NCBI RefSeq assembly: GCF_000020525.1
Contig: NC_011026.1
Coordinates: 2,028,001 to 2,092,000, forward strand
Origin: Chloroherpeton thalassium ATCC 35110
GTDB taxonomy: Bacteria > Bacteroidota > Chlorobiia > Chlorobiales > Chloroherpetonaceae
DNA length: 64,000 bases
Direction of reading: 5' to 3'
Shown here: positions 1 to 64,000 of the stretch, piece after piece
How positions within the stretch are numbered: position 1 is the first letter of the stretch
How the letters are laid out: the number at the start of each line of letters is the position of its first letter
Made by a program: the position numbers and the translations under genes
The notes under the pieces: model-generated
Database searches by the model: none
What the model was told of the DNA's origin: nothing
What the model saw: only the letters and a program-made list of their open reading frames with translations

Positions 1-449
1 GGGCGGCCTAAGTCTGCGAATTCTACACCATGAGCAAGATGCGCAGCTGCCGGCGAAAAAATATCACGTCCGTGAAAAGTTGAGCTAATCGTTTTCAAAC
101 GATAACGTTCATTCTCAAGCAAAACAATTGACTCCGTGCCATATTCGTGCACAATATGGCTTAGCAGGCCGTTGTTTGGCACAATGAACGTTTGGTTGTT
201 TGCACGAACCGCAATCGCTTGGCGGTTGCTTCCGACGCCCGGGTCGACAACCGCGACAAAAATCGTCTCGGCGGGAAAATACGGCGCAGCAATTTTCAGC
301 GCATACGCACCGTGACGCACGTCTTGCGGGCGAATGTCATGTGTAAGGTCAATGACTTTGGCGTTGGGCGCGATGCCCGCAATGACGCCTTTCATAATGC
401 CGACATACGTGTCGGAGAGGCCAAAGTCAGTGAGTAGAACAATAGTCAT
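1..449 (-). CDS. SAM hydroxide adenosyltransferase (DUF62 family), 3' end beyond window
   Basis: The ATG is at 449 on the minus strand and the frame is still open at the window edge, so about 149 N-terminal residues are visible. The family hydrolyses S-adenosylmethionine to adenosine and methionine; halogenase relatives (fluorinase, chlorinase) share the fold. Visible hallmarks in order are LTDFG near residue 7, VDPGVG near 70, VPNNGLLSHI near 90 and TFHGRDIFSPAAAHLA near 125, the last being the SAM/hydroxide-binding segment. The FkbM gene ends 30 bp upstream on the same strand, so the two may be co-transcribed. Family assignment is firm. The halogenase alternative cannot be excluded from half a protein but is unlikely. 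Confidence 0.9.
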   Translation of the reverse strand, partial: MTIVLLTDFGLSDTYVGIMKGVIAGIAPNAKVIDLTHDIRPQDVRHGAYALKIAAPYFPAETIFVAVVDPGVGSNRQAIAVRANNQTFIVPNNGLLSHIVHEYGTESIVLLENERYRLKTISSTFHGRDIFSPAAAHLAHGVEFADLGR

Positions 450-479
450 TATGTTAATCGGCAATGCTCGGCGTAAACA

Positions 480-1334
480 TCATTTTTTAGGAATGCAAAA
501 TAAATGAACATTTGGATATTCGGCAATCTTACTTGGTGTATGGATTGCTTGATCAAATTCAACAATTTCACCATCAATACGTAGTTGAATGTAGGAAGTG
601 TATTTGTCCATTTCGATAATATTCAAAAGCGACGTGATGGATGCGATTCTATCATCAAACTCGGTACAGTGAATTTCAAGGTCAATTTTTGGATAGGTCT
701 TTAAAATATTTTTCGCGCCTCTTAATGCTGCAACTTCAGCACCTTCAACATCTACTTTTAAAACATCTGGTGGGTTATTTTGAAATACATCATCAAGTGC
801 AATGACATCAACCTCAACAGTTTCAAAGTCATTGTTTTTAGCAATAGCACCGTTTGAGGAGACAACAAATTTCGCTTTTCCACTTTTTTCTCCAACAGCT
901 TGATTGCGAATTTCTAAGTTGGAAATATGATTTAGCTCAACGTTTTTCCGCGCAATCTCCGTGTTTTTTGGTAAACCTTCAAATGCAATAACTTTCCCTT
1001 TCTCTCCAACAGCTTTCGCGCACATCATGCTGACCAAGCCGTGATGTGCACCGCAATCAATCACGAAATCGCCTTTTCTGAGCAATTTTTCTTTCAAAAA
1101 ACGCGTCTCAGGTTTAGATTTTCTCGTATCCGTTTTGCAGTCGTACCAATCCTTTCCACATAAATCTCCAATCAAGAATGCGTAAGTTTCTCCTTCATAT
1201 ACTTTTTGAATGAAGTAAGGCTTAAATGTTCGCTCTTCGATGGTTTGCTTTATCGTTTTTTCAACTTTTTGAAAAAGTGGTCCAACCCCTTCGTTTTGCA
1301 GCGTATCCGTGATTTTCTTTATATAGTTTGGCAT
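480..1334 (-). CDS. FkbM family SAM-dependent methyltransferase
   Basis: This 284-residue class I methyltransferase has an N-terminal extension of about 90 residues. The SAM-binding Rossmann motif VIDCGAHHGLVS lies near residue 92, followed by an acidic residue in VIAFEGLPKN. The FkbM signature DVLKVDVEGAEVAALRGA lies near 190. Family members O-methylate sugars, macrolides or surface glycans; the acceptor here is unknown. It is about 30 bp upstream of the SAM hydrolase gene on the same strand. Local composition is more AT-rich than the neighbouring LptF/G and M16 genes, as is common for glycan-modification genes. No membrane segment is seen. Confidence 0.85.
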   Translation of the reverse strand: MPNYIKKITDTLQNEGVGPLFQKVEKTIKQTIEERTFKPYFIQKVYEGETYAFLIGDLCGKDWYDCKTDTRKSKPETRFLKEKLLRKGDFVIDCGAHHGLVSMMCAKAVGEKGKVIAFEGLPKNTEIARKNVELNHISNLEIRNQAVGEKSGKAKFVVSSNGAIAKNNDFETVEVDVIALDDVFQNNPPDVLKVDVEGAEVAALRGAKNILKTYPKIDLEIHCTEFDDRIASITSLLNIIEMDKYTSYIQLRIDGEIVEFDQAIHTPSKIAEYPNVHLFCIPKK

Positions 1335-1450
1335 TGAAGTTTTTTGGTTTCTTTTTTGAGGTGAATTTTAAATTGAACCAAAATAGCAAATATGTTTTTC
1401 CCAATGGAGAGTTAAAGCTTAAAAGAAAAGTTGTAACTCGTTTAAATTTG

Positions 1451-2533
1451 CTACTTCTTCGCTTTAAATAAAAACACTAAGCCGACCGTGAGGAATAAAA
1501 AATTTGGAATCCATGCGGAAAGAATCGGATCGACCGCGCCTTTGTAGCCGAGCGTCGAAAATGTTTTTTGCAAAATGATATAAAGAAAGCCGATGAGCAG
1601 GCTAATGCCTGCTTCCAACGCAATGCCGCTTCGCTTTTTTTCGGCGGAAAGCGGCACGCCGATTAAAATCACAATCAAACACGCGATGGGAAACGAAATC
1701 TTGATGTGATATTTCACCAGCGCCTCATCCACATTCGAAAAACCAGCTCGGCGCCGCGCTTCAATGTATTTCCAGTGCTCGTCGAGCGACATTTGGTCGA
1801 GCGCCGCGTTATTTTCCTCCAGCTCCTTCGCGCTAAAAACAAGCTGAACTGTATCAATTTTGGCGGCGTAGGAAAACTGCTCTTTTCCCGATTGAAAATC
1901 CCGATAATAGGCTTGGTAAAAAATCCATCTGGAAAGCGATGTATCGTAGGTCATTTTGGCCGCGTCGATTCGCCAAAGCATGTGGGATTTTTGATAATTT
2001 TGCAAACTGACGTTTTGGCAAGTCCGCGTATCTTTGTTGAAATAACCAATTCTAACGATTCGATTTGGGTTTTCCAGCAATTCAATATTTGAAAAAGAAC
2101 TGCTTTTCCATTTCGTTTTGCCAAGATAAGTCGCGTCGAATTGCTCCTTGAACTTCGTGGTTTCTGGCACAACCCAGCCAGAAAGGTAAAAATCAATTCC
2201 ACCGATAATTGCGCCAACGAGAAAAAACGGCAAAAGCAGGCGATATAAACTTATCCCGCCTGCTTTCATGGCCGTTAGTTCAGTTTGTTTGGCCAATTTT
2301 CCCGTTACAAACAGCGATGCCAAAAGCGTGCTGATAGGCACAATGAGTTTGATGATTTCCGGTGTAAAGTAAAGGTAATATTGCGCGATCAGCTTTAACT
2401 CTACATTTTTGTCCAGGAAATCATCAACCTTTTCAATCAAGTCAACCAAAATGAACAGGGAGACAAACGCCAGAATCGCAAAACCGAGCGTTGAGAAATA
2501 CTCCCTAAAAATATACCGATCAAGTATTTTCAT
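1451..2533 (-). CDS. LptF/LptG (YjgP/YjgQ) family permease
   Basis: A 360-residue membrane protein with the LptF/G layout: an N-terminal hydrophobic block (residues about 10-120, three helices), a periplasmic beta-jellyroll-like region (about 125-265), then three C-terminal helices (about 275-357). The N-terminal ILDRYIFREYF and the motif LTAMKAGGISLYRLL near residue 85 are typical. With LptB it forms the ABC transporter that extracts lipopolysaccharide from the inner membrane. No lptB or second permease is visible here. It follows the SPFH gene by 18 bp and is probably co-transcribed with it. LptG is the more likely paralogue, but LptF cannot be ruled out. Confidence 0.85.
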   Translation of the reverse strand: MKILDRYIFREYFSTLGFAILAFVSLFILVDLIEKVDDFLDKNVELKLIAQYYLYFTPEIIKLIVPISTLLASLFVTGKLAKQTELTAMKAGGISLYRLLLPFFLVGAIIGGIDFYLSGWVVPETTKFKEQFDATYLGKTKWKSSSFSNIELLENPNRIVRIGYFNKDTRTCQNVSLQNYQKSHMLWRIDAAKMTYDTSLSRWIFYQAYYRDFQSGKEQFSYAAKIDTVQLVFSAKELEENNAALDQMSLDEHWKYIEARRRAGFSNVDEALVKYHIKISFPIACLIVILIGVPLSAEKKRSGIALEAGISLLIGFLYIILQKTFSTLGYKGAVDPILSAWIPNFLFLTVGLVFLFKAKK

Positions 2534-2551
2534 TCAATTGTAGCTCGCCGC

Positions 2552-3463
2552 TTAATTTCCACCGATTAACACATTGGCGTCTTTGCCGCCGCCCATGATA
2601 ATCACCTTCGAATTGCCGGATTTCACAAGAGCTTGTAGGGCTTTAACTTGCTCATATTGCAATTGCTTTTCGGTCAACGAACTGCTGATGATTTTTTGAT
2701 AGTCCGCAATACCTTGCGCTTCCACACGCTTACGCTCGGCTTCTTGTTTTTCTTTTTGCAACACAAATTGCATTTTTTGTGCCTCTTGCTCGGCGTTAAT
2801 TTTTGCCTCAATCGCATTTTTCACCGATTGCGGCAGCGAAACATTTCTCACTAACAAGTTTTCCAAGATGATGCCGCGCGAGGCAAAATCGTCGCGAATG
2901 CTCTCGAAGATTTTTTGTTGAAATTCTTCGCGGCGCAGCGAGTAGAGGTCTATGGCATTATAAATCACCGCGTTGTCGCGAATGCGCGTTCTGGCTGTTG
3001 GGCGAACAATTTTATCGATGTAGGAAAATCCCGGACCGATTTCGCGGCGAATATCCGGCGTTTTTTGCGGGTCGACCCGATAAAGCACGGTCATATCGAT
3101 CGTAACTTCAAGACCATCTGAACTTAAAACGCGAATAGCTTGGTCGCTAATTTGCGACTGCTCAACTTCCGAACCCGACATGGTGTAGGCCTGCGTGGTA
3201 ATGTCAAATTCTTCAACTTTGATGAGTGGATTGACAATATTCAACCCGCTGGAAAGGATTGATTCTTGCACTTCACCGAAAAGCACTTGCAAGCCGACCT
3301 TGCCCGGCTCAATAATGCGAATACACGACGATAAAAATCCGACAACCAAAACGGCAATGCCCCCGATTTTGAACAGCCCGGCAAATCGTTGCAAGCCCGG
3401 ATTAAAACTTTTGGCAAAGAAGCCAATGAACAGCAATATGATGCCTAAAAAAAGTAATGACAT
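2552..3463 (-). CDS. SPFH/Band 7 (prohibitin-like) membrane protein
   Basis: A 303-residue protein with two N-terminal hydrophobic segments (about 2-18 and 30-47). The SPFH domain follows (about 50-230), with typical RIIEPGKVGLQVLFGEV and RTRIRDNAVIYNAIDLYSLRREEF stretches. A charged coiled coil (about 220-262) and a short hydrophobic tail containing VIIMGGG complete it. Family members form large rings on the inner membrane that scaffold proteases or organise lipid domains. It is the first gene of a two-gene unit with the LptF/G permease. No HflK/HflC pairing is visible, so a prohibitin homologue is the better label. Confidence 0.85.
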   Translation of the reverse strand: MSLLFLGIILLFIGFFAKSFNPGLQRFAGLFKIGGIAVLVVGFLSSCIRIIEPGKVGLQVLFGEVQESILSSGLNIVNPLIKVEEFDITTQAYTMSGSEVEQSQISDQAIRVLSSDGLEVTIDMTVLYRVDPQKTPDIRREIGPGFSYIDKIVRPTARTRIRDNAVIYNAIDLYSLRREEFQQKIFESIRDDFASRGIILENLLVRNVSLPQSVKNAIEAKINAEQEAQKMQFVLQKEKQEAERKRVEAQGIADYQKIISSSLTEKQLQYEQVKALQALVKSGNSKVIIMGGGKDANVLIGGN

Positions 3464-3529
3464 TTTTATTTCGGGTTAAAGGTTATGGATGATGATAAAA
3501 CTCCAAAGAGATCGTTTAACCAAGCAAAA

Positions 3530-3559
3530 GTAGGGGCAGGTTTCAACCCCGCCCCCTAC
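3530..3559. repeat. Short GC-rich inverted repeat
   Basis: An imperfect palindrome with arms GTAGGGGCAGG and CCCGCCCCCTAC around a 7-nt loop. It lies between the SPFH and M16 genes and has no following T-run, so it reads as a dispersed hairpin repeat rather than a terminator. Confidence 0.55.
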
Positions 3560-3600
3560 AGAATTGCGGTTGCGTTCCGCTGTCAATAATAAAAGCGAAT

Positions 3601-3683
3601 CTTGTCATTCTGAGCTTCTTAGCGAAGAATCCGATATAATCGGACGAAAGGATGCTTCGCCGAAGACAGTTCATCATGACAAG
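3601..3683. repeat. Dispersed intergenic repeat, CTTGTCA...TGACAAG copy
   Basis: An 83-bp element with terminal CTTGTCA and its complement TGACAAG. Internally, segments such as GCGAAGAATCC and GGATGCTTCGC are inverted relative to each other, making a long imperfect hairpin. The same family recurs at 16551-16700, 20860-21110 and, degenerate, at 53027-53071. No coding capacity. Confidence 0.7.
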
Positions 3684-3689
3684 AATTTT

Positions 3690-6635
3690 TCAATAGCCAA
3701 AAACGTCTTCAAGACTTAAAAACCGAACATTTCCGTATTTTTCCAAAACTTTGATGTTCAACTGGTCTTTTTTTCCAAGAACTAAAATGTGATAGTTTTT
3801 CCCCGTCACGAATTTGTCGTAAAACGATTGAATATTTTCAAAATTCATGGCTTGCACTTTTTTGAAAACGTCGCGGCGCAAATCATCTGTAAGGCCAAGG
3901 CGTTTGGCGTCTTCGTAGTAAAACAGCACATCGGATTTTGTCACGCGCTCGGTTCTAAGCTGCTCTAAAATAGATTCTTTCGCCGAACTAACCAATACTT
4001 CGGATTTTGGCAGCGTGCCGAGCAGGTCAAACATGCCGCTCATGGCGTCGGCGAGCTTGTCGGATTGCGTGCCGATGTAGGCCGCCATGAAGTGCGATTG
4101 CTCTTTTCGTTTCGGAATGGTGTAGGAGGAAAAAACCGAGTAAGCCAGCGCCTTCGCCTCGCGCAATTCCTGAAAGACCACCGACGACATGCCCTTGCCA
4201 AAATATTCGTTAAAAAATGTCGCCGCCGGCACGATGTCCTTATCATACAAGCCGCCTTTTGAGAGCATCAAAATTTCGGCCTGCTTCATGTCGTAATCAA
4301 CCACAAATACCTGATTTTCGCCGGTTTCTTTTTCCTTGAACGCAGGCGCATCGGGAATTTTCGCAAGCGATTTCGGCGTGCGATGCAATTTTTGAAGCGT
4401 CTTTTTCAATGCTTTTTCCGACTCGGGGCCGTAATACAAAACGCGATGCTCGTAAGTCGGAATACGTTTAATGAGCGAAAGCAGCGTTTCTGGCGTCAGG
4501 CTTTGCAGTTCCTCTTTGGAAAGGATGTTCGTGTAAGGCGATTTTTCGCCGTACTTGCCGTAGTTCAGCATCGCCTTCCAAAGGATTTCGTTTTTTGAAA
4601 GCTTCGCATCGGCGCGTGATTTCAAAATGTCCTGAATCAGATTTTTCAACGCTTCCTCGTTCGGCTGCGCGTCCCAAAGGACTTCCTCCAAGAGCGACAA
4701 GGCTTTGTCAAAATATTCGGAGAGGCCGGAAAGGCTCACATAGAGCCGGTCTTCGGAGCTGAACACGGAAAACGAGCAGCCGATTTTGTAGAACGCCTCT
4801 TTGAGTTCTTCGGGCGAATATTTGGAAGTGCCAAGATAGGGGAGATAGTCCAGCGCCACGCCGATGGTTTTGTCGTGGTTCGTCCCCATGTCCAAAATGT
4901 AGTAGAGGTTGAAGGTTTGGTTCTCGGTGTTTTTTTTGTAAAAAACGGGAATGCTTTTCTGAATTTTAAACGACCGAATGTCTTTTTTAAAATCGATAAA
5001 AACCGGCGCAATGGGCTTGGCCTTTGTGGTGATCACTTTTTTTGCAAAGGCGGAAACGGTGTCGCGATTGACCTGAATCGGCGTAATTTCCGGTTTCTCG
5101 ACCTTTTCAACCGTCGTATCTACGCCGGTTTTCTTATAGACCGCCACATAATTATTTTTGTAGTGCGCCTTGGCAAAGCGCGACACGTCGGCTTTCGTGA
5201 TGCGCTCAAGTCGGCTTAGCTGCGCCGTGTATTTTTCCCAATCCATTCCCCAAACGAAGGCCTCCACGAAGGCTTTGGCGCGGTTATAATTATCTTCGTA
5301 AGATTTGATTTGCTCAAGTTTCATGTCGCTGAGCGCGGCTTGAAGCAACCAATCTGGATAATCGCCTTTTTTCAAAAGCTCCAATTGCCCGAGTAGCAAG
5401 GCGCGGACGCTATCCAAGCTTTGGCCTTCGCGTGGCTGAGCGCTCAGCACGTGCGCCGAGTAGTCCTTCATCACCACCGTAAAGCTATTTGCCCCGAGCG
5501 TTTTTTGTTTTTGATTCAAATTCAAATCGATGAGGCCTGCCGTCCCGTTGTAAAGCAATTTATCGATCAGCGTAATCATGTCGGCGTCTTCGGACTCGGC
5601 GCCGGGAAAGCGAAAACCGATAATCACATCTTCGGCGTCCGGGCCGTAAATGTCCTTCACAATCGGCTGTTGAATGTCGTCCTCAACGGGCGGGACAAAT
5701 TCGGGGATAGGCTTCGGCTGAAACCCGCCGAATTTGTCATCAATCATGCGGATGGTCTCGTCGGGGTCAAAGTCGCCGGAAATGCAAATCGCCATGTTGT
5801 TTGGCACATAATACGTATTGAAATAATCGATGACTTTTTGAATGGACGGATTTTTCAAATGCTCAATCGTGCCGATGGTCGTTTGCGTGCCGTAGGTGTG
5901 TTTTTGAAACAATCCGGCAAAGAGGTTGTGCCAAATTTTGGAATTGTCGTTATCGAGGCTGCGATTTTTTTCCTCATAAACAACTTCAAGCTCGGTGTGG
6001 AAAAGCCGCATGACCGGTTCGCGAAACCGTTCGGCCTCGAGGGTGAGCCATTGTTCGAGTCGATTGGCCGGAATATCGTTCATATAAACCGTTTGCTCGA
6101 CCCAAGTGTAAGCGTTGGTTCGCTTTGCGCCGAAAGAGCCGACCATTTTATCGTATTCGTTAGGAATGGCATATTTCGCCGCCAAATTTGAAAGGCTGTC
6201 GATTCGGTGATATATCGCTTTTTTGGCGAGCGTATCGGATGTGGCGCGATGCGCTTCATATAGGTCGATAATTTCGCGAATAAGCGGAGCTTCTTTTTCG
6301 TAGTTCATCGTGCCGTAGCGGCTTGTCCCTTTGAAGAGCAGATGCTCCAAGTAGTGCGCAAGACCGGTGGCGTCCGAGGGATCGTTTTTGCTGCCCGCCC
6401 TAACGGCGATGTAAGTTTGAATGCGCGGCTTATCTTTATAAACGCTCATGTAGACGGTGAGGCCGTTTTCAAGCGTATAAATTCGCGCATGAAGCGGGTC
6501 GTTCGGAACGGTTTTGAACGAATAGGTTTTCTTCGGCTCTCCAGCCTCACGGGCGAAAACCTGTGAGTGCCGAAAGGAAAACAGAGCAAGGAAAACAAAG
6601 AAAATAACTGCGGACAAATGCTTGAGTCTCATCAT
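3690..6635 (-). CDS. Secreted M16 family zinc metallopeptidase (two-domain, pitrilysin-like)
   Basis: A 981-residue protein with a Sec signal peptide (hydrophobic core about 8-24, ending ...SQVFA). The inverted zinc motif HxxEH is seen as HYLEH near residue 93, and the third ligand glutamate in VVYEEKNRSLDNDN about 75 residues later. A second, catalytically empty M16 half starts around residue 550, where no HxxEH is seen. Such proteins degrade peptides in the periplasm or at the surface. The length matches full two-domain M16B enzymes. It is monocistronic as far as can be seen: the region downstream holds only repeats, and the region upstream is non-coding. Confidence 0.92.
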   Translation of the reverse strand: MMRLKHLSAVIFFVFLALFSFRHSQVFAREAGEPKKTYSFKTVPNDPLHARIYTLENGLTVYMSVYKDKPRIQTYIAVRAGSKNDPSDATGLAHYLEHLLFKGTSRYGTMNYEKEAPLIREIIDLYEAHRATSDTLAKKAIYHRIDSLSNLAAKYAIPNEYDKMVGSFGAKRTNAYTWVEQTVYMNDIPANRLEQWLTLEAERFREPVMRLFHTELEVVYEEKNRSLDNDNSKIWHNLFAGLFQKHTYGTQTTIGTIEHLKNPSIQKVIDYFNTYYVPNNMAICISGDFDPDETIRMIDDKFGGFQPKPIPEFVPPVEDDIQQPIVKDIYGPDAEDVIIGFRFPGAESEDADMITLIDKLLYNGTAGLIDLNLNQKQKTLGANSFTVVMKDYSAHVLSAQPREGQSLDSVRALLLGQLELLKKGDYPDWLLQAALSDMKLEQIKSYEDNYNRAKAFVEAFVWGMDWEKYTAQLSRLERITKADVSRFAKAHYKNNYVAVYKKTGVDTTVEKVEKPEITPIQVNRDTVSAFAKKVITTKAKPIAPVFIDFKKDIRSFKIQKSIPVFYKKNTENQTFNLYYILDMGTNHDKTIGVALDYLPYLGTSKYSPEELKEAFYKIGCSFSVFSSEDRLYVSLSGLSEYFDKALSLLEEVLWDAQPNEEALKNLIQDILKSRADAKLSKNEILWKAMLNYGKYGEKSPYTNILSKEELQSLTPETLLSLIKRIPTYEHRVLYYGPESEKALKKTLQKLHRTPKSLAKIPDAPAFKEKETGENQVFVVDYDMKQAEILMLSKGGLYDKDIVPAATFFNEYFGKGMSSVVFQELREAKALAYSVFSSYTIPKRKEQSHFMAAYIGTQSDKLADAMSGMFDLLGTLPKSEVLVSSAKESILEQLRTERVTKSDVLFYYEDAKRLGLTDDLRRDVFKKVQAMNFENIQSFYDKFVTGKNYHILVLGKKDQLNIKVLEKYGNVRFLSLEDVFGY

Positions 6636-6956
6636 GTTTTCGGTGAAATGTCGTCAATTTTTAAAGTTGATTTCCGCTAAAAGCGCCGGGCGCTTCGGTT
6701 GCGATTATGATAAACAAATTCAGGCACTTCACCATTGTAAAAAACAGTCCCCGCCTGCCGAAATGTTTTGGAATAATGAACCCCAAAATATCTGGCATTT
6801 TGATTCGGAAAGCTTTTCATATTATCTTTGCGCACTTTTACGCGCGTTCGTTTTTTAGAATAACGCTAATTTTTCCGCAAGTCCCTGCTTTTTCAAACAA
6901 TTGGTAACGACCGACGGCTTGCAATTTTATACAATTTTTAACACGGAGGAGCCCCT
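6636..6956. other. Intergenic region, probable divergent promoters
   Basis: This 321-bp stretch separates the minus-strand M16 gene from the plus-strand membrane protein. It is AT-rich with no convincing gene. The only clear signal is a strong ribosome-binding site GGAGGA at 6945-6950, which decides the GTG start at 6957. Confidence 0.6.
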
Positions 6957-8537
6957 GTGTATTCAGATTCAAATAAATTGGCGCAAAAAGCTTTTTTGAT
7001 TTCAGCGGGCATATTGCTTGCAATGGTATTAATTGAATATTTCATCATCTTATATCTTAATGACGGTCATTTTACTTTTGCGTTAGATGATCCTTACATT
7101 CATTTAGCTTTAGCTGAAAATGTCATTAAATGTCATTATGGAGTGAATGTAAACGAGTTTTCTGCTCCTTCTTCCAGTATATTGTGGACATTTATTTTAG
7201 CTCCATTTACGATATTTAAGCATAGTTACTATGCGCCTTTTATTTTAAATATTATTTTTTTGATGGGTGCATTATGGGGAATAAGTAAAATTGTCGTGCC
7301 AAATTTTTCTGAAAAAGATGATTGTGATAAAAGAAAATTGATTGTTTATAGTCTGCTCGTATCTTCTTTTATTTTCTCTGCAAACATGATAGGGTTGATT
7401 TATGGTGGTATGGAGCATGGACTTCAAGTGTTTCTTGCTGTTCTTACCGTTTTAGGTATCATTACACATATAGAAACCAAAAGCATTCCATACTGGTTTC
7501 AAGTCGCAATTATTTTAAATCCTCTTGTTCGTTATGAAAGCCTTGCAATATCAGCGGCTGCTATTTTTTATTTGTTCTTTGTCAAAGAAAGAAAGATATC
7601 TATTATTCTTGGATTTATTACAGTTTCTGTTCTTTCTCTATTTTCTCTGTTTTTATTATCTCACGGGCTTGAAATATTACCTACGTCTGTGATTGCTAAG
7701 TCTTTATTAGTAAATTCTTATTCGGAAGGCTTCGTTAAAATTCTATTTAAAAATTTAGCCACTGCTCTTACTTCAGATAGAGGGATTATTCTATCTTGTT
7801 CAGCTTTGATTGTTTTATATCAAGCATTTTTATCAGAGCGAAAATATGAAGAGCGTATTTTTGCAATTAGTATGATAATCGCTGTTATACTGCATCTTTT
7901 TTTTGGTGCTTATGGCTGGTTATATAGATATGAAATCTATGTATGGATAAGTATTGTTTTAACAACTTTATTTTTTTGGAAAAAAAATGTTTTGAACGTG
8001 ATTCAACAGCGATATATGAATAATTTTATTGTTATTGTCTCTGTAACGGTTTTTATTCTTTCATATCCTTATATCCGCCTTCTTGGAAGAATTCCGTTAG
8101 GGGCAAATGATATTTACATGCAGCAGTATCAAATGCATCGCTTCGCGACAGAATTTTACAAAAAACCTGTCGGTGTAAATGATTTAGGGTATGTTTCTTA
8201 TCAAAACGATAATTATATCTTAGATTTAAATGGTTTGGCTTCACTTGAAGCGTTAAAATTTCGTTCGTTGGGCGCTCCTTGCGAATGGATGAACCAGCTT
8301 TCCGAGCAGATGCAAGTTCGTTTCGCAATGATTTACGATAGCTGGTTCAAAGAACGGCCACGAAAATGGATTAAGGTCGCAGAATTAGATTTAGGTCGAA
8401 GTGCGGTAACTGTGGCTGATCGGAATGTGACTTTCTACGCGTTGGATAGAGAGACGGCGCAAGAAGTGTACGGCTATTTGGAAGACTTCAAAGAATCGCT
8501 TCCTAAAGACGTAAAATTTAGAATTTTTAATCAATAA
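6957..8537 (+). CDS. Multi-pass membrane protein, GT-C glycosyltransferase-like (paralogue 1)
   Basis: A 526-residue protein starting at GTG 6957, seven bases after a GGAGGA box. Hydrophobic segments run from about residue 12 to about 385, roughly 11 in number, followed by a soluble C-terminal domain of about 140 residues. A DD pair at residues 44-45 (ALDDPYIHLA) lies just after the first helix, where GT-C enzymes carry their catalytic acidic motif. GMEHGLQVF and FGAYGWLYRYEIYV are further conserved blocks. The next gene is a paralogue. No donor or acceptor can be named. The first 1.1 kb is conspicuously AT-rich compared with the 3' end and with the paralogue. Confidence 0.7.
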   Translation: MYSDSNKLAQKAFLISAGILLAMVLIEYFIILYLNDGHFTFALDDPYIHLALAENVIKCHYGVNVNEFSAPSSSILWTFILAPFTIFKHSYYAPFILNIIFLMGALWGISKIVVPNFSEKDDCDKRKLIVYSLLVSSFIFSANMIGLIYGGMEHGLQVFLAVLTVLGIITHIETKSIPYWFQVAIILNPLVRYESLAISAAAIFYLFFVKERKISIILGFITVSVLSLFSLFLLSHGLEILPTSVIAKSLLVNSYSEGFVKILFKNLATALTSDRGIILSCSALIVLYQAFLSERKYEERIFAISMIIAVILHLFFGAYGWLYRYEIYVWISIVLTTLFFWKKNVLNVIQQRYMNNFIVIVSVTVFILSYPYIRLLGRIPLGANDIYMQQYQMHRFATEFYKKPVGVNDLGYVSYQNDNYILDLNGLASLEALKFRSLGAPCEWMNQLSEQMQVRFAMIYDSWFKERPRKWIKVAELDLGRSAVTVADRNVTFYALDRETAQEVYGYLEDFKESLPKDVKFRIFNQ

Positions 8538-8597
8538 GTTAATGAAAAAACAGGACTTAGAAACTTATCAGAAAAAGCGTTTTTCATTTCAGCGGGC

Positions 8598-10112
8598 GTG
8601 TTGCTCGCGCTGGTTTTGTTTGAATATATTTTGATTTTAAAGGTCAATCAAGGCCATTTCGTTTTCACTTTGGACGACCCCTATATTCATTTGGCGTTAG
8701 CTGAAAATTTGCTCAAAGGACATTACGGCGTAAATTTAGGCGAACAGTCCGCGCCGGCCTCAAGTATTTTGTGGCCGTTTTTGATTGCGCCGTTTACGGC
8801 TTTTCAAAGCAGTTATCTTGCGCCATTTTTTTTGAATGTCGTTTTTGCTCTCGCGACACTTTGGGTTGCAAGTCAAATTGTTGCGACGCTTTTTTCAAGC
8901 GAGAAAATACCATCGACTCAAAGACTTTTGCTCTCGTCGTTTTTCCTAACGATGTTTATTCTGCTAAGTAACTTAATTGGTTTGATTTATATCGGCATGG
9001 AGCACACGTTGCAAGTTTTCTTCACTCTGTTGGTAATTTGGGGAATTTTCCGTCATCTTGAAAACAAACAAGCTCCCATTTGGTTTTTGGTAGCTGTTGT
9101 TTTGGGACCATTGGTTCGATATGAAAATCTTGCCATTTCGTTTGCGGCAATTTTTTATTTGTTTTTCGTTGGCGAACAAAAAATTTCCATCGCGCTCGGC
9201 GTTGAGATTTTAATTTTACTCGGTGGTTTTTCGGGATTTTTGTTAAGTCAAGGCTTGGAGTATTTGCCGACTTCGGTTAAAGCCAAGTCATCGCTTGTAA
9301 ACTACGGTAGTAAAATTGAGGCGATTTTGCGAAACGGCGAAGGTAGTTTCACAACAGCACGAGGCATTCTTTTATCGGTTTGCTCGCTTTTTCTTCTTCA
9401 TCAAACATTTTTGACGGAGAAAAAATATGAAGAGCGAATTTTTGCGTTTGGCGTTGCCATAGCAGTCATCTTTCACATCTTTTTTGGCGCATACGGATGG
9501 CACAATCGATATGAAATCTACGTTTTAACTTCGGCGATTTTAGCGCTGCTCTTTTTAAATCGCGAAGCGCTTGTTAGAATTTCGAAAAATCACTTCCCGT
9601 ATCTCATTATTTTTTCTGGACTTTTCACGGTTTTTCTCGCCTATCCCAATATCAAGCGGCTGGTCAAAATACAGGTTAGTTCTAATGAGATTTACCAGCA
9701 GCAGTATCAAATGCATCGCTTTGCAGCAGAGTATTATAAGAAGCCCGTCGCTGTCAACGATTTGGGATATGTATCTTATCAAAATAAAAATTATGTTTTG
9801 GACTTAAACGGGTTGGCTTCACTTGAGGCGCTTCATTTCCGTTCATCGGGAGCACCCTGCGAATGGATGAACGAACTTGCAGTGAAAAAAAATGTCCGTT
9901 TTGCCATGATTTACGACAGTTGGTTTAAGGAGCATCCCAAAAATTGGATTAAAGTTGCGGAACTCGACTTGGGAAGGATTACAATAGCGGCAGCGGGTCC
10001 AAAAGTCGCATTTTATGCGTTGGATAAAGAAACTGCCGTCGAAGTTAAGGGTTGCTTGTTAGATTATAAAAAAGCTCTTCCAGATGGAGTTGAGTTTACC
10101 ATTTTGAAGTAA
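8598..10112 (+). CDS. Multi-pass membrane protein, GT-C-like (paralogue 2), start region frameshifted
   Basis: 504 residues from the only in-frame start (GTG 8598). It aligns along its whole length with the preceding gene, sharing LDDPYIHLALAEN, MEHTLQVF, FGAYGWHNRYEIYV and VNDLGYVSYQN. Homology continues upstream of 8598 in the same frame (LSEKAFFISAG) but no start codon is available there. A well-placed ATG at 8542, five bases after the previous stop, is in another frame. One extra A in the A6 tract at 8545-8550 would join that ATG to the frame and give a paralogue-like N-terminus. Either the assembly lacks an A or the gene is naturally shifted. Function as for paralogue 1. Confidence 0.7.
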   Translation: MLLALVLFEYILILKVNQGHFVFTLDDPYIHLALAENLLKGHYGVNLGEQSAPASSILWPFLIAPFTAFQSSYLAPFFLNVVFALATLWVASQIVATLFSSEKIPSTQRLLLSSFFLTMFILLSNLIGLIYIGMEHTLQVFFTLLVIWGIFRHLENKQAPIWFLVAVVLGPLVRYENLAISFAAIFYLFFVGEQKISIALGVEILILLGGFSGFLLSQGLEYLPTSVKAKSSLVNYGSKIEAILRNGEGSFTTARGILLSVCSLFLLHQTFLTEKKYEERIFAFGVAIAVIFHIFFGAYGWHNRYEIYVLTSAILALLFLNREALVRISKNHFPYLIIFSGLFTVFLAYPNIKRLVKIQVSSNEIYQQQYQMHRFAAEYYKKPVAVNDLGYVSYQNKNYVLDLNGLASLEALHFRSSGAPCEWMNELAVKKNVRFAMIYDSWFKEHPKNWIKVAELDLGRITIAAAGPKVAFYALDKETAVEVKGCLLDYKKALPDGVEFTILK

Positions 10113-10200
10113 TTAAAAAGAGCTCCTTAAAAACTAAAACAGCATGTCATTTTTTCTCAGAGTTCCTCAGAGATTCCAGTAATTGAGTTCGAAAGATATT

Positions 10201-12825
10201 TTAGCTCTCCGTCGCGACGGAAAAGAATGAGCCGCGCGCGGGTTCTTTTTCAACTGTGATTTTCATTTCGAAGGCATCGCGGAGTTTTTCTAAGTGCGTG
10301 ATTAAAATGATTTTCTCAAACTCGTCACTGATTTTGTCAATTGAATCGATGATGGCCTCCAGTCCGTCTTCGTCCTGCGTGCCAAAACCTTCGTCGATGA
10401 TCAGCATCTTGACATTGACGCCCGATTGCGCGGCGAGCAGCTTCGAGAGCGCAATCCGAAGCGCCAAATCCACGCGATATTTTTCGCCGCCCGAGAAAGT
10501 ATTATAATCGCGAACTTCGCCGGTTGCGTCCGAAATATCAATTTCCAAACTTTCCACCATTTCGTCCTTCGTCTTCAGCGGCTTTTGTGTGCGAATCATG
10601 ATCGACATCCGGTTCATGGTCAGTTTTTGCAAGAGCGCATTGGCTTCCTGCTGAAGCTCAGGAACGGTGTTTTCAATCAGCAAACTTTGAATGCCATTCA
10701 CGCCGAAAGCTTCTTTGAGGAACGCGTAAATGTCCTGCGCTTCCGATTCCTTTGCGATGCTATCCTCAAGTGATTTTTTCTCCGCGGCTTTCTGCTTCAG
10801 GCGTTCAAGTTCGCGCTCGTAGCTTTGCGTTTCCACAAGCCCTTTTTGAAAATCCGCTTCTTTTTCCTGAAAAGCACGCTTGCTTGCCTCATGCTCGTCT
10901 TTCAACAGTGCGCCATCCGAAAGCTTTGCCTGAAGCACATTCAATGTTGAATCGATTTCGGCAATATGCGCTGTAAGTTCAGCTTGTTTTTCCCGAAGCG
11001 CGGCGATGTCCGTTTTTGTTTTCACAAGATTTGCCGTCGCATGTGCCAGTTCCAACACTTCGCGCGGCACGCCCGAGAGCGCTTGAAATTCCAATCTCAA
11101 TTGCTCGTGCTGCTCTGCGTTGTAGCCCAGCAACCGAAGTTTTGTTTCCGTTTCAGTGATTCTCGCGTTTTCATGTTGAAGATATTTTCCAATGCGCTCG
11201 GCGTCCAAAAGTGCGGCCAACTTTTGTGAGGCCGCTTGTTTTTTTCCTTCAAGGTCGGGAATGCGCTCTTTCAATTCGTCAAGTTGGCGGGCTTCGGCCT
11301 CAAATGCGGCAAGCTGTCGCTCCAACGCCAGATACGCCTGATCGATTTTTTGCCGTTCAGCTTCCTTTGCTTTGATTTGCCGAAGCGACTTTTCTTCTTG
11401 CTCAAGATCTTTTCGGCAAACAGCTTGAAGATTTTGCAACTCGCGAAACGCATTTCGATATTCGTCCAAAATGTGCTGCCGATGCTGCTCGTCGAGCGGC
11501 GAGCGGCAAAGCGGACATTCTGCCGTGTTAATATCCTTGAGCGTTTTTCCCTTATTTGTGATGTCCTCTGTTTCCTCGTCCGCGCGGGCGATTTGGGCTT
11601 TGAGCTTCGAGATTCGCTCGTAAATTTGATTTTTTTCCTCAGCCAGTTTTTCAAATGCTTGCCGTTTTTTGGCAACGCACGATTTTTCCTTTTCAACTTC
11701 AGCCACGCGTTTCAGTCGCGTTTCGAGAACCGCAATTTTTTCCTGAAATTCATGAAGTTCGGCGGCATGGCGTTCGGCGGCATCTTTTGCAAAGCGAACC
11801 TCGTTTTCGTGCTGGTTGATGGCCTCTTTGCGCGCGGCTTCCCGTTGGATTTTTTCGCGCTCCAGCAAACCGGCTTCTTTGGCAAGCGCCTCAATTTTTG
11901 AAATTGCCTGCTGAACTTTTTCAAATGCGTGCTCGCGAGCCTCAATTTCGGCGCGCTTTGTGATTAACTTTTCAAGCCGGTTTTGTTCGGCTTCTTTTTC
12001 CGCCAAACCGCTTTCAGCTTCGGCGAGCATTTTTTCCGTGCGAATTTTCTGTTCGCGAAGTTGTCCGGCCTCAAAGGCTTGCTGTTTCAGCGTTTGCAGC
12101 TTTTCTTCAAGCGCGGCGAGCGCGGCTTTTTCCGCATGATAGGCCGTTTCAAGCGTGGGCAACTCCGCTTTCAACTCGTTTAAGCGAGCCTGCAAATCGT
12201 CCTCTTTGGCAAGGTCGGCTTCGAGCATTTCAATGTTGCCTTGTGTGCGACTGATGCTCAGGCCGATTTCTTTGGCCTTGTCATGCGCCCGTTCGGAAAG
12301 TTTTTGATAGCGATCAATCCGCAGAATTTGCGTGAGGATTTTTTTTCGATCGCGCGCACTTTTTTGGGTAAACTCATTCGCGCGACCTTGAACGATAAAC
12401 GCCGAGCTGATAAAAGTTTCGTAGTCGATGCCGAGTGTTTCTAAAATTCGCGCTTCGGTTTTGCTGAGCGAGGGCTCGGTGAGCGACACAAATCGTGCAG
12501 TTTCTGGGCTGAACACTTGAAATTCCAATTGCTCTTCGGCGCGGTGATTCTTCTTCTTTTTCGCAATCCGCACGATTTTATAAATCGCGTCGTTGGCGAC
12601 GAACTCAAATTCCGTTCGCGCTTCGGTTGCGCCTTCGTGAATCAGTTCCGCCGTTTTGGCGCGGCCTTCGCCCCAAACGCACCAGCCAATGGCCTCAATC
12701 AAACTGGATTTTCCCGAGCCGTTTGAACCCACGAGACACGCGACATGAAAGCGGTCGAAATCCAGCTCCTGCATGGGTTCGCCATAACTGAGGAAATTTT
12801 TCAGCCGTAACTTTTTAGGAATCAT
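10201..12825 (-). CDS. sbcC: SbcC/Rad50-type SMC-family ATPase
   Basis: 874 residues. The Walker A GSNGSGKSS lies near residue 33, followed by long heptad-rich coiled coils. The zinc hook CPLC lies near residue 437, in the middle of the coils. The ABC signature TFSGGEKYRVDLALR and Walker B MLIIDEGFGTQDEDG sit near the C-terminus. With the SbcD/Mre11 nuclease, such proteins process hairpins and DNA ends. No sbcD is in the window. The gene lies 9 bp downstream of an uncharacterised gene, so the two form an operon. It is shorter than enterobacterial SbcC but within the range for Rad50-like bacterial proteins. Confidence 0.9.
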   Translation of the reverse strand: MIPKKLRLKNFLSYGEPMQELDFDRFHVACLVGSNGSGKSSLIEAIGWCVWGEGRAKTAELIHEGATEARTEFEFVANDAIYKIVRIAKKKKNHRAEEQLEFQVFSPETARFVSLTEPSLSKTEARILETLGIDYETFISSAFIVQGRANEFTQKSARDRKKILTQILRIDRYQKLSERAHDKAKEIGLSISRTQGNIEMLEADLAKEDDLQARLNELKAELPTLETAYHAEKAALAALEEKLQTLKQQAFEAGQLREQKIRTEKMLAEAESGLAEKEAEQNRLEKLITKRAEIEAREHAFEKVQQAISKIEALAKEAGLLEREKIQREAARKEAINQHENEVRFAKDAAERHAAELHEFQEKIAVLETRLKRVAEVEKEKSCVAKKRQAFEKLAEEKNQIYERISKLKAQIARADEETEDITNKGKTLKDINTAECPLCRSPLDEQHRQHILDEYRNAFRELQNLQAVCRKDLEQEEKSLRQIKAKEAERQKIDQAYLALERQLAAFEAEARQLDELKERIPDLEGKKQAASQKLAALLDAERIGKYLQHENARITETETKLRLLGYNAEQHEQLRLEFQALSGVPREVLELAHATANLVKTKTDIAALREKQAELTAHIAEIDSTLNVLQAKLSDGALLKDEHEASKRAFQEKEADFQKGLVETQSYERELERLKQKAAEKKSLEDSIAKESEAQDIYAFLKEAFGVNGIQSLLIENTVPELQQEANALLQKLTMNRMSIMIRTQKPLKTKDEMVESLEIDISDATGEVRDYNTFSGGEKYRVDLALRIALSKLLAAQSGVNVKMLIIDEGFGTQDEDGLEAIIDSIDKISDEFEKIILITHLEKLRDAFEMKITVEKEPARGSFFSVATES

Positions 12826-12834
12826 TGTTAGGAA

Positions 12835-14733
12835 TCAATTATAGCGGCTGAAAACGATGTCGGTGAAATAAATCGCATCGCTGCTGTCTTCGTCTATTTT
12901 ATTTCGAGTAAAAATTTCCATGTCGATGAAAACTGACGCCTCGCGCCAGCTTTTCTTTTTGTTGATTTCGGCAATGGCGTCGTCATACTCGTATTCATTT
13001 CCCCTGAAAAGCTTGCGAATAAAGCGTTTGCGTTTGCCCTCATCAATAAGTGTTTTGAGGTCGGGAAGCGGTTTGGGTTCTTTGAGCGTTGGCCTGGGTT
13101 TGCCTTCGCCGATGACCGCTTTGAAAAACTCCTCGGTCATTTCGTTCGTCGGCTCCGACGAGGGAATCGGCGCGGATGGTGGCGTTTCGATTTTGTTGAG
13201 CAAAGAAAGATCGGAGTCGAAGTCTGGCTCTTTTTTCTCCTCGTAAGGCACGTCCGTATCGTCTAAAATAAATTCTGCATTCGTTTCGGCATCATCATCA
13301 ATCGATTCAAAAAGTTTCTCTTCCAGCGATGCCTTTTCTTCGGACTCGTTTTGATTCAAGAGCGGCTCTATTTCCGAAAGCTCAGCTAAAACCTCGCTTG
13401 CAATGGCATCCATTTCTGAACGGTTTTTTTCTGCTATTGGCGCAGGAATGGCATTTTCCAATTGCGTGTCGGGCAGCGCAGCACTTTCCGTGTCTTCCGG
13501 TTGAACGGGTTCTGCTTTTGGCTGATCAGGCACGGACAAATTTTCCGGCAAATTATCAGCATCCTGATGTTCTTGCGGAGAAGCTTCTATATCATCAGCT
13601 GATTTTTCCGTTATTTCCGTTTCGGTTAAGTCGATATCTGGCTGTGGCTCGCTTTCGCAGATTTCTATTTTTGAAAAATCTTCTGAAGAAGCAGCATGTT
13701 CTATTAAAGCTCCACTTTCTGTTAAGGTTTCACTTTGTGGCGGCTCAGCATTTGGCAGCGGTGCAGCAGGCGATGGCTCGATTGGTAGCGGTGGTTCAAC
13801 TTGCGGCGGTTGCGGTTCGAGCTTTTCGCTTGGTTCGGTCTGCTCGCTGGCTGGCATGGGCTGTGCGGCCTGTTCGTTTTCGATTGGTGCGTCGGATTTG
13901 GGTTGGGGCTTCTCGCCGGCAAGTGATTTTTGGCTTGGCGTGGGCGTCACCGGAATGGCATTTTGAAAAACTTCATCCGATTTGCCTTCAAAAATCAGCC
14001 TCATGTCTTGCAAAGAAAGCGTTTCAATGCCTTTGTGAGCCAAATCTTGCAAGCTAATTAGTATCTCGGAAGCGTCTTTTTCTTTGAGAAATCCGATCAA
14101 AATTGAAATCGGGATTTCAGACTCGTTGCCAAGCGCAAAAATATTGTATAACGGAAAAAGTAGATCCAGAAAATCGGTTTCGTTGTAGGTCGACACGATT
14201 TTTCGGTCGATGTCGGAAATGATTTTCTTGAACTTCGTGGCCGAAATTGCCGCGACTTTTTTCTTTTCGAGATATTTTAAAAAAACATCGATTAGGTAAA
14301 TGTAATCGGAGAAATACCTCAGGCGACTTTGGATTTCAGGCGTAAGTTGTTCCTGGCTATTTTCTTCAAAAATGATTTCCAGCAAAACGCGCTGCGGCGT
14401 GCTAAGGTAATGAAAGTGAAGAACCGTCGCTTTTTGAAGCAGATCTAAATATTCGGCGCGAGTCAGCGAAGCGGTTTGAATAATTTGCTTGGCAAATTCG
14501 CGGCGGCCATCGGCGAGCAAATCGCTTGAAAAATCAAATTGGCTGGAGTTGATATTTTTAAGCAATCGCCGCGCGGCAAAATCGAGTTCCAGCCACAAAA
14601 ATCCTTTGATTTGTTCAGGAAGTTCAGCGTTTGCCAGCTGGCTGTAAGTAATCTCGGCATTTTCTCCGATGGTTTCATCTACGAACTTTTCCAAAATCGA
14701 ATTGATCGTGATATTCAGCTTTTCGTCGGTCAT
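12835..14733 (-). CDS. Uncharacterised protein with acidic proline-rich linker
   Basis: 632 residues, family not recognised. Three parts are visible. The N-terminal region (about 1-260) is predicted helical and soluble. The central 250 residues are extremely rich in Pro, Glu, Ser and Ala and likely disordered. The compact C-terminus (about 540-632) contains RKLFRGNEYEYDDAIAEI and ends in a hydrophobic/aromatic stretch. There is no signal peptide or membrane helix. The stop is 9 bp before sbcC, so they are co-transcribed. By position it could be an SbcC partner or a DNA-damage accessory, but nothing in the sequence shows nuclease motifs, and a Mre11-like phosphoesterase signature is absent. 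Confidence 0.75.
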   Translation of the reverse strand: MTDEKLNITINSILEKFVDETIGENAEITYSQLANAELPEQIKGFLWLELDFAARRLLKNINSSQFDFSSDLLADGRREFAKQIIQTASLTRAEYLDLLQKATVLHFHYLSTPQRVLLEIIFEENSQEQLTPEIQSRLRYFSDYIYLIDVFLKYLEKKKVAAISATKFKKIISDIDRKIVSTYNETDFLDLLFPLYNIFALGNESEIPISILIGFLKEKDASEILISLQDLAHKGIETLSLQDMRLIFEGKSDEVFQNAIPVTPTPSQKSLAGEKPQPKSDAPIENEQAAQPMPASEQTEPSEKLEPQPPQVEPPLPIEPSPAAPLPNAEPPQSETLTESGALIEHAASSEDFSKIEICESEPQPDIDLTETEITEKSADDIEASPQEHQDADNLPENLSVPDQPKAEPVQPEDTESAALPDTQLENAIPAPIAEKNRSEMDAIASEVLAELSEIEPLLNQNESEEKASLEEKLFESIDDDAETNAEFILDDTDVPYEEKKEPDFDSDLSLLNKIETPPSAPIPSSEPTNEMTEEFFKAVIGEGKPRPTLKEPKPLPDLKTLIDEGKRKRFIRKLFRGNEYEYDDAIAEINKKKSWREASVFIDMEIFTRNKIDEDSSDAIYFTDIVFSRYN

Positions 14734-14943
14734 ATTAGAATAGAGTTTCTTCGTTGCTTCGCGAGGAGAATTTAATATAATAAATATCTAAACGGGATGC
14801 GTTTGGCTTTCCCAATTTTGCGGAAATGTAATGAGGTGTTTGATTTGCAAAAATATGGCGAGCGCCGGCACGCCGAGAAAGTTTCTTTTATTAAACAAGA
14901 AAAACGCGCGCGTTTTTTCCATTTTAGACCTGAAGTAGTACGG

Positions 14944-16319
14944 ATGAAAAAAGTTACGACATACACGCTGGGCTGCAAACTGAACTATTCCGAAACGGCA
15001 AGCCTTGCGGAGCAATTTTTAAAGCAAGGATATGAGCTTGTTTCGTTTGGCGAAAAAGCCGACCTAACGATTATCAACACGTGCAGCGTGACGGAAAACG
15101 CGAATCAAAAATGTCGCCAAGCGGTGCGGCGGGCGCTGAAAAAATCGCCTGAAAGTTTCGTCGTGGTTTTAGGGTGTTATGCACAGCTTGAGCCCGAAGC
15201 GCTGGCCTCAATTGATGGTGTGGATTTGGTGCTTGGCGCACAGGAAAAATTTAACCTAACGCATTTTGTTCCATCTGATTTGGAAAAAAACGGCGAAGCG
15301 AAAATCTACGTCAGCGATATTTACTTGCACGATGGCTTCGATGCAGCGCATTCCATTACACTGCAAACCAACGCTGAACTTAGGACTCGGGCTTATTTGA
15401 AAATTCAAGATGGCTGCGATTATAGCTGTGCGTTTTGCACAATTCCGATGGCGCGCGGCGCCTCGCGTTCGCAGGCAGTGGCAGAAACTGTTAGGCAGGC
15501 AGAAACATTGCTTCAAGCCGGCTATCAGGAAATTGTTCTAACTGGCGTGAATGTTGGCGATTATGGAACGCCTGCGGGCGAAAATTTACTGGATTTGCTC
15601 AAAGCGCTGAAAGCGGTTCCTGTTCCGAGAATTCGAATTAGCTCAATCGAGCCGAACTTAGTCAGCTCGGAACTGATCGCGTTTATTGCCAATTCAAATC
15701 AGGTGTTGCCGCATTTTCATATGCCGCTTCAAAGCGGTTCGGATGAAATGCTTCGCGGCATGCGCCGGCGCTATCTTCGTTCGCTTTATCGTGAGCGAAT
15801 TTTGGAAATCAAATCATTGATGCCAGCGGCGTGCATTGGCGCGGATGTGATTGTCGGGTTTCCGGGCGAGAGCGATGCGAATTTTCAAGAAACCTATCAA
15901 TTTCTTGAAAGCCTTCCGGTTTCATATTTGCACGTTTTTACTTTTTTCCGTACGACCTAACACATTTGCCGAAGCCTTGATTCAGCAAAAAATTAAAAAC
16001 GGCGGTTTTGCCGGCGGAAAAACAAGCACGAAGCCGAAAGTTGCACGCGCTTTCCGTTGCAAAAAAAGAAGCGTTTGCGAATGCGCATGTAGGCAAAGTC
16101 GCCGAAGTGCTATTTGAAGGCGATTTTTCGGATGACGAAGTGGATTCAAACACGGTTGTGTGTTATGGACACACGCCCAATTATTTGCGGGTTGGGTTGG
16201 TAGTCAGTTCAAAAGCGTGGGCGATGCAGCATTTGGTTGGGAAGGTGTTGCCGGTCAAATTGATGAAGCTTGATGCTGAGTTGAACCTATTGGCTGAGCG
16301 TGTGCCGGCAGCGGTGTGA
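14944..16319 (+). CDS. mtaB: MtaB-type tRNA methylthiotransferase, interrupted by two apparent frameshifts
   Basis: Radical-SAM methylthiotransferase that adds a methylthio group to t6A37 of tRNA. From ATG 14944 it shows YTLGCKLNYSE, NTCSVTENANQKCRQAVRRA and LGCYAQ, whose cysteines bind the auxiliary cluster, then CxxxCxxC in DGCDYSCAFCTIP. The first frame stops at 15960. Removing one T from T6 (15942-15947) gives HVFTFSVRPNTFAEAL. Removing one A from A6 (15987-15992) then continues to AEKQARSRKLHALS and a TRAM-like C-terminus ending at 16319. The repaired protein has about 457 residues, normal for MtaB. Two single-base homopolymer gains within 50 bp suggest sequencing error or recent decay. 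Confidence 0.85.
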
Positions 16320-16986
16320 TCTCAAGCCAGGGAAAAAAGGCCGGGCATTGATGAGTATCAGATCAATGCTTTGAGATAAAAATCGTGCAAAAAGCGAGAC
16401 ATACTCAGGTATTGCTCCTGAGCTTTGCCGCATTTCGCAATTTCTTTTCCTGCGCAATATCCGTATTCTCACAGGCAAAATCGGTTTTACAGTCTTTTCA
16501 AAAAGAAGCAAATTCAAAAATTGGTTGAGCCAAAGCCGTTCGTCCTGTGGATTCTTCGCCTGGTAGGCTGAGAATGACATGCTTTGTTTCTTGTCATGCT
16601 GAGCAAAGCGAAGTATCCATTCGTCTTGTAGATTCTTCGCCTGGTAGGCTGAGAATGGCATGCTTTGTTTCTTGTCATGCTGAGCTGAGCCGAAGCACTC
16701 AGCAGGGCACGGGTTATATTGCAAAAATCATCTATAATTTAGTCCGGGTACTTACTCATAATAACAGCGACAAGCGCAATGCCCTCAAGCAATTTGCCGA
16801 TTTGATCGGTTGAAACTCATCAGAGAAAGATAGAGTATCCGTTTTCTCAACGGCTGATGATGGCCACAGAAAACCCGCCCACCTTTTTGTGAAGCCCTTC
16901 AAACGCCGTTTTTTCAGCCTCTCAATTGATGGAAAAATCCTATTTTTTCAAATAAGTCTGCCCGAAAATCACAAACCGACCCTGCC
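16320..16986. other. Intergenic region with dispersed repeats
   Basis: 667 bp between mtaB and the TIR-like gene. It contains a two-copy tandem dispersed repeat (16551-16700) and otherwise no convincing gene. A short open stretch around 16760-16813 ends in frame but lacks a start and codes for no recognised motif. Confidence 0.55.
16551..16700. repeat. Two tandem copies (81-bp period) of dispersed intergenic repeat
   Basis: Copy 1 starts at 16551 and copy 2 at 16632, each beginning GATTCTTCGCCTGGTAGGCT and containing TTTCTTGTCATGCTGAGC. Related copies lie in the same orientation at 20860 and 20939, on the other side of the STAND gene pair. Confidence 0.8.
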
Positions 16987-17565
16987 ATGCAAAAAATCAA
17001 AATTTTCCTCGCTTCCTCAAACGAGTTGGAAGACGAACGCCGACGCTTTGAAATTGAAATCTGCCGGAAAACCAAAATGTGGTTTGATGACGGGATTTTT
17101 CTTCACCTTGATATTTGGGAAGACCTTTCGGCTCGCCTGTCCCGAACCAGCTCTCAGGATGAGTACAATAAAAAGGTGAAAGACTCGGACATCTTTGTCC
17201 TGCTCGCTTACACGAAGGTCGGCATCTACACCGCCGAAGAATTTGAGACCGCGATCGGCGCGTTTAAGCAAACCGATAAGCCGTTCGTTTTTACCTACTT
17301 TAAGCAAACAAACGCCCAAACCGACCCGAGCCTGCAAGCCTTTCAAGATAAACTCAAAGCATTAGGCCATTTTTATGAATATTATCGGGACATCGCCGAT
17401 CTTTGGAATCGGTTCAACAAAGAACTTGACCGCTTAGCCCAAGAAGATTTTCTGAAAAACGATTGGCGGAAAACTAATCCCGGAAACAGTCAGGTAGATA
17501 ACCGCGGCGCCACGATTAAAAACCAATTCATCGGTGGAAATTTTCATAACCCCAAATTTGAGTAG
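16987..17565 (+). CDS. TIR-like/DUF4062-type protein of a STAND conflict system
   Basis: 192 residues. The N-terminal about 120 residues start IKIFLASSNELEDERRRF, with a later DSDIFVLLAYTKVGIYTAEEF. This is the pattern of the TIR-superfamily DUF4062-like domains that often sit beside NACHT/NB-ARC NTPases. The C-terminus has a short polar motif, IKNQFIGGNFHNPKF, of the type seen in effector-associated linkers. The STAND NTPase gene begins 2 bp after this stop, so they form an operon and probably act together as sensor-effector partners. No NADase catalytic glutamate can be assigned with confidence. Family recognition is from memory of the motif. Confidence 0.7.
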   Translation: MQKIKIFLASSNELEDERRRFEIEICRKTKMWFDDGIFLHLDIWEDLSARLSRTSSQDEYNKKVKDSDIFVLLAYTKVGIYTAEEFETAIGAFKQTDKPFVFTYFKQTNAQTDPSLQAFQDKLKALGHFYEYYRDIADLWNRFNKELDRLAQEDFLKNDWRKTNPGNSQVDNRGATIKNQFIGGNFHNPKFE

Positions 17566-17567
17566 CC

Positions 17568-20519
17568 ATGCCGGAATATGTTCACAATCAGTTTAATCAA
17601 TCAACATTATTAAATTCTGTTTTCTATTACGGCGAGAAAAAAATCCCAAAATTACTGGCTTTTCCGCAGTTCCCGACGGATGTTTTCTTAGGCCGCAAAG
17701 ACGACTTGGCGGCTGTGCATACAAAACTATTCAGTAAATCTTATCACATACTTCATGTTTGTACCTTCGGCTTGGTAAGTGGATTTGCAAAGTTTTTTAT
17801 GCGCAACAATTTGCTGCTCCTTGTAAACGGCGAGGGCGGCATCGGTAAGACCACTTTGGCGGCAAAATATTATTACACCTATCATAACGACTATGCGCAT
17901 TTGGCGTGGGTGTTTGCCGAAACAAGCCTCATTGAAGCGCTGCTTACTTTAGCCCTGCCGCTCGATATTTCCTTTGGCGATACAATGACGGAACTTGAGC
18001 GGCTCGATCTGCTCCTTGGCGAAATGGCCAATTTGAAAAAGCCCTGTTTGCTGATTGTGGATAATGCCAACCGTTTGGAGGAGCTTGAAAAATATTACGG
18101 CAAGTTGCGCTCCTGCCCGAATTTCCATATCCTTTTGACCTCGCGCGTTCGTGAGCTTTCAAATGCAAAGACGCATTTTGTCGGGCATTTGGATAAACAG
18201 ATTGCAAAAAAGCTTTTTACCGTGCATTATCCCGCGCATCGACGCGAAGAAGACGAGTTGCTGGAAGCCCTCTTGAAGGCCGTCGGCTACAACACGCTCG
18301 TGATTGAACTTTTGGCCAAAAGCCTGAAAAACGGCAATCGGTATCGGGTAAAATATCCGCTAAGCGAATTGTTAAAGGATTTGACCGAAAAAGGGCTTTT
18401 CGGGCTGCGCGAAAGCCATGAAGTGGAGACGCTTTACCACAGCTCGCAAGGGGCGCTGCGCAAGGAAAAGCCGGAAGCGATTCTTGCGGCCATGTATAGC
18501 CTTGCCGCGCTGCCCGAAACGCAGAGCGCATTGCTTTCGCTCTTTGCCGTGTTGCCCGCCGAAAAAATTTTGTTTGAAACCTTAGCAGATTTATTGCCAA
18601 ACACCGACACGCTTGATAGCGACCTTGCGGCGCTCGACAAAAAAGGCTGGATAGAGTTTGACGAGCAAGGAAAAAGCTTCAAATGCAGCCCGGTGGTGCA
18701 AGAAACCGTGCGAACCCAAAATAAGGCCGACCTTTTCGCCCGTTGCCTCCCCGTGATTGAGACGCTCATAGAAAAGTTTGATTATGAGGAAGGAATAGGG
18801 CATTTGCCGAATATTTCCTATCAAACCGGTTTTCTTTACGCCCGCTATGCGGAAAGCCTTCTCGGTTTCACAAATACATTAAACTATTCGGTTGCGGTGC
18901 TTTATGAAAGAATCGGCAGCTTTCATCAAACAACCGGAAATGTGCGAAAGGCGCTCGGCTTTTTTGACGCTGTAGCGAAAGTATTTGAAGAGCTTCACGA
19001 GGCGTATCCCGAGCAGGTGGGCTTCAAAAACGGGCTGGCCATTTCTTATGCAAAACTTGGCCAGATACACGACACACTGGGCGACGCCACGAAGGCGCTC
19101 GGCTTTTTTGAAGCGGATGCAAAATTAACGAAAGAGCTTCACGAGGCGTATCCCGAGCAGGTGGCCTTCAAAAACGGGCTGGCCATTTCTTATAACTATC
19201 TCGGAAATTCACACTTGACGTTAGGAAACAGTTCTAAAGCGCTGGATTTTTATGAGAAATATAACCGATTAATGAAGGGCTTGCACGAGACCTACCCCGA
19301 GCAGGTGGGCTTCAAAAACGGGCTGGCCATTTCTTATTCAAAACTTGGCGAGATACACGCCACACTGGGCGACGCCACGAAGGCGCTCGGCTTTTTTGAA
19401 GCGGAAACCAAGTTATTTGAAGAGCTTCACGAGGCGTATCCCGAGCAGGTGGGCTTCAAAAACGGGCTGGCCATTTCTTATGAAAAACTTGGCGAGACAC
19501 ACGCCACACTGGGCGACGCCACGAAGGCGCTCGGCTTTTTTGAAGTGTATGCAAAATTAACGAAAGAGCTTCACGAGGCGTATCCCGAGCAGGGTGGGCT
19601 TCAAAAACGGGGCTGGCCATTTTCTTATTCAAAACTTGGGCGAGACACACGCCACACTGGGGCGACGCCACGAAGGCGCTCGGCTTTTTTGAAGCGGATG
19701 CAAAAATTAACGAAAGAGCTTCACGAGGCGTATCCCGAGCAGGTGGGCTTCAAAAACGGGCTGGCCATTTCTTATGCAAAACTTGGCCAGACACACGACA
19801 CACTGGGCGACGCCACGAAGGCGCTCGGCTTTTTTGAAGCGTATGCAAAATTAACGAAAGAGCTTCACGAGGCGTATCCCGAGCAGGTGGGCTTCAAAAA
19901 CGGGCTGGCCATTTCTTATGAAAAACTTGGCGAGACACACGCTACACTGGGAGACGCCCTGAAGGCGCTCGGCTTTTTTGAAGCGGAAACCAAGTTATTT
20001 GAAGAGCTTCACGAGGCGTATCCCGAGCAGGTGGCCTTCAAAAACGGGCTGGCCATTTCTTATTCAAAACTTGGCCAGATACACGACACACTGGGCGACG
20101 CTGCGAAGGCGCTCGGCTTTTTTGAAGCGGAAACCAAGTTATTTGAAGAGCTTCACGAGGCGTATCCCGAGCAGGTGGGCTTCAAAAACGGGCTGGCCAT
20201 TTCTTATTCAAAACTTGGCGAGATACACGACACACTGGGCGACGCCACGAAGGCGCTCGGCTTTTTTGAAGCGGATGCAAAATTAACGAAAGAGCTTCAC
20301 GAGGCGTATCCCGAGCAGGTGGGCTTCAAAAACGGGCTGGCCATCTCTTATGCAAACCTCGGACAAATGCACGCCCGGCTCGAGGACGCCCTGAAGGGAA
20401 AAACCTATTTTGTACAAGCCGAAACGCTTTGGCGCGAGCTTACGGAAAAACATCCCGAAATTGCGGAATATCAAAAATTCCTTTCCATGGTAAGAAAGGA
20501 ACTGGAAAATTTGGGTTAA
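17568..20519 (+). CDS. NB-ARC STAND NTPase with ten near-identical C-terminal TPR units
   Basis: 983 residues. The NB-ARC core has Walker A GEGGIGKTT at 88-96, Walker B LLIVDNAN at 162-169, the sensor ILLTSR near 190 and GYNTLVIELLAKSL near 245. A winged-helix-like region follows (about 300-400), then a degenerate TPR, then ten 48-residue TPR units keyed on ELHEAYPEQVGFKNGLAISY. STAND proteins oligomerise on ligand binding, and TPRs are the usual sensor. A hydrophobic segment at about 56-79 seems inserted just before the Walker A strand. One TPR unit (19592-19712) carries six +1 homopolymer insertions that together restore the frame, scrambling about 40 residues. The TIR-like gene is its likely partner. 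Confidence 0.85.
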   Translation: MPEYVHNQFNQSTLLNSVFYYGEKKIPKLLAFPQFPTDVFLGRKDDLAAVHTKLFSKSYHILHVCTFGLVSGFAKFFMRNNLLLLVNGEGGIGKTTLAAKYYYTYHNDYAHLAWVFAETSLIEALLTLALPLDISFGDTMTELERLDLLLGEMANLKKPCLLIVDNANRLEELEKYYGKLRSCPNFHILLTSRVRELSNAKTHFVGHLDKQIAKKLFTVHYPAHRREEDELLEALLKAVGYNTLVIELLAKSLKNGNRYRVKYPLSELLKDLTEKGLFGLRESHEVETLYHSSQGALRKEKPEAILAAMYSLAALPETQSALLSLFAVLPAEKILFETLADLLPNTDTLDSDLAALDKKGWIEFDEQGKSFKCSPVVQETVRTQNKADLFARCLPVIETLIEKFDYEEGIGHLPNISYQTGFLYARYAESLLGFTNTLNYSVAVLYERIGSFHQTTGNVRKALGFFDAVAKVFEELHEAYPEQVGFKNGLAISYAKLGQIHDTLGDATKALGFFEADAKLTKELHEAYPEQVAFKNGLAISYNYLGNSHLTLGNSSKALDFYEKYNRLMKGLHETYPEQVGFKNGLAISYSKLGEIHATLGDATKALGFFEAETKLFEELHEAYPEQVGFKNGLAISYEKLGETHATLGDATKALGFFEVYAKLTKELHEAYPEQGGLQKRGWPFSYSKLGRDTRHTGATPRRRSAFLKRMQKLTKELHEAYPEQVGFKNGLAISYAKLGQTHDTLGDATKALGFFEAYAKLTKELHEAYPEQVGFKNGLAISYEKLGETHATLGDALKALGFFEAETKLFEELHEAYPEQVAFKNGLAISYSKLGQIHDTLGDAAKALGFFEAETKLFEELHEAYPEQVGFKNGLAISYSKLGEIHDTLGDATKALGFFEADAKLTKELHEAYPEQVGFKNGLAISYANLGQMHARLEDALKGKTYFVQAETLWRELTEKHPEIAEYQKFLSMVRKELENLG
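18990..20397 (+). repeat. Tandem 144-bp TPR-coding repeat array (10 units)
   Basis: The anchor GAGCTTCACGAGGCGTATCC recurs from 18990 every 144 bp to 20292, with one 150-bp interval at 19566-19716. Units are nearly identical at DNA level, including synonymous sites. They differ at a small set of positions (SY-A/E/S-KLG, TH or IH, D/A-TLGDA, KLTK or KLFE), so the array is a mosaic of shuffled variants. Unit 3 (from about 19190) is the most diverged. Confidence 0.95.
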
Positions 20520-20596
20520 AACCCGCATCTTGCCCGCATTTCGCCGTTTTATTGCTTCTATTTTTAAGGAAAAACGCTCGTTCTAAAAAAGGCGAA

Positions 20597-20794
20597 GTGA
20601 ATGAATTTGCTTCTGAGGGGAATTCAGGGAGTTCAAGGATGAATGAATTCGCTTCTAAGGGGAATTCAGGGGGTTCAAATGTGAATGAATTCGCTTCGCA
20701 GGGGAATTCAGAGGGTTCAAATGTGAATGAATTCGCTTCGCAGGGGAATTCAGGGAGTTCAAAGATGAATGAGTTCGTTTCTGAGGGGAATTAG
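20597..20794 (+). repeat. 42-bp minisatellite (about 4.7 copies), possibly coding
   Basis: Units start at 20597, 20639, 20681, 20723 and 20765, exactly 42 bp apart; the last is cut short by TAG at 20792-20794. Each unit carries GAATTC-like blocks. One frame stays open throughout and would encode a 14-residue repeat of the type NEFASEGNSGSS from GTG 20597, giving about 65 residues. No good ribosome-binding site is seen and the changes are not biased to synonymous sites, so translation is doubtful. Confidence 0.85.
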
Positions 20795-21168
20795 GGCACT
20801 TCCGAAGTCCCCTCTTACCACTTTAAAGAACGCATTCGGATTTACAGCCTCAACCTGTGGATTCTTTGCCATGGGTTGAGAATGACGTGATTTGTTTCTT
20901 GTCATGCTGAATGGCGTGAATCATTCCCTCGTCTTGTAGATTCTTCGCCATGAGGCTGAGAATGACGCGTTTTGTTTCTTGTCATGCTGAGCAAAGCGAA
21001 GCATCCATGCCCGGTAACGTTGGATTCTTCGGATAAGAATCCTCAGAATGACATTGTTCCTTTTTGTGATGCTTCGCCGATGCCCGCTCAGAATGACATG
21101 TTTCTTTTTTGTCCTATTTTTGTTGTTTATTCAATCAAAATAGGCCATATCCAAAAGCGTTTTATGCC
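20795..21168. other. Intergenic region rich in dispersed repeats
   Basis: 374 bp before the subtilase. Two direct copies of the GATTCTTCGCC...CTTGTCATGCTGA repeat lie at 20860-20938 and 20939-21007. A third, rearranged copy follows at about 21030-21110. No gene is seen. Confidence 0.6.
20860..21007. repeat. Two tandem copies (79-bp period) of dispersed intergenic repeat
   Basis: Same family and orientation as 16551-16700. The second copy contains GTCATGCTGAGCAAAGCGAA, matching the copy at about 16594-16613. The two pairs bracket the TIR-like/STAND gene pair. Confidence 0.8.
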
Positions 21169-24100
21169 ATGCAGCGAGTCATTTTTATCACGATTCTTTT
21201 TTTATTCGGGCAAATCGCTCTTGTCGGAGCGCAACCCGCAGCTTTGAAGTTTAAACGGGCGGGCAAGCCGGCTCAACTCACGAGCGAACGCCTTCCGCAA
21301 GGCGCACTTGCCGGATTTTTCGTCAAGTTTAAATCGAGCGCGGGCGCGAGCGCATTTGTAAAATCGAGCACGAAAAATTCAGCGCAAACCTCGGCAAGCA
21401 CACTTGGCTTTTCCACTGAATGGCTTTTCAAAACTTCCGACGCGGCGAAAAATAGCGTTCAGGCCGAGGCGAGCGGATTAACCCGAACCCTGTATTTTCG
21501 CCCAGATTCCAGCGTTTCGCAAAAAACCGCCGACAGCCTCTTTCAAAGTTTTAGCGCGCGTGCGGATGTAGAAATCGCTGAGCTTAATCACTTCTATGAA
21601 CTTCACGACGATTGGACAACGCCGAACGACTCGGCCTACAGCTCGCAATGGAATTTGGAAATCATTGAAGCGGCGGGCGCGTGGGAAATCACAAAAGGAA
21701 GCTCGGATGTGAAAGTCGGCATTGTGGACACCGGCATCGATTACACCCATCCCGATTTGATTCCTAATTTATTTATCAACCCCGAAGAAGACATCAACGG
21801 CAACGGCACGTTTGAGCCGTGGAGCAACGATGAACTTCGCAATCCAGAAACGCTTGAACTCGACGCCAGCGGCATTTTCGGCGACTTTGACGACGAAGAT
21901 CAAGACGGCAACGGCTACGCGGACGACGTCATCGGCTGGGACTTCACCGACCAGCCGCTTGCCATCGACGCATTGAACGGCACATCGGATTACGAAACGC
22001 CCGACGCCGACCCGTTCGATGAAAATTCGCACGGCACGGCCTGCGCTGGCATTGTGGCCGCTGCTACGAACAACGCGAAAGGTGTGGCCGGCATTGCGCC
22101 CGATTGCAAACTTGTGGCGCTGCGCGTGTTTACCGCGTCGGGCTACTCGGACGACAAGGACATCGCCTCCGCGATTCTTTACGCCGCCGAAAACGATATT
22201 CAGGTTTTGAACATGAGCTTCGGCGATGTCACGCTTTCCACCGTCGTGCGCGACGCCGTGCAATACGCCTACGCGCAGGGCGTGGTCATGTGCGCGTCGG
22301 CGGGCAACGACGGCACGGATGAACAACATTACCCGTCAAGTTTTGACGAAGTCATTTCCATTGTCGCCACCACACAGGCCGACCAACTCGCGTATTTTTC
22401 CTCGTACGGCCTCACGGTGGATTTGGGCGCGCCCGGCAGCGGCTGCCCAACCACTTTGCCCTATTACGACGGCAATTACACCGATTCCTTTGCCGGCACG
22501 AGCGCGGCGGCGCCTCACGCGGCGGGCGCGGCGGCCTTGATTTTGTCGCTTCATCCCGAATACACGCCCAAGCAGGTGCGCGGCCTGCTCGTCTCCACCG
22601 CCGACGACATCGCGTCTGAAGGTTGGGATCATTACACCGGCGGCGGCAGATTGAACATCGAACGCGCGGTGAATGCGGTCGGTGCACCTGTCGTGGAAAT
22701 TCAGTCGCCAGTCTATGAATCGGGATTTTCGGATGAAGAAACCATCGCAATTGTCGGAACTGTGACTTCGCCGGAATTCGAAAGCTACGAAGTGCTTTTC
22801 CGCGTGGGCGACGAAAACGAAGGCGATTGGCAAATCATTCAAGCGGAAACGGCTTATCAGAAAATTTCGGATACGCTGGCCGTTTGGCCAATTTCAGCGC
22901 TGGCGGACACGATTTACACCTTGCGCGTGGTCGTCAACGAAACAAGCGGCGGCACGATCGAAACCCGCGCTCGCTACTTCATTGACCGAACCGCGCCCGT
23001 CATTTCTGATTATCGCGCCAATGACGCCATTTTGGACGATCAACACGGCGTTTTAATAGAATTTCACGCCGACGATCTGGTTTCAGCAACCCTTTTCTAT
23101 CGGCTTTTGGGCAACTCGGGAAGTTACTCGCAAGTGGCGTTTTCGCAGGTCAAGCGCACGCAATCGGCGTTTTTAACCGAAACCGAATTGCAAGGCGATT
23201 TGGATTATGAAGCGTATATCGAATGCACAAACCTTTCTGGCCTGAAATCCAAGACCGATTTAGACACGCTCCAGCGAAATAGCGAAGTGGTTTTGCCTCC
23301 AACTTATGGCGAAAATGTCTTTCAGCTCCGCTCTGATTTGAGTCTTTCGAAAGGCTATTTTTATAACGCGTCGTTTGATTTTAACCAAAACGGGAAGCCG
23401 GAAATTTTGATGAATGAGGGAAAACCGTTGGAAGGCTTGAAATATGGTCCGCTCAAATGGTTCGAATATCAAGCGTCGGAAACAAAATTTTCCGTGCTGG
23501 ATTCGGTTGATTTGAAACTCATCGTGCGGAGCGTGGAAGATTTAGACGGCGACGGCAAATCGGAAGTGCTGACACAATCGGGCACGCGAACCATTGTTTA
23601 TTCGCAAACCGCCGTTGGCTCGTCGCCTTTTTCCAAAACGCTCTATGACAATGCCAACGACGCCACGCTCGGCTATTTTTGGGGCTCGCGCATCGCCGAC
23701 ACCAAAGGCACTGGCGACATGCAAATTCTCGGACGAAACGACACGGCGTATTTCGTTTTGGATGAAAACTTCAACCGAATCGCCATGTTGCCCAATCCGG
23801 TGAAAAAAGGCAAAGATGGCTACACGCCTGCGTTTGAAGAACCGAAATCGCTTGTGCAGGATTTTGACGAGGACGGCCTGCCGGAAATTTTGGTCGGCGA
23901 TTACGACGCGAATTTTTACATCTATGAATATTCGGGCAGCGGCAACATTTATAACCAAACTTGGCTCGAGCGCACGCGCTTTATCGGCGGAAGCAATTCG
24001 CTGGCGGAAGGCGATTTTCTGGGAAATGGGAAAAAGCAATTCGTGGTCGCCGCGCACAGCGATAACAATCAAAACGATGATCGCGAATACGCCGCGCCCG

Positions 24101-25605
24101 TTTGGATGTATCAATGCTGGCAAGCTACCGGAGACGACACCTACGAAAAAGTTTGGGAACAGCTATTTTACAACTACAAACCCGCTTATTATTTCGAGAG
24201 CGCAACGAGCGCCGGTGATGTCGATGGTGACGGCCAAGACGAGCTTCTGATTTTGACCTACCCGAATTTGTACGTTTTCAAATGGGATGACGCGGAGAAA
24301 ACTTTCAAAGCGATTTGGCATTATCCGATGTCTTCAGCTTCGGAACTCATCGTGGCGGACATCGATGGCAACGGCCTGAATGAAATTTATTTCGCTGATG
24401 ACCTCACCGCGCTTGTCTACGAATATCAAAATTATGACGGCGTGCTGGCGCCAGTTGGCGTGGATGCTGAGCCACTCGGCGAAACGAGCGTCGAGCTTTC
24501 GTGGCTATCGGTTGATGGCGCGGAAAAGTATCGGGTTTATCGCGATGTGTATGATGAAAATGCCGATACGAAGCCAACCACTTTGCTTTTAGAAACTGCT
24601 GGAACGGGTATCACCGATGCGGATCTCACAAGCGAGAACAAATATATTTATGCCGTAACCGCGATTTCCGGCACGAGCGAAAGCGACACGAGCTTTTACG
24701 CCGTCGCTTGGCCACATGCACTTCCGTGCCTTGATTCCGCCGCTTATTCGGAAAAAATGCTCACGCTTGATTTTAGCGAGCCGCTCAATGCGCACTTGCT
24801 CAATGCGGCGTATTTTCAAATTCGGCAATCGGATTCGGTGGTGGCTTATCCGTCGTCCGTTTCGCTCACAAACGGCGGCGCGCGAGCGGTGATGTCGTTC
24901 AAATCTGCGCCGCTTGGCGAAGGGAACTACACCATTTTGGTGAAAAACGTGCGTGACATTTACAATGCGCAAATCGACACGCTTCACGATGAGCTGGCGT
25001 TTCAGGTTGAGCAAGAGAGCGAGGCGCGGTTTTACATCACCTCGCGCGAGGTTCTTTCATCGCAGCAAATTAAAATTTCGTTCAACCGCCAAATTTCCCC
25101 GACTTCCGCCGCCGATTTAACCAATTATAGCCTTTCGCCTTATGGCAGCATTAGCGCCGCTGCGGTCGACAATACGAGCAACACCTTAACGCTCACCTTA
25201 TCGGGAAATTCGGTTGGCTCGCTTGGCTACACGGTGTCGCTTGAGATTCTTTCGCTGCAAAGCTTAGACGGCATTGAAATTGACAAAACTTCGGGCGGAA
25301 ATGTCATTTCATTTAGCAATTCCAAGTCGGATTTGTCCGACGCGTTCACCTATCCGAATCCGTATCGCGTGCGCACGGGGAACGGGTTCATCATGTTTGC
25401 GAATTTAACCGATCGCGCCACCATTGATATTTACACGCTGAACGGAAAACACATTCGGCGTATCGAGCACGAAAATGAAACGGGCGGGACAAAATGGCTC
25501 TTGGACACAAAAAGCGGCGAGCGGGTTGCGTCAGGAATTTACATTTACCGCATTACGGCGGATGGCGGGAAAGAAAAGATGGGCAAACTCGCGATTGTGC
25601 GCTGA
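21169..25605 (+). CDS. Secreted S8 subtilisin-like protease with FG-GAP, FN3 and type IX sorting domain
   Basis: About 1478 residues from ATG 21169, chosen because a clean Sec signal peptide (about 1-22, ending VGAQ) follows; an upstream in-frame start would bury it. The catalytic triad is visible: Asp in GIVDTGIDYTHPDL (about 187), His in ENSHGTACAGIVAA (about 288) and Ser in AGTSAAAPHAAGAAAL (about 444). Downstream are FG-GAP/VCBS-type calcium-binding repeats (DLDGDGKSEVL, DFDEDGLPEILVGD, GDVDGDGQDELLIL), an FN3-like domain (about 1100-1190) and Ig-like modules. A C-terminal Por-type sorting domain contains YPNPYRV and VASGIYIYRI. It is therefore exported to the surface or medium by T9SS. 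Confidence 0.93.
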   Translation: MQRVIFITILFLFGQIALVGAQPAALKFKRAGKPAQLTSERLPQGALAGFFVKFKSSAGASAFVKSSTKNSAQTSASTLGFSTEWLFKTSDAAKNSVQAEASGLTRTLYFRPDSSVSQKTADSLFQSFSARADVEIAELNHFYELHDDWTTPNDSAYSSQWNLEIIEAAGAWEITKGSSDVKVGIVDTGIDYTHPDLIPNLFINPEEDINGNGTFEPWSNDELRNPETLELDASGIFGDFDDEDQDGNGYADDVIGWDFTDQPLAIDALNGTSDYETPDADPFDENSHGTACAGIVAAATNNAKGVAGIAPDCKLVALRVFTASGYSDDKDIASAILYAAENDIQVLNMSFGDVTLSTVVRDAVQYAYAQGVVMCASAGNDGTDEQHYPSSFDEVISIVATTQADQLAYFSSYGLTVDLGAPGSGCPTTLPYYDGNYTDSFAGTSAAAPHAAGAAALILSLHPEYTPKQVRGLLVSTADDIASEGWDHYTGGGRLNIERAVNAVGAPVVEIQSPVYESGFSDEETIAIVGTVTSPEFESYEVLFRVGDENEGDWQIIQAETAYQKISDTLAVWPISALADTIYTLRVVVNETSGGTIETRARYFIDRTAPVISDYRANDAILDDQHGVLIEFHADDLVSATLFYRLLGNSGSYSQVAFSQVKRTQSAFLTETELQGDLDYEAYIECTNLSGLKSKTDLDTLQRNSEVVLPPTYGENVFQLRSDLSLSKGYFYNASFDFNQNGKPEILMNEGKPLEGLKYGPLKWFEYQASETKFSVLDSVDLKLIVRSVEDLDGDGKSEVLTQSGTRTIVYSQTAVGSSPFSKTLYDNANDATLGYFWGSRIADTKGTGDMQILGRNDTAYFVLDENFNRIAMLPNPVKKGKDGYTPAFEEPKSLVQDFDEDGLPEILVGDYDANFYIYEYSGSGNIYNQTWLERTRFIGGSNSLAEGDFLGNGKKQFVVAAHSDNNQNDDREYAAPVWMYQCWQATGDDTYEKVWEQLFYNYKPAYYFESATSAGDVDGDGQDELLILTYPNLYVFKWDDAEKTFKAIWHYPMSSASELIVADIDGNGLNEIYFADDLTALVYEYQNYDGVLAPVGVDAEPLGETSVELSWLSVDGAEKYRVYRDVYDENADTKPTTLLLETAGTGITDADLTSENKYIYAVTAISGTSESDTSFYAVAWPHALPCLDSAAYSEKMLTLDFSEPLNAHLLNAAYFQIRQSDSVVAYPSSVSLTNGGARAVMSFKSAPLGEGNYTILVKNVRDIYNAQIDTLHDELAFQVEQESEARFYITSREVLSSQQIKISFNRQISPTSAADLTNYSLSPYGSISAAAVDNTSNTLTLTLSGNSVGSLGYTVSLEILSLQSLDGIEIDKTSGGNVISFSNSKSDLSDAFTYPNPYRVRTGNGFIMFANLTDRATIDIYTLNGKHIRRIEHENETGGTKWLLDTKSGERVASGIYIYRITADGGKEKMGKLAIVR

Positions 25606-25740
25606 GCGGAAACCTTTACATGGGTGCTTCTTTCAGAAGATGAAAAAATTAAGCCGACACGCTGCATGAGTTTGGCCACGGCAAACAAATGCAAAACGGT
25701 CGGCTGAATCTTCCATGCTCAGGTGTAAGGACAACTATGA

Positions 25741-26211
25741 TTAGGCTGTCAATAGCAAATCAGTTTTAATTTTGATAACCACTTTTTTAACGGATTCGGG
25801 ATGTTCTCCCATCGTCAAGCTGGGCATGTGGGCATCGTGCGGAAAGAAGAGCGCAAAATTTCCCGGATATAAATCAATGAGCGTATGTCCAGGCGTGTGT
25901 TTGTAGAGTTCCGCGTCCTTTGATTCATCGTAGGCTTTATCAACCTCGAGGCCGTCAGTTGAGATAACTTCAAGCCGTTCGCGCCCGGAAATCAGCACAT
26001 GAACATCCACATATTTTCGATGCGCTTCCAGCACAGCCGTTTCCTTCGTCCGCGTTTGATAGCCAACAACTTGAGCGAACAGGTCATCGCCCATGAGGTC
26101 ATACTTTTTTTCTTCCGAATCCGGCGTGAGCGAAGCCAAAAATTCCAAAGCTTTCTGCCATGCCGAACCGTATGGGTAAAATTTCCCTTTTTCTAATTGA
26201 TCAATGATCAT
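25741..26211 (-). CDS. YhcH/YjgK/YiaL family protein (DUF386)
   Basis: 156 residues, matching the family length. Conserved blocks include EAHRKYVDVHVLISGRE near residue 82 and FALFFPHDAHMPSL near 118, whose histidines and acids form the cupin-like metal site. The family includes E. coli YiaL and NanQ, the latter an N-acetylneuraminate anomerase; the substrate here is unknown. It is followed on the same strand by no close partner; the GGDEF gene ends 63 bp upstream. No sialic-acid catabolic genes are nearby, so a carbohydrate role is only a family-level statement. Confidence 0.88.
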   Translation of the reverse strand: MIIDQLEKGKFYPYGSAWQKALEFLASLTPDSEEKKYDLMGDDLFAQVVGYQTRTKETAVLEAHRKYVDVHVLISGRERLEVISTDGLEVDKAYDESKDAELYKHTPGHTLIDLYPGNFALFFPHDAHMPSLTMGEHPESVKKVVIKIKTDLLLTA

Positions 26212-26274
26212 CGGTGTGTTTTTTTTCTTTTAATGAGATAAGCACTTTTATGAAAGATGCAATAGCCAAATCAT

Positions 26275-28110
26275 TTAGTAACAAACTCGATTTCTGCCAG
26301 TGGCTTTGGCCTCGTAGAGTTTCTCATCGGCGAGCGAAAGCATTTTTTCGTGGCTGGGAACATCGATATTGGCCGTTACGCCAATGCTAACCGTGACTGT
26401 CAGGCCTTTTTCCACCGAATTCCAATCGTAGTTGGCTACCGCTTTTCGAATTTTTTCAGATGCTGAAACGGCTTTATCAAGCGGCGTTTCGGGAAAGAAA
26501 AATACAAATTCCTCGCCGCCATAGCGTGCAACGGTATCGATGATTCGGCAATTTTGAATGAAAATCTTCGCGATAATCTTCAGCACCTCATCGCCGACTT
26601 GATGCGAAAACGTATCATTGACATTCTTAAAATGATCGATGTCCGCCATTGCCACGCCGAGTGCGCTATTATAGCGCTTGGCGCGTTCAAATTCTTGTAA
26701 GAGCAAAAACGTCAGATAACGTCGGTTGTAAAGTCCCGTCAGCGGGTCTTCGCGAGTTTGCTTTTCAAGAGCGATGGTTTGAACGCGAAGCTGTTCCAAA
26801 AGCTGCGATTTTTGTTCGTTTGCCTCGCGAAGCGTGCGATTCAAGCTGCGAAGGCGTTCATACGCGGCGGCCAGTTCCTCATTTTTGAGCCGGTAAATTT
26901 CCTTTTCCTTCAGATTTTGCTCCGACTCATAGCGCACTTTCAGCACGCGCGTTTTCTTTTTCATCTCGTTGCTGAAATAGGCCTCGCGCATTTCGTTAAA
27001 CGCTTTGTAGTGCTTGTAGGCGCTGGAAATATCGCCCAAAAGCTCATAGGCGTCGGAAAGCAATTCGTGGGTGCGATAGCAAAGTTCCTGAAATCCGCCC
27101 TCTTCAGTAAGCGAAAGCGCCTCGCTTAAATAGGTGAGCGCTTCCGAAATATTGCCGCCATCGTAAGCCAATTTGCCAAGTCCGAGCAAGGCTTCGATTT
27201 TGCCTTCCGTATCGTCGATCTCTGAAGTGAGTAGCAGGCTTTTGATAAAAAACTCGTGTGCTTTTTTATTTTCCGATTGGCTTAAATGCACATTGCCAAT
27301 GTTGGCCAAAAGCAGGCCTTTGCCCCAGCGATCTTCCAGCTCGCGGCTGATTTCAAGGCTGTCGTGGTAATACGCCAGCGCTTTGTCGTAGTCCTTATTT
27401 TGATGAAAGAGGCTGCCAAGATTGTTCAAACAGGAAGCTTCAATCCAGCGATCTTTGATGTTGTTGGTCAGCGTCAAGCATTTGTGATAATAGTCCAGCG
27501 CGTCTTCATATTCTTCAAGCCGTTGATAAATATTTCCAATGTTATTATAGCAGCCAGCCATGCCGCGCGCGTCCTTGGCTTCTTGCATCAGCTGCAAGCT
27601 ATTCATGTAATTTTGGAGCGCGTTTGGGTAATCGCCTGTTTCGAGATAGATATTTCCCAGATTGTTCAGCGAACTGGCTTTGTCGGAAGAAACACCCAGC
27701 TCGTCGCGAAGCTTCAAGCTTTGGGTGTGATTTTCGAGTGCGGCGTCGTAATCGCCAATTCGTTGATAAATATTGCCAAGCGTGTTAAACGCGCGCGCTT
27801 GGCCGGAAAGATCATTGAGAGTTTTGAACAGCGCTAAACTTTTTTCAGCAAACCCAATGCCGTCTTCGTACTCTGAAAGCCAAAAATAGCACTCGGCGAG
27901 CGTGGCATACGATTCCGCAATCCCTTTCGAAAAATCATGTTGTTCGGAAAGGCGAAGCGCCTTTTCCGCGAGTTCCTGCGATGTTTTGGGATGCGTGTTT
28001 CGTTTCTGCCAAGCGTCGGCCAGCAAGCTGATAATCTCCTGTTGAAATGGCGCTGATACGGATTCTAATGAAGAATTTGTGCCGGTGTGTTGTGTTCCTG
28101 TTGTCCTCAT
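26275..28110 (-). CDS. TPR-repeat diguanylate cyclase (GGDEF domain)
   Basis: 611 residues. Residues about 30-370 are eight or more TPR units (for example SSLNNLGNIYLETGDYPNAL). A charged coiled coil follows (about 385-445), then a GGDEF domain. The active-site motif is GGEEF near residue 528, a functional variant. An inhibitory I-site RxxD (RIID) sits exactly five residues before it, so product inhibition by c-di-GMP is expected. No signal peptide or membrane helix is seen, so it is cytoplasmic, and TPRs probably carry the signal by protein contact. No EAL or HD-GYP partner is in the window. Confidence 0.93.
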   Translation of the reverse strand: MRTTGTQHTGTNSSLESVSAPFQQEIISLLADAWQKRNTHPKTSQELAEKALRLSEQHDFSKGIAESYATLAECYFWLSEYEDGIGFAEKSLALFKTLNDLSGQARAFNTLGNIYQRIGDYDAALENHTQSLKLRDELGVSSDKASSLNNLGNIYLETGDYPNALQNYMNSLQLMQEAKDARGMAGCYNNIGNIYQRLEEYEDALDYYHKCLTLTNNIKDRWIEASCLNNLGSLFHQNKDYDKALAYYHDSLEISRELEDRWGKGLLLANIGNVHLSQSENKKAHEFFIKSLLLTSEIDDTEGKIEALLGLGKLAYDGGNISEALTYLSEALSLTEEGGFQELCYRTHELLSDAYELLGDISSAYKHYKAFNEMREAYFSNEMKKKTRVLKVRYESEQNLKEKEIYRLKNEELAAAYERLRSLNRTLREANEQKSQLLEQLRVQTIALEKQTREDPLTGLYNRRYLTFLLLQEFERAKRYNSALGVAMADIDHFKNVNDTFSHQVGDEVLKIIAKIFIQNCRIIDTVARYGGEEFVFFFPETPLDKAVSASEKIRKAVANYDWNSVEKGLTVTVSIGVTANIDVPSHEKMLSLADEKLYEAKATGRNRVCY

Positions 28111-28302
28111 TGGCTTTTCGTATGAAGTTCGTCTATAACAAAATTGGGAAAAAAGACTCTCTTCACTTAGGCCAACTACGGTGCAAGGTTAGTCTAAAGG
28201 TATTCGGAAAAATTCTGAGAGGAGAAGCGCTTGGGCACTTCCCCTTTTGGTGATAAGAGTCTATTTCAAAGTAGAACATCATGGCCTTGCAAAACGTGCT
28301 TT

Positions 28303-30405
28303 CTACTTCACGGGTTTTCCAACAATCGAATCGCCTTCAGGTGAAAGTGCCTGCAGGCAACCGGCGGCATCTTCAACCGCCAAAACCATGCCTTGCGATT
28401 CCATGCCGCGCATTTTTCGCGGCGCCAAGTTCGCCACCATGACCACATTTTTTCCGAGCAAGGCTTCCGGCGTGTAATATTTTGCTAATCCGGCAAGCAC
28501 CTGACGGGTTTCCGTGCCGAGCTGCACCTTCAAGCGCAAAAGCTTATCGGTTTTTGGCACACGCTCGCATTCAAGGACTTTGGCCACGCGCAGGTCAATT
28601 TTTTCGAATTCATCAAATGTAATGGTCGGCTTTATGGGTTCAAAATTTTCCGTCGCTTTTTCGGCTTCTTTTTGTTCCAGTGCGGCAAGCATCGCTGCGA
28701 TTTTGTCGAGTTCCGGCTGAATGTCCGCGTCCTCGATTTTGCGGAACAAAATTTCCGATTTGCCAGAAAGCTTATGTCCCTTCGCAAGCTGCGGCGCTTT
28801 TACCTTTTCAAAGAGATTTTCCCCGACTTTGGCTTGCGCGGCTTCGGAAACGCCGAGCATGTCAAAAATCTTTGCGGAAGTTTCGGGCAAAATCGGCGCG
28901 AACACGGTGGCGAGCGTTTCGCACAAATTCAGCGCCATCGCCATGATTTTCGCCGCTTTTTCCGGCTCGGTTTTAATCACCTTCCAAGGCTCGCTTTCCG
29001 TTAGGTAGCGGTTCGCAAACCTTGCAAAATCCATTGCGGTAAAACACGCCTCGCGGATGTGGAAGTTTTCGAGCGCCTCTTCATATTTCTTAAATCCGCC
29101 GTGCCAGCCCTCGCCGAGCGCGTTCCAATCCTCAATTGTGCATTCGGCTGGGACTTCGCCTTGAAATTTTGAATTCGTAAAATCAACGGCTCGTTTCACG
29201 AAGTTGCCGAGCGTGTCGGCCAGTTCGCCGTTCGTGCGATTTTGAAAATCCTTCCAGCTAAAATCCGTGTCGCGGCTTTCGGGATAATTGATGGCAAGGC
29301 TATAACGCAAGGTGTCCGCCGGAAATTTTTCCAAAAACTCGTGCAAATAAACGGCGTAGTTGCGCGACTTGGAAAATTTCTTGCCCTCAAAATTCATGAA
29401 TTCCGAAGCGGGAACATTATCCACCAAAACGTATTGCGCGTCGGCGTTCTCGTTTTTGGCCATCAAAATCGCGGGGAACATGAGCGCGTGAAAAACCACA
29501 TTGTCCTTGCCGATAAAATGAATCAGGCGGGTTTCCGGCGACTGCCAATAAGTTTTCCACAAATCGGGCTGACCTTGCTTTGCCGCCCATTCTTTCGTGG
29601 AAGAAATGTAGCCCAGAACGGCGTCAAACCAGACATAAAGCACCTTGTCTTTGGCCTCTTCGCCTTCAAGCGGGACTTTGACGCCCCATGGCAAATCGCG
29701 CGTGATGGCGCGGTCGCCCAAGCCCTGACGCAGCCATGTGCGCGAATAATTAATCACATTTTGGCGCCAAGTTTTCGCATGGCCTTCGATAAAATCCTCC
29801 AGCTTTTTTTGAAAACGGCCTAACGGGAAATACCAATGTAAGGTCTCTTTCAAAATCGGTGTTTTGCCGGTGAGCTTGCTTTTTGGGTTGATGAGTTCGT
29901 TGGCGCTTAAATACGTGCCACATTTTTCGCATTGGTCGCCGTTGGCATCGGGGTTGCCGCAAACGGGACAAGTGCCGGTCACATATCTATCGGAAAGGAA
30001 GTGGCGGGATTCTTCGTCGTAAAATTGCTTTTCAACCTTTTTTGTGAAAATGCCTTTTTTTTCAATGTCAAGGAAAAATTCCTGCGCGGTTTCGTGATGC
30101 ACGGGCGAAGAAGTTCTGCCGTAATGGTCAAACGAAATGCCGCATTTTGCAAACGCCTCCGAATTTCGGTTATGATACCTATCGACCACAACTTGCGGTG
30201 AAACGCCTTCTTTATCCGCCGTTAGGGTAATCGGTACGCCGTGCTCGTCCGAACCGCCGATGTGAATCACATCCTCGCCCTTGAGCCGCTTGAAGCGCAC
30301 ATAAATATCCGCTGGAAGATACACACCCGCCAAATGCCCGAGATGCACGGGTCCGTTGGCATAAGGCAACGCGGTGGTCACTAAAGTTCGTTTGTACTGA
30401 GACAT
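28303..30405 (-). CDS. metG: Methionyl-tRNA synthetase
   Basis: 700 residues from ATG 30405, preferred over an upstream start at 30447 because the class I core begins at once with TALPYANGPVHLGHLAG. The HIGH motif is HLGH, the zinc knuckle is CPVCGNPDANGDQCEKCG near residue 145, and the KMSKS loop is KFSKSR near 340. A C-terminal EMAP/Trbp111-type tRNA-binding domain starts about 590 (FEKIDLRVAKVLECERVPKT). It charges tRNA-Met for initiation and elongation. It stands alone between the GGDEF gene and the cas operon. The long form with appended tRNA-binding domain is usual in Bacteroidota/Chlorobiota. Confidence 0.97.
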   Translation of the reverse strand: MSQYKRTLVTTALPYANGPVHLGHLAGVYLPADIYVRFKRLKGEDVIHIGGSDEHGVPITLTADKEGVSPQVVVDRYHNRNSEAFAKCGISFDHYGRTSSPVHHETAQEFFLDIEKKGIFTKKVEKQFYDEESRHFLSDRYVTGTCPVCGNPDANGDQCEKCGTYLSANELINPKSKLTGKTPILKETLHWYFPLGRFQKKLEDFIEGHAKTWRQNVINYSRTWLRQGLGDRAITRDLPWGVKVPLEGEEAKDKVLYVWFDAVLGYISSTKEWAAKQGQPDLWKTYWQSPETRLIHFIGKDNVVFHALMFPAILMAKNENADAQYVLVDNVPASEFMNFEGKKFSKSRNYAVYLHEFLEKFPADTLRYSLAINYPESRDTDFSWKDFQNRTNGELADTLGNFVKRAVDFTNSKFQGEVPAECTIEDWNALGEGWHGGFKKYEEALENFHIREACFTAMDFARFANRYLTESEPWKVIKTEPEKAAKIMAMALNLCETLATVFAPILPETSAKIFDMLGVSEAAQAKVGENLFEKVKAPQLAKGHKLSGKSEILFRKIEDADIQPELDKIAAMLAALEQKEAEKATENFEPIKPTITFDEFEKIDLRVAKVLECERVPKTDKLLRLKVQLGTETRQVLAGLAKYYTPEALLGKNVVMVANLAPRKMRGMESQGMVLAVEDAAGCLQALSPEGDSIVGKPVK

Positions 30406-30554
30406 GGTATTCGATTTTCTGATTGAATGAATTGAGGGAATATACAAAAACGAACCGTCGCCCGTTCACGCGTATTCATTCAAAGCGGCAGGGGATTTTT
30501 TGAAGAAGCCCGTTCGAAGTTTTTCGAGCGGGCTGTTTGTTTAGCCGATACTTT

Positions 30555-31625
30555 TTATGAAATTCCTTCCAGTTGATTTTCGTAATCAAATTGCGTCATT
30601 TTTTCAATTAATGCTTGTTCCGCATTTTCAAGTGCATCAACAGATTCCTTTTTTGTTCTGATATAGCCACTCGCCGCTAAGGTGACATACGTCTCAACGC
30701 CTGCCATTTCCTCTTCTATGATGGGTTCGGCCTTGTTTTCTTCATCTTCTTTAAGCTTTGCTCTGATGCTGCCGGCAATTTTATTCGCATTTTCCGAGAT
30801 AGACACGGCCAAAGTTTCCATCAAACTAAATGTGCGAGCTTGGTTTGAGGTAATTGTCCAATTAATAATTGCGTTGGCAAGACCTTTTGTCAAGCGTTCG
30901 CGCACATCCTTCGGGGCAAGCAAACACGCGCCGAAAACGGTTTCGGTTTCCGTCCATCCGGCTTCGCGCAGCCGAGTTTCGGTTTCTTCCGTAATTTCCG
31001 GCTCCAATTTGCTGAGCGACACGCAAAATAGCCTGCGCAAATCAATCGCGATGTCTTGAACAAAAAGCCCGGTTGCTCTTTTGTTATCAGGAATCCATTT
31101 TCTGCCTAAGCTTATATTTTTGCCAACTAAAAGTTCTGTAATTTGCTCTTCAGATAACTCTTGCCCTTTTTCATTTCTTACAATCACTTTAGTGTCAGGT
31201 CTATCGCTTCTGTCAAAAGTGACATTTTCTGAATCAATGCCTGAGAGTAATGGATGTAATCCTCGCATTGCAGAGATAGAAAGTGGGCTTCTTCTTTTTA
31301 AAGTCTTATCCTTTCCTCCCTTAGCCGCTTTCATCCAGCCGCCTAATAGCTGGTCTGCGTAGTTCGGGTCGCAAGTTGCATATACTTCGCCTTGGCTAAC
31401 TACTCCTTTTTTATCCACATCAGATAAAAATGTGGTCGGTGAAGGCACTTGATTTAACGCTTTTGAGAGCGCATCAAGAATTGAGCGTTTCACTTGTTGA
31501 CCGCTGGAAAATGGAATCCGGCGATTAAATTGAGGGTCGTAATAAGATTTTTGCCCGTCGGCAACGCAAAATACGGTATGCTCCGCTCTTTTGAGCGTTC
31601 TGACATAAATGGTGCTCATGGTCAT
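30555..31625 (-). CDS. cas7: CRISPR-associated Cas7-family backbone protein (Csp1-like)
   Basis: 356 residues, last gene of the cas operon and 11 bp after cas8. The N-terminus (IYVRTLKRAEHTVFC) followed by RRIPFSSGQQVKRSILDAL fits the Cas7 RRM-like core and its crRNA-contact segment. Cas7 subunits polymerise along crRNA in the Cascade complex. The sequence does not look like Csh2 (I-B) or Cse4 (I-E). From memory it best resembles the Porphyromonas gingivalis (PGING) subtype protein Csp1, a point for an HMM test. Two in-frame ATGs at 31625 and 31619 are both possible starts. Confidence 0.8.
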   Translation of the reverse strand: MTMSTIYVRTLKRAEHTVFCVADGQKSYYDPQFNRRIPFSSGQQVKRSILDALSKALNQVPSPTTFLSDVDKKGVVSQGEVYATCDPNYADQLLGGWMKAAKGGKDKTLKRRSPLSISAMRGLHPLLSGIDSENVTFDRSDRPDTKVIVRNEKGQELSEEQITELLVGKNISLGRKWIPDNKRATGLFVQDIAIDLRRLFCVSLSKLEPEITEETETRLREAGWTETETVFGACLLAPKDVRERLTKGLANAIINWTITSNQARTFSLMETLAVSISENANKIAGSIRAKLKEDEENKAEPIIEEEMAGVETYVTLAASGYIRTKKESVDALENAEQALIEKMTQFDYENQLEGIS

Positions 31626-31636
31626 ATTTTTAGGGT

Positions 31637-33037
31637 TTATGAATTTCGTTTGCGCTCTGCATAAGCGTAATCAAATTTGAGTAGCACGGCAAAGTAGCCG
31701 AAATCCTCCGCAGACATCAGATGAACTTTATCTCGCAGGCTTTTGAACATTTCAAGCTTGCTTTCATCAACATCTTTAATCAATGTTGTAAGCGCGTCTA
31801 AAAAGGGCTTCTTGCTTTTGGCGGCTAAAAGTTCGGACTGAATCAGATTTTTTCTATCCGTCTTTGTTGAGCCTTCTCTATACTCGTGAAGCGCTTCGGC
31901 AACTTCAGCGGTATATTGCAGAGATTCTTCTTTGTTTTTTGTTATCATTGCCAATAACCATGTTTTGTAGGTTCTGAAAGTAATGAGGTTTTCATAATCT
32001 TTTTGTTCGGCCTTTTGTTGCCGAACTGTATAATCTTCTTCCGATTCTCCTTTTTGCTGGGCGATTTTAGGTTTGATTAATTTGAGGTTAGAATCCTTTC
32101 CGTAATATTTTCTTAAATCTTTCGGTTCTAAAGCTTGCAACCCGATAGACCCCAATTCGCAAGCACGTTTTATATGAAGGCCGAAAAGTGACTCATACTT
32201 TTGTCTATCATCTAACGCAGCTTGCTCTCCGAATAATATTTTATAGTAATCCGTTATTTTTTTTGCTTGAGAGAAATAAAACGGATAAAAGCCGAGTGTT
32301 TTATTTGTTTGACCTAAACTATAAACGTATCCGCTAAAGGTTTGTGTGGGAAATTCTCTTGAAATATTAAAAAACAGCTCATTCCATTGTATTGTATTGA
32401 CTTCAATAACTTTATCATTTACGGAAAAAACATCTTGCGCATGAAGTCTGGCAAAATCAAAATCGTCTCGAAATCGTTTGCCGTATGCAAAATTTAGCCA
32501 TTGGCCGTTCCATGTGTTGATTTGATTTCCACGTAGTTCAGAAAGTGAAGGGTCGTTTAAATATTTCCTATAAATTTTCCAGCCCTCGTAGAGCTTGATC
32601 AATATTTCCGGTTCGTTAAAGAATATAGAATAACCACCAGCCACGCCAATGCCTAAACCTCCACCAATCCAGGAGAGATAAAGGTCGTCACTTTCAATTT
32701 GTAACTCAATATCGGTGACAAGACCGGAGGTTGTGGCGAATTCCTTTTCTTCAGCGGCAGGAAATCCAATAGCGATACTGGCATCCCTTTCTCCGGCGGA
32801 AATTTTTTTGTGTAGATTTTCTAATTTTTCCGTTCGCTCATCCGGTTGTAATGAATGGGCTTTTTGACCGGATTTCATTTGTACAAACGGTGAGTTTGTA
32901 ACCCACTGCATGTATTTTGGATGATTAAAAAAGTATTCGAAATAAACATTGTCAAAAAATTCTTTTGGCGAAAGATTTTCTCCAAATCTTTCATTGTAAG
33001 TATTTAAAAACGTCCGACCGATGGTTGTTGCTATCAT
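31637..33037 (-). CDS. cas8: CRISPR-associated Cas8-type large subunit (Csp2-like)
   Basis: 466 residues with no motif that can be named from sequence alone. It is assigned by position between cas3 and cas7, by size, and by the mixture of an N-terminal alpha/beta part with a helical, lysine-rich C-terminus (about 330-466). Large subunits of type I effectors recognise the PAM and recruit Cas3. No cysteine zinc-ribbon, as in some Cas8 proteins, is visible. The cas3 stop lies 6 bp upstream. From memory the best candidate family is Cas8c/Csp2 of the PGING subtype. Its local composition is more AT-rich than metG. Confidence 0.72.
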   Translation of the reverse strand: MIATTIGRTFLNTYNERFGENLSPKEFFDNVYFEYFFNHPKYMQWVTNSPFVQMKSGQKAHSLQPDERTEKLENLHKKISAGERDASIAIGFPAAEEKEFATTSGLVTDIELQIESDDLYLSWIGGGLGIGVAGGYSIFFNEPEILIKLYEGWKIYRKYLNDPSLSELRGNQINTWNGQWLNFAYGKRFRDDFDFARLHAQDVFSVNDKVIEVNTIQWNELFFNISREFPTQTFSGYVYSLGQTNKTLGFYPFYFSQAKKITDYYKILFGEQAALDDRQKYESLFGLHIKRACELGSIGLQALEPKDLRKYYGKDSNLKLIKPKIAQQKGESEEDYTVRQQKAEQKDYENLITFRTYKTWLLAMITKNKEESLQYTAEVAEALHEYREGSTKTDRKNLIQSELLAAKSKKPFLDALTTLIKDVDESKLEMFKSLRDKVHLMSAEDFGYFAVLLKFDYAYAERKRNS

Positions 33038-33043
33038 AATATT

Positions 33044-35215
33044 TTATAAAAATGAGTATTCAACATTATAGTTTTCCGGTTTAGCTAAGTATTCAATAAG
33101 ACCTAAATCTTTGTTATATGCTTTATCGGGAATAATAAAAGGAGATGAGCCGTATTCATCTTTGAATTGTTGAAGGTCTTTCACGACATAATATCTTGTA
33201 TGAATTTCCATTTTATAACGCTCTTCATAATTTGCCAGCATATAAGTTTCCTTATCGGCCTCAAGAATACAGCTTACGCTATCGATGTCTAATAATTCAA
33301 GTAGCATTGCTTTACTATTATGTGTTAGTTTATCAATGCGCCATTTTCCTGTTTCTTTAAAGACAGAATGTTCTTCGATGGCTAAAAAATCAATCTCGGT
33401 AAAAACATGATCTATTTTTTCTTGTAATGATTTTTCTTCTAACACTTCGCCGTTTGGCAATACATCATAACTTCGATTGATTACTTCTAAGTCGTAGGGC
33501 TTTGCCTCTTTCTTGTTTTCGGGCGGAGGCAAAACATAAACGGGTTTATATGTGCCAATCGTCTCTTTCGTTCGTATGCGATTGACCCGGCCAAATCGTT
33601 GAATGAGCGCATCCAACGGGGCGGCGTCCGTCACCATCACATCAAAGCTAATATCCAAACTTACCTCAACGACCTGTGTGGAAACCACAATACAGGCCTT
33701 GTTAGACGTGTTAAAATTCCCGTTCGGATTTCCGTCGTCGTCAAGTCCGAGCAACAGGCGCTCTTTTTCGTCTCTATCGCCTTTGGTAAATCGGCTGTGA
33801 ATGAGGAGAATCGGTGTTTCGGGGAACATTTCCTGAAGCTTGGAATACTCATCTTGCGCCGCTTTGACCCGATTACAAACAACCAGCACTTTCTTTTGCT
33901 CATTTATTGCTTGCGTGATAATCTCTGCCGCGCTCTCTCGATTGTCAATTTTGTGAATGATATGACGATTGAATTGTTCCAGCTCATCGTCTTCCAACCG
34001 GATTTCCGATACGGTTTCTTTGCCGAGCAAATCAATGATGCGGTTGTAAAGCAGCGTCGGCATGGTCGCCGTCCCGATATGAATATTGCAACCAAGATGC
34101 TTCAGCACCTGAATGATTTTCAGCACAATTGCCCGAGTCACCTCCGTGTAGGTGTGAATTTCATCCAAAATGACATCGCAGCCTTTGATGTCCATAATCA
34201 TAGCCTCGTAGCCGTTCGTTCCGAACGCAATGGCCGCAATTTGATGAGGCGTGAGAACTTTTACGGCAGCGCCGACATGGCCTTGAATAATTTTTTCTTC
34301 TTTGGATTTGCCGTCCAAAGCAATTTTCGAGGCCGCATGTAGCAAGCGAATGTCCATATCGGGATTGTCCGTTGCAAGGTCTTTTTTCACCCGCTTATAC
34401 ATGGCGTTGATGGAGGCTTGAAACGGCAAGGTATAAAACACGCGCCCCTTGCATCTTCTGAACAAAAAGTCCGTTTTGCCTGCGCCGGTAGAGGCCACAA
34501 CCATCGTATGCTTTTTTTCGGAAGAAGCATTTTTTAACGAAAGCGGATAAAGTTCATGACGCCGCTGATAGAAATCAAGCTTCGGCTGTTTGAATAGCCG
34601 CACAAGGTAATCGTCCGTTTTTCCGGAAAGCGCGGATGCGAAGTGATCGGCAGCCATTAATAGACCGCGCCATTCCGAATAACCGCTTTCACGAACGGCG
34701 TCTTCGCAATACGCAACCACCGCATCATAGGATGCTTGGGCTTCCTCTATGCTGATGTCTCGAACCGTAATGCCGAAAGCTGAAAGAAGTTGAAGTGCAT
34801 CGGATTTCCATAGCTCCCAATTTTTGCTATGAAGTAAAAAAGTATTATCACGGTCTTCATTCAAATCCAGAATACCTTTTCTTTTGGCATCATTCTCAAT
34901 AGATTTATGGTGCGCAATAATCATTTCAATTAATGCGGGGTGAATTTCTTTGTCAAATAATGAAAGGAAAAAACAAGAAGCAATTTCATGGCGAAACGGG
35001 GTATCCGGTTTTTTATTTATGGTTAAACGTTCTTGAAAAATCGTACTTGTTTTTCCAATATCGTGAAGAATTGCGCCGAGCTTTGCGATTTGGGGATTCA
35101 TGTTTGAATAAATCGCAATCTTTTCCGCCACATTGCAGACAAGAAGTAAATGTTCATGCAACGTGGTTTCTTCAGGCTTTCCTTTTGCTTTAATATGAGG
35201 GCAAACCCATTCCAT
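33044..35215 (-). CDS. cas3: CRISPR-associated nuclease-helicase Cas3 (HD plus SF2 helicase)
   Basis: 723 residues. The N-terminal HD nuclease has ILHDIGKTSTIFQERL at about 49-64 and IIAHHKS near 113. SF2 helicase motifs follow: Walker A ASTGAGKTD near 240, DEIH in VILDEIHTYTEV near 350, and motif VI QRFGRVNR near 540. Cas3 is recruited by target-bound Cascade to unwind and degrade foreign DNA, so this is a type I interference system. HD and helicase are fused in the usual order. It starts 1 bp after the cas5 stop, indicating tight coupling. Confidence 0.95.
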   Translation of the reverse strand: MEWVCPHIKAKGKPEETTLHEHLLLVCNVAEKIAIYSNMNPQIAKLGAILHDIGKTSTIFQERLTINKKPDTPFRHEIASCFFLSLFDKEIHPALIEMIIAHHKSIENDAKRKGILDLNEDRDNTFLLHSKNWELWKSDALQLLSAFGITVRDISIEEAQASYDAVVAYCEDAVRESGYSEWRGLLMAADHFASALSGKTDDYLVRLFKQPKLDFYQRRHELYPLSLKNASSEKKHTMVVASTGAGKTDFLFRRCKGRVFYTLPFQASINAMYKRVKKDLATDNPDMDIRLLHAASKIALDGKSKEEKIIQGHVGAAVKVLTPHQIAAIAFGTNGYEAMIMDIKGCDVILDEIHTYTEVTRAIVLKIIQVLKHLGCNIHIGTATMPTLLYNRIIDLLGKETVSEIRLEDDELEQFNRHIIHKIDNRESAAEIITQAINEQKKVLVVCNRVKAAQDEYSKLQEMFPETPILLIHSRFTKGDRDEKERLLLGLDDDGNPNGNFNTSNKACIVVSTQVVEVSLDISFDVMVTDAAPLDALIQRFGRVNRIRTKETIGTYKPVYVLPPPENKKEAKPYDLEVINRSYDVLPNGEVLEEKSLQEKIDHVFTEIDFLAIEEHSVFKETGKWRIDKLTHNSKAMLLELLDIDSVSCILEADKETYMLANYEERYKMEIHTRYYVVKDLQQFKDEYGSSPFIIPDKAYNKDLGLIEYLAKPENYNVEYSFL

Positions 35216-35216
35216 G

Positions 35217-35813
35217 TTAATAATTATTTTTCACAGGTGTTCCGACAATTTTTATATAACCGAACATTTTTTCATTTTGCTTATATCTATTATATCCCAC
35301 AAGAAATGATTGCTCATTCTTTTCAAATACGAGTTCAAATCCTGAAAAAAGTTCTTCATCCGTATCAAATTCTTCTTTGCCGATTTCTAATATTTCATCA
35401 TCCGGGTAAAGAATATCTTCATTTCTTGAAAGGCAAATGTGTTGTGTTGCCGCAATCTCGGCATCATTTGAATTTTGAAAAGCAAGAAATAAAACAGGCT
35501 CGAGCATCACGCCGCGAATCAATATGGCATAAGGGCGTTCGTAAGATTTGTTTTTTCTCGTACCTTTCTCGTTCCAGCCTCGGGGCTGAATTTGTTCTTG
35601 TTGCTGCGAGATTTGCTTATAGCTGAGGCGATGTCGGGCAATCTTTTTGATTTCCCCGTCATCATTTTTGAGCAGTTCGGGAAAAAGCTTTCGCTCAATT
35701 CCTGCAACAATTGAAGGGGTTAGAAATTGCTGACTATATGTTTCGCTATCTCTAACGGCTGTCCAAGGTTTTATAAAACCGAACTGACCGAAATATTTTA
35801 CGATGTAATACAT
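35217..35813 (-). CDS. cas5: CRISPR-associated protein Cas5
   Basis: 198 residues from ATG 35813. Starting there removes 38 residues that overlap the end of cas6 and look unlike protein. The N-terminal YFGQFGFIKPWTAVRD followed by QQFLTPSIVAGIERKLFPEL matches the Cas5 pattern of a first beta strand and a thumb-type segment ending in the ...P-S-x-x-x-G-I turn. Cas5 caps the 5' handle of crRNA in Cascade. The gene sits between cas6 (14 bp upstream) and cas3 (1 bp downstream). A PGING-type Cas5 is my best guess at subtype. Confidence 0.75.
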   Translation of the reverse strand: MYYIVKYFGQFGFIKPWTAVRDSETYSQQFLTPSIVAGIERKLFPELLKNDDGEIKKIARHRLSYKQISQQQEQIQPRGWNEKGTRKNKSYERPYAILIRGVMLEPVLFLAFQNSNDAEIAATQHICLSRNEDILYPDDEILEIGKEEFDTDEELFSGFELVFEKNEQSFLVGYNRYKQNEKMFGYIKIVGTPVKNNY

Positions 35814-35827
35814 AATGAAAAAGTGGT

Positions 35828-36484
35828 TTATAATAATGCGCCGAAACCGATTCCCGTTGAATTTCCGATACCGACATTCCAAGCAAATGCAAGAGTTTCC
35901 GGTTTTCCGGTAATAATTACAGGACACAAATTTGCTTTATTCTTGATTCCTTTATATGAAATTAATTTTACTTTCGCTTTGTCATAACTTCTATCGAATG
36001 ATATTTTTAACGATTCATCATTTATGCCAGCTTTTTTTAACTTTGTTTTCAATGTTTCCGTCATAAGTTTGTCCGATTCATTATCGAAGTAGAGATAATG
36101 AATTGATTTTTTATCCATTGTTCGTTTGATAAAAATTGGAGTGGCAAGCATAAATCTTTGTTCTGAACTGAACTCGGGGGTTTCAAAAATAACAACTTCT
36201 TTTACTGTCATTCCATAAGCAATATTGGGATTTATTTGAATTTGTTTAATTATCTTCATTAATGTTTCAGAATCATAAATACTAATGAACCAATATCCCC
36301 CTTTTGGAAAATCAAGATTATTATTATTTACGCCCCCGCCTCTTAACCATGAAAAAGAGTATAATGAAAGACTATCATGGATTTCTGCATCATTTACCCA
36401 TTTGTGAAAAATCCCTGCCAATACGGAATTGTGTTCGAACGGCACAGGGTCGGTATTTTTGGAAAGTTTTAAATACAGCCTCAT
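35828..36484 (-). CDS. cas6: CRISPR-associated endoribonuclease Cas6
   Basis: 218 residues from ATG 36484, where the typical Cas6 first strand MRLYLKLSKN begins; an upstream ATG at 36547 would add 21 non-conserved residues. The N-terminal PFEHNSVLAGIFHKWV has a histidine in the region where Cas6 catalytic residues lie. The C-terminal glycine-rich loop GIGNSTGIGFGAL is the strongest hallmark. Cas6 cuts pre-crRNA within the repeat stem. It is the first gene of the operon, although no array is in the window, so it must process an array elsewhere. Confidence 0.88.
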   Translation of the reverse strand: MRLYLKLSKNTDPVPFEHNSVLAGIFHKWVNDAEIHDSLSLYSFSWLRGGGVNNNNLDFPKGGYWFISIYDSETLMKIIKQIQINPNIAYGMTVKEVVIFETPEFSSEQRFMLATPIFIKRTMDKKSIHYLYFDNESDKLMTETLKTKLKKAGINDESLKISFDRSYDKAKVKLISYKGIKNKANLCPVIITGKPETLAFAWNVGIGNSTGIGFGALL

Positions 36485-36631
36485 TCGTGTTTTTGTTTTA
36501 TTGTGCAATGGTGTTTTTTGTCTTATCCCATCTTTCCCACACCGCAAATTCCATCATGCAATCGCCTTTTTACGGTTCGGCTTCTCGGACGAGCGGAGAT
36601 TTCGGGTGTCTCTTCAAGTTTTTAATCGTTT

Positions 36632-36675
36632 GGGTTTAACTAACAATTACGCCGATTTCAATTTGATTTGCAAGG
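36632..36675. repeat. 44-bp element, copy 1 (upstream of cas6)
   Basis: Identical to copy 2 (38719-38762) over its first 21 bp (GGGTTTAACTAACAATTACG plus C) and its last 10 bp (ATTTGCAAGG), with the same 44-bp total length and a variable 13-bp middle. It lies 148 bp upstream of the cas6 start. On the minus strand TTGCAA and TAATTG are 18 bp apart, so a promoter is possible. Confidence 0.8.
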
Positions 36676-36727
36676 CTTTTTCTCTGCGCTTTTTGAGAAA
36701 TTACTTGGACAAAAAAGTCAGCTTTGC

Positions 36728-37708
36728 TTATTCAACCCCGTAAAGCTTTTGCATTCGTTTAATTTCCTCCGCGACGGACGCTCTAAGTTCCGGCGGTTTG
36801 AGGACTTCGACTTCCGCGCCGTATTTCAGCAGCCAACGCTTCAAGGCGTCCAAGCCGGAGATTTCCAGCCGCATGACGAGCGAGCCGTCCTCCTGCGTTT
36901 CGGTGGTTTGGCTGAGATGCCATTTGCGCTCGCGCATCCATCGCGCTTGATAGGGCGAAAAGCGAAGCTCGATGTCATAAAGCGTTTCGTCATGCGTCAT
37001 GTCGAAGGTTTTGGCCAAATAATTGTTCAGCGAAAAGTCTTCGGGGATGGCGAACGGGCGAGAGGTTTCGCGTATTTCCGAGATGCGGTTCAGGGCAAAA
37101 AAGCGCAACTCGCGGCGCAATTCGCAATGGGCAATCAGATACCAAGTGCCTTGCGCGAAATGCAAGTGATACGGATGCACGCCGCGCCGGCTCGTCTCGT
37201 TGCGCGAGGCCGCGTAGTAGGTAATGTCAATTACCTCGCGGCGATTGGCCGCCCGGTCTATTTGCTGAAAATGCTCGCGGTCAAGCGGACGGCTCGGCGG
37301 TGGGGGCTGCTCAAAGGAATAAATCTCCTCTTCGCTGAACGGGTCGCTTTTGCCGGGCAAATTTTCAAACACGCGGTGCATCGCCGATTCCAATTCCTTG
37401 TAGTAAGGTGTTTCTTCATACTGCTTCAAAATTCTTTGAAGCACCCCGAAGGCTTTGGCTTCGCCGTGTTTTAAATAGACGCTCGGTAAAAAGTAGTTCG
37501 GCTCGGTATAATAAAAACCGCGCTTGCTGCGGTCGTAAGCAATCGGTGCGCCGAGCAGGACGCGCATGTGTTCCAAATCGCGCTGCACACTTTTTTCACT
37601 GACCTCAAATTCGTCGGCCAATGTCCGGCAGTTCGGATATTTTTTCGCCCTTAGCTTTTCGTCGATTCGTTTCATCCGGTAAGTCGAAGCTCTCGAAACG
37701 GAGTGTTT
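36728..37708 (-). CDS. HTH-WYL domain transcriptional regulator
   Basis: About 326 residues from ATG 37708; GTG 37756 and a later ATG are alternatives, none with a clear ribosome-binding site. The N-terminal winged HTH is visible in CRTLADEFEVSEKSVQRDLEHM. The WYL domain (about 140-230) contains REVIDITYYAASRNETSRR and a GTWYLIAHCELRRELRFF stretch where the W-Y-L residues can be read. A WCX-like C-terminus follows. WYL proteins often regulate CRISPR and other defence operons in response to nucleic-acid or nucleotide ligands. This gene lies immediately upstream of cas6 in the same orientation and is the prime candidate regulator of the operon. Confidence 0.9.
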   Translation of the reverse strand, partial: KHSVSRASTYRMKRIDEKLRAKKYPNCRTLADEFEVSEKSVQRDLEHMRVLLGAPIAYDRSKRGFYYTEPNYFLPSVYLKHGEAKAFGVLQRILKQYEETPYYKELESAMHRVFENLPGKSDPFSEEEIYSFEQPPPPSRPLDREHFQQIDRAANRREVIDITYYAASRNETSRRGVHPYHLHFAQGTWYLIAHCELRRELRFFALNRISEIRETSRPFAIPEDFSLNNYLAKTFDMTHDETLYDIELRFSPYQARWMRERKWHLSQTTETQEDGSLVMRLEISGLDALKRWLLKYGAEVEVLKPPELRASVAEEIKRMQKLYGVE

Positions 37709-37776
37709 CATAATCGTTACAGTTTTGCGTGAAAGATATGACGGGGTGTCGGACACAGGCTGTCCGGGTGAAATTT

Positions 37777-38484
37777 TTATCGAGAAGCGGTCGTAAAAAT
37801 CAAGTAATTATTTGAGCGGAGGATTTTTACGAAACGCAAACTGACAAGCGCAAATCCTGAAAGTTTCATTGTATTGAACCTTGATTTGCTTGATTTGCCT
37901 GATGAAAGGCAGGATAAAGGCAAAGAAAAACTGGGAAGGAAATCATTTTTCATCTTCATCAAGTGAATCAAGAAAATCCCGCTGAGACTAACCCCTGTTC
38001 GCGCTTGCAACTCGCGCATGGTAGGGACTTCAAAATCCTTCGCGCAAAGAAGCGCCATTGTCACAAACCCGGCTTTCGGCGAAAACGGCTGATTGCGAAC
38101 GGGACGCTTTTTAGGCGGCTCATTTCCGAATTCGTAAAGCATCAAGCGTTCTTTTCCACGTTTATAGAAAAAGTAGTAATTGCCGGTCTCGTCAATTGCG
38201 CAAACATTCGCCGTCTTTAGCCGTTCCATCATGGTTTTGGGGATATGCGGCGCGGCAAGCATGGCAATATCCGCTGTGTCTTGAAATTCGGGCGGTTTCG
38301 TTCCCGTCAGCATTTGTTTATAGCGTATCCCGATTTTCAAAATTCTTTTGCCTGAGACGACGTCCATCAAAAGTTCGCTATTTTTCTCACTTATGTGAGT
38401 GTCGTCTTTTATCTGCCAGCCAACCGGATCCAGCACTTTTTCGGTCAAAAGCCGTGCGATATATCGGAGTTTATCTCGATTCAT
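37777..38484 (-). CDS. AbiEi-like winged-helix regulator, possibly truncated
   Basis: 235 residues. The segment DIAMLAAPHIPKTMMERLKTANVCAID followed by ETGNYYFFYK resembles the core of type IV toxin-antitoxin AbiEi-family antitoxin/regulators. SPKAGFVTMALLC and MRELQARTGVSLSGI look like the associated winged helix. After about residue 170 the family pattern is lost and the tail (about 65 residues) looks like random translation, suggesting a frameshift or truncated 3' end. No AbiEii-like nucleotidyltransferase toxin is adjacent. It lies 68 bp upstream of the WYL gene. Assignment is from motif memory, so moderate. Confidence 0.55.
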   Translation of the reverse strand: MNRDKLRYIARLLTEKVLDPVGWQIKDDTHISEKNSELLMDVVSGKRILKIGIRYKQMLTGTKPPEFQDTADIAMLAAPHIPKTMMERLKTANVCAIDETGNYYFFYKRGKERLMLYEFGNEPPKKRPVRNQPFSPKAGFVTMALLCAKDFEVPTMRELQARTGVSLSGIFLIHLMKMKNDFLPSFSLPLSCLSSGKSSKSRFNTMKLSGFALVSLRFVKILRSNNYLIFTTASR

Positions 38485-38970
38485 TTGTTCGAAAATTCAA
38501 GTTTGTTCGCTGTCATTTGTTTTTTGGAAAACAGAATGTTTTAAATTATCGAACATTTTTATTTTTTCGAACAAATAAAATCATAGGGTTAATTTTTTGT
38601 CTTCTGATATTTCCCCCTGCGCTGTCAAAAATCAGGTTTTATCGGTTAATGACTTGTCCAGGCTAAGTTGCTGTTGAGACTTGCAGGGAATTTGTGTTTT
38701 TGGGTTTATTTTTTTTAAGGGTTTAACTAACAATTACGCTGGTTTTGGTGTTATTTGCAAGGAATTTTTGCTTCGGTTGTTTCTAAAGAATCATTCAGGT
38801 TTATCTGCGATTTGCCTCTGTTCAGTCATTTTCCCGCGCATTTCCGCCCGTTTTCTCGGCGAAGTCCCTTATCTTTTTTTACCGAATAGATGGCCGCTAA
38901 CGCATTCCTTTGGGGTGATAGGGGTCGTGGGTTCAAAAAACGAATCGCAATTTTCAACTTTGGAGGGAAA
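38485..38970. other. Intergenic region between divergent genes
   Basis: 486 bp between the minus-strand AbiEi-like gene and the plus-strand dctP. It contains copy 2 of the 44-bp element and, just before dctP, GGAGGGA at 38962-38968, which fixes that gene's start. The region 38500-38580 is AT-rich and may carry the AbiEi-like promoter. No gene is seen. Confidence 0.55.
38719..38762. repeat. 44-bp element, copy 2
   Basis: Same orientation and length as the copy at 36632-36675; 235 bp upstream of the AbiEi-like start. The two copies enclose the two regulator genes. Confidence 0.8.
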
Positions 38971-40092
38971 ATGAATCAGCGTAGAGATTTTCTGAAAAAA
39001 TCCGCAACGGCTACGCTTGCAGCGGTTGCTGGTGGTAGCTCGCTCTTGGCCGGCTGTGCAAAAAAAGAATCGACGAGCGATGCGCCAAGCGTGCATTCAG
39101 GAAAAAAATATGAATGGAAAATGGTGACCACTTGGCCGCCAACTATGCCAATTATGCAAGATGGCGCGAAGTTGTTGGCGCAGTGGGTCGAGGAAATGTC
39201 GGCGGGACGGATGAACATTCAGGTCTATGGCGGCGGCGAGCTTGTGCCGTCGTTGGAAGCATTTGATGCGGTCAGTCAAGGTGTGGCGGAAATGGGGCAT
39301 GGCTCGGCGTATTATTGGTCGGGAAAATCGCAGGCCGCGCAGTTTTTCGCAGCCGTGCCATTTGGCATGAACGCGCAGCAGATGAATGCGTGGATTTATA
39401 GCGGCGGCGGCCAGGCGCTTTGGGACGAAGTTTATGCGCCGTTCAATTTGCTTTCCATGCCCGCCGGAAACACCGGTTTTCAAATGGGCGGTTGGTTCAA
39501 CAAGGAAATTCATTCCATCAAAGATTTTCAAGGCTTGAAAATGCGCATTCCCGGACTTGGCGGAAAAGTGCTCGCCAAAGCCGGTGGCGCAGCCGTCCTT
39601 TCTGCCGGCGGCGAGATTTACACAAACCTTGAACGCGGCGTTATCGACGCCACCGAATGGATCGCCCCGTACCACGATTATAAAATGGGCTTTTACAAAG
39701 TCGCCAAATATTATTATTACCCGGGCTGGCATGAGCCGGGAACCGTGTTGGAGCTTTTTATAAACAAAAGCGCATTTGAAAATTTGCCGAAAGATTTGCA
39801 AGTCATCATTCGCACGGCAGCTTACCGCGTGAATCTATGGATGCTCTCCGAGCTGGAGTCTAAGAACGATGAATATTTAGAAAAGCTTGTCAATGAGCAT
39901 CAGGTCAAGCTGCGTCAATTTCCTGAGGAAGTTTTGCAAACGCTGAAAAAATATTCAGAGGAAGTGATTGCCGAAATTGTGAATGCCGACCCGCAAAGCA
40001 AGAAGGTCTATGACTCGTTTAGCCAATTTAAAAAATCCATCAGTGGCTGGGCAGCAATTTCTGAAAAACTATACTACACAAGTATTTTATAA
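38971..40092 (+). CDS. dctP: TRAP transporter substrate-binding protein (DctP/TakP-like), Tat lipoprotein
   Basis: 373 residues from ATG 38971, preceded by GGAGGGA. The N-terminus combines a twin-arginine motif (RRDFLKKS) with a lipobox LLAGC at about residue 29, so it is a Tat-exported lipoprotein. The mature part shows the DctP pattern KMVTTWPPTMPIMQDGAKLLAQW, GLKMRIPGLGGKV near 190 and ATEWIAPYHDYKMG near 230, close to TakP-type 2-oxoacid binders. Partner membrane genes dctQ/dctM are absent from the window, so the transporter must be encoded elsewhere. A strong terminator follows at 40111. Confidence 0.88.
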   Translation: MNQRRDFLKKSATATLAAVAGGSSLLAGCAKKESTSDAPSVHSGKKYEWKMVTTWPPTMPIMQDGAKLLAQWVEEMSAGRMNIQVYGGGELVPSLEAFDAVSQGVAEMGHGSAYYWSGKSQAAQFFAAVPFGMNAQQMNAWIYSGGGQALWDEVYAPFNLLSMPAGNTGFQMGGWFNKEIHSIKDFQGLKMRIPGLGGKVLAKAGGAAVLSAGGEIYTNLERGVIDATEWIAPYHDYKMGFYKVAKYYYYPGWHEPGTVLELFINKSAFENLPKDLQVIIRTAAYRVNLWMLSELESKNDEYLEKLVNEHQVKLRQFPEEVLQTLKKYSEEVIAEIVNADPQSKKVYDSFSQFKKSISGWAAISEKLYYTSIL

Positions 40093-40110
40093 TTGATGAT
40101 CGAGGATAAG

Positions 40111-40137
40111 AAAACCCGCCGGGCTGGCGGGTTTTTT
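40111..40137 (+). terminator. Rho-independent terminator after dctP
   Basis: Stem AAAACCCGCC/GGCGGGTTTT with a short loop and a terminal T-run. It may also serve the convergent tonB-like gene that ends at 40160. Confidence 0.9.
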
Positions 40138-40159
40138 CATGATAAAAATTGGATAGACC

Positions 40160-41083
40160 TTACCAAGTGACTTTCGCAATTTTAAATTTGATAGGCACGG
40201 TCAAAGCGCCGGCCACGTCTTTATTTCCCGCTTTTGCCGGTTTAAAAATGGCTTCTTCACTTAAAACACGAATGGCTTCTTCATCGAGCAATTCGTGCGC
40301 CGTTTTCAGCAAGTCGATTCGGGTGAGGTTGCCCGACTCATCAACATACACACGAGCAACAACCAACCCTTCAATTTTGAGGTTTTTGGCAGTTTCTGGA
40401 TAGACAATTTTTTTAACGATGGCTGCCAGTCCGCCTTCCAATTCAACATCTTTTTCGACGGTTGCGATAGCTGCTTTTTCAACTTCTTCGGCTTGCTCCG
40501 CAGCTTTTCTAAGACCTTCATCTGTAATCGTAGCGGTGCTGATGCCTTTTATTTCAGTGGTTTCAACCATTTCTCCTGTTGAAGCAGATGCCAGTGCCAC
40601 TTCTTCAGTTGCAGGCGCAGGTGCTGGTTTAGCTGTTGGGGTTGGCTGTGCTACTGGTTTTTCGTGGGAGGTTTCTACCTTAGGCGCAGCTGGTTCAGCA
40701 GGTTTTGGCAGCGGTTTTGGCGCGCCAGCTTTAGCCAGCATTTGTCTTTGCGGTTCGCCCGTATCGCCAAAGCTAAAATCTTTTCTCACGGTAATATGAG
40801 AGGGCACAAAGATTTTGTTGGTTCTAAGTCTCGGCAGCCCGCGTTTAAAAACTTTCACGCTATACTGCCCTTCCGGGACGGCTAAAAAAACATAATAGCC
40901 TTGCGCATTGGTTAAGACCGCCCTTGAGGTTTCGCCAGAAACATAAACCGTTGCAGCCGCAATGGGTTTACCCGTTTCATCCGTCACTCTTCCCATCAAT
41001 CGTCCTGAATTAGCCTGAAGTAATCCTGCGCCTATAAAGTTGAAGAGTAAAAAAGCCTGAAGTAAAACAGTCTTCAGTAGCAT
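40160..41083 (-). CDS. TonB-family energy transducer with carboxypeptidase-regulatory-like domain
   Basis: 307 residues. An N-terminal hydrophobic segment (about 3-24) may be a signal peptide or uncleaved anchor. A CarbopepD-regulatory-like beta domain follows (about 27-105: GRVTDETGKPIAAATVYVSG), then a Pro/Ala-rich linker (about 118-165) and a TonB C-terminal domain (about 215-305: IVYPETAKNLKIEGLVVARV). TonB proteins transmit proton-motive energy to outer-membrane receptors. The gene is divergent from a TonB-dependent receptor and shares the intergenic region with it. The beta domain between anchor and linker is unusual. Without ExbB/ExbD nearby it must use a complex encoded elsewhere. Confidence 0.82.
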   Translation of the reverse strand: MLLKTVLLQAFLLFNFIGAGLLQANSGRLMGRVTDETGKPIAAATVYVSGETSRAVLTNAQGYYVFLAVPEGQYSVKVFKRGLPRLRTNKIFVPSHITVRKDFSFGDTGEPQRQMLAKAGAPKPLPKPAEPAAPKVETSHEKPVAQPTPTAKPAPAPATEEVALASASTGEMVETTEIKGISTATITDEGLRKAAEQAEEVEKAAIATVEKDVELEGGLAAIVKKIVYPETAKNLKIEGLVVARVYVDESGNLTRIDLLKTAHELLDEEAIRVLSEEAIFKPAKAGNKDVAGALTVPIKFKIAKVTW

Positions 41084-41180
41084 ATCAAGTAAGTTTAATT
41101 TTTATGAAATAGTAGTGTGTAATGTCGTTCGTCCTGTCATTGATCTAACAAATCTCAGCACTGCGAAAAAACGGTTTCTA

Positions 41181-41243
41181 TGTTAAGGCATTGTTAAAAA
41201 TATGTTAAGTCGAGTTTAATTCAGATGTTAAGCTATTGTTAAG
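41181..41243 (+). promoter_or_regulatory. Array of six TGTTAAG-like 7-mers at 11-12 bp spacing
   Basis: TGTTAAG or close variants start at 41181, 41192, 41203, 41214 (degenerate, GTTTAAT type), 41226 and 41237. The 7-bp box plus 4-bp spacer is the classical PhoB-type direct-repeat layout of OmpR-family operators. It lies 98 bp upstream of the tonB-like start (minus strand) and 220 bp before the receptor start. Confidence 0.75.
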
Positions 41244-41316
41244 AACGAAGCACGTGCATAGAACATATGCGCGTGAAAACTATCTTTGCGGCGCATGATA
41301 CAGGGTGTAAATAGGA

Positions 41317-41372
41317 TGTTAATCCAATATTAATTTTGGTTTAACAATTTTGTAATACGAGGATTCTATCTT
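41317..41372 (+). promoter_or_regulatory. Second 11-bp-spaced box array and probable -10 for the receptor
   Basis: TGTTAAT at 41317, TATTAAT at 41328, GTTTAAC at 41339 and TTGTAAT at 41350 are exactly 11 bp apart. A -10-like TATCTT follows at 41367, ten bases after the last box, the distance expected when an OmpR/PhoB-type activator replaces a -35. The receptor ATG is at 41464. Confidence 0.7.
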
Positions 41373-41463
41373 GAAGCACTTGAATTTAAACATGCTGAAG
41401 GATCGCAGACCCTGTGTTTGTATGAACAATCTCAAATAACTTTTTAAGGACGTTGAAAAATCA

Positions 41464-44253
41464 ATGAAAAGAATCAGACTCTCATTAGTGAAAGTTGCTT
41501 TTGTCTTGCTTCTTGTTTTAGGTGTATCCGCTGAATCGGTTTTTGCACAAACAGGTAAAGTTAGTGGCCGCGTTATAGATAAGGAATCAGCTGAGGAGCT
41601 TATCGGCGCTAGCGTTTCGATTGTTGGTACAACCAAGGGCGCGTTGACTGATTTGGATGGAAGCTATACCATCGCAGTTGCGCCAGGAAAATACGATTTG
41701 CGGGTTTCATATATCGGCTATCAGGTCAAGCTTGTAAAAGGGGTTGATGTAAAAGCAGGGGAAGTTGCCAAGCAAGATATTTTGATGGAAATCGAAGATG
41801 TGCAAGCTGATGAAATCGTTGTTGAAGCTGAGCTTAGCACCGCAACTGAAGGTGCTCTTTTAACAGAGCGCAAAAAGTCTTTGGCTGTTTCAGATGGTAT
41901 CAGTGCTGAATTTATTAAGAAAACACCAGACTCTGATGCCGGTGATGCGATTAAGCGCACCACAGGTGTTTCGGTTATGGGTGGAAAATACGTGTTTGTT
42001 AGAGGTTTGGGTGAGCGTTACAGCAATACGCAGCTCAACGGCGTGAATATTCCAAGCCCGGAGCCTGAGAAAAGGGTTGTTCCAATGGACATCATCCCTG
42101 CGTCGTTAATTGAAAATATTATCACTATAAAAACATTCTTGCCAGATCAGCCAGGTACTTTTGCTGGTGGCCTTGTGAGAATTAAGACGAAGGAATTCCC
42201 TGATGAATTTCAGTTAAACTTTAGTGCTTCAGGCGGATTTAACTCAAATGCTCATTTTAACGATATTTGGGGCTATGATGGTGGCAGCTTAGATTTTCTT
42301 GGCATAGATGATGGAACAAGAGAACTGCCAAATTATGGTGATATCAGCAATTATTCTAAGACACAATTAGGGAATTTTCTGAGCAGTTTTGATAATAACA
42401 CCTATCTACCTAAAGAATCACGATATTTTCCGAATCAAAGTTATAGTGTCTCAGTTGCTGATCAGATCAATGTTGGTGAATTGCCAGTTGGGTTTATTAC
42501 TAACCTGACTTATTCAAGCAGTGCTGAGTATAAAGATCAGTACTCGTTTTTCCCAAGTCCTAATGAAGGGGAGTTTGACTACGAATGGAACAGTCAAGTA
42601 GCGACATATAATGTGAATTGGGGTGGCGTATTGAACTTCAGTACAAAGCTTAATAACGATAATAAGCTTGGCTTGAAAACGACTTACAACCGCACTGCTG
42701 AGGATGAGGCGCTTTACTCAACAGGTATTAAGTATTACGAGAGCCCAACTACAACGCTTAGAAACACACGTTTAAGATATGTTGAGCGTCAAATGTGGTC
42801 AACTCAGCTTTCTGGTAATCACTATTTAAGCTGGTTAGCGAAATCAGAATTAGAGTGGAAAGCACAATATGCGTCAGCTAAACGCTATGAGCCGGATAAT
42901 AAGGAAACACAATTTTCCTATGATGAGGATACCCAAGAGTATACTTTTTACCCGGACAATCAACGTAACGGACGGTATTTCTCTGACTTAGATGATAACG
43001 AGTATGACTTCCTCGCAGATATTTCCGTTCCATTTAAACAGTGGGATGGCTTTAAGTCTAAGTTCAAATTTGGTGGTTTGTACACCTCTAAAGATAGAGA
43101 GTTTTGGGCAAGACGATTCAAGTTTACTCAAATAATTGATATGGGTGACGGAATCTCTCCAGAAGATTTATTTACGGCTTACAATGTTGCGGAAGGGTAT
43201 GTAGGTCTTATAGAAACAACTCAGCCAACCGACTCCTATAGTGCGGATGAAAAAGTAGCTGCAGGTTATGGAATGGTTGAATTGCCATTGACAAGAGATC
43301 TTCGTTTTGTTGGCGGTGTTAGAGTTGAAAAAAATGAGATGACCGTCAAGTCATATAAGGATAAAGATAAGACCATTCCGATTAATGGTGGGTTTGATGA
43401 AACAAATGTATTGCCGTCATTAAATCTGATTTACGAGTTAAATGATCAGATGAATGTGCGTAGTGCTTTTAGCCAAACAATTGCAAATCCTGAATTAAGA
43501 GAGCTCGCTCCATTTAAGTTTGATAGTTATCGTACCTCTATGGTAGGTAATCCTTACTTAGAGCAAACCACTATTCAGAATTATGACTTGCGCTGGGAGT
43601 GGTTCCCTGGTTTTGGTGAGTTGATTGCTGTCAGTTTGTTCTATAAGAATATTGACAAACCTCTTGAAGTTGTTGCACTTGCTGGATTTGGTACATCACC
43701 AGAAGAAACTGTGAATAACGGTAAAACCGCAACCAACTATGGTGTAGAGTTTGAGTTTAGAAAAAGCTTGAATTTTATAACGCCTACCCTTGAAAACTTT
43801 AGCGTTAGCACAAACATCACCTTCGTCCATTCTGAAATCACTCAAGGCGATTCGCTTTACAGATACAGCACCAGTTCCGGTCTTGAAAGCTTCCCTGTCG
43901 CTACTTCATTGAGAGGAACAAGAAAGATGCAAGGGCAGTCTCCTTACGTAATCAATGTGAATTTGAGCTACAATAACACTGACTACGGATTTTCTGGTAT
44001 GCTGCTCTATAACATTGTTGGTGAGAGAATTTACCGGTTGAACGGTAACCCAAATTTAAACTACAACTTTATTGAGAAGCCTCGCAATCAGCTCGATCTC
44101 TCTCTTAGCAAAACGTTGAATACGAATTTTAAAGTCAAGCTGAATATCAAGAACATTTTGAATGACCGCTATCTCATTATGTTTGGTGATGATGTGGCTG
44201 AGCGTTACAAAACAGGAACTACCTATTCATTTTCTTTATCATATGCTCTATAA
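41464..44253 (+). CDS. TonB-dependent outer-membrane receptor
   Basis: 929 residues. A signal peptide (about 1-29, ending VFAQ) is followed by a CarbopepD-regulatory-like domain (about 32-115: GKVSGRVIDKESAEELIGAS). The plug (about 130-240) contains TTGVSVMGGKYVFVRGLGER and the typical GTFAGGLVRIKTKEFP, followed by a 22-strand barrel with alternating aromatic/polar strands to the C-terminus. The substrate is not identifiable from sequence. An acidic lipoprotein gene follows after 38 bp and probably belongs to the same uptake unit. Two 11-bp-spaced box arrays upstream suggest control by a PhoB/OmpR-type regulator. Confidence 0.92.
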   Translation: MKRIRLSLVKVAFVLLLVLGVSAESVFAQTGKVSGRVIDKESAEELIGASVSIVGTTKGALTDLDGSYTIAVAPGKYDLRVSYIGYQVKLVKGVDVKAGEVAKQDILMEIEDVQADEIVVEAELSTATEGALLTERKKSLAVSDGISAEFIKKTPDSDAGDAIKRTTGVSVMGGKYVFVRGLGERYSNTQLNGVNIPSPEPEKRVVPMDIIPASLIENIITIKTFLPDQPGTFAGGLVRIKTKEFPDEFQLNFSASGGFNSNAHFNDIWGYDGGSLDFLGIDDGTRELPNYGDISNYSKTQLGNFLSSFDNNTYLPKESRYFPNQSYSVSVADQINVGELPVGFITNLTYSSSAEYKDQYSFFPSPNEGEFDYEWNSQVATYNVNWGGVLNFSTKLNNDNKLGLKTTYNRTAEDEALYSTGIKYYESPTTTLRNTRLRYVERQMWSTQLSGNHYLSWLAKSELEWKAQYASAKRYEPDNKETQFSYDEDTQEYTFYPDNQRNGRYFSDLDDNEYDFLADISVPFKQWDGFKSKFKFGGLYTSKDREFWARRFKFTQIIDMGDGISPEDLFTAYNVAEGYVGLIETTQPTDSYSADEKVAAGYGMVELPLTRDLRFVGGVRVEKNEMTVKSYKDKDKTIPINGGFDETNVLPSLNLIYELNDQMNVRSAFSQTIANPELRELAPFKFDSYRTSMVGNPYLEQTTIQNYDLRWEWFPGFGELIAVSLFYKNIDKPLEVVALAGFGTSPEETVNNGKTATNYGVEFEFRKSLNFITPTLENFSVSTNITFVHSEITQGDSLYRYSTSSGLESFPVATSLRGTRKMQGQSPYVINVNLSYNNTDYGFSGMLLYNIVGERIYRLNGNPNLNYNFIEKPRNQLDLSLSKTLNTNFKVKLNIKNILNDRYLIMFGDDVAERYKTGTTYSFSLSYAL

Positions 44254-44291
44254 AAGAGCGATCATATCTTAACAAAAAACAGGAGGATTAA

Positions 44292-45680
44292 ATGAAAGAC
44301 ATTCTCAGGAAGTTGATGTTAGTGTTGTCATTTGTCGCCGCAGTTGGTTTGGCTGGTTGCGATGACGATGATGATTGCGAAACTTGCCCAACTTGCGAAA
44401 CGACAACAGAAGAGTGGGATGCTACTTTGAGTGGTGATCTCACAGAATCAACGACTTTGGATGCAAGCAAAGTCTATCGTGTCAAAGGTTTTGTGAATGT
44501 TGAGCCAGGCGTTACATTAACGATTCCTGCTGGTACAAAGCTAATCGGTTTGAAAGGTGAGCTTGCAACATTGCAAACACTTAGAGGCGATGGAACAAAA
44601 GCCAGCGGACAGATTATTGCTGAAGGAACAGCTGCTAGTCCGATTGTCTTTACAAGCGCTGCTGCTGAAGGGTACAGAAGCCGTGGTGATATCGGTGGTA
44701 TCGTTCTAAATGGTTTAGCGAAAAATAACGTTGAAGGCGGTACTCGTACTGGTGAAGGTAATGCTGCTTCCGGTGGTGGCGATGATGATACTGATAACAG
44801 CGGAACTTTGAAATATGTTCGTGTTGAATGGGGCGGAACGGTTATTTCTGAAGGTAACGAAATCAACGGTTTCTCTTTCAACAGTGTCGGTTCTGGAACC
44901 ACTCTTGAGCACCTTCAATCACACTTCATCGCTGATGACGGCTATGAATGGTGGGGCGGTACTGTAAGTGCGAAGTACTTGGTTTCAACGGGTGTTGATG
45001 ACGACAACTTTGATATGGATAACGGTTGGACTGGTAACTTTCAGTTCGCTGTTTGTATTCAAGATCCTAACATTGGTAACTCTGGTTTTGAATCAAGCAA
45101 CGACGATGATGGTAGCGACAACACTCCATTGACTCATCCAACTGGTTATAACGTTACTTTGGTTGGTGCATACGACGGTTCTAAAGAAGATGACGGTCTT
45201 TTGTTGAAGAGCAACATGTCTGGTACATTTAAGAACATCATCATTGCAAACTTTGCTGATTATGGTGTTTACTTCAAAGATGATAAGACTGCAAGCAACT
45301 TCATGGACGCCGCAGCTGGTGATGATGATAAGCTCACACTTAGCAACATCATGGTTTATTGCAAAGGTACCACTGAAAGCAACAATACATCATCAATCTT
45401 TAACCCAACATCTAAAGTTGGTACATCAACTGTTGAAGCAATTGAAGCTGAACTTACAGCCAACACTGTATTTGGTGGAGACCCAGAATGGGCTTATGCA
45501 TATCCAGATGATCCATTCGAAGGTACAGTTCCTGACTTGATCCCAACCTCATCTGAAGTAACAAGCAAAGCAGCAGTTATTTCAGCTGGTGATTTCTTTG
45601 AAGCTACTGATTACATCGGTGCTTTTGATCCAAACGGTTCAAACTGGATGAGCGGTTGGACAAATTGGGATAGAGAATAA
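44292..45680 (+). CDS. Asp-rich surface lipoprotein, beta-helix-like
   Basis: 462 residues starting at ATG 44292, five bases after AGGAGG. The lipobox is LAGC at about 22, followed directly by DDDDDCETCPTC, a cysteine- and aspartate-rich stub. The remainder is rich in G, N, D, S and T with repeating beta patterns (VEPGVTLTIPAGTKLIGLKG; GTLKYVRVEWGG; GTTLEHLQSHFI), suggesting a right-handed beta-helix. Acidic loops such as DDGYEWWGG and GVDDDNFDMDNGW could bind calcium. It lies 38 bp after the TonB receptor, so it is probably its surface partner. The family is not named. A terminator follows. Confidence 0.8.
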   Translation: MKDILRKLMLVLSFVAAVGLAGCDDDDDCETCPTCETTTEEWDATLSGDLTESTTLDASKVYRVKGFVNVEPGVTLTIPAGTKLIGLKGELATLQTLRGDGTKASGQIIAEGTAASPIVFTSAAAEGYRSRGDIGGIVLNGLAKNNVEGGTRTGEGNAASGGGDDDTDNSGTLKYVRVEWGGTVISEGNEINGFSFNSVGSGTTLEHLQSHFIADDGYEWWGGTVSAKYLVSTGVDDDNFDMDNGWTGNFQFAVCIQDPNIGNSGFESSNDDDGSDNTPLTHPTGYNVTLVGAYDGSKEDDGLLLKSNMSGTFKNIIIANFADYGVYFKDDKTASNFMDAAAGDDDKLTLSNIMVYCKGTTESNNTSSIFNPTSKVGTSTVEAIEAELTANTVFGGDPEWAYAYPDDPFEGTVPDLIPTSSEVTSKAAVISAGDFFEATDYIGAFDPNGSNWMSGWTNWDRE

Positions 45681-45705
45681 GCTTTTAAGCGATCTATTTT
45701 CTAAG

Positions 45706-45736
45706 AGCAAGCTCCAAACGGAGCTTGCTTTTTTTT
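45706..45736 (+). terminator. Rho-independent terminator of receptor-lipoprotein unit
   Basis: Stem AGCAAGCTCC/GGAGCTTGCT, loop AAAC, followed by a T-run. Confidence 0.93.
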
Positions 45737-45759
45737 GTTAACTCTAAAAATGTTTTTCT

Positions 45760-46338
45760 ATGTATCGGATTCTTTCATTTTTAATGATTTTAAGTCTCGT
45801 TGGGTTCATGGGGTGCGGGAAAAAAGAAGTCAAGCAAAAGGTGCAAGAAAAAGAACCTGCTACATTGAGACCTTATTCCGAACCACTTCCCGATAGTGTG
45901 AAAAATAGAGCCTTTGAGTATGGGGCTGTTTCGCCAGATTCTTTAGCCAAAAAACTCGTTCTCGCGTTAGCTGAAAACGATACCACGAAATTATTGCAAC
46001 TTGCTGTGAGTCGAACGGAGTATTTGAATTGGATTTGGCCGGAAGAGCCAGCAAGCGATCCGAAGTTTAACATCCCACTCGAATTTGCCTGGGGAAATTT
46101 GTATCGCGATTCTTATAAAGGCGCAAAAAAAATGCTCAAATACTATGGTGGGAAAAAGTTGTCATTTGTTTCATTTGAGATAAAAGGGGAGTCCGTTTAT
46201 CATCAAACGTATGTCTATCACAGAAATCCGGTTTTGGTAGTGGAAAATGAAAGTGGCAAGCAAAAGCAAATTGAGAATTTAGGGACAATAGTGGAAATGA
46301 ATGGCAATTTTAAGTTCCTCTTTTATAAAAAGGATTAA
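45760..46338 (+). CDS. Putative lipoprotein of unknown function
   Basis: 192 residues with a lipoprotein signal (about 1-18) and lipobox-like GFMGC at about 15-19, followed by a Lys/Glu linker. The remainder (about 45-192) is a small soluble domain with WPEEPASDPKFNIPLEFAWG near 95 and no known motif. It sits alone between two strong terminators, so it is an independent transcript. A periplasmic role is inferred only from the signal. Confidence 0.75.
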   Translation: MYRILSFLMILSLVGFMGCGKKEVKQKVQEKEPATLRPYSEPLPDSVKNRAFEYGAVSPDSLAKKLVLALAENDTTKLLQLAVSRTEYLNWIWPEEPASDPKFNIPLEFAWGNLYRDSYKGAKKMLKYYGGKKLSFVSFEIKGESVYHQTYVYHRNPVLVVENESGKQKQIENLGTIVEMNGNFKFLFYKKD

Positions 46339-46356
46339 CGGTTCACATAAAAATCT

Positions 46357-46388
46357 AAAAAGCCTGCTTTCTTTGGCAGGCTTTTTTT
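46357..46388 (+). terminator. Rho-independent terminator
   Basis: Stem AAAAAGCCTGC/GCAGGCTTTTT with an 8-nt loop and a T-run, 19 bp after the lipoprotein stop. Confidence 0.92.
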
Positions 46389-46575
46389 ACTTAGGAGTTA
46401 CGCGCTTGCTCCGTTTGGTTTCGGTGCTCAGCTCAATAAAATCATGGAATAAGAGGAACTGCAATTTTCCTCAGCTCCAGCTCATCAGCGTGTCTTCCAC
46501 GAAAAAGCTGATGAGGTTTTTCAAATACCGCCTTCGTGAAACGTCTTTTCTTCATTTTTCGCATCTTTCAAAGCA

Positions 46576-47094
46576 TTAGACGCTTGATGCACGAGATCGC
46601 GTTAAGCGCTGGATGATGGCTGTATGCTGCGGATATATTTTTAAAAGCTCGTTTTTTTCTGCCAACTCAAAATCCGAATATTCGAATCCTGGCGAAACCG
46701 TACAGCCCACGAGCGCATACGAATTCGGCTTTGTCATTTCTGCGGCGAACCAATGCAAGCCTGGCATGACAAGCTGAAGGGATTCCCCGGCCTCAATGTT
46801 TTTGCCGAGTCGAGCGGTTTTCAAGTTACCGTCATTCGTCAGTAAGTGCAGCGCCAACGCATCGCCGTCGTAGAAATGCCAAACTTCATCTGATTGCAAG
46901 CGATGAAAAGCGGAGAATTCCTGGTCGGTAATAAGAAAATAAATGCTGGTAGAAAGTGCTCGCTTGGTTTGGTAGCGATTGGGCAAGCCATCGCTGGCCA
47001 CGAAGTCTGGCGAGCGATAAACTTCCTTGAAAAAGCCGCCTTCGGCGTGCGGCTCAAGCTCTAATTGTTCAATCCAATATTCAACGGGTTTCAT
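46576..47094 (-). CDS. DUF985 cupin-fold protein
   Basis: 172 residues, the normal family length. Motifs include LEPHAEGGFFKEVYRS near residue 13, TSIYFLI near 48, AFHRLQSDEVWHFYDGDAL near 61 and VSPGFEYSDFEL near 132. The histidine and glutamate residues in the second block belong to the cupin metal/substrate site. The biochemical role of the family is not established to my knowledge. It lies 26 bp downstream of a small coiled-coil gene on the same strand. Confidence 0.9.
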   Translation of the reverse strand: MKPVEYWIEQLELEPHAEGGFFKEVYRSPDFVASDGLPNRYQTKRALSTSIYFLITDQEFSAFHRLQSDEVWHFYDGDALALHLLTNDGNLKTARLGKNIEAGESLQLVMPGLHWFAAEMTKPNSYALVGCTVSPGFEYSDFELAEKNELLKIYPQHTAIIQRLTRSRASSV

Positions 47095-47120
47095 GAAATC
47101 AACCTAATGGCGTTTTGGAT

Positions 47121-47480
47121 TTAAGCCCTATCGTCTTTTTTCTCACCTGGATGGTTTTCTTGCTGCTGATCGCGAAATGCTTTGATTTTCTCCGTTTTCT
47201 CATTGATGGTTTTGAGTGTAGAGGAAAGATCGGCATTCATTTGGCGAATGTTCGAAATTTTGCTTCTCAGTTCCTCAATAGTATCGGCCACGTTTTTTAA
47301 CGAGGCTGATTTTTCATACATCAAAAAATAATCGATGGCGCGCAGCAACGCCCGATGCAAATCGCCATGATATTTATCTTGAACGATTTGGAAGAACTGT
47401 TCTGCTTTTAGCTCTTCGAGTTGAATACCGTCTTCGCTGTATTGTTGAAGCAGTTGCTTCAGTTCTTCTTTTGAGCTCAT
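47121..47480 (-). CDS. Small helical/coiled-coil protein of unknown function
   Basis: 119 residues, almost entirely helical with heptads at about 55-105 (for example IEELRSKISNIRQMNADL), a charged tail and no signal peptide. I do not recognise the family. It lies upstream of the DUF985 gene (26 bp) and downstream of purE (130 bp), so it may be carried in either transcript. Its acidic/basic composition and codon use look like a real gene. Confidence 0.65.
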   Translation of the reverse strand: MSSKEELKQLLQQYSEDGIQLEELKAEQFFQIVQDKYHGDLHRALLRAIDYFLMYEKSASLKNVADTIEELRSKISNIRQMNADLSSTLKTINEKTEKIKAFRDQQQENHPGEKKDDRA

Positions 47481-47610
47481 AAGGATTTCAGCGTAATGAG
47501 TTAGAAAAACAAGTTTCTTGAAAAAGCAAACGCATTTGTTTAACAGGTGCCTCTTGGCTGGAAATTCTGCTAAAGTGTTCTAATGTAAAACATGATGGGC
47601 GGAAACCAAA

Positions 47611-48141
47611 TCAAAGATTTTTGTTTTTATATCTGGACATTTGTGCCATGTTTGCGCGGTAAGCGTCTAATTTTTTGGCAAGCTCAGCATCCGAAGTGGA
47701 TAGAATTTGTGCGGCAAGCAAACCGGCATTTTTAGCGTTGCCAATTGCGACGGTAGCAACGGGAATGCCTGCTGGCATTTGAACAATCGAGTAAAGCGAA
47801 TCTACGCCGCCTAACGCTTTGGATACAACGGGCACACCGATAACAGGCAGCGTGGTATAAGATGCAGTCATGCCAGGAAGGTGAGCTGCGCCGCCAGCGC
47901 CAGCAATAATAACCTGCAAGCCTCTTTGGCGAGCGGCTTTGGCGTAAGTGGCCATATCGTCGGGTGTGCGATGAGCAGAAACCACGCGCACTTCGTATGG
48001 AATCCCAAATTCGGAAAGCACTTTTGGCGCGTCTATCATGGTTGTGAGGTCGGAATCTGAGCCCATAATAATACCAACAAGTGGCTCATCGGACGATTGG
48101 ATTTTGAAATTTTCTTGGCTGGGCTGAGATGATGCAGACAT
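47611..48141 (-). CDS. purE: N5-carboxyaminoimidazole ribonucleotide mutase
   Basis: 176 residues from ATG 48141; ATG 48174 would overlap purK by 23 bp and adds a poorly conserved lysine/asparagine extension. Class I PurE motifs are clear: [13 protein letters not shown] near residue 21, [11 protein letters not shown] near 52, [14 protein letters not shown] near 82 and [20 protein letters not shown] near 125. It converts N5-CAIR to CAIR in de novo purine synthesis. It follows purK by 10 bp in a purK-purE operon. Confidence 0.97.
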
Positions 48142-48151
48142 ATTTTTTAGA

Positions 48152-49303
48152 TTAAAGTTCAATTTGAGATTCAAGATGTTGGGCTAATGAAAGGCATTCT
48201 GTCACCGAGTTTCCTCTAACGGTTAAGTGCCCCATTTTTCTACCGACTCTACATGCCGATTTGCCATAAATATGCAGGTTGGCCACCGGCGGAATTTTGC
48301 TGAAATCTACACTTTTTAAGTGAGCCAGGCCATTTCGTTTTCCTAACAGATTTACCATGACGGCTGCTGGAATAACCATTTGCGTGCTGCCAAGTTTCCA
48401 GCCAAAAATGGCACGAAGCAAGTTCTGAAATTGTGAGGTGTAGCAAGCTTCCATGGTGTAATGGCCTGAGTTGTGAGGCCTTGGTGCCAATTCGTTGATT
48501 AGAATATTTGCATCTGTGTCTAAGAACATTTCCACACCAAAAATCCCAACGCCATCCAAACGTTCAATGGCTGATTTGGCAAGTGAAATAACTTCATCAA
48601 TAAGCGTGCTCGATAGCCGAGCTGGCGCAATGACATATTTGCAAATATGATTTTCTTGAATCGTCTCAACAACCGGATAAGTTACGATTTCGCCGGTTTT
48701 GCTCCTGGCGATCATGGTGGCCAGCTCAAGCTCGAAATCGATAAAGCCTTCAGCATAAACGCTGTGATTTGGAAACCCTAATTCGGCAAGCGCTTGCGGA
48801 ATATCATGTTCTGAGTGCACGGTGCGGTTGCCATAGCCGTCGTAGCCGTGTTTTCTTCGCTTGATCAAAAATGGATAGCCAAGATTTTTGCCACATTCGT
48901 AAGCGGCGTTTTCGGAATCAATTGGGTAGAATTGAGAAACCGGCAAGCCATGATCTTTCAGGACGGTTTTTTGCGTGAATTTGTCCTGAATCTGTTTTAA
49001 TGTTTTTGAAGAAGGGAAAACGGGTTTTCCTAACGATTCAAGAAATTCCAGCGTGGACGGCGCCACAAATTCATTTTCAAGTGTAATGATGTCGCTTTTC
49101 TCTGCAAACTCGGTTAGTTTGGCCGTGTCATTCCATGCGCCGGTAAAATGAAATGGTGTAATGTTTTGGCAGGGAGCGTCTTTTTTCTCTTCAAAAATTG
49201 CGACGCTCATGCCCAAATGAAAGGCTGCGTACGCAGTCATTCGTGCCAATTGGCCGCCACCCAGGATCCCTAAAGTTGGAATGTCGGACTGTTTGTTTTG
49301 CAA
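48152..49303 (-). CDS. purK: N5-carboxyaminoimidazole ribonucleotide synthase
   Basis: 383-residue ATP-grasp enzyme that makes N5-CAIR from AIR, bicarbonate and ATP. The N-terminal [11 protein letters not shown] near residue 13, [16 protein letters not shown] near 107, [13 protein letters not shown] near 148 and [18 protein letters not shown] near 270 are diagnostic. It is the first gene of the purK-purE pair. Confidence 0.97.
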
Positions 49304-49624
49304 GGTTGGAAAATTTTATGTTTGTGTTAGTTTCACAGCAAAGGCGAACGGTGCACGAAAAAATTGCAATTTTTAAGACGAATGCGATGAGAAAGCCTAA
49401 AAGATAAGGACAATCACGATGAATTCAAATCAAAAGTTATCTGAAGCTGGGGTAGTTCGAATTTCAAAAAGTTAGTGAATTTGCACCGGATTAAAGCACA
49501 TTGATTTTGAAAAAAGATAATTTTCAATTTGCAAAATAAGCCCCAGGAGTTTTATTTGAAACAAACTTTTCCTAACTTTCAGCCCTCTATTTTAAGGTTG
49601 CAAATACTTTTATAAGCAGCAATT
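49304..49624. other. Intergenic region between divergent purK and nuoJ
   Basis: 321 bp, AT-rich, presumably holding both promoters. I see no gene, hairpin with T-run or riboswitch-like element in it. Confidence 0.5.
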
Positions 49625-50155
49625 ATGGCGCTTGAAGAATTTTTCTTCTTTTTTTTCGGAGCTTTAGTGATAACGGGCACTTTAGGTACGGTGCTTTCAA
49701 AAAATCCTGTCAGCAGCGCTTTATTTTTAGTTTTAAATTTTTTTGCACTGGGCGGATTGTACTTATCGCTTGAGGCTCAATTTATCGCAGTGGTTCAGGT
49801 CATTGTATATGCCGGCGCTATTATGGTTCTGTTTTTATTTACCATTATGCTGTTAAGCCTTGAAGATGAAAGCAGCCTGATAGAAAGATTTGATTTAAAA
49901 AAAGGGTTTGCCTTTTTAATCAGTGGGGTTTTCCTGGTGGAAATTTTGTATATCGTGGGCTTCAAATTGACACCGGTAAAGCCAGTTTCCAGATTAACAC
50001 CGGTGCAAATTGGCGATGTGAAAACGATCGGCAAGGCGCTTTTAACTGAATACGTATTTCCTTTTGAAATCATCTCTATTGTTTTGCTTTTGGCCATTAT
50101 CGGCGCGGTACTTTTGGCTAAGCGAAAAGTGATAGTCGGTAAAACAGCCGTTTAA
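49625..50155 (+). CDS. nuoJ: NADH-quinone oxidoreductase subunit J, solitary
   Basis: 176 residues, five hydrophobic helices (starting about 5, 30, 55, 95 and 142). The NuoJ signature NPVSSALFLVLNFFALGGLY near residue 27 and VQVIVYAGAIMVLFLF near 57 make the family clear. NuoJ is a membrane-arm subunit of complex I. It is odd that no other nuo gene accompanies it; the next gene, 18 bp downstream, is a lipoprotein. Either the nuo operon is split in this organism or this is an extra copy. Confidence 0.9.
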   Translation: MALEEFFFFFFGALVITGTLGTVLSKNPVSSALFLVLNFFALGGLYLSLEAQFIAVVQVIVYAGAIMVLFLFTIMLLSLEDESSLIERFDLKKGFAFLISGVFLVEILYIVGFKLTPVKPVSRLTPVQIGDVKTIGKALLTEYVFPFEIISIVLLLAIIGAVLLAKRKVIVGKTAV

Positions 50156-50173
50156 ACAAATACTGAAAGAATC

Positions 50174-51196
50174 GTGAGAAAAGTTGTTCTATTGCTTTTA
50201 GCTTTAATGACGCTGTTCAGTGCGTGCAAAAGTGGTTCGGAAAAGAAAGAAGAAAGCAGCACCAGCAAATTAAAAGTGGGCTTGGTTTTTGATGTTGGCG
50301 GTCGGGGTGATAAATCGTTCAATGATGCTTCTTATAAAGGGTTGGAGAAGGCCAAAAAGGAATTAGGCATTGCGTATGAATACATTGAGCCACCAGGTGA
50401 AGGCGCAGATCGTGAAACCGCACTTCGACAATTGGCTTCCCAGCCAGATATTGATCTGATTTTTGGCATCGGCTTTATTTTTAGCAACGATATTACAGCA
50501 ATTGCCAAAGAATTTCCCGAAAAGAAGTTTGCCTGTGTCGATTTCAGTATTGATACTTCGCGCCAAATTCCAGAAAATCTTTCAGCCATTACATTTGAAG
50601 AACAGAAAGGTTCTTACTTAATTGGCACGTTAGCAAGCTTAGTGACCAAAACGGGAAAAATCGGTTTTATCGGCGGCATGGAATCGCCGCTGATCAAAAA
50701 GTTTGAACGTGGTTATGTAGAAGGTGCGCGTGCGATAAATCCTGATGTTCAAATTGAAATTGGTTATGTGGGCTTAACGGCCAGCGCTTTTAAAAATCCA
50801 GCCAAAGCCAAAGAACTTGCATTAGGCCAGTATGCGAAAGGTGTAGATATCATTTATCAGGCTTCGGGTGCAAGTGGGTTAGGTGTTTTTGAAGCGGCGC
50901 GTCAAGAGAAAAAATACTTGATTGGAACTGATCAAAACCAGGAAGATGAAGTGCCAGGTCAAGTTGTAACCAGCCTGATTAAAGCCGTTGATTTTGCCGT
51001 TTTCACAACAGTGGAGGATGTCATCAACAACAAGTTTAAAGGTGGCAATACGGTGTATGGTATTGAAAGCAGAGGAACGGATTATATTTATAATGATAAG
51101 AACAAGCCGTTTATAACGGATGAGATTCGCAAGAAAGTCGAAAGCGTTAGACAAAAAATCATCGATGGTGAAATTAAAATTGAAGAAGGCGCTTAA
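50174..51196 (+). CDS. BMP/PnrA-family substrate-binding lipoprotein
   Basis: 340 residues, starting at GTG. The lipoprotein signal ends in lipobox LFSAC (about 14-18). The mature protein shows the basic membrane protein (PnrA/Med) pattern: VGLVFDVGGRGDKSFNDASY near 38, DLIFGIGF near 97, GSYLIGTLASLVTKTGKIGFIGG near 145 and IYQASGASGLGVFEAAR near 222. Relatives bind nucleosides for ABC uptake. No permease or ATPase genes are adjacent. It may be co-transcribed with nuoJ (18-bp gap). Confidence 0.9.
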   Translation: MRKVVLLLLALMTLFSACKSGSEKKEESSTSKLKVGLVFDVGGRGDKSFNDASYKGLEKAKKELGIAYEYIEPPGEGADRETALRQLASQPDIDLIFGIGFIFSNDITAIAKEFPEKKFACVDFSIDTSRQIPENLSAITFEEQKGSYLIGTLASLVTKTGKIGFIGGMESPLIKKFERGYVEGARAINPDVQIEIGYVGLTASAFKNPAKAKELALGQYAKGVDIIYQASGASGLGVFEAARQEKKYLIGTDQNQEDEVPGQVVTSLIKAVDFAVFTTVEDVINNKFKGGNTVYGIESRGTDYIYNDKNKPFITDEIRKKVESVRQKIIDGEIKIEEGA

Positions 51197-51263
51197 TTAT
51201 TAACATGGAGTCCGATAACTTTTTAAGTCAGAATAATTGAAAAACAAAAACCATAATTGAAAA

Positions 51264-51770
51264 ATGAAATACAAAAATCTTTTTGCGTCTGTTCTCATTT
51301 TATTTGCATTTGCTTTTATGTCGGGATGTGGACAATCAGAGGAACAGAAAAAATTAGCATCTGAAATTGAAGCCAAATCTAAAGAAGTGACAGAAAAGAT
51401 TAAGGCATTTAAAGCCAAAGAAAGCGAACTAAAGTGTTTTCAGGAAGAATATGACAAGCTGACCAAAGAAATCCCGGAAAATGAAGATTTGAAAAAACTT
51501 GCACAAAAGCACAGCGTGCTGATTGGCGATTACAAAAAACAAACAAAAGCGTTGGGCGAAGTGGTGGCTGATATTGATGTTTTGCCAGCCAAATTGCAAG
51601 AAAACATGCGCTTTAGCGAAGAGCTCATCAAAGAAGATTACGAGAAAGCGATGGAAAAGTATGAAACCGCAGTTAAAACAGCAGAAAAGCTGGTTGAAAA
51701 GCATCAAGCTGTATGTGATAAAATGAGATCGTATCGTGATGAGCATTCTGCAAATGCGGACGGTAAGTAA
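51264..51770 (+). CDS. Coiled-coil lipoprotein of unknown function
   Basis: 168 residues with a lipoprotein signal peptide (about 1-22) and lipobox MSGC, then almost continuous charged helix from 25 to 165 (for example AKSKEVTEKIKAFKAKESEL). Two cysteines near 59 and 152 might form a disulphide. No family is recognised. It lies 67 bp after the BMP gene. The architecture suggests a periplasmic spacer or structural lipoprotein. Confidence 0.75.
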   Translation: MKYKNLFASVLILFAFAFMSGCGQSEEQKKLASEIEAKSKEVTEKIKAFKAKESELKCFQEEYDKLTKEIPENEDLKKLAQKHSVLIGDYKKQTKALGEVVADIDVLPAKLQENMRFSEELIKEDYEKAMEKYETAVKTAEKLVEKHQAVCDKMRSYRDEHSANADGK

Positions 51771-51837
51771 GTCTGATACGATAGATGTTTATTTTTTTTG
51801 ATGTTATTCAACTGCCGGTTTTAGGAGGTAAAAATTA

Positions 51838-52824
51838 ATGAAGTCACTTGTAACAGGTGCAACAGGATTTATCGGATCAAATGTTTTAAGAAGATTAGTG
51901 AATGATGGACATGAAGCTGTTGCACTTGTCCGGCAAAACTCAAACCTCGATGCTATCTCAGATGTTTTGGATCGAGTTGAACTGCGCTATGGAGATATTA
52001 CAGATAAGCCCTCACTTGTAGCTGCCTCAAAAGACGTTTCTCATGTTTATCATTGTGCTGGGATGGCAAGAATTGGCCCGGGACATGTCGATAAACTCCA
52101 CAAAATTAATGTTGATGGCACGCGTCATGTGCTGGAAGTCGCTAAAGAGTGCAACATCGAGCGTGTTGTTTTCACCAGCTCTGTATCAGCCGTTGGGATA
52201 ACAGGGACGAAAGAGCCTGCGAATGAAAGTCAAACGTGGAATCTTGACGAACTGAACGTTCCGTATTTCAAAACAAAGCATCTTGCTGAAAAGGAAGTTC
52301 AGAAGGCGGTCGACGAGGGCGTGGATTGCGTGATTGTTAATCCGAGCTATGTGTTCGGCCCTGGAGATATCAACTTCAACGCAGGTGGTTTGATTCGGGA
52401 TTTATATCATCGGCGCATCCCATTCTATCCGACTGGCGGCGTTTGCATTGTTGATATTGACGATGTGGTGAATGGGCACATTTCAGCGATGAAAAACGGC
52501 AAAAAAGGAGAACGATATATTTTGGGCGGCCAGAATGTTCCTTATAAGGAAGTCTTCGATACGATTTGTCGGATTGTTGGTGTGCCAAAGGTTAATATTC
52601 CCATGTTTCCATCGCTTGTCAAGTTTGTCTTGAAGGTAACGGAAAGTGCGCGCAAACAACATAAAATTAGCGCGTTAGCTAATACTGAAATTTTGACGTC
52701 AGCATCAAAATTTTTGTATTACGACTCATCCAAGGCGATCAAGGAATTGGGTTTTGGCCAAACGCCATTTGAAAAAACACTTGAAAGCACCTTTCAGTGG
52801 TATAAGTCTTATCGGTTGTTGTAA
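51838..52824 (+). CDS. NAD-dependent epimerase/dehydratase (extended SDR, HpnA/DFR-like)
   Basis: 328 residues preceded by TAGGAGGT. The Rossmann motif GATGFIGSNVLRRL begins at residue 7, the catalytic Ser/Thr lies in VVFTSSVSAVG near 113, and the Tyr-Lys pair is read as YFKTK near 143. The overall layout resembles dihydroflavonol-4-reductase and hopanoid-associated sugar epimerases. The substrate is unknown; no hpn cluster is nearby. A terminator follows. Confidence 0.88.
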   Translation: MKSLVTGATGFIGSNVLRRLVNDGHEAVALVRQNSNLDAISDVLDRVELRYGDITDKPSLVAASKDVSHVYHCAGMARIGPGHVDKLHKINVDGTRHVLEVAKECNIERVVFTSSVSAVGITGTKEPANESQTWNLDELNVPYFKTKHLAEKEVQKAVDEGVDCVIVNPSYVFGPGDINFNAGGLIRDLYHRRIPFYPTGGVCIVDIDDVVNGHISAMKNGKKGERYILGGQNVPYKEVFDTICRIVGVPKVNIPMFPSLVKFVLKVTESARKQHKISALANTEILTSASKFLYYDSSKAIKELGFGQTPFEKTLESTFQWYKSYRLL

Positions 52825-52837
52825 ATCAGCTTGTTTG

Positions 52838-52872
52838 AGTCATAGCCAATGCGGCTATGACTTTTATTTTTT
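52838..52872 (+). terminator. Rho-independent terminator after the SDR gene
   Basis: Stem AGTCATAGCC/GGCTATGACT with loop AATGC, followed by a T-rich tract. Confidence 0.9.
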
Positions 52873-53327
52873 ACCCCACTTTGAAAAATCCCGCGCTTAA
52901 AAATTTCAAAAAAAATATGATTGTCTCTGCTCAAAAAAATCAAATTCATCATTTTATGAGTTTGATTTATCCGGTTATTCTTTTTCGGCAGCGATTCTGA
53001 TGAATTTGCGATCATGTTAAAAAAACGTGTCATTCTCAGGCTGATTAGCCGAAGTGGCCAACATTGGATTTTGAATTCCGTTTGTCTTCAAATTGCTATA
53101 AAAAAGCTTCCGATGTTCGAGAATACTCAACGAGCTTTATTCTTCAATTCTATTGATTTTTCAGAAGCGTATTTTTAAAAATAGATGGATAGATTTCAAA
53201 GAAAAATTAGTGCGTCTTCGTTTCCTTCCTTATTATTCCTTTATCCAGTTTCTTTCGGCTCAATCAGGGTTCAGCGCATTGGCGCAGGCTGCGCGCTGGA
53301 TTTTTTCAAGCAAAATTAGCAACGAGT
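52873..53327. other. Intergenic region with a degenerate dispersed repeat
   Basis: 455 bp, AT-rich. A worn copy of the dispersed repeat (GTGTCATTCTCAGG...GCCGAAGTGG) lies at about 53027-53071. The remainder has no recognisable gene; the promoter for the next gene should lie towards 53250-53320. Confidence 0.5.
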
Positions 53328-55277
53328 ATGGCTTCGAATACAATTGTGGATCGCGTCAAAACGGAGTTGCGGCACTATCCCCCGTTTGATCAGCTTTCCG
53401 AAGAAATGCTGGCAAGCTTGGCGGCTCAAGTAGTTGTTAGGTATTTTGAGGAAGGCGAAATTATTTTTCGCAAGGGCGACGCGCCCAAGCCTTTTGCGTT
53501 CGTTGTCGTCAAAGGATCGGTCAATCTTTACGATACGCTGAACGACGAGGATGTGCTCATCGACATTTGCGACGAAGGTGACATTTTCGGCGTTCGGATG
53601 CTTTTTGCACACGACAATTATTATAGCACGTCGAAAGTTGCCGAAGAATCTTTAATCTACGCCATTCCCGTTGAGCATTTCAAAATGCTGATAGAATCCG
53701 AGCCGAAAATCGCGCTCTTTTTTGCCGCCGAGTTCGCCGCCGGAATGCCCGAGCGCGAAAATAGCCTCGTGCACGCCATCGCCTTGCGCAAGGAATTTGC
53801 GGAATCGCCTTGCAAACCAGTTTTGGTTGAAAACGACACCTTGCAAATTCGTGCGATCAAGAACGTGGTCACTTGCTCGCCTGATATTTCCATTCAAAAA
53901 GCCGCCAAAATCATGGCGGAGCGCAATGTCGGTTCGATTATCATGGTGACGGAAAATCGGTTTCCTATCGGCATTATCACCGACACGGATTTGCGCAAAA
54001 AGGTCGTCGCGGTGGAGGAAAACATCAAAAGCCGTCCGGTTTCGGAAATTATGAGCAGTCCGGTGTTCACAATTTCCGGCGATCAGACCGTTGCGGATAT
54101 GATCATTTTGATGATGAAAACCGGCTTGCGGCATTTTTGCGTCACCGAAGACGGTACGGCGCAAAGTTCCGTTATCGGACTTATTTCCGAGCATGACATC
54201 GTGACGGCGGAGGGAAACAATCCCTCGGTGCTTATCAAGGAAATCATGCAAGCGCAAGAGATCGCCGCGCTGCCTCCCGAACGCGAAAAAGCGGAAAATT
54301 TGCTCGTGAGCTATCTCCAACAAGAGGTTGCGATCCATTTCATTTCTAATGTCGTCACGGAAGTCAACGACGCGATTATCTTAAAAGCCATGTCATTTGC
54401 GCAAGCGTCGCTTGCGGCGGAAGGCTGGAACGCGCCGGAAGTTAAGTTTTGCTGGCTCTCGCTCGGCAGCGAAGGTCGCAAGGAACAACTGCTAAGAACA
54501 GACCAGGATAACGCCATTCTTTACGAAGAGCCTACGCCGGAAGAAGCAGAAGCGGCGAAGGCGTATTTTCTCGCGCTCGGCGAAAAAGTCACGCAAACTT
54601 TAATTGCATGCGGGTTTAAAAAATGTCCGGCTGACGTTATGGCCAGCAACCCGAAGTGGTGCAAACCGCTTTCAGATTGGAAAGAATATTTCCAACATTG
54701 GATTCTTTCGCCCGAGCCGATGGCTCTCATGCACGCCTCCATCTTTTTCGATTTCCGACCGGTTTATGGCGAAGTGCGGCTCGCCGACGAACTCAAACGG
54801 TTCATTTTGGAAAAAGTCGTGGCCGGACGGGGCTTCATTCAATTTTTGGCGAAAAATGCGCTTCAAAATCCGCCGCCGCTCAGCTTTTTCAGAAATTTCA
54901 TTGTGGAACACGGCGGCAAACACGCCAACGAGTTCGACATCAAATCGCGAGCGATGATGCCGCTTTGCGACGCCGCGCGGGTGCTGACCTACGAACTCGG
55001 CATCAAAGATTACCTCAGCACCACCGAACGGTTTGAAAAAATTGCCGAAAAAGAACCGGCGCTCAAAGAACTCGCGCAGGAATCGGCGATGGCTTATGAA
55101 ATCTTGATGCGCATCCGCGCGGCCAACGGCTTGAAAAATCAAAACTCGGGGCGTTATATCAATCCGAACCATCTCAACAAGCTCGAGCGGCAAACCTTGC
55201 GCAACATTTTCAAAACGATTGAGCGGATGCAAAACACGTTCAATCTGCGCTATCAGTTGGATTACATCAGAGGATGA
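53328..55277 (+). CDS. cNMP-binding/CBS/DUF294 nucleotidyltransferase-like protein
   Basis: 649 residues. The cyclic-nucleotide-binding domain (about 15-130) contains FEEGEIIFRKGDAPKPFAFV. A CBS pair (about 175-310) includes AERNVGSIIMVTENRFPIGI. The DUF294 nucleotidyltransferase-like domain starts about 330, with GSEGRKEQLLRTDQDNAI near 380 carrying the GS...DxD catalytic pattern. The C-terminal DUF294 substrate-binding helical domain reaches about 645. Relatives resemble GlnD-type uridylyltransferases and probably sense nucleotides; the target is unknown. Its stop overlaps the start of an exonuclease gene by 4 bp. Confidence 0.9.
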   Translation: MASNTIVDRVKTELRHYPPFDQLSEEMLASLAAQVVVRYFEEGEIIFRKGDAPKPFAFVVVKGSVNLYDTLNDEDVLIDICDEGDIFGVRMLFAHDNYYSTSKVAEESLIYAIPVEHFKMLIESEPKIALFFAAEFAAGMPERENSLVHAIALRKEFAESPCKPVLVENDTLQIRAIKNVVTCSPDISIQKAAKIMAERNVGSIIMVTENRFPIGIITDTDLRKKVVAVEENIKSRPVSEIMSSPVFTISGDQTVADMIILMMKTGLRHFCVTEDGTAQSSVIGLISEHDIVTAEGNNPSVLIKEIMQAQEIAALPPEREKAENLLVSYLQQEVAIHFISNVVTEVNDAIILKAMSFAQASLAAEGWNAPEVKFCWLSLGSEGRKEQLLRTDQDNAILYEEPTPEEAEAAKAYFLALGEKVTQTLIACGFKKCPADVMASNPKWCKPLSDWKEYFQHWILSPEPMALMHASIFFDFRPVYGEVRLADELKRFILEKVVAGRGFIQFLAKNALQNPPPLSFFRNFIVEHGGKHANEFDIKSRAMMPLCDAARVLTYELGIKDYLSTTERFEKIAEKEPALKELAQESAMAYEILMRIRAANGLKNQNSGRYINPNHLNKLERQTLRNIFKTIERMQNTFNLRYQLDYIRG

Positions 55278-55963
55278 TGTTTTTCGCAAAAAATAAAGCG
55301 GAGCGTCGGTGCGACAAAGGCTTGCTCCCCGAAACGGTCTGCCGGTATGTTCGCGCCCATGAGCACCCGCTTGCGAAACGAACGCTGCTGCGAGCCGTGC
55401 GCTTCGTCGTCTTCGACACCGAAACCACCGGCCTTGATGTCAAAAAGGATAAAATCATCTCAATCGGTGCGGTTGCGATTTCGGATTTTGCCATTCAAGT
55501 GGCCGATTCGTTTGAAACGCTGATTCGCCAAGAAGCCTCCGGCGATAAGGAATCCATTCCGGTTCATGGCATCCTGAAAAAAGATTTGGCGATGGCGGCA
55601 ACCGAGCAAGGCGCGTTGGAATCGTTCCTCTCGTACATTGCAGGCAGCGTCCTCGTCGCCCATCACGCCATGTTTGACATTGAAATTTTAAATCAAGCGT
55701 TAGGCCGTTTTTTTGACCTAAAAATATTCAACGCCGTCATCGACACGGCCGATTTTGCCAAGCGCATTGAAAAAGGCCCGTTTTCAAGCCAAGACACCAA
55801 AGCGGGCGATTACTCGTTGGATAAACTTTGCGAGCGCTACCGCATCCCGATCTACGACCGCCACACCGCCCCGGGCGACGCCTTCATCACCGCCCAACTC
55901 TTTCAAATCTTGCTTTACCACGCCGAAAAAAAACGGATTTTGACGCTGGGGGAGATTTTGTAA
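55274..55963 (+). CDS. DnaQ-type 3'-5' exonuclease (DEDDh)
   Basis: 229 residues. The start ATGA overlaps the stop of the DUF294 gene, indicating translational coupling. Exo I is VFDTETTGLD near residue 48, Exo II is VAHHAMFDIEIL near 128, and Exo III-epsilon is HTAPGDA, giving the Hx4D of DEDDh enzymes. The short N-terminal extension (about 1-40) is basic. It could proofread or trim RNA/DNA ends; pairing with CBS-DUF294 proteins recurs in bacteria by my recollection. Confidence 0.9.
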   Translation: MMFFAKNKAERRCDKGLLPETVCRYVRAHEHPLAKRTLLRAVRFVVFDTETTGLDVKKDKIISIGAVAISDFAIQVADSFETLIRQEASGDKESIPVHGILKKDLAMAATEQGALESFLSYIAGSVLVAHHAMFDIEILNQALGRFFDLKIFNAVIDTADFAKRIEKGPFSSQDTKAGDYSLDKLCERYRIPIYDRHTAPGDAFITAQLFQILLYHAEKKRILTLGEIL

Positions 55964-56107
55964 AGCACCGGCATTAAGTTTAACACTCAAATAATTTGCT
56001 TTCATATTTTCACTTGCCTAACTTTCATAAGCGGTCAAAGAATCCTTTTGCCCTCACGGTATTTGGGTATTTCCCCGTTTTTTCATTAACCCTTAATCTA
56101 TAAAGCA

Positions 56108-57373
56108 ATGAAAAGATTATTCTCTCTTTTGGCTATGTTGTTAATCGGCTTTACTCCAACATTCGCACAAACGGCAGTTGCTCCGACTGTTGGAGATGGC
56201 ACGAAAACCAATCCCTATCAAATAGCATCGTTAGAAAATCTATACTGGCTTGCTGACAAAGTGAATAATAGTAAGGAGACTTTCTCCGGAAAATACTTTA
56301 AGCAAACTAAAAATATTAGCGCATTAGAGACGAGTGACTGGTTTGATGGAAATGGATGGCAGCCGATAGGATATTTTAAAAATTCGGATGATAGTGTTTC
56401 CTTCAGTGGAACATACGATGGGGCAGATAAAAAGATAGATGGGCTGTACATAAACCGCCCTAAAAAGTTTTATGTCGGACTTTTTGGCTATACAAAAAAC
56501 GCAAGTATAGCAAATGTAGCTGTAACAAATGTATCTATAACAGGTGGAGGTATCCTCGGGGGACTTGTTGGTTCGAATAGTGAATCACCCATTACAAATA
56601 GTTATGTAACTGGCGTCATATACAGTGATGGTATTATGGGGATGATTGGGGGACTTGTTGGTTCGAATAGCAACTCAACAATCATGGATAGTTATATGAT
56701 TGGGGTTATAAACGGCAATGGTGCTACAAATATCGGGGGATTCATTGGAATGAATAGTAATTCAACTATTAGAAATAGTCGAGCTGCGGGGGCAATAAGT
56801 GGAGACTCGTTTGTCGGTGGGTTCATTGGAATGAACAGTAATTCAACTATTACGAATTGCTGTACAAATGGCGTTACTCATGGTAATGGTTTATTCGTCG
56901 GTGGGCTTGTTGGAATGAACAGTAGTTCAACCATAACAAATAGCTGTGCACGTGTTTCGGTAAATGGTAATGGTTCTACAGGTGGGTTTACAGGCTCAAA
57001 TAGTGATGGCTCAACCATAGCAAATTGCTATGTGATAGGCTCTGTAAATAGTGACAATGGATTTTATTTCGGTGGATTGGCCGGATTGAATACAGACCTC
57101 TCAAGTATAAAAAATTGTTACGCTGTAGCGAAGGTTACAGCAACGTTCTCCTTTGGCGGGCTTGTTGGGGAAAACAATAACAGTACTGTAAGCGCTTCGT
57201 TTTGGGATAAAACTGTTCAGGGCACTGGGAACAAGATTGGTGAAGGGAAAACTAGTATAGAAATGAAACAAAAAAGTACTTATACAGGATGGGATTTCGT
57301 CCGGGGCAAAGATGGGTTCTGGGATATAGATGAAACAAAGCTAAAAAATAATGGCTACCCATATTTGGAATAG
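56108..57373 (+). CDS. GLUG-repeat surface protein
   Basis: 421 residues with a signal peptide (about 1-20, ending TFAQ). An N-terminal region has NPYQIASLENLYWLADKVN, typical of the domain preceding GLUG repeats. Seven or so GLUG-type units follow (for example GGLVGSNSNSTIMDSY and GGFIGMNSNSTI), then a terminal SFWDKTVQGTG and a WDIDETKLKNNGYPYLE ending. The frame continues past the TAG stop toward a type IX sorting domain at 57476-57784 in the same frame, so the full-length ancestor was probably a T9SS cargo. AT-rich. Confidence 0.85.
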   Translation: MKRLFSLLAMLLIGFTPTFAQTAVAPTVGDGTKTNPYQIASLENLYWLADKVNNSKETFSGKYFKQTKNISALETSDWFDGNGWQPIGYFKNSDDSVSFSGTYDGADKKIDGLYINRPKKFYVGLFGYTKNASIANVAVTNVSITGGGILGGLVGSNSESPITNSYVTGVIYSDGIMGMIGGLVGSNSNSTIMDSYMIGVINGNGATNIGGFIGMNSNSTIRNSRAAGAISGDSFVGGFIGMNSNSTITNCCTNGVTHGNGLFVGGLVGMNSSSTITNSCARVSVNGNGSTGGFTGSNSDGSTIANCYVIGSVNSDNGFYFGGLAGLNTDLSSIKNCYAVAKVTATFSFGGLVGENNNSTVSASFWDKTVQGTGNKIGEGKTSIEMKQKSTYTGWDFVRGKDGFWDIDETKLKNNGYPYLE

Positions 57374-57475
57374 GCAAAAGGGAAAGTGTGTTTGGGGGTG
57401 CAGAGGCCAACAACCTTGTTAATGTTGACTTTTACAGGGCAGTGCTATAAACAGACTCCGACAATTACCGTTTAG

Positions 57476-57784
57476 GTTAGAATTCTCGTCGTTGATGAGA
57501 AAAATGATCGTCAGGAATTCAAAGAATACGCCTTGTCGCAAAATTACCCGAGCCCATTCAACCCATCAACCACGATTGCTTTTAGCTTGAAGCAAGCTGG
57601 AAAAGTCACGTTCCGCGTGTTTGATATGCTGGGTCGTGTGGTTCATCAAGAAATCTTCAACGGGAAATCAGGCGAAAACGCGCCGATTTCCTTTGATGGA
57701 AAAAGGTTGATGAGCGGCGTGTATTTCTACCAAATCAACGCTAATGGATTTTCTTCAACCAAAAAAATGATGCTGTTGAAGTAA
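57476..57784 (+). pseudogene. Detached type IX secretion C-terminal sorting domain
   Basis: An open stretch coding for a typical Por-type sorting domain: YALSQNYPSPFNPSTTIAFS, then FDMLGRVVHQE and MSGVYFYQINANG. It has no ATG or GTG in frame (only TTG 57533, inside the domain) and no signal peptide, so on its own it makes no functional secreted protein. It is in the same frame as the GLUG gene, separated by TAG at 57371 and TAG at 57473. I read it as the original C-terminus cut off by stop codons, or a relic of another cargo gene. A terminator follows at 57811. Confidence 0.6.
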
Positions 57785-57810
57785 AAAATCGGTTCGCAAT
57801 TTCAATAGAA

Positions 57811-57839
57811 AAAAAGGGGCGGAAAAAGCCCCTTTTTTG
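57811..57839 (+). terminator. Rho-independent terminator
   Basis: Stem AAAAAGGGGC/GCCCCTTTTT with loop GGAAAAA and a T-run, 26 bp after the sorting-domain stop. Confidence 0.93.
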
Positions 57840-58329
57840 TCTGTCAGATTTGAAAAATAGGCAAGTGTCGCCATAGATTTTTTTCGTCAAAACTTTTTGA
57901 CAATGTGTTTGACATATTGAACGAGAATGAGTAATATTGGGGCAATTTGTTAGAGGGTGATTTCCACTTCGAGCTTTCCCTAAGTTTTTAAACTATAGGT
58001 TTGTTTTCGTTTTTCTCTCCTTTTGTTCTTAGTGTGGTGCTTTTATGATAATAAAAATGCAGGTGAGTGGCATTTGTGAAATGAAGATTTGAAATGGTAA
58101 GCCAGAAAGTACATGAAGTCGGAAATTATCGTTTTGTTAGGTTCATCAAACGAACATTTTTTGTTCCTTTTCATTCATTAAGTTCTTTGTTAAGCGTCTT
58201 TTCATCAAACGAAGCAAATTCATTAAAGTTGCTATCCATTTTAAAGTTTTGGCGGTTTTGTTCTGAAAAGCGTTACAACATTAGCGTTTACAACTATGAC
58301 AAAGAAAGCAATTTAAACGAGGCGTTTCT
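57840..58329. other. Upstream region of the rnf cluster
   Basis: 490 bp, AT-rich, expected to contain the rnf promoter. A 79-codon open frame (58094-58333) ends in an ATGA overlap with rnfC, but its sequence has no recognisable domain, so I do not call it a gene. CGAGGCG just before 58330 may serve as the rnfC ribosome-binding site. Confidence 0.5.
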
Positions 58330-59655
58330 ATGAAAACTTTTAAGATTGGAGGAATTCATCCGCCCGAAAATAAACTGACTGAAGGCAATTCAATTGAAGT
58401 ACTTCCCATCCCAAGTGAATTAGCGATCCCACTTCTTCAGCACCTTGGAAAACCGGCCAAACCGGTTGTTAAAGCGGGCCAGCGCGTCAAAAAAGGCGAA
58501 TTAATCGGCGAAGCTGACGGTTTTATTTCTGCCAATGTTCACGCTACCACAAGCGGCACTATCAAAGCCATCAAGTCACATCCACATCCTGGCGGTCAAT
58601 ATGCACCCACGGTTTTTCTTGAATCTGATGGCCAAGACGAATGGCTTGACGGATGCAATACCGAGCCGCAAGATTGGCAATCGTTTTCCAAAGAAGATAT
58701 TTTAAACCGCATTAAAGCCGCTGGCGTGGTGGGAATGGGCGGCGCTGGATTTCCAACAAATGTAAAACTTGCTCCGCCAAAAGATAAAGTCATCGACACG
58801 GTGATTTTAAATGGCGCTGAGTGCGAGCCTTTTCTGACTTCGGATCATCGCTTGATGGTTGAAGAACCTGAAGGTATTATTGAAGGACTCAAAATCATCA
58901 CATCTCTTTTTAGCACGCCGGTGAAAGCTTACGTGGGGGTAGAAGCCAATAAAAAGGATGCGATCGAGGCGTTAGCCAAATATGCGTCTTCTTACAACTT
59001 TGAGGTTGTTCAACTTGAGACGAAGTATCCGCAAGGTGCAGAAAAACAGCTCATCAATTCCATCACAGGGCGAAAAATTCAAGAAGGCGAGTTGCCATTT
59101 GATAAAGGCTGCATCGTCAATAACGTGGGAACCGCTTTTGCCGTTTATGAAGCGGTTTGCAAAAATAAACCTTTGATTGAACGTGTGGTGACGGTTTCAG
59201 GGATTGAAATTCAAGCCAAAAAGAACTTGAAAGTAATCATCGGCACGATGTTTTCCGACATTATCAGCGCCTGTGGAAACATTCCCGGCACGGTCAATCA
59301 GGTGATTTCTGGCGGCCCCATGATGGGAAAAGCCCAATACTCCTTTGAAGCTTCCATTATTAAGACATCTTCCGGCATTTTGTTTATCAATAACGAAGGA
59401 CTCGACACCTCGCGCGAACGAACCTGTATTCGCTGTGGAAAGTGCGTTGAAGCCTGTCCGCAAGAGTTGCAACCTTGGTTATTTACGAATTTAGCCCAGA
59501 GGCGCGAGTTTGATGAACTCCCTGCTTATGGGCTTTTTAATTGTACGGAATGCGGAAGTTGCACTTATGTCTGCCCGTCTAAACGAGAAATCGTGCACTG
59601 GATTAAATACTCCAAAGCCATAGTCAATAATAGGAAAAAACGAAAATCTGCTTAA
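58330..59655 (+). CDS. rnfC: Rnf complex subunit RnfC
   Basis: 441 residues. A barrel-sandwich N-terminus is followed by the NADH/FMN-binding region with [15 protein letters not shown] near 137 and [17 protein letters not shown] near 160, and an SLBB-like section. Two [4Fe-4S] motifs follow: [12 protein letters not shown] near 365 and [13 protein letters not shown] near 405. RnfC is the cytoplasmic NAD(H)-facing subunit of the ion-pumping ferredoxin:NAD+ oxidoreductase. It is the first gene of rnfCDGEA; rnfB lies at the far end. Confidence 0.96.
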
Positions 59656-59676
59656 TGTTTTGGGTTTAAATAACTT

Positions 59677-60648
59677 ATGCAAACAGTCACTTTAAAAGTT
59701 TCATACGCACCTTTTGTTCGTTCCAGTGATTCCATAGAAAAAGTCATGTACAACGTTGCCATTGCACTGGCGCCGGCGACTGTGCTTTCGATTTATTTCT
59801 TTGGATGGCGAGCATTGGTTTTGACGATTCTCTCCGTTGTGAGCTGTATCGGTTTTGAATGGGCGGTTGATAAAATTCGGGGGCGTGAGCAAACAGCTGC
59901 TTTAGACGGCAGCGCGTTTGTGACGGGATTGCTTCTCGCGCTCAATGTTCCTTCCAGCCTACCCTATTGGATGCTAATCATCGGAGCGTTTGTCGCTATT
60001 GTCATTTCAAAACATCTCTTCGGCGGATTGGGATATAATATTTTCAATCCGGCGCTTGTTGCCCGCGTTTTTCTCTTGATTTCATTTCCTGTCGCCATGA
60101 CCAACTGGCCAGTTCCGTTTGGCGTGGATATGGAAACCGCTGCTTCGCCGCTCGGCGTGCTAAAAACAGATGGCGTTGCTGCTATTCAAGATATTAGCTT
60201 GTGGCACATGTCCTTTGGGCAAATTGGCGGAAGCATCGGCGAAACTTCTGCGATTGCCCTTGTTTTGGGCGCGCTTTGGTTGCTGTTTAATCGCTACATC
60301 ACGCTCACCATTCCGCTCTCGTTTATTTTAACTACATTTGGTTTCACCGGCATTTTTTACCTTCTCGACCCGCTGCACTACGCTTCACCTATTTTTCATG
60401 TGTTAACCGGCGGGTTGCTACTTGGCGCATTTTTCATGGCGACAGACATGGTCACCAGCCCAATTGCTTTGCGAGGCCAGCTTCTTTTTGGCTTCGGTTG
60501 CGGGCTTTTAACCGCAATCATCCGGTTGTGGGGCGGCTATCCTGAGGGCGTTTCATTCGCAATTTTGATTATGAACGCACTCGTCCCGCTGATCGATTCT
60601 TGGGATTTGTCGGATAAAAAGCAAAAAGCGAAAGAGGAGGCAAAGTAG
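59677..60648 (+). CDS. rnfD: Rnf complex subunit RnfD
   Basis: 323 residues with about nine membrane helices. RnfD covalently carries FMN on a threonine; the candidate here is in [14 protein letters not shown] near residue 260. The motif [20 protein letters not shown] near 108 is typical of RnfD/NqrB. It lies 21 bp after rnfC and 1 bp before rnfG. Confidence 0.95.
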
Positions 60649-60649
60649 C

Positions 60650-61195
60650 ATGAAACCGGTTATTACTTTAACGCTTGTTGGGATTATTAGCGCGGCGCTG
60701 CTTGCTATGGTCAGCGACATGACGCGCGAGCCCATCGCGGCAGCCAAAGCCAAAATGAAGCGCGAAGCCATTGAAGATATTTTTCCCTTCAAAATCGATA
60801 GTCTGAAAACGCTAAAAACCGAAAGCGGCACGTTCTACGAAGCCATTGGCGCTTCGGGCGAATTGAAAGGCGTGGCCGTTGAAGCCGCTACGGAAAAAGG
60901 CTATTCGGGAAAAATTGAAATTTTGCTCGGTGTTTCGACTGCCGCTAAAATCTACGGCTATAAAGTGCTCTCGCACGCTGAAACGCCTGGCTTAGGCGAC
61001 AAAATCACCAAGCCGAGATTTAAAGAGCAATTCAGAAACAAAGATTTGAATTCCGGGATTTGGAAAGTGAAGAAAGATGGCGGATTTGTTGACGAGCTCA
61101 CCGCTGCCACGATTTCTTCACGCGCTATCACCGACGCGGTGCATAACGGCCTGGAAATGATTTCAAAACAATATCCAAATTTGTCGAACCAATGA
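60650..61195 (+). CDS. rnfG: Rnf complex subunit RnfG
   Basis: 181 residues with one N-terminal membrane anchor (about 3-22) and a periplasmic FMN-binding domain. The flavinylation site is read as [17 protein letters not shown] near 146-162, where the threonine of TAAT corresponds to the FMN-bearing threonine of the usual S/T-G-A-T motif. ApbE, encoded three genes downstream, would attach the FMN. The stop overlaps the rnfE start by 4 bp. Confidence 0.94.
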
Positions 61196-61791
61196 ACGAA
61201 GCTTTCAACGTCTTTTGGAGAGGCATTTTAAAAGAAAATCCTGTCTTGAAAATGCTTCTCGGGTTGTGTCCTGTCTTAGCGGTCACAACCACAGCCATCA
61301 ACGGATTGGGAATGGGACTGGCTACTTTGTTTGTCCTTTTGGGATCAAATATTGCAGTTTCGCTTTTCTCGAAAATTATTCCAAGCACTGTTCGCATTCC
61401 GGCCTACATTGTCATTATTGCGACGTTTGTAACCATCGTCGATTTACTCATCAAAGCTTACTCGCCTGAGCTCAATCAATCACTGGGACTTTTCATTCCG
61501 CTGATTGTGGTCAACTGCATCATTTTGGGACGCGCGGAAGCCTTTGCCAGTCGCAATGGCGTGGTGCATTCTATTTTGGATGCGTTTGGCATGGGGCTGG
61601 GTTTTACCTTCGCGCTGCTGCTTTTAGCAACGGTTCGCGAAGTGCTCGGTGCGGGCACGCTGTTTAATATTCCATTGGCAGGTGATGAACCAACACCGCT
61701 GCTTGTTTTTGCGTTGCCTCCCGGTGCGTTTGCGGGCTTAGGGCTCATCATTGCAGGGATGAACGCATTAGAGAAAAGAAAGGCGGCTTAA
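61192..61791 (+). CDS. rnfE: Rnf complex subunit RnfE
   Basis: 199 residues, six membrane helices. The RnfE/NqrD pattern is clear in [20 protein letters not shown] near residue 20 and [20 protein letters not shown] near 103. With RnfA it forms the inverted-repeat core that holds a membrane [2Fe-2S] cluster; one cysteine (in GLCP) and one in VNCI are the likely ligands. It starts within an ATGA overlap with rnfG. Confidence 0.95.
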
Positions 61792-61794
61792 CAA

Positions 61795-62373
61795 ATGAAA
61801 GAAATCTTAATTGTTATCGTCAGCGCGATTTTTGTCAATAACGTCGTTTTTGCGCGTTTTCTTGGCATTTGTCCTTATATCGGCGTTTCTCGCAAGTTAG
61901 ATACGGCGCTCGGCATGGGCTTTGCCGTCACGTTTGTGATGACGCTCGCCACCGCCATTTCTTATGTCCTTTATAACGGCATTCTTGTTCCGTTCGGCAT
62001 CGAGTACATGCAAACGGTCATGTTCATTTTGGTGATCGCATCGCTGGTGCAAATTGTGGAAATCGTGTTGAAAAAAGTGAGCAAGGCGCTGTATAGCTCG
62101 CTTGGTATTTTTTTGCCGCTGATTACCACGAACTGCGCAATTCTCGGTGTGGCCATCTTGGGAAACCAGCAAGACTATTCGTTTTTCATGGCGGTAATTT
62201 TCGCATTTTTCTCGGCCATCGGCTTCATTTTGGCCATCGTGATTTTTGCGGGCATTCGTGAAAAAATTGACACGGCTGATGTGCCTGAGCCATTCAAAAA
62301 CGTGCCGATTAGCTTTATTTCGGCAGCGATTTTGGCGATGGCTTTTATGGGCTTTTCTGGCCTTGTAAAGTAA
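61795..62373 (+). CDS. rnfA: Rnf complex subunit RnfA
   Basis: 192 residues, six membrane helices. [20 protein letters not shown] near residue 13 and [12 protein letters not shown] near 106 carry the cysteines expected to bind the RnfA/E [2Fe-2S] cluster. It begins 3 bp after rnfE. Homologous to RnfE in opposite topology. Confidence 0.95.
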
Positions 62374-62380
62374 CGCGCCA

Positions 62381-63400
62381 ATGAATCGGAAACTCATTTT
62401 CATAGCCACGTTTCTTCCGGTGCTCCTGCTGGTTTTTTCTTGCTCATCGGAAACGTACAAGATGTATGAGCAAGAAAAAATTTTGATGGGAACGCTCTTC
62501 AAAATCAAAGCTTATTACAACACGAAGGATTTTTCACGTGCGCAATTGGATTCCATCGCAGCGCTTTCTTTTGCCGAAGTCGATCGGCTGGAGCAAGATA
62601 TGAGCGAATGGAAACCTGAGAGCCCGATTTCTATGGCAGCGACATTTTCCGGAGAAAAGCCGGTGAAAATCACACCGGAAATTCGGGAGGTTGTTGACAT
62701 GGCGTTGGCGATTTCCGAAAGAACGAGCGGCGCGTTTGACATTAGCTTCAAGCCGCTTGGCCAACTTTGGAATGTGAAGCAGCGAACCGTTCCACCGACA
62801 AAAGCCGAAATCGATAGCGCGGCAAAGCTCGTGAATTTCAAAAATATTGTATTGCAACCCGATAGCTTGACGCTTTTTTTGAAGCAAAAAGGAATGCGTA
62901 TCGGTTTGGGCGGCATCGCCAAAGGCTACGCAGCGAAAAAAGCGGGTGAAGTGCTTGAAAACGCGGGCATCGAAAATTACATCCTAAATGCAGGTGGCGA
63001 TTTGTACTTTTCCGGCTCAAAAAACGGCACGCTTTGGACTTCCGGTATTAAAGATCCAGATGGAGAATCAGCGCCCGTAATGACGTTCGAAATTCGCAAA
63101 AAATTGGGCATTGCAACAAGCGGCGATTATGAGAATTTCTTCATGTATCAGGGGGAAAAATACCATCACATTATTGATTTAAGAACCGGATTTCCGGCGA
63201 AAGGATTGAAAAGTGTAACGGTGTTTTCCGAAGACCCAACGCTGGCGGATGCCTATGCCACCGCATTTTTTATTCTTGGTTATAAGCCGGCTTTGCAAAT
63301 CGTGAAGCAATTGCCAGGCCTTGCTTTTGTGATGATTGACACTGAAAATCAGATTCTAAAAAGTCCAAATGTGGCTGAGTTTATTTCGGAGTTTGAGTAA
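62381..63400 (+). CDS. apbE: FAD:protein FMN transferase ApbE, lipoprotein
   Basis: 339 residues with a lipoprotein signal and lipobox LVFSC (about 17-21). The ApbE fold is recognised by LEQDMSEWKPESPI near 70, the conserved GGIAKGYAAKKAGEVL near 180 and NAGGDLYFSG near 205, and by the metal-binding ATSGDYENFF near 244. It attaches FMN to RnfG and RnfD outside the cytoplasm. Its place directly after rnfA (8 bp) supports that role. Confidence 0.95.
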   Translation: MNRKLIFIATFLPVLLLVFSCSSETYKMYEQEKILMGTLFKIKAYYNTKDFSRAQLDSIAALSFAEVDRLEQDMSEWKPESPISMAATFSGEKPVKITPEIREVVDMALAISERTSGAFDISFKPLGQLWNVKQRTVPPTKAEIDSAAKLVNFKNIVLQPDSLTLFLKQKGMRIGLGGIAKGYAAKKAGEVLENAGIENYILNAGGDLYFSGSKNGTLWTSGIKDPDGESAPVMTFEIRKKLGIATSGDYENFFMYQGEKYHHIIDLRTGFPAKGLKSVTVFSEDPTLADAYATAFFILGYKPALQIVKQLPGLAFVMIDTENQILKSPNVAEFISEFE

Positions 63401-63465
63401 AGTGGTTGATGGATGAAACAATGAGAAGGGAGGATTTTTAACTAAAACGAAATGAGGTGAATGTT

Positions 63466-63864
63466 ATGAAAGGAAGAGTTTTAAAAGTTATTGATGACAA
63501 GGTGGAGCTACGGCTCTTTTGCGATGCCAAAAAAGCATCGATGGACGGGCACTGCGGGGCTTGCCAAGCGCTTAAAACGGAAAATAACAATTCCGATATC
63601 ATTATTGCGCAGAACACCATTAATGCCAAAATCGGCGACGAAGTGGAGTTGGGCTTAAAAGAACATGCCGAGCTAAAGTCCGCTACGATTCTTTTGATGG
63701 TGCCGCTGGCGATTTTTATTGTTGCGTTAGGCGTGGCCAACGGGCTTCATCTATCGGTATGGGCGTCTGTATTGATAGGGGTTTTGACTTTGGGAATTAC
63801 CTACGCAAGTGTTAAACTCATTTATAAAAATAAAACTTATTATTACTTATTGGGAGGGAAATAG
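63466..63864 (+). CDS. rseC: RseC/SoxR-reducing-system family protein
   Basis: 132 residues from ATG 63466, six bases after GAGGTG; an upstream in-frame GTG (63457) is less well placed. The N-terminal soluble part has [18 protein letters not shown] near 19, the RseC cysteine pattern, and two membrane helices follow (about 70-115). RseC-family proteins accompany rnf clusters and may help assemble or tune the complex. It lies between apbE and rnfB. Confidence 0.88.
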
Positions 63865-63866
63865 CT

Positions 63867-64000
63867 ATGTTCAGCACAATTTTGATTCCAGTGGTTAGCT
63901 TAGGTTCGGTAGCGTTTGCCTTAGGGGTTATTATTCTTTTTATTTCTAAAAAGTTTTATGTGGAAGAAGATCCGCTGGTTGGCGTGGTCAATAGTCTTTT
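63867..64000 (+). CDS. rnfB: Rnf complex subunit RnfB, truncated by window end
   Basis: 44 residues visible from ATG 63867, preceded by GGGAGGGAA. They form one membrane helix (about 5-28: [19 protein letters not shown]) followed by [14 protein letters not shown], where RnfB normally continues into its Fe-S domain. Assignment rests on the helix, on the EEDP...VV linker typical of RnfB and on its place at the end of the rnf cluster. The cluster-binding part is beyond the window. Confidence 0.78.

Follow-up and report, generated by a model that had tools for sequence, protein, structure and literature searches.

The two arrays of 11-bp direct repeats that separate tonB from a divergently transcribed TonB-dependent receptor gene are, to judge from sequence comparison, very probably Pho boxes for PhoB (a probability of about 0.88), which would induce both tonB and the receptor operon under phosphate starvation. 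There is strong comparative evidence for their being PhoB binding sites, and the same predicted switch design recurs before phosphate-uptake genes across Bacteroidota/Chlorobiota. All positions are those of the window, i.e. the whole 64-kb stretch that was analyzed (2,028,001-2,092,000 of the single-contig 3,293,456-bp genome), unless they are marked as genome positions.

The arrays lie in the divergent region between tonB (40160-41083, minus strand) and the receptor gene (41464-44253, plus strand), as the first-pass annotation had placed them. The 307-aa TonB combines a carboxypeptidase-regulatory-like domain with a TonB_C domain (Pfam, 2.6e-14). Its sequence cluster (C7) has members in the window and in the loci L109, L110, L112 and L124, and the divergent arrangement of tonB and receptor is kept in four relatives (G001, G003, G005 and G007; G-numbers label the genomes of relatives, of which G001 was the closest in the search). 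The 929-aa receptor is composed of CarbopepD_reg_2, plug and barrel domains, and resembles TIGR01782 below the cut-off of that family. It is followed on the plus strand by two further genes. The first of these (44292-45680) codes for an ElpS/FII-like predicted surface lipoprotein of 462 aa without a Pfam match, and the second (45760-46338) for a predicted lipoprotein of 192 aa, which matches neither Pfam nor NCBIfam and is kept as the third gene in the Chlorobiales relatives and in two further genomes. The pairing of the receptor with its 462-aa partner is conserved in the phylum, being present at 15 of the 16 receptor loci with enough flanking sequence; homologues of the partner are also found near a TonB receptor on plasmids of Alteromonas, Parabacteroides and Hymenobacter. 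A weak match to Pfam Beta_helix was obtained for one of 14 members of the partner family, the profile of the family found no match in the PDB, and the AlphaFold model of the ElpS-like partner is poor (pLDDT 32). The putative likeness to ElpS and to Fjoh_0546 was taken from the descriptions of these proteins in PMC8115612 and PMC2996285.

Elsewhere in the window, a CRISPR-cas cluster occupies the minus strand at 33044-36547, with a Cas3 helicase (33044-35215), a Cas6 C-terminal domain (35828-36547) and further, unassigned ORFs between and below. It is adjoined by a WYL-domain regulator (36728-37756). A 144-bp tandem repeat, coding-like in sequence, is present at 18948-20356 in about 9.7 copies that are 86% alike, and tandem repeats with periods of 42, 90 and 84 bp at 20598-20796 and 56558-56975 possibly belong to repeat proteins.

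Array 1 (41181-41243, plus strand) consists of six TGTTAAG half-sites that start at 41181, 41192, 41203, 41214, 41226 and 41237. The steps between them, read directly in the window, are 11, 11, 11, 12 and 11 bp, and the CTTAACA strand of this array looks towards tonB. Array 2 (41306-41356, plus strand) adds five half-sites at 41306, 41317, 41328, 41339 and 41350, with steps of 11 bp throughout. Where the definition of a PHO box asks for at least two direct repeats in an 11-nt register, eleven units of the forms TGTTAAG/A/T were thus counted, with a single 12-bp step; the weakest are those at 41214 (GTTTAAT) and 41350 (TTGTAAT). The first-pass annotation had described ten such 7-mers, and its two groups, its 11-bp spacing and its one 12-bp step all hold, while the number has to be raised by one. 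The TTAA cores of array 2 are palindromic, and a weaker register can be read on the opposite strand, with its nearest unit at 41351-41357.

The window contains three triples of TGTTAA at 11-bp steps with at most two mismatches, all of them within these arrays. In 100 dinucleotide-preserving shuffles of the window the same triple gave a mean of 0.00 and a maximum of 0, and in the whole 3.29-Mb genome array matches with zero to two mismatches are confined to this locus. Because of this uniqueness and the empty shuffles, the arrays are considered to lie beyond chance. At up to three mismatches the genome search returned 12 places, against 10 for a reversed-pattern control, and only the class of zero to two mismatches is informative for this genome. 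The three-mismatch places were accordingly left out as regulon members, except for one before a second pstS that is conserved in G001. Statements on the window's own genome are based on such pattern searches and on individual genome stretches.

The arrays are conserved in front of the receptor. A half-site matrix was scanned at 11-bp spacing over the 300 bp upstream of each receptor orthologue, and 14 out of 16 orthologues reached the threshold score of at least 17, against 1.1% of 267 other genes from the same loci (Mann-Whitney p 3e-11); the matrix was chosen after viewing the window and the first relatives and is in that respect data-dependent, whereas this choice has no bearing on the spacing test or on the control with other genes. 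The signal appears at the 11-bp step only, and steps of 7-10 or 12-17 bp give none. A strong array is absent upstream of two divergent orthologues among the 16 scanned.

In several relatives, the promoter elements next to the arrays follow a spacing rule. When arrays are read on their CTTAACA strand, 6 out of 37 have a TAnnTTTG element that starts exactly 9 bp beyond their final half-site; in shuffles the mean is 0.03, and no single gap was hit more than twice. G003 alone contributes four of these six, and G007 and G015 the rest. In the divergent region of G003, one array lies at 9 bp from TATCTTTG on the tonB side and a second one at 9 bp from TACTTTTG on the receptor side, which is the layout of the window with cleaner elements. 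In the window the -7 elements are imperfect. On the tonB strand, the weak -7-like TTTTTTCG (41164-41171, minus strand) is a poor element located exactly 9 bp beyond array 1; together with this array it forms the best match in the whole genome (two mismatches) to the composite TTAACA-N5-TTAACA-N9-TAnnTTTG. A perfect TAnnTTTG, TATCTTTG, is present at 41281-41288 on the plus strand, 37 bp past array 1 and thus off the conserved spacing, and may possibly be a second promoter or a chance occurrence. For the receptor promoter, the -7 element is TATCTTGA, with the -7/-10-like TATCTT at 41367-41372 (plus strand). With 41356 as the final base of array 2, the ten bases previously given for this distance are exact in the plus-strand register, and the distance from the opposite register is 9 bp. 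Array 2 scores higher when read as TGTTAAG, whereas the receptor promoters of most Chlorobiales relatives have the opposite orientation; G101 and G098 likewise read TGTTAAG towards the receptor. The earlier proposal that one regulator could switch both tonB and the receptor fits the predicted arrangement in G003, where each promoter has its own array at 9 bp from a TAnnTTTG.

Similar arrays were found near phosphate genes, i.e. near pstS, phytase-like, Na/Pi cotransporter/OprO-P and DUF47/PhoU-like genes, the very association whose absence was to count against phosphate starvation as the signal. In G101 pstS, which begins a pst operon, and the receptor have a single array between them, and genes for a PhoR-like kinase and a response regulator come just downstream. 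Arrays also precede the pstS genes of G003 and G009, and searches without any preselection of genes led to a phytase-like gene in G003 and, in G118, to the intergenic stretch that separates an OprO/P porin gene from a Na/Pi cotransporter-PhoU gene. G001 also has a second TonB receptor, whose downstream gene matches Pfam Phytase weakly; a box with TAGGTTTG at 9 bp is present there. The counterpart in the window's genome (genome positions 1496649-1500880; L222:650-4881) also joins a second TonB receptor to a weak Pfam Phytase gene, but unlike that of G001 it has only a poor array.

The search for the array near the pst/pho genes of the window's own genome, as recommended in the first-pass annotation, gave a divided answer: an array precedes the second pstS, weaker at three mismatches and conserved in G001, but the main pstSCAB operon has no such array. 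Such boxes also occur at further phosphate genes of the organism and of its relatives, but not at the main pstSCAB. At genome positions 2579372-2584607 (L135:3373-8608), the second pstS is directly followed by an unexpected neighbor, a gene for a 1431-aa Peptidase C25 of the gingipain type. No array was found at the pstS genes of G002, G005 and G013, nor at the receptor on the Parabacteroides plasmid. Several high-scoring arrays face genes without an evident phosphate link (neighbors of dnaA and mutL), and some of these are probably chance or unrelated occurrences.

As an unbiased test, the composite itself was searched with one mismatch in 395 genomes of the phylum. It was found in 69 of them, at 94 places in total, whereas its reversed control gave 17. 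Gene neighbors were read at 30 of the 94 loci, of which 26 had a readable gene within 350 bp. Downstream of the composite at these 26 loci are 11 DUF47/PhoU_div genes (three assigned by Pfam, eight by BLASTP to those three), four PstS, one metallophosphoesterase, one nuclease and one TonB receptor, so that PhoU-like DUF47 or PstS accounts for 15 of the 26. The conservation of the array at the receptor and the arrays at phosphate genes hence support phosphate starvation as the probable signal, which had initially been guessed from the box architecture.

Two response regulators of the window's genome have a strong OmpR-type domain, at genome positions 561091-561771 and 2681532-2682215. The regulator of the arrays is probably the former, as a predicted PhoB orthologue. 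Its best matches in G101 and G105 are the response regulators beside the receptor (adjoining pst-receptor-PhoR in G101 and immediately upstream of the receptor in G105), which in turn match 561091-561771 better than the other regulator; it is thus orthologous to regulators linked to PhoR, pst and the receptor. It keeps the PhoB-like recognition helix DRTVDVHI. It scores under the curated PhoB cut-offs TIGR02154 (209.7 versus 296.2 bits) and NF053854 (201.5 versus 270 bits), as do the receptor-linked regulators of G101 and G105, but these two are still its top families, 32 bits above the third. This regulator is an orphan without an adjacent kinase. A clear PhoR was not found in the window's genome, and the best match to the PhoR of G101 adjoins the regulator at 2681532-2682215. 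In G001, G007 and G009, arrays precede the phoB orthologue by a few hundred bases (L143, L145 and L146), which suggests that phoB is autoregulated there.

A different member of the OmpR family might bind the arrays instead, such as the regulator at 2681532-2682215, which has its own adjacent kinase and whose best family match is also PhoB, although non-specifically, or an ArcA-like redox regulator with its TGTTAA-type repeat boxes. For the latter, the Riemerella PhoP motif is reported to be similar to that of E. coli ArcA (PMC9603813). Nevertheless, the regulators next to the receptor in G101 and G105 are counterparts of the PhoB orthologue with its DRTVDVHI helix, and not of the other regulator. 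Across the phylum the arrays have phosphate genes as their neighbors, for which reason an ArcA-like regulator was set aside. Binding by another OmpR-family regulator is consequently judged unlikely.

TonB systems are mostly iron- or vitamin-regulated. On this ground the region could respond to iron or a cofactor, the usual form of control for tonB and TonB receptors, with the arrays being incidental or serving another signal. This is very improbable, given that conservation of the array is tied to phosphate genes and that the receptor-partner pair is linked to phosphate both by the literature and by the Alteromonas plasmid cluster. Still less credible is an AT-rich chance pattern or curvature element without operator function: array 2 is indeed degenerate and AT-rich, but the empty shuffles, the lack of any other genome match at zero to two mismatches and the cross-species conservation at the 11-bp step alone refute it as far as computation reaches.

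For the Pho-box reading, the following mechanism is proposed. Under phosphate starvation, the phosphorylated PhoB orthologue (probably 561091-561771) would bind the 11-bp half-sites head-to-tail. PhoB~P on the arrays would then bring RNA polymerase to a -7 element of the TAnnTTTG type, about 9 bp further on, and by filling the arrays it would replace the -33 contact. Array 1 would most likely drive tonB, and array 2 the operon of the receptor, the ElpS-like protein and the 192-aa lipoprotein. The outer-membrane uptake machinery and its energy transducer would thereby be induced together at low phosphate. We infer binding, the direction of each array, the phosphate response and the substrate from the array, its conservation, the spacing, the neighboring phosphate genes and the orthology of the regulator; for the substrate, phosphate or a phosphate-releasing compound such as a phosphate ester is the simplest guess.

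PHO boxes are known as 11-nt direct repeats (PMC4415409), and the box of cyanobacterial SphR consists of CTTAACCT repeats with 3-bp linkers (PMC1906773). As in E. coli, B. subtilis and cyanobacteria, the arrays described here are multi-unit 11-bp direct repeats close upstream of a putative promoter -10, and in sequence they are closest to the cyanobacterial and Riemerella forms (CTTAAC/TTTAACA). Unlike known PHO boxes, they comprise six and five units in two arrays within one divergent region. The arrays of the relatives are located 9 bp from a Bacteroidota -7 TAnnTTTG, compared to 10 bp from a sigma-70 -10 in known PHO boxes. In Riemerella anatipestifer, the DAP-seq motif of PhoP, TTTAACA, is the complement of TGTTAAA (PMC9603813). 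The PhoPR regulon of that organism likewise involves a Bacteroidota Pho-type regulator, for which the same paper reports EMSA on a TonB receptor promoter. It differs in that the regulon is described there for virulence and aerotolerance, and no box-to-promoter spacing rule was found in the available text.

The receptor operon also has known counterparts. In F. johnsoniae, the phoBR operon contains Fjoh_0545 (a TonB transporter) and Fjoh_0546 (FII), which go up by 8.0 and 9.9 log2 upon Pi depletion, and FII is reported to be related to Caulobacter ElpS (PMC8115612). This locus, PUSIV, shares with the window a TonB receptor followed by a lipoprotein of putative beta-helix type, which is PhoB-linked in some relatives, and induction by Pi starvation is known from F. 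johnsoniae. In the window, by contrast, a dedicated tonB is transcribed away from the operon, to which phoB is not linked. Caulobacter ElpS is made under phosphate starvation, and elpS neighbors the receptor gene cc0171 (PMC2996285). The pairing of a TonB-dependent receptor with a lipoprotein is the same, the lipoprotein being the phosphate-starvation one in Caulobacter, but that organism belongs to another phylum, cc0171 is reported to be constitutive and ElpS to be secreted by the T2SS. On the Alteromonas plasmid (NZ_OX359244.1, 14905-28092; L170) the order is phoB-phoR-pstS-oxygenase-partner homologue-TonB receptor-DUF3450-exbB. This cluster has the appearance of a portable phosphate-linked TonB module; the best match to an E. 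coli-type pho box on the plasmid has three mismatches.

Whereas this kind of receptor/lipoprotein operon is already known from F. johnsoniae and Caulobacter, the predicted promoter layout appears to be undescribed. The openly accessible literature, to which the search was confined, held no account of how Pho-box promoters are laid out in Bacteroidota; for Bacteroidota and green sulfur bacteria relatives it yielded one published Pho motif, without a box-to-promoter layout. It is an evenly balanced question whether the layout represents a phylum-wide type of Pho promoter, in which CTTAACA in 11-bp register, 9 bp from a -7 TAnnTTTG, takes the place of the -33 and induces a receptor/ElpS-type lipoprotein pair along with a dedicated TonB energizer, as an actively energized outer-membrane route for phosphate or phosphate esters.

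With this reading, an anonymous TonB receptor becomes a testable member of the phosphate-starvation response. The operator and promoter signature may be used to search Bacteroidota and the relatives of green sulfur bacteria for Pho regulons, and the TonB energizer itself is predicted to be phosphate-controlled. The locus also suggests that TonB uptake across the outer membrane may be linked to phosphate, a question that concerns the ElpS/FII proteins as well.
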